Below are positions 1 to 23,406 of a DNA stretch of 23,406 nt, one piece after another (position 1 is the first letter of the stretch; each line of letters begins with the position of its first letter). The DNA is from a virus. The stretch covers positions 1 to 23,406 of IMG/VR virus record IMGVR_UViG_3300044797_000276; one strand, written 5' to 3'. Under the pieces are notes generated by a model. The model saw only the letters and a program-made list of their open reading frames with translations, ran no database searches and had not been told where the DNA came from. Position numbers and translations under genes: made by a program.

Positions 1-482
1 TAGCCAGCACAGTATGCGCGGTATTGCTCGGTCTCGGGCGCATAGTCCGGCTTCTTCGGCTTATCCATCATCGACTGGCGTTTGCCTTCCTCGTAGGCGA
101 TCTCGACGGACGGTGTCCGGTCCGGCTGCTCGAATAGGTCCATCTGGGCACCGAGCGAGTGACCAATCCAGCGCGCGACCTCGAGGCGATCTCTCACCTC
201 CGACGTGACCGTGGCCTCACCCTTCTGGTTGCCGAGCTGATCCGCAATCTGCATCTGCTTCTTGGTGAAGCCGTCGGATTTGAGCGCGGCGACCACGTCC
301 GCCACGAGCTTCTCGGCCACCTTCAGCTTCGCCTGGGCCTCGTTCCATGACCGGCGGTGGGTGAGGAACAGGCTCTGCTTCTCGTTCGCGGTCATGCCCG
401 GCTTTTCGTCGTCCGGACCGACGTCGGCGCCGGGAGCATCAGCTTTCGTCTTGCGCGTGCGCACCTTGGTGCTTTTTGCCAT
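1..482 (-). CDS. RMF-like phage protein, 3' end cut by window edge
   Basis: About 160 codons are visible and the reading frame runs off the left edge. The start is the ATG at 482, with a strong AGGAGG Shine-Dalgarno seven bases upstream inside the end of gcrA; stop and start overlap as TGATG, so the two genes are probably translationally coupled. The middle contains an acidic DLFEQPDRTP stretch. The visible C-terminus (AYEEGKRQ...KPDYAPETEQYRAYCAG) matches the pattern of alphaproteobacterial ribosome-modulation-factor-like domains, in which an EGxxA-type helix is followed by a Pro-rich turn and a YxxGY motif. RMF proteins bind ribosomes during slow growth; a role in the phage is inference. 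The N-terminal half is charged and not recognised. Confidence 0.75.
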   Translation of the reverse strand, partial: MAKSTKVRTRKTKADAPGADVGPDDEKPGMTANEKQSLFLTHRRSWNEAQAKLKVAEKLVADVVAALKSDGFTKKQMQIADQLGNQKGEATVTSEVRDRLEVARWIGHSLGAQMDLFEQPDRTPSVEIAYEEGKRQSMMDKPKKPDYAPETEQYRAYCAG

Positions 483-958
483 CAGTACCTCCTAACGGCG
501 TTGCGGGAACGGGATGAACGGGGAGACGGCTGGTAGACCAACCTGCCGTGAGCGGCACAAAACGACCCAGCCGCCACCAACCGAGCGCAGAACATCGGCG
601 GGCTATCCTGGACCATGTAGTGGCACTCGCCGGTGGTGATTTCGAGCAGAGACTTCGGCGCCACCACCCCATCGAACTCGATGGGAGGTGCCGCAAGCAC
701 CTGTTTGGGGCGGCCCATATTCCGAGACGTCGACAACCGAATGCGGGTCACGGGCTTCGGATTTGGCTCGGACCTGGCGGGCCGGCCACCCCCAGCAGCC
801 CGCGGAGGCCAGCCACAGCGGTGAGCGCGGCCGATGACGGCGTTGCGGGTGATGCCGAGCTTTGCGCCAATCTGAGCGGCGGAAAGGCCACCCAACCAGA
901 GCTTACGACCCTCGGCGGTGGTGGTCTCAGTCCAACGGAATGAGGTTGAAATCGGCAT
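482..958 (-). CDS. gcrA: GcrA-family cell-cycle transcriptional regulator
   Basis: This 158-residue protein has the GcrA architecture. An N-terminal helix-turn-helix starts near residue 9 (RWTETTTAEGRKLWLGGLSA) and continues through IGAKLGITRNAVIGRAHRCG at about residues 31-50, which is the GcrA signature. A basic linker follows, then a C-terminal domain with LLEITTGECHY, FCARLVAAGSFC and AHGRLVYQP, corresponding to the conserved Cys-containing sigma-70-contacting region. Host GcrA works with RNA polymerase sigma-70 at promoters carrying GANTC sites methylated by CcrM. The start has no close Shine-Dalgarno (a GGGAG lies about 14 bases upstream), but no other ATG precedes the DNA-binding domain. 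A consensus-like promoter lies at 1024-1053. Phage copies of gcrA occur in alphaproteobacterial phages; redirecting host transcription is inference. Confidence 0.93.
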   Translation of the reverse strand: MPISTSFRWTETTTAEGRKLWLGGLSAAQIGAKLGITRNAVIGRAHRCGWPPRAAGGGRPARSEPNPKPVTRIRLSTSRNMGRPKQVLAAPPIEFDGVVAPKSLLEITTGECHYMVQDSPPMFCARLVAAGSFCAAHGRLVYQPSPRSSRSRNAVRRY

Positions 959-1023
959 GGCCGGTGCTGGCTCCCGGGATTTGGCGAGTTCGATTGTGAC
1001 CGAACGGCGACGACAACACGATA

Positions 1024-1053
1024 GACCTAAGCCTGCACCGGCAGCCCTGTCAA
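1024..1053 (-). promoter_or_regulatory. Candidate sigma-70-type promoter for gcrA
   Basis: On the minus strand a perfect TTGACA lies at 1053-1048. It is followed after 17 bases by TTAGGT (1030-1025), or after 18 bases by TAGGTC, as a weak -10. Transcription would begin near 1017, leaving about 60 bases of leader before the gcrA ATG at 958. A good -35 with a poor -10 fits a promoter that needs an activator, but this is inferred from sequence alone. Confidence 0.45.
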
Positions 1054-1142
1054 CGAGGCTTGATCGGTAGACGACGTGAGCGAGCCGCCCAAAAGGCGAG
1101 CGAGCGGCAAGTCGTCGTACCGGAAAAGGAAGCTCCTCTGCC

Positions 1143-1192
1143 GGCGAGCCTCAGAGTGGAAGGGCTTAGAAGCGCCCTTCCACTGACTCGCC
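1143..1192. repeat. Strong two-part hairpin
   Basis: A perfect 11-bp inverted repeat, AGTGGAAGGGC (1155-1165) and GCCCTTCCACT (1174-1184), encloses an 8-base loop. An outer 6-bp stem, GGCGAG (1143-1148) with CTCGCC (1187-1192), extends it. There is no T-tract on either side, so it is not a classical intrinsic terminator. It may be a structured RNA, a protein-binding cruciform or an origin element. Confidence 0.55.
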
Positions 1193-1227
1193 GAGTACTC
1201 CTATGGAGAGGGGGAGTCAGAAGAGTC
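1185..1227. promoter_or_regulatory. Cluster of three GANTC (CcrM/GcrA-type) sites
   Basis: GACTC at 1185-1189 and GAGTC at 1214-1218 and 1223-1227 are all instances of GANTC, the site methylated by CcrM and read by GcrA in Alphaproteobacteria. A fourth (GATTC, 1586-1590) lies further right in the same control region. The cluster is about 130 bp upstream of the inferred gcrA -35, so it could equally serve a rightward transcript. Regulation is inferred. Confidence 0.4.
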
Positions 1228-1323
1228 CAGAGCAAAAGGTGAGGTGTCAAGTGAAGCAAATCCACGTGAAAAAAAAGTGCACGAAATCAAAGACAAAGCC
1301 AAAAATTACTTCAGTGGACAACT

Positions 1324-1410
1324 AGTGAAGACGAGGTGAAGACAGCAAGTGAGGCAAACGGCACACCTCCGTCTTCACTGAAGACGAGGTGAGGAAACAG
1401 GTGAGGAAAC
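1324..1410. repeat. Iteron-like direct and inverted repeats
   Basis: TGAAGACGAGGTGA occurs at 1326-1339 and 1379-1392. Between them an inverted copy, CACCTCCGTCTTCACT (1364-1379), mirrors AGTGAAGACGAGGTG (1324-1338) with one extra C. Directly after, AGGTGAGGAAAC is repeated perfectly in tandem (1387-1398, 1399-1410). Such compact repeats are typical of replication-initiator or repressor binding arrays; no initiator gene was recognised here. Confidence 0.6.
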
Positions 1411-1420
1411 GGCCAAATCG

Positions 1421-1442
1421 GACCCGGTAATTACCCGGGTAA
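1421..1442. promoter_or_regulatory. Candidate operator palindrome TTACCCGGGTAA
   Basis: The perfect 12-bp palindrome TTACCCGGGTAA spans 1431-1442. It overlaps a near-palindrome, GACCCGGTAATTACCCGGGT (1421-1440), which lacks one G from perfect symmetry. The half-site GGGTAA/TTACCC recurs in gene-poor DNA at 1499-1504, 1619-1624, 6094-6099, 8652-8657 and 8742-8747. This pattern is compatible with binding sites of a dimeric regulator such as the XRE protein at 5010-5462; the link is inference. Confidence 0.4.
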
Positions 1443-1661
1443 ATACCCCCTGAAAATAAATCTGGGGGCAGACGCGTCGCCCGGACTACTGCATAGAATT
1501 ACCCGCTGGTGCTCGTTCGGTGGGGACGGTCGACCACAAGGGCTTGTAAGAGCACCGCCCGTCCTTTAAGTGACCGGTTGCGAGCGATTCCCTGCTGGCA
1601 GCTTGGGTCGCTTGTTTCGGGTAAAGGGGCCGACGACCCCCGGCACTCCGATTTCGGTTGG

Positions 1662-1703
1662 AACCGCGCTCCTCGGCCTTGTGCCGGCGGGCGCGGTTTT
1701 TCT
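1662..1703 (+). terminator. Intrinsic terminator, possible attenuator before the methyltransferase
   Basis: AACCGCGC (1662-1669) pairs with GCGCGGTT (1691-1698), with an inner CGGC/GCCG pairing, followed by a T-rich tail (1697-1703). It lies only 30 bases before the ATG at 1734. An alternative pairing, CCGGCAC (1640-1646) with GTGCCGG (1681-1687), extendable by CCC/GGG across a bulge, would exclude the terminator helix. That layout resembles transcription attenuation. It could also simply end an upstream transcript. Confidence 0.6.
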
Positions 1704-1733
1704 ATGGTCAGGGCACAAAGCGGAGAAAGCGGC

Positions 1734-3299
1734 ATGGCCAAAGCGAAGGTTGACCAGGAACCGGCACTGCGCCCGTGGCCGGCAGACACCGTGGAGCGAT
1801 GGGCCCTCTCCCGCATCAAGGAGTATCCGGAAAACGCGCGCATCCACAGCGACGAACAAGTCCGGCAAATTGCCGACTCGATGGTGGCCTTCGGCGTTAC
1901 CAACCCGGTCCTCGTCGACGAGCACGGGGTGCTCATTTATGGTCACGGCCGCCGGCGGGCCGCGGAGCTGATCGGCTTCGACGAGCTGCCCGTGTGCGTG
2001 GCCCGCGGTTGGACCGACGACGAGAAGCGCGCCTACCGACTGGCGGACAACTTCGCCCCACTCAACGCCGACTGGGACCGGGGACTACTGCGGACCGAGC
2101 TCACCCAACTCAAGATCGCCGGCTTTGACCTCAGGTTGACGGCAGCGCCAGCGGCCACCATTACCGGCCTGCTCGCTTCCCCGCCTGGCGCCGATCCTGA
2201 TGTGGTGCCGACCCCGCCCAAAAAGCCGACCACCAGGCGCGGAGACCTGTGGGTCCTCGGTAACCACCGCCTGCTTGTGGACGATGCGGTCAGCCCGGAC
2301 GCCTGGAAGCGCCTGTTCGGGCAGGCGCGTGCGGCGATGGTCTGGACAGACCCTCCCTATGGAGTGAGCTACCAGGCCGCGAGCGGCAAGTTCGCCACGA
2401 TCTTGGGCGACGACAAGCGCCGCGACGAACTCTACAAGATGCTGACGGCCTCCCTGCGCGAAGCGGTCAAGATCACCAAGCCGAACGGGGCCCTCTACAT
2501 CTGGCACGCGTCCTCCACCCGGGAAGATTTCGCCCAGGCCATGAAGGCGGCCGGCATTGCCGAGCAGCAGTACCTGATCTGGGTAAAGCCGAGCATTGTG
2601 CTCGGGCGCGCGGACTACCAGTGGCAGCACGAGCCGTGCTTTTACGCCTGCCGTGCGGGCCAATCCCCGGCATTTTACGGAGAACGCTCGGAGTCGACCA
2701 CGTGGTATGTGCAGGGGGTGGCCTCCACCGGAGAAGTTGCCGTCAGCGTAGGCACCGGGATCCTCTTGCTTAATGGGGCCGGCGCGGCGCTCTACATCCA
2801 GGCCAAAGCACCCAAGAACAAGAGACTGCGCCAGGTCCGACTGGTCGATGGCGTGAAGGCGCAATTGAGCAGCAGCGACCAGCCGAACACGACCGTGTGG
2901 GAGGTCTCGCGCGACGGCCAGCATGCGCATCCCACCCAGAAGCCGGTGGAGCTCGCCCGGCGCGCGATCGAGAACTCGAGCAAGCCGGGAGAGATCATAG
3001 CGGATGCGTTCCTCGAATCCGGCACAGCGTTGATTGGGGCAGAGCTGACTGGCAGGCACTGCTACGGATTGGAGATCGACGAAAAGTACGCAGATGTGAT
3101 TATTGAGCGCTGGCAGGCGTTTTCAAAGCAGGAAGCGACGCTGGACGGCGTGCCCTTCACTCAGGTGGCGAAGGACCGGGCGAAGCCGCCGCCCAAGACG
3201 CGGCCCCAGGCAGGCGCGAGCGCGCCCGAGCCCAAGCCGAAACCTAAGCCGCCGGATGCGGCCGCGGAGGTTCCTGCCGCTGAACCCACGAGTGCTTGA
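1734..3299 (+). CDS. ParB-like domain fused to beta-class DNA methyltransferase
   Basis: The start chosen is the ATG at 1734, preceded by GGAGA (1722-1726), giving 521 residues; longer reading runs into the leader terminator. Residues 20-110 form a ParB/Sulfiredoxin-type nuclease domain with the GHGRRRAAEL box. Residues about 170-460 are an N6-adenine or N4-cytosine methyltransferase: the catalytic DPPYG is at about 206-210, HPTQKPVELARRAI at about 400, and the S-adenosylmethionine motif at about 424-430. That last motif reads DAFLESGTAL instead of the usual DPFxGSGTT, a degenerate motif I. Catalytic motif before SAM motif marks the beta class. The tail is Pro/Lys/Ala-rich and disordered. ParB-methyltransferase fusions are common phage genes that modify DNA, often against restriction; specificity cannot be read from sequence. 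Confidence 0.9.
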   Translation: MAKAKVDQEPALRPWPADTVERWALSRIKEYPENARIHSDEQVRQIADSMVAFGVTNPVLVDEHGVLIYGHGRRRAAELIGFDELPVCVARGWTDDEKRAYRLADNFAPLNADWDRGLLRTELTQLKIAGFDLRLTAAPAATITGLLASPPGADPDVVPTPPKKPTTRRGDLWVLGNHRLLVDDAVSPDAWKRLFGQARAAMVWTDPPYGVSYQAASGKFATILGDDKRRDELYKMLTASLREAVKITKPNGALYIWHASSTREDFAQAMKAAGIAEQQYLIWVKPSIVLGRADYQWQHEPCFYACRAGQSPAFYGERSESTTWYVQGVASTGEVAVSVGTGILLLNGAGAALYIQAKAPKNKRLRQVRLVDGVKAQLSSSDQPNTTVWEVSRDGQHAHPTQKPVELARRAIENSSKPGEIIADAFLESGTALIGAELTGRHCYGLEIDEKYADVIIERWQAFSKQEATLDGVPFTQVAKDRAKPPPKTRPQAGASAPEPKPKPKPPDAAAEVPAAEPTSA

Positions 3300-3613
3300 G
3301 CGACCGGTACTCGACCGGGCGCCCTTCCGCCAGCGCCCGCTCGATGCCGAGGCGCATCCCGTTGCTTATGCCGCGGTCGTGATAGACAACGGTCGCATCG
3401 GCCAGTACGCCCCAAGCGAGCCCGCACTCGATGCCGATGCAGCGCTCGTGGGGATCGCCGTCGTCGAGACATTGGGTGTACAGCAAGTGACTGGCAAGCG
3501 GGCTCTCCCCCCCGCATGCACGCATCTCGCAGGCACCGGCGCGCGTAGACCCGATTGCGCCAGCGACGCCACCAATGACCGGCAAAGGGAGTCTCGATTA
3601 CTACGCGCTTCAT
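3244..3613 (-). pseudogene. DUF7768-like protein, frameshifted at a G7 run
   Basis: Translation from the ATG at 3613 gives MKRVVIETPFAGH... and stays convincing to CLRDACMRG. The frame then fails at a run of seven C on the plus strand (3507-3513). Removing one base joins it to ESPLASHLLYTQ...GIECGLAWGVLADATVVY...GISNGMRLGIE, a complete DUF7768-type domain (DUF4406-like fold, related to nucleoside deoxyribosyltransferases; exact role unknown) of about 122 residues. The start overlaps the stop of the endonuclease VII gene as ATGA, with AAGAAAGG as ribosome site. The 3' end converges on and overlaps the methyltransferase gene by 56 bases. Real mutation and sequencing error cannot be separated here. 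Confidence 0.75.
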
Positions 3614-4184
3614 GTCTTGGCCTTTCTTAAATAATCGATCATCTTCAACAAGACCGCCTCATCATCGTTCAACATACCGAGTGCTCGATTACAGTAAGCA
3701 CAAAGCAAACCACGAATCGCGCCAGACGCATGACAGTGATCGACTTCGGCGGAAGTGGCATTGACAAACGGAGAATCGCAAGTTGCGCAGCGGTATTCCT
3801 GACCCCGGCCTCTTGGATGAGCCGCATGCGATCGATCTGGGCAGTGGCTTCCGCGCGCTCCGTCCGCTTCTTGGCGAGATTCTTGTTGATCATTTTTCGC
3901 AGCGCGCGCCGCACGCGCTCACGCTTGGGACCTTCCGGCGTGGTCTCAAGGAGTTTCACGGCGGCATCCCGCGCCTCCTTGTAGGCAGCATCGGACTCAC
4001 TTAGCGGAGCGTCGGTTTTGGCCGCAGCGTCGACGTACGCGAGGATTTCATCGACGTTGACGTCCTTCAGCCCAGCCGCCGGAACATTGAAAACCCCAGG
4101 CATTTCATCCTCCAAGATCGTGGTCGGGCGTTGCCGGATTGGGCCAGCGGCCATGGCCTCGGCGGTGATGATGACGTCCTGCAT
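3610..4184 (-). pseudogene. Recombination endonuclease VII, frameshifted at a G4 run
   Basis: The frame from 4184 encodes a charged, helical N-terminal region to RMRLIQEAG. It must then shift by one base at CCCC (3803-3806, plus strand) to reach the catalytic domain QEYRCATCDSPF...SAEVDHCHASGAIRGLLCAYCNRALGMLNDDE. That domain has the full endonuclease VII signature: two CxxC zinc ligand pairs around the DHCH catalytic motif. Adding one G restores a protein of about 190 residues. The family resolves branched DNA before packaging. The ATG at 4103, with GGAGG at ideal distance, is an alternative start. The stop overlaps the next gene as ATGA. All catalytic residues are present, so the shift may be a sequencing error. 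Confidence 0.82.
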
Positions 4185-4239
4185 GACGACCTCGCAGAGA
4201 AAGAAAGGGGCGCCCCACCGGGACGCCCGCTCGCACAGT

Positions 4240-5013
4240 TTACGCAGCGGTCCCGTAGTACCGGGTCGGCTCGCCCTTCGCCTTCTCCTTGCGGAGCTTG
4301 AGCCCGGCGGCCTTGGCTTGAGCCGGCACGCTCACCGTCGGCCAACCGGTCGCTTCAAGGATTTCGGCACCGGTGCAGCCCTTTGCTCGCGTGAGCAGCC
4401 CGGCAATCAACTCGGTCTTCGAGCCGGTGCGCGGAGCGCCATTGGCCACGGCGGCCTTGGTCTTCGGCGCGGATTTCGCCTTGGTCTTCTTCGTCTTCTT
4501 CGTCACGTCACTCTCCTGGTTTTCGCCCGCGAGCTTCGCCCCGGGCTTGTTGCGGATTTCAGTCACGGAAGTTCCCAGAGCACCGGGCGCATGCCCAACC
4601 TTCTTGAGGTCGGCGATCGCCGCCTTGTCGGCCTCGGTCAGACGCGTGTCCTTGGCCGCGCGATCGGTGGACCGCTGAGAACGCAGTGCCCGGATCTGGT
4701 CGGCCTTAGATGGAGGCTTCCCGGCGTTCTTGCGCGCTTTCGCAATCTCGGCGTCGATCTGTTCTTTCGACTTGCCGGCGAGCCGATCGAGCTTCGGTGG
4801 GATGGAGCCGTCCACCGGCAAGCCCGCGGCGTCCAAAGGGACCGGCGCAACAGCACCAGGGTCGGGCGCAACGACGATCCCGCTGGATGCAACAGGGATC
4901 GCTCCAGGCGCCGCGTTCACGCACTCGTCAGTGAGTTGACCAGCGTCCACCGCCGTCGCGGAGGGAGGAAAAGAGGTCGATCCATTCAACTTGGCAGCTA
5001 GTTCCTTCGTCAT
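4240..5013 (-). CDS. DUF3489 winged-helix-domain phage protein
   Basis: The start at 5013 has AAGGAGA four bases upstream and overlaps the stop of the XRE gene as ATGA; it gives 257 residues. Residues 1-110 are Ala/Pro-rich and low in complexity. A Lys/Ala-rich middle (KKTKKTKAKSAPKTKAA) is probably nucleic-acid-binding. The last 55 residues (SKTELIAGLLTRAKGCTGAE, ATGWPTVSVPAQAKAAGLKL, TRYYG) form a DUF3489-type helix-turn-helix domain. The same domain, with matching ALGWPTISMPAMAK, is embedded in the C-terminal extension of the portal protein (13272-16466). The role is unknown; DNA binding in the early operon is inferred from the domain and the basic linker. Confidence 0.75.
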   Translation of the reverse strand: MTKELAAKLNGSTSFPPSATAVDAGQLTDECVNAAPGAIPVASSGIVVAPDPGAVAPVPLDAAGLPVDGSIPPKLDRLAGKSKEQIDAEIAKARKNAGKPPSKADQIRALRSQRSTDRAAKDTRLTEADKAAIADLKKVGHAPGALGTSVTEIRNKPGAKLAGENQESDVTKKTKKTKAKSAPKTKAAVANGAPRTGSKTELIAGLLTRAKGCTGAEILEATGWPTVSVPAQAKAAGLKLRKEKAKGEPTRYYGTAA

Positions 5014-5462
5014 GGTTTCTCCTTCGGTTGGGTAGGCTGACAAAAATCCAGGTATTGATCGGCGGCGGCGCGCTCGAGCTCTGGCCCAACACGAGCCGCC
5101 AGGAGGTCGTACTCGGCCTCTCGCCCTTCGCAGAGCAGGCCCACAAGGCGCGTGACCACGATCTCGTCGTAGCCAACGGCCCCCCCAGCAGCGAGAGTGG
5201 CCTCGATCTTTGCGACCGCGCGATCCTCATCGCGCTGCCAAGCGCGCTCACGACGCGGCTTGGACTCGATGTAGATGATCACCTCGCGCACCCGGCGTTC
5301 ATGGGCCGTCGTCTTTCCGCGTTCGACTTGGCTCACTGCGGATTGGCCGATACCGGCGAGGTCGGCGATTGTGGCCTGAGAGACGCCGAGCTTTAGGCGG
5401 CGCTCGCGTAGGCGATGGTCACGCCGTGGGGTCACGACTTTATCTCGGCCGGCACGACCCAT
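5010..5462 (-). CDS. XRE-family helix-turn-helix regulator
   Basis: Residues about 14-50 form a Cro/C1-type helix-turn-helix: LRERRLKLGVSQATIADLAG followed by IGQSAVSQVERGK. The remaining about 95 residues are helical and acidic-basic mixed, with no recognised domain. The start at 5462 gives 150 residues. A GTG at 5435, overlapping the upstream stop as GTGA and giving 141 residues, is an alternative; neither has a strong ribosome site. It overlaps the DUF3489 gene at its 3' end. A regulator at the head of the leftward early operon could be a phage repressor or Cro-like switch protein; the GGGTAA-type palindromes are its candidate targets by inference only. Confidence 0.78.
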   Translation of the reverse strand: MGRAGRDKVVTPRRDHRLRERRLKLGVSQATIADLAGIGQSAVSQVERGKTTAHERRVREVIIYIESKPRRERAWQRDEDRAVAKIEATLAAGGAVGYDEIVVTRLVGLLCEGREAEYDLLAARVGPELERAAADQYLDFCQPTQPKEKP

Positions 5463-5739
5463 ACCTGGGCCACGGCGGCAAAGGTCCGGCGCCGATTGGC
5501 CTCGGCGAGCGCGAGATCGTAGCGACCGGACCAAGAGACCGCCTGCGGATTGAATTCGCCTGCGGCGCGGCGCCGTTCGAAGCTGGCAATCTTCTCGTCC
5601 CGGCAGCGGCCGACGTAGGCATCGAAGCCGCCGGCGACACAGGCCTGGGCGCGGGCCAGTTGCTGCTCGCGGCGAAGCGGAAGCCGTCGCGCCCAAGGCG
5701 CCGTTCGGTTTCCAGTTGAGCGGGAGTGGGGATGTACAT
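5432..5739 (-). pseudogene. Small unknown gene with probable frameshift
   Basis: The frame starting at 5739 (MYIPTPAQLETERR) looks coding for about 15 codons and then turns into shuffled sequence. A different frame from about 5690 down to the stop at 5434-5432 reads plausibly as protein (REQQLARAQACVAGG, YVGRCRDEKIASFERR, AVAQVWVVPAEIKS). Adding one G at the GGG run (5692-5694) joins the two into about 100 residues. No family was recognised. Its end overlaps the XRE gene. The evidence for a shift is weaker than for the neighbouring endonuclease VII gene. Confidence 0.5.
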
Positions 5740-5750
5740 CGGTAGAACTC

Positions 5751-5930
5751 TCAGGGTGAGGTTGGGTCGACGTGGGTGACGGCGTAGCCCGGGTATTGGA
5801 CTTCGAATTTGGCTTGGGCATTGGCGGCCGATGTAGCGTGCAGGGTGATGATGAGGCTTTCATTTTCGCCCCCAGGCCCGAACGCGTAGATGCGGTATTC
5901 AAGGGAAGCGCAGTCAGAGTTGAGTGCCAT
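5751..5930 (-). CDS. Small conserved hypothetical protein
   Basis: The ATG at 5930, with GGAGA five bases upstream, gives 59 residues beginning MALNSDCASLEYRIYAFGPG. The pattern of EYRIY, then IITLHATSAANAQAKF, then YPGYAVTHVDP suggests a small beta-alpha-beta fold of a kind often seen in alphaproteobacterial phages; its function is unknown. It is the first gene of the leftward early operon, separated by 11 bases from the next one. Confidence 0.65.
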   Translation of the reverse strand: MALNSDCASLEYRIYAFGPGGENESLIITLHATSAANAQAKFEVQYPGYAVTHVDPTSP

Positions 5931-6091
5931 TGTGGTCTCCGGTCTCGGTTGTCCGGGGCTGGCTGCCCGGTAGGACCGCTGGGCGGTTTCGTTCGCTGGC
6001 ACTTAGCTGGTGGCGCTTCAAGAAGGCTGGCCCACTGCCCTGGTCGCTAGTCTTCACCGCCCAGCGACAAAAACACGTTCGCTCTGTTTTT

Positions 6092-6120
6092 TGGGTAATG
6101 TAAATTGTTTCGATGCTAAC
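6092..6120 (+). promoter_or_regulatory. Candidate rightward promoter with a GGGTAA motif
   Basis: TTGGGT (6092-6097), a 17-base spacer and TGCTAA (6115-6120) form a weak promoter-like arrangement about 75 bases before the first rightward gene of this block. The GGGTAA motif (6094-6099) overlaps the -35. The 254-bp gap between the diverging genes at 5930 and 6195 must contain control signals for both directions; the leftward promoter is not clear. Confidence 0.3.
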
Positions 6121-6194
6121 AGGCCCACTCGAAGCCCTTGAGATTGCAGCGTATTTCTGGCACACCACGAATATTGCTAGTGTGGGAGGAACTT

Positions 6195-6494
6195 TTGCAC
6201 AGGCCGCCGCGCGCCCCAGCACCCTTCGACATCCGGACATGGGCGGAGTCGATCGACGACAAGCACTTTGCGGCGATCGCCTTCGCCGAAACGCCCGGCG
6301 CCGGCGGCCGCTGGCGCGCCGTCAGTTACTTCCTCATTCTGGACAAGACGCCAGGCTGGCAGTGGCAGAGCCGGTGGCGCGACGCGCTCATCGCTCACTT
6401 CGGCCAGATGCTATGGAAAGAGCACGGCGGCCGACCTCCGGTGGTGAAAGACGATGTCAATTGGCGACGGTGGGGCGCTCCCGAAGACCGCTGA
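6195..6494 (+). CDS. Hypothetical protein with TTG start
   Basis: A TTG at 6195 with an excellent GGGAGGA four bases upstream (6184-6190) gives 99 residues. An upstream ATG at 6138 in the same frame has no ribosome site. The sequence is Trp- and Arg-rich (FDIRTWAESIDDKHFAAIAF, GRWRAVSYFLILDK, WQSRWRDALIAHFGQML). No family was recognised. It overlaps the following nuclease gene by 41 bases, so the two are probably co-translated. Confidence 0.6.
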   Translation: MHRPPRAPAPFDIRTWAESIDDKHFAAIAFAETPGAGGRWRAVSYFLILDKTPGWQWQSRWRDALIAHFGQMLWKEHGGRPPVVKDDVNWRRWGAPEDR

Positions 6495-7113
6495 AGTCAG
6501 TGAGGAACTGGCCATGCGGGCGGCCGTCACCGCCTGGGGCCGTGCCCGCTGGCCCGACTGCCGCGTCCTCCACGAGCTCGCCATGGGCGAGCGCCGAATC
6601 GACCTCGTCTTTGTCGCCCAATCCGACCTCATAGGCGTCGAGATCAAGAGCGGTCGCGATCGCCTCGACCGCCTCGACGGCCAAATGAAAGAGTACGGCC
6701 GCTACCTCCCCGAAGTGTGGGTCGCAGTGGCTCCACGCTGGCGGGACCACGAGGACGTCATCCACCGCCGCGGCAACCTGCTCGTGGTCCCCAGCACCGG
6801 TAACGCCTTCATTCAGAAGCCGGCACCAGGTGAACGCCCCTATCGGGACGAACTCGTCTGCTCCCGTGTGCTCGAGCTGCTCTGGTACGACGAGGCTGCG
6901 CGCATTGCCGTCCGCACGGACGTGGTGCCTCATCGGGTCCCCAAGCAGTTCCGCAAGGACAAACTCCTCAAGCTGCTGGCCCGGCTCTTGACTGGGAACC
7001 AAATCCTGACCGAGGTGTGCCGGGAACTGCGCGAACGCAGCCGCGCCGGCGGCTGGCGAAGCGACGCCCCGCTCCGAGAGCTCGAGGTGCCCGATGAAGT
7101 AACATCCGGCTAG
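6454..7113 (+). CDS. PD-(D/E)XK nuclease (MmcB/sce7726-like)
   Basis: The 219-residue protein contains a restriction-endonuclease-fold core: ELAMGERRIDLVFVAQ followed by IGVEIKSGRDRLDRL. Asp50 and Glu63-x-Lys65 form the D...ExK catalytic set, and the following QMKEYGRYLPEVWVAVAP matches the next strand-helix unit of MmcB and sce7726-type proteins. The C-terminal 90 residues (RVPKQFRKDKLLKLLARL onward) may form a helical DNA-binding unit. Substrate and role are unknown; repair, recombination or host DNA degradation are all possible. The start at 6454 has a weak ribosome site; the ATG at 6511 with GAGGA upstream is an alternative that avoids overlap with the preceding gene. Confidence 0.75.
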   Translation: MSIGDGGALPKTAEVSEELAMRAAVTAWGRARWPDCRVLHELAMGERRIDLVFVAQSDLIGVEIKSGRDRLDRLDGQMKEYGRYLPEVWVAVAPRWRDHEDVIHRRGNLLVVPSTGNAFIQKPAPGERPYRDELVCSRVLELLWYDEAARIAVRTDVVPHRVPKQFRKDKLLKLLARLLTGNQILTEVCRELRERSRAGGWRSDAPLRELEVPDEVTSG

Positions 7114-7142
7114 TCCCAATACGCGCCCTCGCCAACGCCGTC

Positions 7143-7359
7143 ATGGACCTCTTCGCCATCAACGGCTGGCTACCGATGGGCCGGGCGCCGGCGTCCCGGG
7201 CGCCGCTCACCGAACTGCTGCACGTGGGTCTGCGGGCGATGCGGCCACGCCTTCGAGCACCGCCGCCCCGAAGGATCGGGCGCGCGCCCGAAGTACTGCG
7301 TGCATTGCGCGCGCTATGGGAAGCCAAAAACCGCCAGGAGAGACCGTGGACGCTACTGA
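7143..7359 (+). pseudogene. Zinc-ribbon protein, frameshifted at a GGG run
   Basis: From the ATG at 7143 the frame reads MDLFAINGWLPMG...APLTELLHV and then degenerates. Removing one G from GGG (7226-7228) gives VCGRCGHAFEHRRPEGSG and PKYCVHCARYGKP, which carries two CxxC pairs, then a basic tail to the TGA at 7357-7359. The repaired product has about 71 residues and a clear treble-clef or zinc-ribbon pattern. The end overlaps the GTG start of the trigger-factor gene by 14 bases, supporting the repaired frame as the real gene. Its function is unknown; small zinc ribbons in phages often bind nucleic acid. Confidence 0.6.
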
Positions 7360-8443
7360 ACTCGTCGCTCGCCGAACCGCCTTCGGGGTCGTCTACCAGG
7401 TCACGATCCCGGCTAAAGCCATCGATGCGCAGATGACGGCACACCTCGCCAAGATGGCGCCCCGCATTTCGCTTAAGGGCTTCCGCCCCGGGCGCGTGCC
7501 GGCTTTTCACCTGCGCAAGATCTTCGGCAAGCAAGCGATGGCCGAGGTCATCGATGCGGCCGTGCGGGAGGCCAACGCCGACCTGTCCCGCGGCCGGTGG
7601 CGCGTGCTGGACGAGCCGAAGGTCACACTGCCCACCGACGAGAAGGAGCTCACGGCCGTCATGGCCGGTACGGGCGACCTCACGTACACGGTCGAACTGG
7701 AGGTATTGCCGGAGGTCGTGCCGATCGACTTCGCGACCATCCGGCTCGAGCGCAAGTACACCGAGATCACCGACGAAGTCGTCGACAAGGCCCTCACCGC
7801 GATTGCCCACCTCAACCGGCCACCGAGAGCGCCCGAGGCCACCGAGGACCCGCCGGCGGCCGCCATCGATGACGCATTTGCCAAGACGTTCGGTGCAGCA
7901 GACCTCGAGGCTCTCCGTGCCCAGATCCGAGAACGCGCCGAGATCGAGGCGGCGGTCGCCTCCCGCATGCGCCTCAAACGTGCCCTCCTGGACGTCCTTG
8001 TCGAGGCGCATACCTTCCCGGTCCCGCCCTCCCTCGTCGAGCTCGAATTCAAGACCGTCTGGGCAGCCGTCGAGGGCGACCTCCGAGAGCATAAAACCAC
8101 CTGGGAGGAGCAGGGAGCCACGGAGGCCGCTGCCCGCGAGGAGTACACGGCGGTCGCAGAGCGCCGCGTGCGCATCGGGATGATCATCACGGAAATAGGC
8201 GACCGCAACGACATCTCGGTGAGCGATGCCGAAACAGACGCCGCTGTGGCCGATGCTGCACGCCGCGTAGGCCCCGAAAACGTCCAGAACGTAATCCGGT
8301 TCTACCAGACCAACCCGCAGGGGCTGGCAAGCCTGCGCGCCCCCCTCTTCGAGGACAAGGTGGTCGATTTCATCCTGGCTCAGGCCGTTGTGGTCGACAT
8401 GCTCGTGAGCCGGGAGGAACTCCTCGCCGATGATCAGCCCTGA
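7346..8443 (+). CDS. tig: Trigger factor homologue lacking the PPIase domain
   Basis: A GTG at 7346 with AGGAGAG upstream gives 365 residues, against about 430-460 for bacterial trigger factors. Residues 1-115 are the ribosome-binding domain with the signature GFRPGRVP at 45-52, which contacts ribosomal protein L23. Residues 115-156 match the linker (LEVLPEVVPIDFATIRLERK). The sequence then passes through about 16 residues straight to IDDAFAKTFG (174 onward) and the complete C-terminal chaperone arms (VPPSLVELEF, LRAPLFEDKVVDFIL, VSREELLAD). The whole FKBP-type prolyl isomerase domain of about 95 residues is therefore missing, cleanly. The similarity to alphaproteobacterial trigger factors is strong and suggests capture from a host. 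Trigger factor folds nascent chains; a role in folding phage proteins is inference. Confidence 0.9.
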   Translation: MDATELVARRTAFGVVYQVTIPAKAIDAQMTAHLAKMAPRISLKGFRPGRVPAFHLRKIFGKQAMAEVIDAAVREANADLSRGRWRVLDEPKVTLPTDEKELTAVMAGTGDLTYTVELEVLPEVVPIDFATIRLERKYTEITDEVVDKALTAIAHLNRPPRAPEATEDPPAAAIDDAFAKTFGAADLEALRAQIRERAEIEAAVASRMRLKRALLDVLVEAHTFPVPPSLVELEFKTVWAAVEGDLREHKTTWEEQGATEAAAREEYTAVAERRVRIGMIITEIGDRNDISVSDAETDAAVADAARRVGPENVQNVIRFYQTNPQGLASLRAPLFEDKVVDFILAQAVVVDMLVSREELLADDQP

Positions 8444-8657
8444 GGCCAAGCCACCACGCTCAGACCGCCCGGGATGGCACTACCAGTACCGCGCTGGCTG
8501 CGAGTGCGAGCACTGCCCATGGCGCGCCCGTGGGCCGTGCAGGGGCCAAACACACCCTCATTGGATTGAGGTGCCAGACGCGCGCGACCGGAAAGGTATA
8601 AGCGTAACACGTATACCTTGGCCCCAAACCGTAACGTTCCGGGGTCAAAAAGGGTAA
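8430..8657 (+). CDS. Small Cys-rich hypothetical protein
   Basis: The ATG at 8430 overlaps the end of the trigger-factor gene by 14 bases. The 75 residues include RPGWHYQYRAGCECEHCPW and GPCRG, four cysteines within about 15 residues that could bind a metal. The C-terminal third covers a perfect inverted repeat (8591-8617), so the end of the gene may also serve as a regulatory site. No strong ribosome site is present, consistent with translational coupling. Function unknown. Confidence 0.55.
   Translation: MISPEAKPPRSDRPGWHYQYRAGCECEHCPWRARGPCRGQTHPHWIEVPDARDRKGISVTRIPWPQTVTFRGQKG
8591..8617. repeat. Perfect 8-bp inverted repeat AAGGTATA/TATACCTT
   Basis: AAGGTATA (8591-8598) and TATACCTT (8610-8617) flank an 11-base centre. 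The AT-rich arms stand out in this GC-rich DNA. The spacing suits a dimeric regulator or an RNA hairpin. It lies in the last codons of the small Cys-rich gene and before the packaging block. Confidence 0.45.
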
Positions 8658-8674
8658 AACAGCGGGCCTAGAAA

Positions 8675-8757
8675 GGGGATGAAAACATCCCAAAAATGTC
8701 CCCATTTCCGACCGGGCCGTCACAATCACACGGGAGGATTTGGGTAAAACTCTCCCG
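8675..8757. promoter_or_regulatory. Hairpins in the 191-bp gap before the packaging genes
   Basis: GGGATG (8676-8681) and CATCCC (8686-8691) form a perfect 6-bp stem with an AAAA loop; GGGGA/TCCCC (8675-8679, 8699-8703) is an alternative pairing. A second stem, CGGGAG (8731-8736) with CTCCCG (8752-8757), follows. Two GGGTAAAAC copies (8652-8660, 8742-8750) flank this region. No convincing -35/-10 pair was found. The gap probably carries the control signals for the late genes, by position only. Confidence 0.35.
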
Positions 8758-8848
8758 GCTGCCGCTAGCATTTGACAACTAAAACCGAACGGGAGCACAT
8801 TTCCGCCTCACTCCGCCTGATCAAGAGCTTACTGGCCAGAGTATCTCC

Positions 8849-9340
8849 ATGACGACGCCGACCGCGCCCCGCCTGCCAAAGGGCCCAGCACCAGGCACCC
8901 ACCGCCGACAGGCCAACATCCTCACTCGCCGTAAAGCCGCCGAGCTCATGGCCAAGGGCGAAAGCCCGCTCGATGGCCTCATGGACGAAGTCCGTTGGTG
9001 GAAGCGCGAGATCACCCAGCTCGAGGCCACCATGCGCGCGGAGATGGCCAAGAAGGGCGTGGCCAGCATCCTGGCGCTCGACCGCGAAGGCGTCGTCCTC
9101 AACTTCTTCGAGTCGAAGAAGGAATACCGGGCCTGCTGCATGGCCGCGGCCACCTGGGTGCACCCGCGGCTTACACCGGAGAAGCCGGGCCCAGGCACCG
9201 GCGGCGTCAGCGCGCACGACCTAAGCCAGCTAACCGACACCGAACTCGACCAGCTGGTCAGGGTCGGCCGCAAGATCGCCAACGCGCACGGTAGCGACCA
9301 GGCCGCAGCAGCAGCGCCCCATGAGCCTGCAAAGCGATAA
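8849..9340 (+). CDS. Probable terminase small subunit
   Basis: The 163-residue protein lies directly before the large terminase and overlaps it by 20 bases, the usual place for the small subunit, which selects the DNA to be packaged. Residues about 20-70 contain a helical, basic segment (THRRQANILTRRKAAELMAK) that may correspond to the DNA-binding helix-turn-helix, and residues 85-125 an oligomerisation-like stretch. No decisive motif is seen, so the call depends on position. The ribosome site is weak (AGAG). A structural or unrelated function remains possible. Confidence 0.5.
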   Translation: MTTPTAPRLPKGPAPGTHRRQANILTRRKAAELMAKGESPLDGLMDEVRWWKREITQLEATMRAEMAKKGVASILALDREGVVLNFFESKKEYRACCMAAATWVHPRLTPEKPGPGTGGVSAHDLSQLTDTELDQLVRVGRKIANAHGSDQAAAAAPHEPAKR

Positions 9341-10937
9341 CGACGTCGACGTCCCCGACGAAGAGATCGAGGCGCTAGGCAAGGCCGCCTGGGCCCTGGA
9401 GCGCCTCCCAGAGCTCGAGGCGGAAGTCTACCGCCGCCAAATGGAGGGTGAGCGCCGGCGCCTATCGGTGCACGGCGACGAAATCCGGGAGCGATGCAAG
9501 AGCCTGCGCCACTACATTGCGGAAGCGTGGCCTGTGATCGAGCCGACCACGCCCTACGTCTACGGCTGGCACCACGACGCCGTCAGCGAGCACCTCGAGG
9601 CCGTCACCCGGGGCGAGATCCAGCGCTTGCAGATAAATATGCCCCCCGGTTGCATGAAGAGTCTGATCGCCTCGGTGCTCTTCGAGACCTGGGAGTGGGG
9701 CCCAGCCGGCAAGCCAGGCCTGCGGTACCTGACCACGTCGTACAAGGCCGACTACGCCAAGCGCGACAGCGGCAAGCACCGCGACCTGGTGCTCAGCGAG
9801 TGGTACCAGACGCTGTGGCCGCACATCGTGCTCGAGAACGACAACGCTGCCAATTTCCAAAACACGTTCAAGGGCGGCCGTCGGGCCGTCCCGTTCCAGT
9901 CTCTGACTGCGGGCCGCGGCAACCGCCTGGTGATCGATGACCCGCACTCCACCGAGCAGGTGGAGAGCAAGACCCAGCTGCTGCGCGCGCGCCGCATATT
10001 CCGGGAATCCGCAACCAGCCGCCTCAACGACCCCGCGCGGGACGCGATCATCGTGATCATGCACAGGCTGCACAACCAGGACGTCTGCGCGGTGATCGAG
10101 GAGCTCGGTCTGCCCTACACGAAGCTGATCCTGCCCATGGAGTACGAACCGAAGTCGGTCGTTTATTCCAAATACTACAAGGACCCGAGGGAGGAGAAAG
10201 GTGAGTTGCTGTTCCCTGACTTCATCCCGCGCGAGACCGTCGAGAAGAACAAGATCGAACTGGGCTCACATGCCTACGCGACCCAGTATCAGCAACAGGC
10301 CAGCCCGCGCGAAGGAACGCTCTTCAAACGCCACTGGTTCAAGATCGTGGATGCGGTCCCCGCCCGCGTGCGCGCCCGCGTGCGCCGCTGGGACCTGGCC
10401 TCAAGCGAGGAGGCGGGTGACTGGACCGCCGGCGTGCGCATGGTCGCCTCGCTGGATGGCGAGTATTACATCGAGGACGTCATGCGCTTCCGGGAGCTCG
10501 GCGCCCACGTCCACGCCACGATCAAGACCACGAGCGTCACCGACCAGACCTGGGGCGTCTGCCATGTGGTGGTCCCGCAGGATCCAGGCCAGGCCGGCAA
10601 GGACCAGGTGGCCGCCTACATCAAGGAGAACGCGGGCATTCGGATCAGCGCTGAGCGCGAGACCGGTAGCAAGATCACACGCGCCGAGCCCTTCGCGGCC
10701 CAGTGCGAGGCCGGCAACGTTTACCTCGTGCGCGGTGCCTGGAACGAGGCCTTCATCGACGAACTGTGCAAGATCAACCCCGCCACCATCAACGCGATCG
10801 AGACCGACCAGATGGATGCGGCCGCGGGCGCCTTTAACAAGTTGCTCTCCCTGAAAGGATTCCAGGCGACCCAGGAAATGGTCGACGAAGTCAACCGAAT
10901 CGGGCGAATGCAGCAGATGATGCGGAGGCCAACATGA
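9321..10937 (+). CDS. terL: Phage terminase large subunit
   Basis: The 538-residue protein is the packaging motor and nuclease. The ATPase has a Walker A-like INMPPGCMKSLI at about 105-116 (the usual form is MPPRHGKS) and a Walker B, LVIDDPH, at about 203-209; MHRLHNQDV lies in the coupling-motif area. The RNase H-like nuclease domain starts at RRWDLASSEE (Asp358), continues with VVVPQDPGQAGKDQ and ends with ETDQMDAAAGAFN, giving the three expected acidic positions. Its length is normal for the gp17-like family. It docks on the portal during packaging. The next small gene overlaps its stop as ATGA. Confidence 0.95.
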   Translation: MSLQSDNDVDVPDEEIEALGKAAWALERLPELEAEVYRRQMEGERRRLSVHGDEIRERCKSLRHYIAEAWPVIEPTTPYVYGWHHDAVSEHLEAVTRGEIQRLQINMPPGCMKSLIASVLFETWEWGPAGKPGLRYLTTSYKADYAKRDSGKHRDLVLSEWYQTLWPHIVLENDNAANFQNTFKGGRRAVPFQSLTAGRGNRLVIDDPHSTEQVESKTQLLRARRIFRESATSRLNDPARDAIIVIMHRLHNQDVCAVIEELGLPYTKLILPMEYEPKSVVYSKYYKDPREEKGELLFPDFIPRETVEKNKIELGSHAYATQYQQQASPREGTLFKRHWFKIVDAVPARVRARVRRWDLASSEEAGDWTAGVRMVASLDGEYYIEDVMRFRELGAHVHATIKTTSVTDQTWGVCHVVVPQDPGQAGKDQVAAYIKENAGIRISAERETGSKITRAEPFAAQCEAGNVYLVRGAWNEAFIDELCKINPATINAIETDQMDAAAGAFNKLLSLKGFQATQEMVDEVNRIGRMQQMMRRPT

Positions 10938-11089
10938 AGAAGCCCAAGACCGAAGGCGAACTGCGCGCCGAAAACGCAGCCCTCAGGCGCCGGCTGATGG
11001 AGACGACCGCGGTCCACCGCCGACCCGAGCCGCTCAAGTTGGACCCGAAGGCGCTCGATCGGTTCCGGCGCCCTTACGAAGGCCAGTGA
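10934..11089 (+). CDS. Small coiled-coil-like protein (51 aa)
   Basis: An ATG at 10934 overlaps the terminase stop as ATGA and has GGAGG five bases upstream, inside the terminase gene. The 51 residues begin MKKPKTEGELRAENAALRRR, a short heptad-like helix, followed by a Pro/Arg-rich tail. No family was recognised. The ribosome site and coupling make expression likely; it may assist packaging or head assembly, by position only. Confidence 0.65.
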   Translation: MKKPKTEGELRAENAALRRRLMETTAVHRRPEPLKLDPKALDRFRRPYEGQ

Positions 11090-11092
11090 CCG

Positions 11093-11305
11093 GTGCCCGA
11101 GTTCAAGTTATTCGGTGGTCCGCACCACGGACGCATCACGCAGAGCCTGGACCCATTCCAGATCGAGACGTGGATGGTGCCACGCATGGGCTCCAAAGGC
11201 CTCGAGTACGATGTGTACACGCGCCGTGAATGTGACGACATTTATTACTTTGCCCACGAAGGCTTAGCCGACTCGGATGCCGAGCGTCTCTTGAGGAGTG
11301 CCTGA
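11093..11305 (+). CDS. Hypothetical protein (70 aa), GTG start
   Basis: A GTG at 11093, three bases after the preceding stop, gives MPEFKLFGGPHHGRITQSLD, then an acidic YDVYTRRECDDIYYFAHEG segment. The FGGPHHG turn followed by a Tyr-rich strand pattern is seen in small phage proteins of unknown function. The ribosome site is weak (CCAGTGACC). Not otherwise recognised. Confidence 0.6.
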   Translation: MPEFKLFGGPHHGRITQSLDPFQIETWMVPRMGSKGLEYDVYTRRECDDIYYFAHEGLADSDAERLLRSA

Positions 11306-11311
11306 AGCCGG

Positions 11312-11347
11312 GCAATAAATATGGAAGCACGGGAGCAATAAATATGG
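11312..11347 (+). repeat. Duplicated start region GCAATAAATATGG with mini-ORF
   Basis: GCAATAAATATGG occurs at 11312-11324 and again at 11335-11347, 23 bases apart. The second copy contains the ATG of the next gene (11344). The first contains an ATG opening a six-codon frame (MEAREQ, stop at 11339-11341) that ends just before the true start. It may be a small duplication of a translation start, or a leader peptide. Confidence 0.5.
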
Positions 11348-11607
11348 CCGAAGCCGACGCCGCGATCGCTACCGCCACCGATCCAAAGAACTTCCCGCGC
11401 TGGGCCCAGGCCTGTCCCAAGTCGTTCAACTTGCTGCAGCGCTCCTTGGCGGACGGCGTGGTCGCCATGAGCAAGGCGCAACTCAGTCCGCAGCAGTCCC
11501 AGATGATGACGGCAGCCATCGCGCAGGTCGCGACCATGTGCTGGGCCGCGGGCCGCGCCTCCGTGAAGGAAGGCCGTGAGAACGGGCTGGCTGACGAGCT
11601 GGGCTGA
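11344..11607 (+). CDS. Hypothetical protein (87 aa)
   Basis: The ATG at 11344 has GGGAG eight bases upstream. The protein is helical and Ala/Gln-rich (SFNLLQRSLADGVVAMSKAQ, AAIAQVATMCWAAGRASVKE). No domain was recognised. Its stop overlaps the next start as TGATG. It belongs to a series of tiny genes between terminase and portal that may encode packaging or assembly helpers. Confidence 0.65.
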   Translation: MAEADAAIATATDPKNFPRWAQACPKSFNLLQRSLADGVVAMSKAQLSPQQSQMMTAAIAQVATMCWAAGRASVKEGRENGLADELG

Positions 11608-11771
11608 TGGCACAGCAGCCGGATGAGCGTGAGGTCTTTAGGGTCGCCTTCGACATCCGCCGCGAGCGGGAGAAGTTGAGCGAGCACCTGTCGTGGAAAG
11701 AGGCGATGAAGATCGCACGGGAGAAAATCAGTGCAGCCGCACGGAGTAAAGCTGCCGAAGGACCGGCGTGA
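11607..11771 (+). CDS. Hypothetical protein (54 aa)
   Basis: The ATG at 11607 overlaps the previous stop as TGATG, so it probably depends on coupling. The 54 residues are strongly charged and helical (EVFRVAFDIRRERE, SWKEAMKIAREKISAAARSK). Function unknown. Its 3' end overlaps the next reading frame by 41 bases. Confidence 0.55.
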   Translation: MAQQPDEREVFRVAFDIRREREKLSEHLSWKEAMKIAREKISAAARSKAAEGPA

Positions 11772-11907
11772 TCAGCTCGCGCGGCTGGCTTTTGAAATGT
11801 TCAATGCCGGCAAAACACGGAGCGAGATCGAGGCCGAGCTTGACCTCTCGCTGCCGACCGTGCGCAACTTGATAAACTTCGGCAGGCATTTGGTGGAGAA
11901 TGGTTGA
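11731..11907 (+). CDS. Small helix-turn-helix protein (58 aa), GTG start
   Basis: A GTG at 11731 with GGGAG about eight bases upstream gives 58 residues. RRDQLARLAFEMFNAGKTRS followed by EIEAELDLSLPTVRNLINFG is a clear helix-turn-helix pattern: a helix, the SEIEAEL turn helix, and TVRNLINFG as recognition helix, as in homeodomain-like or resolvase-like modules. It overlaps both neighbours. A small DNA-binding protein near the terminase could be regulatory or assist DNA selection; neither is shown. Confidence 0.6.
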   Translation: MQPHGVKLPKDRRDQLARLAFEMFNAGKTRSEIEAELDLSLPTVRNLINFGRHLVENG

Positions 11908-12124
11908 TCGCGCCGACTTCGAGATGCGGATCGCGAAGGCGCTTTACAGTGGCTGGTGGCGGCGGGCTGGGAACAAGTGGCAGGAGACCGCGGTGCGCGA
12001 GGAGTGGACCGCCCGGGCGCTCAAGAAGGCCACCCAGATCGCCGACCGGCTGCCGGGGCTGTTCCGGCAGGACGTGATCGAAGTTCCAGGAACCGGAACG
12101 GCTGGCGGGCTGTTTCCACTCTGA
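11900..12124 (+). CDS. Hypothetical protein (74 aa)
   Basis: The ATG at 11900 overlaps the end of the preceding gene by 8 bases, with GGTGGAGA immediately upstream. The protein is Trp- and Arg-rich in its first half (MRIAKALYSGWWRRAG, WTARALKKATQIADRLPGLF) and ends in a Gly/Thr-rich tail. No family recognised. Confidence 0.55.
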   Translation: MVDRADFEMRIAKALYSGWWRRAGNKWQETAVREEWTARALKKATQIADRLPGLFRQDVIEVPGTGTAGGLFPL

Positions 12125-12164
12125 GCGAGCCGCAAAGGCCGCCGTAACCCCGAGAGGAAACGCT

Positions 12165-12311
12165 ATGAGCAACTATCAAGGCAAACCGGTGACCGTGGTC
12201 CGCAACGCCCAGCAAGGCGACCCGAACTTCGATGGTTCCAAGGCGCAGGTGATCATCAAGAACGCCGACGGCAGCCAGAACACCGTGCTGAAGACGGACG
12301 TGCAGACCTGA
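12165..12311 (+). CDS. Hypothetical protein (48 aa)
   Basis: The ATG at 12165 has GAGAGGAAACGCT upstream, an acceptable ribosome site. The 48 residues (MSNYQGKPVTVVRNAQQGDP ... VIIKNADGSQNTVLKTDVQT) alternate hydrophobic and polar residues and suggest a small beta-rich protein. Function unknown. It is the last rightward gene before the leftward tRNA cassette. Confidence 0.6.
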   Translation: MSNYQGKPVTVVRNAQQGDPNFDGSKAQVIIKNADGSQNTVLKTDVQT

Positions 12312-12312
12312 G

Positions 12313-12340
12313 AAAAAAGCGGGGAGATCGTCGCTCCCGC
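12313..12340 (-). terminator. Intrinsic terminator after tRNA-Asn
   Basis: Read on the minus strand, GCGGGAG (12340-12334) pairs with CTCCCCGC (12326-12319, one bulged base) and is followed by six T (12318-12313). It lies about 60 bases downstream of the tRNA on the same strand and ends the leftward unit just before the stop of the convergent small gene. Confidence 0.75.
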
Positions 12341-12382
12341 ACAGCATCCTTCCCGCTCGCAATCTCCGGACGGCTGTGCGGG
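12336..12382. repeat. Perfect 10-bp inverted repeat overlapping the terminator
   Basis: CCCGCACAGC (12336-12345) and GCTGTGCGGG (12373-12382) are perfectly complementary, with a 27-base spacer. The left arm uses five bases of the terminator stem, so the two structures exclude each other. It lies just after the tRNA 3' end (12401) on the minus strand and might act in processing or readthrough control. Confidence 0.5.
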
Positions 12383-12400
12383 GCCGCCCGGTGAACGAAC

Positions 12401-12477
12401 TGGCTGCGTAGAGAGGGCTCAAACCTCTGACCCCGCCGGTTAACAGCCGACTGCTCTACCAGCTGAGCTACTACGCA
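12401..12477 (-). tRNA. tRNA-Asn (anticodon GUU) with encoded CCA
   Basis: On the minus strand a complete cloverleaf folds from 12477. The acceptor TGCGTAG pairs with CTACGCA, the D arm is GCTC/GAGC with a loop containing GG, the anticodon stem GTCGG/CCGGC holds the loop CTGTTAA with anticodon GTT, and the T arm is AGAGG/CCTCT. The discriminator G and an encoded CCA (12403-12401) follow. U1-A72 and G73 agree with tRNA-Asn. The T loop reads TTTGAGC, with T in place of the usual C56, which weakens one tertiary contact. Phage tRNAs usually supplement host decoding. It lies opposite to all surrounding structural genes. Confidence 0.93.
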
Positions 12478-12558
12478 ATCGTGGGGCCAGTCGACCATAA
12501 TTCCGCAAAAGGGCGCTGATCACGCAGGCTGGATGTAACGTGCCGTCACGCCGTCCGG

Positions 12559-12764
12559 CTAGGTTTCCTGCTCGCAGCGCAGTTCCCCAAAGCGGTCGTG
12601 GATTTGAACCACCCATCCTGGCCACGCTTGGCGCCGCGCCCATCCTCCGGAGGACAAGTGCGTGATCTGCGCGCGACGGGGCATTGACGCACTATCGAGC
12701 CATCGTCAAGTTGAAATACCTTCCACGCGTCCCGTGCATTGAGGGGCTTGGCCGCGAACGGCAT
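12559..12764 (-). pseudogene. Small leftward gene upstream of tRNA, probably frameshifted
   Basis: From the ATG at 12764 the frame reads MPFAAKPLNARDAWKVFQLD and then DGSIVRQCP. After the GGGG run (12678-12681, plus strand) this frame becomes implausible, while adding one base leads to ITHLSSGGWARRQAWPGWVV and QIHDRFGELRCEQET with a stop at 12561-12559. Repaired length is about 68 residues. No family recognised. Together with the tRNA and terminator it forms a leftward cassette in a rightward region, as expected of a moron. Evidence for the shift is moderate. Confidence 0.45.
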
Positions 12765-12790
12765 TCTCGGCCACTTCGGGGGAGGCTGGT

Positions 12791-12925
12791 GTGGCGACGT
12801 CGATCGACGACGGCCGACGAAACCATGCCAGCCAGGAACGCGGCGGCCTCGCCGTCTCGGTCAAGTTGCCCTGCTGGGCGACCGAATACATCAAATTGCT
12901 GGCGGAGATGGAGCGATGGGCCTAA
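12791..12925 (+). CDS. Small hypothetical protein (44 aa), GTG start
   Basis: A GTG at 12791 with GGGGGAGG five bases upstream gives 44 residues (MATSIDDGRRNHASQERGGL, then AVSVKLPCWATEYIKLLAEM). The strong ribosome site and natural-looking composition support it. It overlaps the next tiny frame by 10 bases. Its first bases converge with the leftward gene at 12764. Function unknown. Confidence 0.6.
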   Translation: MATSIDDGRRNHASQERGGLAVSVKLPCWATEYIKLLAEMERWA

Positions 12926-12990
12926 CCGTCGAGATGCCGCAAGTGCTCAAGGACATCCTGGCCGAAACGGAAATCGAGATCACGCTGTGA
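12916..12990 (+). CDS. Possible mini-gene (24 aa)
   Basis: ATG at 12916, after GGAG-containing sequence, encodes MGLTVEMPQVLKDILAETEI and four more residues, an amphipathic helix. Its stop overlaps the next GTG start as GTGA. The chain of overlaps suggests translation, possibly just to couple the neighbours. A frameshifted N-terminus of either neighbour is another explanation. Confidence 0.4.
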   Translation: MGLTVEMPQVLKDILAETEIEITL

Positions 12991-13253
12991 GCACTTGCCG
13001 GCGGCAGCGCTCGGAGCTGCCTCGAGTTGAAGGGCCGCACGTCGTCACGATCCGTGTGCGGTTCCTGGACGGCGACATAGGCCTCTACGAGATTTTCACA
13101 GGCGATGAGGCCGACGCCGAGCGCATCTGGCTCGGCATCGACAGCATCTATTTTGAGCAAGGGCGCCAAGTTGACCACGACCGCGATCTCGACATCGCAC
13201 TGCTGTCGCGGTCAGAATGGGACGCGTTCTTGGCCTCGGTCGGGGCAAGCTGA
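12987..13253 (+). CDS. Hypothetical protein (88 aa), GTG start
   Basis: The GTG at 12987 overlaps the preceding stop as GTGA. The protein reads PHVVTIRVRFLDGDIGLYEI, EADAERIWLGIDSIYFEQGR and LDIALLSRSEWDAFLASVGA, a soluble acidic alpha/beta protein. A longer reading from 12684 is rejected because its N-terminal part is shuffled. Function unknown; it directly precedes the portal gene. Confidence 0.6.
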   Translation: MSTCRRQRSELPRVEGPHVVTIRVRFLDGDIGLYEIFTGDEADAERIWLGIDSIYFEQGRQVDHDRDLDIALLSRSEWDAFLASVGAS

Positions 13254-13271
13254 TCAAGTTGGTGGCAGGGC

Positions 13272-16200
13272 ATGGCGACAAGCAAGCGGGCGGGCGGGGA
13301 ATCACCGAACTGGGGCGGCGCCAGGCCACGCCGGCGCAAGAAGGCGCCAGATGCCGCCGTAGCCCAGCCAGATAGCGCCGTATTCGAGCCGGGTGGCGCC
13401 ATGGCGCGCCCCACAGCCCCCGTGCCGGCCGAAGTGCGCAAGCCCATGGCGCTCGGCATCGACACGATGGCCGTCATCATGGAGGCCGTCGAGACCTACG
13501 CGAAGGACCACCAGCGCACCCGCGAGAACAGCCCGTTCCGGCTGCCTGAGTTCCCGCCCGAAGCCGTCCCGAAAAAGAAGTCCATGCGGCTCGCCATGGA
13601 CTCAAACACGAACTGGGCCACCAACCAGTGGATCGGGGACTTCGCACAGGGCGTCTTCGCCAGCATCGGTGCGGAGGGCCTGCTCTTCCCGGGCTACCCA
13701 TACCTGTCGCAACTTGCGCAGCGGCCCGAGTACCGTGTCATCTCCGAGACGATCGCCGACGATGCGACCCGCAAGTGGATCGACTTTGAGGTGACCGGCA
13801 ACGAGGAGGCCGGCGCAGACAAGGAAAAGAAGCGGGACAAGCAGCGGGCCCAAGCCCTCGACGAAGGCCGCCCGACCTTCAAGAACGCCGACCCGGACGA
13901 GCGGAAGGACAAGGTCAAGAAGTCGGGCAAGACCGAGCGGGTGAAGGGGATCAAGGACGAACTCGACCGGCTCGAACTGCGCGATCGCTTCTACGCCATG
14001 ATCCGGGATGACGGCTTCTTCGGCCGCAGTCATCCCTACCTCAATTTCGGCGAGGATAGCGAAACGCCCAAGGGCCTCGCCGAACTCAAGATGCCGATTG
14101 GTAACGGCCGCGACAAGATCAGCAAGGCGAAAGTAGGCAAGTCCAACCCGCTCAAGGAAGTCAAAATCATCGAGCCGGTGTGGGTCTACCCGATCGCCTA
14201 CAACGCGACCAACCCGCTGCGCGACGACTGGTACAATCCGCAGACTTGGTACGTGATGGGCAAGGAGATTCACTCCTCCCGCATTCCCGCGTTCATTACA
14301 CGCCCGGTCCCGGACCTCCTCAAGCCCGCCTATAGCTTCGGGGGACTGTCGCTGTCTCAAATGGCAAAGCCATATGTCGACATCTGGCTGACCACCCGCC
14401 AGGCGGTTGCGGACCTCATTCGCTCGTTCTCGATCATGTGCCTGGCCACCGACATGCAGACCAACAGCATGCCGGGCGGGACCGCTGGCGCCAGCCTCGC
14501 CATGCGCGCGGCCCTGTTCACGTCTCTGCGCGACAACATGGGATTGTTTCTGTCCAATAAGGACACGGAGGAATTCTCGAACGTGTCGGCGCCGCTGAGC
14601 GGCCTCGACCACCTGCAGGCCCAGGCCCAGGAGCACATGGCGTCCGTGAGCCGCATCCCGCTCGTCAAACTGACCGGCATCAGCCCTTCAGGCCTGAACG
14701 CCTCCAGCGAGGGCGAGATCCGGGTCTACTACGACACCATCAGCGCATTCCAGAACCGGACCATGCGCAAGCTCCTCACCCAGATCATCAATTTCGTGCA
14801 GCTGTCGTTGTGGGACGAGATCGACCCGGAGATCACATTCGAATTTGAGCCGCTTTGGGACATGACGTCCAAGGAGCTCGCCGAGTTGCAGAAACTCGAG
14901 GCCGAGCGCGACGAGAAGTACGTCGACCTGAGCGCCCTCGCACCAGCCGAAATCCGAAAGCGCATCGTCAACGATCCGAAGCTGCCATACACGGGCCTCG
15001 ATCCCGACGATCTGCCGGACCTGCTCGAGGAGGAGGAGTCGGGCCTCATCCCCGAAGGTGGCGGCAAGGGCCTCGAGGCCGTGCTGGGAGCTGCCGGCGC
15101 CGAGACCGGCGAGGATCCGCCCGATGGAGGCAGCAAGGGCCCTGGTGGCAAACAACCAGGCCGTCCTGACAAGAAAAAAGACGAAAACGACAAGGGATCC
15201 GGCAAATCTGTAAAGCCGAACGGCAAGGGCGGTAACGTGACCATCACGATCGCTCACGATCAAGCCGCCGACGGCACCAAGATGTCACAGGACGCGGTCG
15301 GCTACACAACCACCTGGGCGGACTCGCGCACCCAGTGCCAGGCCTGCGTGATGTTCGATGGTGAGAACAATGCGTGCGACCTCGTCGAGGGCGAGATCGT
15401 GGCGACGGGGCACTGCCGCAAATTCGAGCCAGTCGAACCAGGTCGTGCCAACGACGCCGAGTGGCGCGAGAGCGACCATCCGCGCAAGGATGACGGTAAG
15501 TTCGGCACGGGAAGCGGGGCCGAGTCTCATGACAAACCCGAAAAACTGACAGGGGCAGAATCCGGAGAAAAACCGGAAGGCGGCAAAGGCGGCAAAAAGG
15601 ACATTGCTCGGGAACTGCTGACCAGGGGCGTGACCAACGCCGACATGCTCAAGGCGCTCGGCTGGCCGACGATTTCCATGCCGGCCATGGCGAAGTCCCT
15701 CCATCTGAACCTGGAAAAGGTGAAGGAAGGCGGAGCCACGCTCTACCGCGGCACGCCATACACCGATGAGCAGATGGCCGAAGTCGAGGCCGAGCGTGCC
15801 AAAAAGCGCGCGAACCGCCGAGGCGGCGGTCCCCAGTCCCAACCCGAAGAGACATGGAGCCTGCTGCAGTTTCTCGCGGCTCGCGGCGGGATCCGCGCCG
15901 ACGACGCCCTCATCACCGACCTGCGCCAGTCGTTCGGGGGCAAAAACAAGTTCGTGCCCGGCTTCGGTCAGTTGATCCGACCCAACAAGCAATCCTCGGA
16001 AGCCGCCAAGCGATCGGGCGCGCACGGGCCCATGAGCCTTGACCAGGCGCTGCGCGCGGCCGTCGAGGCCGGCTACATCAGCGAGCGCGGCGCCGAGACC
16101 GGTGGCGCCGAAAGCACCTACATCGCCGAGCTACTCGAGGCCATCGACACCGAGGCCCGCGGCCAGCACGTCTACCGCCAAGGCTACCAGCCGGAGAACG

Positions 16201-16466
16201 TACCGTCCGACCCGGCCGAGCTCGAAAAGGCTGAGCACGATTTCATCGCGAGCCTGCACGACAACCTCGCAGCCGGCGGCGGCACATTGACCGACGAAGA
16301 ATGGAATCGCGCCCTTGAGATGTGGGCCCACGAAGGCTTAAGTGACCCCGACACCGTGCTCGAGCGGCTCTTCATTGAGTCGCGTGGCCGCGATATCGAC
16401 AGCGGAGCCGTCCATGACGAACCAAAGCTCGAAGACTGGGACTCCCCGCCCGACGATGACACCTGA
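13272..16466 (+). CDS. DUF1073-type portal protein with multi-domain C-terminal extension
   Basis: At 1064 residues this is about twice the usual size of the family. Residues about 60-620 match the DUF1073 portal family (whose Pfam model also covers the N-terminal domain of Acb1-related proteins): NWATNQW, WIDFEV, DDGFFGRSHPYL, IPLVKLTGISPSGLNASSEG (from about 463) and YYDTISAFQNRTMRKLL. A charged Lys-rich insert lies near 175-235. A Gly/Lys/Pro-rich linker follows, then a four-Cys motif CQACVMF (Cys689) ... NNAC ... GHCRKF resembling a high-potential iron-sulfur or zinc site, a WRESDHPRKDDGKFGTGSG motif, a DUF3489-type helix-turn-helix (about 777-830), and SLLQFLAARGGIRADDAL...KFVPGFGQLIR (about 861-940), as in large polyvalent proteins. 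The portal forms the DNA gate; the extension's role is unknown. Confidence 0.88.
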   Translation: MATSKRAGGESPNWGGARPRRRKKAPDAAVAQPDSAVFEPGGAMARPTAPVPAEVRKPMALGIDTMAVIMEAVETYAKDHQRTRENSPFRLPEFPPEAVPKKKSMRLAMDSNTNWATNQWIGDFAQGVFASIGAEGLLFPGYPYLSQLAQRPEYRVISETIADDATRKWIDFEVTGNEEAGADKEKKRDKQRAQALDEGRPTFKNADPDERKDKVKKSGKTERVKGIKDELDRLELRDRFYAMIRDDGFFGRSHPYLNFGEDSETPKGLAELKMPIGNGRDKISKAKVGKSNPLKEVKIIEPVWVYPIAYNATNPLRDDWYNPQTWYVMGKEIHSSRIPAFITRPVPDLLKPAYSFGGLSLSQMAKPYVDIWLTTRQAVADLIRSFSIMCLATDMQTNSMPGGTAGASLAMRAALFTSLRDNMGLFLSNKDTEEFSNVSAPLSGLDHLQAQAQEHMASVSRIPLVKLTGISPSGLNASSEGEIRVYYDTISAFQNRTMRKLLTQIINFVQLSLWDEIDPEITFEFEPLWDMTSKELAELQKLEAERDEKYVDLSALAPAEIRKRIVNDPKLPYTGLDPDDLPDLLEEEESGLIPEGGGKGLEAVLGAAGAETGEDPPDGGSKGPGGKQPGRPDKKKDENDKGSGKSVKPNGKGGNVTITIAHDQAADGTKMSQDAVGYTTTWADSRTQCQACVMFDGENNACDLVEGEIVATGHCRKFEPVEPGRANDAEWRESDHPRKDDGKFGTGSGAESHDKPEKLTGAESGEKPEGGKGGKKDIARELLTRGVTNADMLKALGWPTISMPAMAKSLHLNLEKVKEGGATLYRGTPYTDEQMAEVEAERAKKRANRRGGGPQSQPEETWSLLQFLAARGGIRADDALITDLRQSFGGKNKFVPGFGQLIRPNKQSSEAAKRSGAHGPMSLDQALRAAVEAGYISERGAETGGAESTYIAELLEAIDTEARGQHVYRQGYQPENVPSDPAELEKAEHDFIASLHDNLAAGGGTLTDEEWNRALEMWAHEGLSDPDTVLERLFIESRGRDIDSGAVHDEPKLEDWDSPPDDDT

Positions 16467-16608
16467 GGAACTGCGCAAGCAGGCCGAATGGTTTCGTGCG
16501 CACGGGCGCACTCGGACCGCTGAGCTTGCGGAGATGGCCGCGGCGGCCCAAGAGCGCAGTGCCGAGGAGTTCACGCCCGAGGAGGTCGCCGAAATCACCG
16601 CGGGCTGA
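16456..16608 (+). CDS. Small acidic helical protein (50 aa)
   Basis: ATG at 16456 overlaps the portal end by 11 bases. The 50 residues (MTPEELRKQAEWFRAHGRTR, TAELAEMAAAAQERSAEEFT) form one or two amphipathic helices. Function unknown. Translation probably follows from the portal gene, as no strong ribosome site is visible. Confidence 0.55.
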   Translation: MTPEELRKQAEWFRAHGRTRTAELAEMAAAAQERSAEEFTPEEVAEITAG

Positions 16609-16627
16609 TCGAGGGGAAGCGGGGCCG

Positions 16628-17323
16628 ATGACGAAGTCCAACCTACCGGAGGCGGTCTCGCGCGCCCGCCTCCCCGCCACTTACATGGACGCGAAGGCAG
16701 CACTCGCCAAGTGCGAGCGCATCGACGAGTGCAAAGACTGGGCCGACAAGGCCGAGGCCATGGCATCCTACGCCAGGCAGTCCGGAGACACCGAACTGCG
16801 CAAGATGGCCGATCGCATCCAGGCGCGTGCGGTCGATCGGTGCGGACAACTCATCAAGCAGATCCCGAGTGAGCAGGGCAAGCGCACCGACAAACAACAG
16901 TCCGGCGGCGGACTGAAGTTAAGTGCTCGTGACATCGCGCGAATTGCCGCCGGCGTGTCCAAGCGGCTCGCCAAGACCGCCGTCGCCGTCAACAGCGTGC
17001 CCCGCGCCCGCTTCGAGCGGGAAGTCGAGAGCACCAACCCGCCCTCGGTCACCAAGCTGGCCGAGATGGGCCGGCAGCACCGCCAGGCGCCTAAGCCCGA
17101 AATGCGAAAGGCGACGCCCGAGGAGAAGCGCGCGGCCGCAGCCCTCACCGAGGCCGTCGACGACTTTCTCCAGAAGACCAAAGGCATCAAGATCGAACTC
17201 GCACTCAACGGCTGCACGGCGCCGGCGGCCGGCAAGCTGGCGGACAATGCGAAGGAAGCGCAGACCTGGCTCGCCATGCTCGTCATGAAGACGAAAGGCC
17301 GAAAGGCGTGGGCGGAGCCCTGA
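16628..17323 (+). CDS. Conserved phage protein of unknown function (231 aa)
   Basis: ATG at 16628 is preceded by a GGGGAAGCGGGG purine stretch. The segment MDAKAALAKCERIDECKDWA to DKAEAMASYARQSGDTELRK, then ADRIQARAVDRCGQLIKQI, matches a helical module found beside methyltransferases and ParB-like genes in phages and plasmids. The middle is basic (SKRLAKTAVAVNS, FEREVES). A C-terminal helical part follows. The role is unknown; nucleic-acid association is suggested by the basic centre and by the contexts in which the family occurs. Confidence 0.65.
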   Translation: MTKSNLPEAVSRARLPATYMDAKAALAKCERIDECKDWADKAEAMASYARQSGDTELRKMADRIQARAVDRCGQLIKQIPSEQGKRTDKQQSGGGLKLSARDIARIAAGVSKRLAKTAVAVNSVPRARFEREVESTNPPSVTKLAEMGRQHRQAPKPEMRKATPEEKRAAAALTEAVDDFLQKTKGIKIELALNGCTAPAAGKLADNAKEAQTWLAMLVMKTKGRKAWAEP

Positions 17324-17340
17324 AACTTGTGGACGGTCGG

Positions 17341-17368
17341 TTGACTGGGTGACCCGTAACGTTACAGT
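17341..17368 (+). promoter_or_regulatory. Candidate promoter with GTAACGTTAC operator
   Basis: TTGACT (17341-17346), a 16-base spacer and TACAGT (17363-17368) form a promoter-like pair 36 bases before the gene at 17404. The 10-bp palindrome GTAACGTTAC (17356-17365) overlaps the -10. The same palindrome recurs at 20395-20404, also between genes. GGTGACC (17349-17355) is a further short near-palindrome. Confidence 0.45.
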
Positions 17369-17403
17369 CCACGCCGCCTGAAACCGAAAAGGAGACTGCC
17401 ACC

Positions 17404-17826
17404 ATGAGCGATCGCCAGATTGCTGACGTCACTTACGCCGCCCGACTTAAAGCCGCGCACATTGCGCAGATCGACATCCTGATGCCGCGACCGTCGTACA
17501 TCGGCCGGCTCGGGCACATCGAGCGTGTGCATGCTTTCGCGAACGCTGCCGAGTTCGACGATGGCCAATTCCAGTCGGCTGTCGCGATTGTGCACAAGCA
17601 AAATTATACCGCAGCCGCGGCCGTCTGGAGCGTCGGCCTCGCCCCGCTCAGCCTCTTCGCCAATCTGCCCGGATGCGGGTGCCCAGTCCAAGAGCGATTT
17701 GAGAACGGCCGGTTCTCCCTCTTGCTGATTCCCTCCGCAGTACGCGGGGATTGGAATCCAAACAAAGCAGTGCTGGAGGACTTCGCTCGCATCCAGCAGG
17801 AAGCGCGCCTGGGAGAGGGCGCATGA
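17404..17826 (+). CDS. Hypothetical protein (140 aa)
   Basis: ATG at 17404 has AAGGAG ten bases upstream, in a leader resembling that of the gene at 20564. The protein is soluble with a mixed profile (RLGHIERVHAFANAAEFDDG, AAVWSVGLAPLSLFANLPGC) and contains a CGC pair. No family recognised. The next gene overlaps its stop as ATGA. It opens a run of small genes likely transcribed from the candidate promoter at 17341. Confidence 0.6.
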   Translation: MSDRQIADVTYAARLKAAHIAQIDILMPRPSYIGRLGHIERVHAFANAAEFDDGQFQSAVAIVHKQNYTAAAAVWSVGLAPLSLFANLPGCGCPVQERFENGRFSLLLIPSAVRGDWNPNKAVLEDFARIQQEARLGEGA

Positions 17827-18128
17827 AGAACAGCCGGCTATCGGACCTCAACGATCACCTCTTTGCGCAGATCGAGCGGCTGTCGGTCGCAGAGCTCACG
17901 CCCGAGCAGATCGACAGCGAGCACAAGCGCGGTCAGGCCATTGTCGGCGTGGCCGAGCAAATCCTTAATGGCGCAAGGCTCCAGATCGATCACATTGGCC
18001 GATATGTTGACGAATTTGCCTTCCGGTTGAACGAAGGCAACTGCGCCCGCCACACGCTGGAACGGCTGGACTCGTTCGTCAGTCGCGTTGCCGGGAAGCG
18101 GCTCACCTACAAAACGCTGACGGCTTAG
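17823..18128 (+). CDS. Conserved phage hypothetical protein (101 aa)
   Basis: ATG at 17823 overlaps the previous stop as ATGA. The first 60 residues (LSDLNDHLFAQIERLSVAEL, EQIDSEHKRGQAIVGVAEQI, LNGARLQID) match a small phage family with the pattern NDHLF-QLERL ... L--EI-RAKAI--VA-QII-NA, found in several proteobacterial phages. The family lacks a known function. The C-terminus is basic. The longer in-frame start at 17751 lies inside the previous gene and is not preferred. Confidence 0.7.
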   Translation: MKNSRLSDLNDHLFAQIERLSVAELTPEQIDSEHKRGQAIVGVAEQILNGARLQIDHIGRYVDEFAFRLNEGNCARHTLERLDSFVSRVAGKRLTYKTLTA

Positions 18129-18136
18129 GACCGAAA

Positions 18137-18529
18137 ATGCTCGCGACCGACGCAGTAGCCAATGCCATCGCACGGGAGATATGGCGCTACAACGAATGCC
18201 CGTGGGACTTCGACGCGCCGCCTGATGGGATGGCCCAACTCCAAAAACAATTTGCGACGGACCAAGCCAATGGAATCGTCGCAGTGCTCGGCAAGCGTGC
18301 CGCCGAGATGGAGGATATGCGCGAAGCGATGGCTTATTTCCTGCAGCACAAGGAATTGTGGGACGAATTTGCGGACAGCTTCGCGCGTGACCGCACACAC
18401 GACTGGTTTCACTATGATGCAGTGAAGGGCGATTGCTGCCGCCGCTGCGGGATAGTTCGCCGCGCGGATCGGATGAACAACCCGTGCCGAGGTGCGGTAA
18501 AAGTCGGCCCTCGCAAAGATGAGGCATAG
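18137..18529 (+). CDS. Zinc-ribbon hypothetical protein (130 aa)
   Basis: ATG at 18137. The N-terminal 95 residues are acidic and helical. The C-terminus reads HDWFHYDAVKGDCCRRCG ... NNPCRGAVKVG, a single CxxCG plus PC knuckle common in phage proteins. Function unknown. It is eight bases from the preceding gene and four from the following one. Confidence 0.62.
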   Translation: MLATDAVANAIAREIWRYNECPWDFDAPPDGMAQLQKQFATDQANGIVAVLGKRAAEMEDMREAMAYFLQHKELWDEFADSFARDRTHDWFHYDAVKGDCCRRCGIVRRADRMNNPCRGAVKVGPRKDEA

Positions 18530-18533
18530 GCCA

Positions 18534-18848
18534 ATGGCCCGCAAGCAATGGCGCTGCTTCTTTTGCGACGAAGTGTTCACACGGCGCAAGGATGCTGCCG
18601 AGCATTTTGGCGAGTTTGACGGATGCACCGCCGATATACCCGCGTGCAAGATAACTGCCCATGAAGGGCATTTGGTGCACTACATCAGAAAGCTTGAACA
18701 GGAATTGCGTCAATTCCACCAGGACGAAACCGACGTGGCGCTCTCGATCATTACGCTCGAATCCGAGCACCAGCAGGCGCTCATTCGAGCCGAAGAAGAA
18801 GGCTACGCGCGCGGTATCCGTGACATGACGCAAACCAAGGCGGCATAG
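18534..18848 (+). CDS. C2H2-like zinc-finger phage protein (104 aa)
   Basis: The preferred start is the ATG at 18534, because the conserved finger begins directly after it: MARKQWRCFFCDEVFTRRKD with AAEHFGEFDGC, a CxxC...H...C finger used by a family of small phage proteins. Residues 45-104 form a long helix (YIRKLEQELRQFHQDETDVA, HQQALIRAEEEGYARGIRD). Probably nucleic-acid or protein binding; its function in the phage is unknown. Confidence 0.7.
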   Translation: MARKQWRCFFCDEVFTRRKDAAEHFGEFDGCTADIPACKITAHEGHLVHYIRKLEQELRQFHQDETDVALSIITLESEHQQALIRAEEEGYARGIRDMTQTKAA

Positions 18849-18857
18849 GAGACTTTC

Positions 18858-19064
18858 GTGGCGGCGAAACCGAAGGGCGGCTATATCGCGCATTTCAAGC
18901 CTATTTCGCACGGCGACCAAGTAACGATGCGAGGCGAGAGTTTCACGTTCGTCAGTTCCAAAACCCCGAAGGCTCTCGACGCCATTACCGACAAAGTTCT
19001 CCGATATCGGCCCAAGCCAAAATCCAAGGCGGCCAAACGGCGGAAGCGGCGAGCGAAGAAATGA
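18858..19064 (+). CDS. Small basic protein (68 aa), GTG start
   Basis: GTG at 18858 with AGGAGA seven bases upstream. An N-terminal strand-rich part (GGYIAHFKPISHGDQVTMRG) is followed by a very basic tail rich in Lys, Arg and Pro. The tail suggests nucleic-acid binding. Not assigned to a family. Confidence 0.6.
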   Translation: MAAKPKGGYIAHFKPISHGDQVTMRGESFTFVSSKTPKALDAITDKVLRYRPKPKSKAAKRRKRRAKK

Positions 19065-19136
19065 GCCGGGAATGGACTCATGTATATAATTCCCCATGTT
19101 TGAAACCCGAAAGGCCAGACGAGAACGGAGAGTGTG

Positions 19137-19274
19137 ATGCGTTTTATTTTGGTGATATGCACATGGGCGCTTTTCGCGTTGATGGAGATTGGCCTCTTCG
19201 GCGCCATGAGCCACGTCTTTGATCCACCACCGCCGGCGTCCCCCTTCTACGTGATCCGCCAAGGTGCAGCATGA
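19137..19274 (+). CDS. Small single-pass membrane protein (45 aa)
   Basis: ATG at 19137 with GGAG upstream. Residues 2-25 (FILVICTWALFALMEIGLFG) form one transmembrane helix with one Arg before it, followed by a short Pro-rich tail (DPPPPASPFYVI). The stop overlaps the next start as ATGA. A TATAAT at 19085-19090 lies upstream without a clear -35. Small phage membrane proteins can act in lysis control or exclusion; nothing here decides. Confidence 0.6.
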   Translation: MRFILVICTWALFALMEIGLFGAMSHVFDPPPPASPFYVIRQGAA

Positions 19275-19747
19275 CGGAATTCGCAGTCAGAGCCGAAACC
19301 CACGCCGGCAACCTCGTGGTGGTCCGTCGCGGCTTCAAGAACCAGGAGGACGCCGAGGACCACCCTATCAGGGCGAAAGACTATCGCCGCATCTGGGTCG
19401 AGCCGATCGAGCCTGCACCGAAACGGCTTGACGACACAATCGCGAAGCCGGTCGCGCTTGTCGACAGGAAGACCAACACGCTCCGCGCATTCACGAAGGC
19501 CGCCGTAGCCGGCAAGCGGGCGCCCATGAACGGGACGTTCGGTGTCGAGTCATCGGCGGCGCGCCGACTCGCCTTCGACGGTGTCATTCGAATCGAGGTC
19601 TACGCCAAGAACTGGCGGGTGATCACCCTGCTTGAAGGTGAGCACGCCGGAAAGCACACGATGCTCCCACCGCACGGCGGCCGCGCCTACGTGACGATCG
19701 ACAAGAACAGTTCGGCGCCCCGCTATTGGGTGGCGCCGTCACCATGA
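19271..19747 (+). CDS. Hypothetical protein (158 aa)
   Basis: ATG at 19271 overlaps the preceding stop as ATGA. Residues 1-55 contain HAGNLVVVRRGFKNQEDAED, followed by a basic centre (VDRKTNTLRAFTKAAVAGKR) and a strand-rich C-terminus (GVIRIEVYAKNWRVITLLEG, GRAYVTIDKNSSAPRYWVAP). No family recognised. The next gene starts inside its last codons. Confidence 0.6.
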   Translation: MTEFAVRAETHAGNLVVVRRGFKNQEDAEDHPIRAKDYRRIWVEPIEPAPKRLDDTIAKPVALVDRKTNTLRAFTKAAVAGKRAPMNGTFGVESSAARRLAFDGVIRIEVYAKNWRVITLLEGEHAGKHTMLPPHGGRAYVTIDKNSSAPRYWVAPSP

Positions 19748-20394
19748 CCGACATCTCAATCAAGTGGGTGCAGGCCTACATCGACTCGCTGCTCCGCATT
19801 GCCGGCATCGATCCGAACTCGGCTATGGGGCGCGCGGCCATGTCCCGCGCCGACCACGCAATGGACCTGGTCATCTCCTGGCGAGACCACGGCCCAAAGG
19901 CGCCTCCAGAAAAACAGCCTGAACCGGACGCGCACCATGTGGATTACGGCTACCGTGTCCGCTACCTTCATCACCGCCTGCGGCACCGTCGCCCGCCGCA
20001 CCGGCACCAGCGCGTGGGGCTGCTGGTGAACGGTGACCTCTATGAGCTCCACCCCAAAGCAAAGGTAATGATCACCATGGACACTCTGAGCCCCGGCCAT
20101 ACCGACGACATCGCGGTCGTCTTCCTCGACCAGAACAGCAACCCGATGCTGACGACCCCCACGCTGGACGCGCCGGCCACGTGGACCCAAGCACCGAGCG
20201 GGAGCGGCGTCGATACGCTTACGGTTGCGCCAGACACCCTGAGCGCCGCGCTCGCCGCCCTTACACCGGGCACGGACACCGTGAGTGTGGCCCTCGCCGT
20301 CGGCGGCAAGCCGTTTGCGGCGTCGCTGGGCGTGACGATCTCGCCGGCACCACAAGTGCTGACGTCGATCGCCCTCCAAGGAACTGTGAGTTAG
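19744..20394 (+). CDS. Hypothetical protein, Ig-like C-terminal half (216 aa), possibly two genes
   Basis: One open frame runs from the ATG at 19744, overlapping the preceding gene by 4 bases. Residues 1-60 are helical (ISIKWVQAYIDSLLRIAGID). Residues about 75-100 are a His/Arg-rich stretch that looks unlike protein (HHRLRHRRPPHRHQ). From about residue 109 (MITMDTLSPGHTDDIAVVFL) to the end it is a Thr/Ala/Pro-rich beta-sandwich-like segment resembling small Ig-like phage proteins. The parts may be separate genes, with the second starting at 20068 or 20077, and the first altered by a shift. The function is unknown; Ig-like domains often decorate virions. Confidence 0.5.
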   Translation: MTDISIKWVQAYIDSLLRIAGIDPNSAMGRAAMSRADHAMDLVISWRDHGPKAPPEKQPEPDAHHVDYGYRVRYLHHRLRHRRPPHRHQRVGLLVNGDLYELHPKAKVMITMDTLSPGHTDDIAVVFLDQNSNPMLTTPTLDAPATWTQAPSGSGVDTLTVAPDTLSAALAALTPGTDTVSVALAVGGKPFAASLGVTISPAPQVLTSIALQGTVS

Positions 20395-20432
20395 GTAACG
20401 TTACGCGTTGACCTTTAGGCCCTAATTGGCCT
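20395..20432. promoter_or_regulatory. Second GTAACGTTAC palindrome and AGGCC/GGCCT repeat
   Basis: GTAACGTTAC (20395-20404) starts right after the preceding gene's stop. TTGACC (20408-20413) could be a -35, though no good -10 follows. AGGCC (20417-20421) and GGCCT (20428-20432) form a 5-bp inverted repeat with a 6-base centre. The 169-bp gap up to 20564 otherwise shows nothing clear. Confidence 0.4.
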
Positions 20433-20563
20433 ATTCGCGAATGAACTGCGCGGTGGCGAGCAAGCCCGGGTCCCCACTTACACATGATAAGCTAGAGACC
20501 TTCGCAATTCCTCGCCGCCGCGCGGTGCCTGCCTACCAACCAAACCGAAAGAGAGCCGCCACC

Positions 20564-20779
20564 ATGAAATTCGACATCGCCGATCACACGGGACACACGA
20601 CACTGGACTTCGCGAAGAACGAGGCCGGCCTAGCCGACGCCCAGCGCAAGTTCGACGAACTCGTCTCGAGCGGCCACGCCGCATTCGCCAAGATCGACGG
20701 CGCCCAAGGCCGCAAGGTCAAAGCCATGGATCCCACGGCTGACACGCACCTGTTCATGCCGCCGCTGCAGGGCGGTTAA
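20564..20779 (+). CDS. Conserved phage protein (71 aa)
   Basis: ATG at 20564 is preceded by an AAACCGAAA-GAGA-GCCACC leader that nearly repeats the leader at 17381-17403. The sequence begins MKFDIADHTGHTTLDFAKNE and ends with MDPTADTHLFMPPLQGG, both hallmarks of a small family found widely in alphaproteobacterial phages and prophages. It has a compact alpha/beta pattern. The function is not known. Confidence 0.75.
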   Translation: MKFDIADHTGHTTLDFAKNEAGLADAQRKFDELVSSGHAAFAKIDGAQGRKVKAMDPTADTHLFMPPLQGG

Positions 20780-20780
20780 G

Positions 20781-21446
20781 TTGCTGCACTGGATTTCGGA
20801 TATTCTGCAGATCGCGTGCTGCCTGTTTATGTGCGTTGCCTGGGGATGCATGCTTTCTTGGGTCACCATGATGCGGGTGCGGCGACGCCTCCGAAACATG
20901 GGCCTAGACACCACCTTCAGCATCCGGTTTGCCGACGGCCCGATTAGGACGCTGGGATCCTATGAACTCTCCCAGCAACCGGCGTGGCCGCGCACTGCCG
21001 TCCATTCCAGCCCAGCCTGCGCGCGCAGCCAAGCACTGCTTCGCGAGTGGCTAACTCCAGAGCAGCGCGAGTTTTACGACTCGAGCGGGAGCTTCGGCGT
21101 CATCGGCGAGGCCACGGGCACGCTGTACCGGATCAACTGCCGAGAGCCGCAATTTAATGTCCACGCGATCGATGAGAATGGCACCGAGATTTGCCGGCTG
21201 TGTTTCGAGCCGCAAGGCGCCCTCCCACCGGCCGATCGGCACCTCGCACAGAAACTGGCGCTGGAAACGTGCGAGCGGGGCGCACTGCTCGTCGCAAATG
21301 CGAACATCGCGAAAGGCTTCGCGCGCATCGTCATGAAGCTGCCAGAGGTGGCCAGCAACCCCGAGACGATCGAGCGCATCCAAACGGAGCTTTCGAGAAG
21401 GCGAGCCGCTTCGACAAGGCGAGCCGTCCTCGATGGCCGGAGCTAG
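20781..21446 (+). CDS. Membrane-anchored conserved hypothetical protein (221 aa), TTG start
   Basis: The frame opens with TTG at 20781, two bases after the preceding stop, with GGGCGG upstream. Residues 3-31 (ILQIACCLFMCVAWGCMLSW) form a transmembrane helix. The soluble part carries QALLREWLTPEQREFYDSSG, FGVIGEATGTLYRINCREPQ, NVHAIDENGTEICRLCFEPQ and LAQKLALETCERGALLVANA, a domain of unknown function common in Alphaproteobacteria and their phages. The C-terminal tail is Arg-rich. Fusion to a membrane helix suggests an inner-membrane location. Confidence 0.65.
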   Translation: MLHWISDILQIACCLFMCVAWGCMLSWVTMMRVRRRLRNMGLDTTFSIRFADGPIRTLGSYELSQQPAWPRTAVHSSPACARSQALLREWLTPEQREFYDSSGSFGVIGEATGTLYRINCREPQFNVHAIDENGTEICRLCFEPQGALPPADRHLAQKLALETCERGALLVANANIAKGFARIVMKLPEVASNPETIERIQTELSRRRAASTRRAVLDGRS

Positions 21447-21448
21447 AC

Positions 21449-21673
21449 GTGAGCGAGCAGATGTCGGTCGCCACATTCGTGTTCCGCGACGAGGCGGACG
21501 ACATCGGCAGGGTCTGGTACTGGCTCGATCTCGTCGTGGACGAGCAGCTCTTTGACAGCATCCCGTTCGACAGCGCGGAGGAGCGGCAGAGAGCCCGCGA
21601 CGACTTCGTCGAGACGGTGCTGCAGGCCGGCGGCCGAGAGCTTCCTCCGCTCGATCCGAGGAAGTTATCATGA
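21449..21673 (+). CDS. Hypothetical protein (74 aa), GTG start
   Basis: GTG at 21449 with GGAG six bases upstream gives MSEQMSVATFVFRDEADDIG and continues RVWYWLDLVVDEQLFDSIPF. A longer frame starting at 21191 lies inside the previous gene and has shuffled composition. The protein is acidic; no family recognised. The next gene overlaps its stop as ATGA. Confidence 0.58.
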   Translation: MSEQMSVATFVFRDEADDIGRVWYWLDLVVDEQLFDSIPFDSAEERQRARDDFVETVLQAGGRELPPLDPRKLS

Positions 21674-21906
21674 CCGGCTGGGTCGACTGTCCACGCAACG
21701 GCGAAGTTATGTTTCAGCGCTTGGTGCGGGACGACGGCAAAGTGCTCGGGTGCATCATGCGTTTCTACGATACCGGCCCGACTTACGCCGCCGCATTGGG
21801 CCGACGTCTAGGGCCATGCTCCCCTCGAAACATTTCAGAGCCGACCGGTGAGCAATGTGATGACGCCGCACGGGGCGCGGTCGAGCGGGCGCTGGGGGTC
21901 AAATGA
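21670..21906 (+). CDS. Hypothetical protein (78 aa)
   Basis: ATG at 21670 overlaps the previous stop as ATGA, with GAGGAAG upstream. It reads MTGWVDCPRNGEVMFQRLVR, VLGCIMRFYDTGPTYAAALG, with four cysteines in all. Function unknown. It is part of the ATGA-linked chain leading to the head morphogenesis gene. Confidence 0.58.
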   Translation: MTGWVDCPRNGEVMFQRLVRDDGKVLGCIMRFYDTGPTYAAALGRRLGPCSPRNISEPTGEQCDDAARGAVERALGVK

Positions 21907-22130
21907 CGCTGCCGCCGGAGCGTATAGGCGACAAGGGCCAGCGCTACGAGGTGCGCGCCCTCGGCTGGCCGAAGGACTGCTGGTCGACGGTTGGCTGGGT
22001 CGAAGATATAGAGCAGGCGAAAGCGTTGATCCATGCGATTTCATCAGCTCCTGGTTTCGACCAAGCAGAGATTTGCGACCGAGAAGAAAACCGGATCGTG
22101 ACAATCGCCCTGCATCGGAGCGCGTGGTGA
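21903..22130 (+). CDS. Hypothetical protein (75 aa)
   Basis: ATG at 21903 overlaps the previous stop as ATGA. The sequence (GQRYEVRALGWPKDCWSTVG, WVEDIEQAKALIHAISSAPG, ENRIVTIALHRSAW) suggests a small alpha/beta fold. Function unknown. The stop overlaps the GTG start of the MuF-like gene. Confidence 0.6.
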   Translation: MTLPPERIGDKGQRYEVRALGWPKDCWSTVGWVEDIEQAKALIHAISSAPGFDQAEICDREENRIVTIALHRSAW

Positions 22131-23035
22131 AGCCCAAGAAGGAAAAGCTGCTGCGCCCCGTCCGGCCGAACGTCGGCATCGAGCGCGAGTACCGGCGCCG
22201 CCTGGACAAGCTGATCTGCGAGATGGCGCGGTCTTATGCTCATTGGGTGAGGGCTTGCTACCGGGCGAACGAGCCGGTGATGTCGATGGCTATGGACGAG
22301 GAGCGGCGCCTGTGGGCAACCGAGGTCGCCGCTGGCACCATCGTGCGCGACAGCATGAACCGCATAGTGGGAACGACCGACGAGACGTGGCTGGCAATGG
22401 ACGCGACCCCCGCCTCCCAGCTCAAGATGGAGGTGAACCGGCTGGCCCGGCACTGGAACAAGCGCTTCAACGAGGCGTCCAAACAGCTTGCCGCCTATTT
22501 CATGCTGTCGGCGTCCAGCCGCAGCGATGCCGCGCTGCGCAAGATCCTCAAGGATGGGGGCTGGAGCGTTAGGTTCCAGATGACGCCGGCGATGAGGGAC
22601 ATCAGGGCCGCCACCGTCGCGGAGAACGTGGCGCTGATCAAATCGATCCCCCAGCAGTACCACACCGAAGTGCAGGGACTGGTGATGAGGTCGGTGACTG
22701 CGGGTCGCGACATTGGCTACCTGAGCGAGGAGCTGGCGAAGCGCTTCGATATCACCAGGAAGCGCGCGCAGTTAATCGCGCGAGATCAGAACAACAAAAT
22801 GACCGGTGCCTTCCAGCGTGCGCGCCAGATCGAGATTGGGATCAAGGAAGCAGTGTGGTTGCATAGCCACGGCGGCAAGGAGCCGCGGCCGACCCACTTA
22901 GCGAATGACCGCAAGCGCTTCAACGTGGCGACCGGTTGGTTCGACCCGGACCCGAAGGTGAGGCGCTTCATCACCCCGGGCGAGCTCATAAACTGCAGAT
23001 GTTCTAGCAGAGCGATCGTGAAAGGATTCAGCTGA
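22127..23035 (+). CDS. MuF-like (SPP1 gp7 family) minor head morphogenesis protein
   Basis: GTG at 22127 overlaps the previous stop as GTGA, with GGAG eight bases upstream; 302 residues. The N-terminal two thirds are helical and basic. The C-terminal domain carries the family signature: AQLIARDQNNKMTGAFQRAR, then WLHSHGGKEPRPTH, FNVATGWFDPD and PGELINCRCSSRAIV. MuF proteins sit inside the head near the portal and act in head assembly or early ejection. No toxin domain is attached. In related phages this gene directly follows the portal; here about 5.7 kb of small genes separate them. Confidence 0.88.
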   Translation: MKPKKEKLLRPVRPNVGIEREYRRRLDKLICEMARSYAHWVRACYRANEPVMSMAMDEERRLWATEVAAGTIVRDSMNRIVGTTDETWLAMDATPASQLKMEVNRLARHWNKRFNEASKQLAAYFMLSASSRSDAALRKILKDGGWSVRFQMTPAMRDIRAATVAENVALIKSIPQQYHTEVQGLVMRSVTAGRDIGYLSEELAKRFDITRKRAQLIARDQNNKMTGAFQRARQIEIGIKEAVWLHSHGGKEPRPTHLANDRKRFNVATGWFDPDPKVRRFITPGELINCRCSSRAIVKGFS

Positions 23036-23382
23036 TGGCATCGAGAATGACCGGGCAAGACGGAGTGATCGGCTTGCGAGCCGGAGCCGACAAGGAAGCC
23101 GATTGCAAGCGCTGCCGTTTTTGGTCCGGCTTGATCGCGAAGTGGGACGGCGAGTCCGATCAGATGACGGCGGTGTGCCTCGGTAGCGGCGCGCGCAGAG
23201 GGGAGTACACCAAGGGAGGCGAAACCTGCGACGCGTGGAAGGAAAACCTTTACGGCGAGGTGGATATGCCACCAAACTACGGCGAGGAGCCAAAGCGCGG
23301 CAGCTGCATGGAACAGGGCGGCATTTCTGACCGACTCTCAAACTTCGATGATTGGGGCGATCGGATAAGGGATCGAAGCTGA
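23035..23382 (+). CDS. Four-cysteine hypothetical protein (115 aa)
   Basis: ATG at 23035 overlaps the MuF stop as TGATG, with AAAGGA upstream. The sequence CKRCRFW ... VCLGSG ... EYTKGGETCDAWKEN has the spacing C-x2-C-x20-C-x16-C, a metal or iron-sulfur type arrangement that recalls the Cys motif in the portal extension. The C-terminus is acidic and Gly-rich. Its position beside the head gene suggests a virion or assembly protein. Confidence 0.62.
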   Translation: MASRMTGQDGVIGLRAGADKEADCKRCRFWSGLIAKWDGESDQMTAVCLGSGARRGEYTKGGETCDAWKENLYGEVDMPPNYGEEPKRGSCMEQGGISDRLSNFDDWGDRIRDRS

Positions 23383-23406
23383 TGCGCGTGACAGATTGGC
23401 TCGGCG
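23382..23406 (+). CDS. Start of next gene, cut by window edge
   Basis: An ATG at 23382 overlaps the preceding stop as TGATG and opens MRVTDWLG before the window ends. Only eight codons are visible, so nothing can be said about the product; the start/stop overlap typical of this operon is the sole support. Confidence 0.4.

Follow-up and report, generated by a model that had tools for sequence, protein, structure and literature searches.

A phage-encoded trigger factor without the PPIase domain near the terminase genes of a small alphaproteobacterial phage

A metagenomic virus record carries, upstream of its terminase genes, a gene for a trigger factor (TF) from which the peptidyl-prolyl isomerase (PPIase) domain is missing. 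Is this gene a damaged piece of host DNA or a protein maintained by the phage, and in the latter case, what could a TF of this form do for the phage at the host ribosome? The whole stretch of DNA analysed here (23,406 nt, referred to as the window) is the IMG/VR virus record IMGVR_UViG_3300044797_000276.

Domain composition and conservation of the phage trigger factor

The gene and its parts are located as follows:

7346..8443, + strand: PPIase-less TF, 365 aa (Pfam, TIGR00115, alignment, AlphaFold2 model)
7336..7340 (approximate), + strand: Shine-Dalgarno sequence AGGAG upstream of the GTG start, CAGGAGAGACCGTG (sequence)
7346..7813, + strand: N-terminal ribosome-binding domain and linker, residues 1-156 (Trigger_N, alignment, Foldseek matches 1oms/1p9y)
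7478..7501, + strand: ribosome-docking signature GFRPGRVP, residues 45-52 (fits GFRxGxxP)
7814..7864, + strand: 17-residue joint in place of the PPIase domain, residues 157-173 (alignment gap)
7865..8443, + strand: C-terminal substrate-binding domain with both arms, residues 174-365 (Trigger_C, helices of the model)

The longest frame of this ORF starts at ATG 7316; the GTG codon at 7346 is closely preceded by AGGAG, and a start there places GFRxGxxP at residue 45, near its usual position in bacterial TFs. Trigger_N (83.8 bits) and Trigger_C (120.9 bits) are the only Pfam domains of the 365-aa protein, with no match to FKBP_C, while the same scan of its closest full-length relative, L073, finds Trigger_N, FKBP_C (60.9 bits) and Trigger_C. 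The equivalog model TIGR00115 scores 212.7 bits against a cut-off of 180.2, matching in two stretches. Chance as the source of the domain matches is excluded by their E-values.

In an alignment of the phage TF with 17 alphaproteobacterial TFs, the FKBP domain falls into a single unbroken gap with a net length of about 85 residues, across which NRPPRAPEATEDPPAAA (residues 157-173) forms the joint. The frame runs on through this joint, and GC3 is high on either side of it. Since FKBP_C is absent and the gap amounts to about 85 residues, the protein is best filed as a PPIase-less TF variant and not as a canonical TF. The original prediction of an in-frame TF gene at 7346-8443 that has lost its PPIase domain is therefore confirmed; the gap is domain-wide, as had been proposed, although the suggested size of the loss (about 95 residues) was slightly high. 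Retention of the docking loop and of complete C-terminal arms had been proposed as well, and the Trigger_C match indeed covers positions 2-161 of the 162-position profile. The docking-loop columns are invariant in the compared TFs, the sole change in the phage protein being K50 to R (GFRPGKVP to GFRPGRVP). No separate PPIase gene was found among the main ORFs of the window. At the TF locus itself, no convincing repeats flank the deletion and no promoter or terminator stands out above chance.

The AlphaFold2 model of the 365-aa protein has a mean pLDDT of 85.8, and its lowest internal block (mean 60) is the joint. E. coli TF (1w26) is the top PDB match of this model in Foldseek (E 1e-16, TMq 0.70), followed by ribosome-bound TF, full-length TF 3gty and the isolated E. 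coli ribosome-binding domains 1oms and 1p9y.

At about 40% overall identity, the phage TF keeps 52 of the 59 columns (88%) in which conservation among cellular TFs reaches 90% or more. This fraction is comparable to that of the less conserved cellular TFs (cellular range 0.85-1.0). Of the seven positions that differ, several carry conservative exchanges (K to R, L to I, L to M, L to F). Codon usage of the TF gene correlates with that of the phage genes at r = 0.945 (0.94-0.97 for the methyltransferase, terL and portal genes). Because 52 of the 59 positions are kept and the TF fold is predicted, the gene looks selected and not decaying. Of the domains of the cellular TFs compared, PPIase is the best conserved (mean identity 0.53, the other domains having 0.40 and 0.51), therefore its loss is not obviously neutral.

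The phage locus and the origin of the gene

The following neighbouring genes were annotated:

6454..7113, + strand: sce7726-family-like protein, upstream of TF (NF033832, 69.3 bits, cut-off 70)
8849..9340, + strand: probable small terminase subunit, TerS (homologues directly upstream of terL in L078, 44%, and L079, 37%)
9321..10937, + strand: large terminase subunit, TerL (PHROG 38, Terminase_6C)
13272..16466, + strand: portal protein with a long C-terminal extension (Phage_portal_3, PHROG 146)
21848..23035, + strand: MuF-type head morphogenesis protein (Phage_Mu_F, PHROG 324)

The TF gene lies upstream of terS-terL-portal on the same strand, about 400 bp away from terS, which has no library match and is probably the small subunit gene judging by its position. 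On the other side of TF, genes for the sce7726-like protein, an HTH protein, a DUF3489-type protein, a ParB-N/N6-N4 methyltransferase and a GcrA homologue are located. clpP and clpX, common though not defining neighbours of chromosomal tig, are not found beside the phage TF gene, their place being taken by the sce7726-like gene, terS and terL. The proposal that the gene is phage-borne and sits beside terminase genes agrees both with the nature of the record and with the presence of terS, terL, portal and MuF-type head genes.

The gene order recurs in the related phage contig L078: a DUF3489-type gene, then other cargo, then terS-terL-portal. Its cargo probably includes a cytosine methyltransferase gene. 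As the flanks are the same in the window and in L078 while the cargo is different, the phage TF occupies a variable cargo slot. Synteny of both flanks with L078 also marks the gene as borne by a tailed phage and argues against plain host chromosome as the source of the flanking DNA, an objection anticipated in the original prediction. The other anticipated objection, a PPIase-containing homologue at the same locus, finds no counterpart either, as TF is present in none of the 98 terminase-related phage loci (1.44 Mb; in 60 of them the contig extends 3 kb or more upstream of terL). Searching for relatives by way of the portal protein gave none.

Several other features of the window deserve mention. 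A homologue of the cell-cycle regulator GcrA (482-958, - strand) and a ParB-N/N6-N4 adenine-type methyltransferase (1509-3299, + strand) form a pair which echoes the GcrA/CcrM cell-cycle pair of alphaproteobacterial hosts. The portal ORF (13272-16466) codes for 1064 aa, and part of its C-terminal extension resembles the DUF3489 C-terminus of the ORF 4240-5043 (- strand) product; both match one place in L270. A tRNA-Asn (GTT) gene is located between terL and portal on the opposite strand (12401-12477, - strand).

As expected from the alphaproteobacterial type assigned to it originally, the phage TF is 34-43% identical to alphaproteobacterial TFs. In a maximum-likelihood tree built on shared columns it is sister to L073 and L110 (UFBoot 91), within a group that holds TFs of Mesorhizobium, Sinorhizobium and Methylobacterium, and its terminal branch, at 0.84 substitutions per site, is longer than any other. 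L073 and L110 are full-length Hyphomicrobiales-type TFs which share with the phage TF the N- and C-terminal domains (43% identity overall) and an insertion near residue 100, but they retain the FKBP domain; L073 adjoins clpP on host DNA, whereas the phage TF stands among phage genes. The C-terminal part of the phage TF is at most 49% identical to that of any sampled bacterium among the matches listed. This low identity and the longest terminal branch indicate that the gene did not arise recently by deletion within a sampled host gene. The simplest reading of these sequences is that the gene was captured from a Hyphomicrobiales-like host and has since evolved independently for a long time.

An error of contig assembly or a captured host gene in decay could also produce a TF without its middle domain, and the gene is indeed a singleton in a 23-kb metagenomic record, with TF in 0 of the 98 related loci. 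However, the deletion is in frame and follows the domain borders, both halves have the codon bias of the phage genes, and 365 codons are free of stops at about 60% divergence with 88% of the strongly conserved sites kept. Since no sampled bacterial TF exceeds 49% identity in the C-terminal part, the gene is not a freshly mis-joined host gene of a sampled lineage. We consider an artefact unlikely, and artefact and decay taken together have quite a low probability in our estimate.

Counterparts of the PPIase-less form and its possible role

An identical domain layout, with the ribosome-binding domain, linker and substrate-binding body with arms, is known from engineered E. coli TF, named RBD-SBD or delta-PPIase (PMC5722895; works cited in PMC8185961 and PMC4626277). 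While those constructs are man-made from a cellular TF, the phage TF arose in nature, has diverged and joins its halves by a 17-residue stretch of its own; it is the natural counterpart of a construct previously made only in laboratories. The PPIase domain of E. coli TF is dispensable for chaperoning both in vitro and in vivo (PMC9287376; PMC8185961). The dimer KD of RBD-SBD (1-148/247-432) is 54-72 uM, compared with about 2-3 uM for full-length TF (PMC5722895), and a simulation of the collapsed TF, with PPIase packed on arm 1, shows weaker binding to unfolded chains (PMC4626277). Among natural proteins, Mycoplasma MPN555 (PDB 1zxj) resembles the substrate-binding body of TF and, like the phage TF, has no PPIase domain. 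The fold match between the two is weak (E 1e-3, TMt 0.5-0.6), and MPN555 is a cellular protein of about 192 residues which, unlike the phage TF, has no ribosome-binding domain.

On balance, we lean towards the phage TF being a working, anciently captured, mostly monomeric holdase that would dock on the ribosome and serve phage proteins. According to this model, the gene would have been taken long ago from a Hyphomicrobiales-like host and the PPIase domain lost as one unit. The N-terminal domain would dock on the host ribosome through uL23 at the exit tunnel, with the arms of the C-terminal domain cradling the emerging chain. If the E. coli findings apply to this protein, it would dimerise weakly and have no domain to fold back onto arm 1, and should therefore be mostly monomeric, open and ready for ribosomes. 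Presumably it is made together with the neighbouring late genes and may give abundant phage proteins, e.g., head and portal subunits, an additional holdase, a benefit that would come at a small coding cost. Late-gene clients are proposed here from gene position alone. In general terms, this phage protein probably helps phage proteins to fold as they leave the host ribosome.

A bolder reading, which we put forward as a tentative suggestion only, is that the phage TF, made monomer-biased by the loss of PPIase, out-competes at uL23 the host TF, whose storage form is a dimer, and perhaps SRP as well, and during infection so reprograms the handling of nascent chains for the benefit of phage proteins. 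Competition could even be the main function. The phage TF would then act as a decoy which takes uL23 from the host TF and perhaps from SRP and SecA, which share this site, turning co-translational processing away from host proteins, with chaperoning of phage proteins being secondary. The intact docking loop is in line with this, as is the approximately 16- to 40-fold weaker dimerisation of the equivalent E. coli construct (PMC5722895), which should leave more of the protein free to bind. However, a pure decoy needs the N-terminal domain only, whereas the C-terminal arms are fully retained and conserved. Moreover, E. coli tolerates the loss of TF alone, so blocking the host TF would bring little. 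Overall, we find the decoy function doubtful.

Alternatively, the TF body could work off the ribosome in virion assembly, holding portal, scaffold or capsid subunits or modulating delivery to ClpXP, with ribosome binding being unimportant. The gene does adjoin packaging and head genes. TF is also reported to handle partly folded clients off the ribosome (PMC9287376), and to be functionally linked with ClpXP (PMC7804408). On the other hand, the ribosome-docking loop is retained except for the K to R change, and a fold search of predicted viral structures with the phage TF model has returned nothing TF-like. This makes an assembly chaperone rather improbable in our opinion, and the ribosome-docked holdase remains the reading that we prefer.

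Trigger factors in other phages and in bacterial genomes

A single-protein scan of IMG/VR has found no direct homologues of the phage TF. All the IMG/VR TFs with the docking motif that span the region are full length, and the closest of them, L073, is encoded by host DNA (tig followed by clpP) inside a proviral record. The only GenBank phage hits were two 'Acinetobacter phage MD-2021a' records, in which the tig-clpP-clpX neighbourhood is host chromosome; one of them (L002, CAKLQH020000005.1) contains leuA and metX besides tig-clpP-clpX, and its sequence there resembles host chromosome.

Genomes were searched in two ways. A scan of 84,980 species genomes for a docking motif with the C-terminal domain beginning at the PPIase-less distance after it, which covers GC-rich codon use and the GFRPG motif only, gave four hits; all were full-length TFs in which the second motif had matched GDEAFA or GDDPFA within PPIase. 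TFs were also surveyed in 385 Alphaproteobacteria, 397 genomes of the order of G364 and 299 Pseudomonadota, overlapping sets of about 1,080 genome draws in total. No PPIase-less TF occurs there among the matches listed, in which a second, weaker copy could be missed. The short TF frames encountered had other causes: an N-masked gene in G309, a frameshifted gene with PPIase present in G865, and genes split by contig ends in G558 and others. In the 7-Mb genome G865, the host tig (L310) is split within the N-domain by a frameshift which is probably a sequencing error. The PPIase-less TF is thus apparently unique in the collections searched, with one example.

Phage-borne TF itself is not unique. 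A TF-alignment search has brought up a clade of huge phages, with contigs reaching 481 kb (300-481 kb among them), which encode a TF of about 415 residues:

L182:3472-4722, L184:3532-4854, L176:5281-6507; also L185-L213 and L228: huge-phage TFs

Most of these proteins have the docking loop. They retain PPIase, as judged by FKBP_C in those scanned and by the strands in a model, and this domain is about as conserved as their N-domain. Conserved neighbours include genes for an SbcC-like protein, a dNMP kinase, a chitobiase-C-type protein, a PD-(D/E)XK exonuclease and DnaE (polymerase III alpha). The window TF is phage-encoded too, but it lacks PPIase, lies near terminase and not beside DNA-replication genes, and at about 18% identity to the huge-phage TFs (18% to L182) does not belong to their clade. 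No close relative of the huge-phage TFs was found among named GenBank phages. The novelty claimed originally therefore holds for the PPIase-less form and not for the carriage of TF by phages as such. A survey of huge phages lists many translation genes, and the words trigger factor and chaperone are absent from its main text (PMC7162821); the literature searched contained no description of a PPIase-less phage TF or of the huge-phage TFs.

A natural, diverged and apparently selected PPIase-less TF offers a way to ask when evolution can spare this domain. Together with the full TFs of huge phages, it suggests that the site of nascent chain exit is a further point at which phages intervene, besides initiation, elongation and tRNA supply.

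Among the huge-phage DnaE frames, those of L176 (7925-10591) and L184 (5896-8643) stop prematurely within a sequence of intein type, LYFxESVDIFxSxGxxxxxKPIQDxQPGEFVRSRDExTGEDIYIEVIG; the DnaE polymerase of L182, in contrast, is unbroken (1179 aa).
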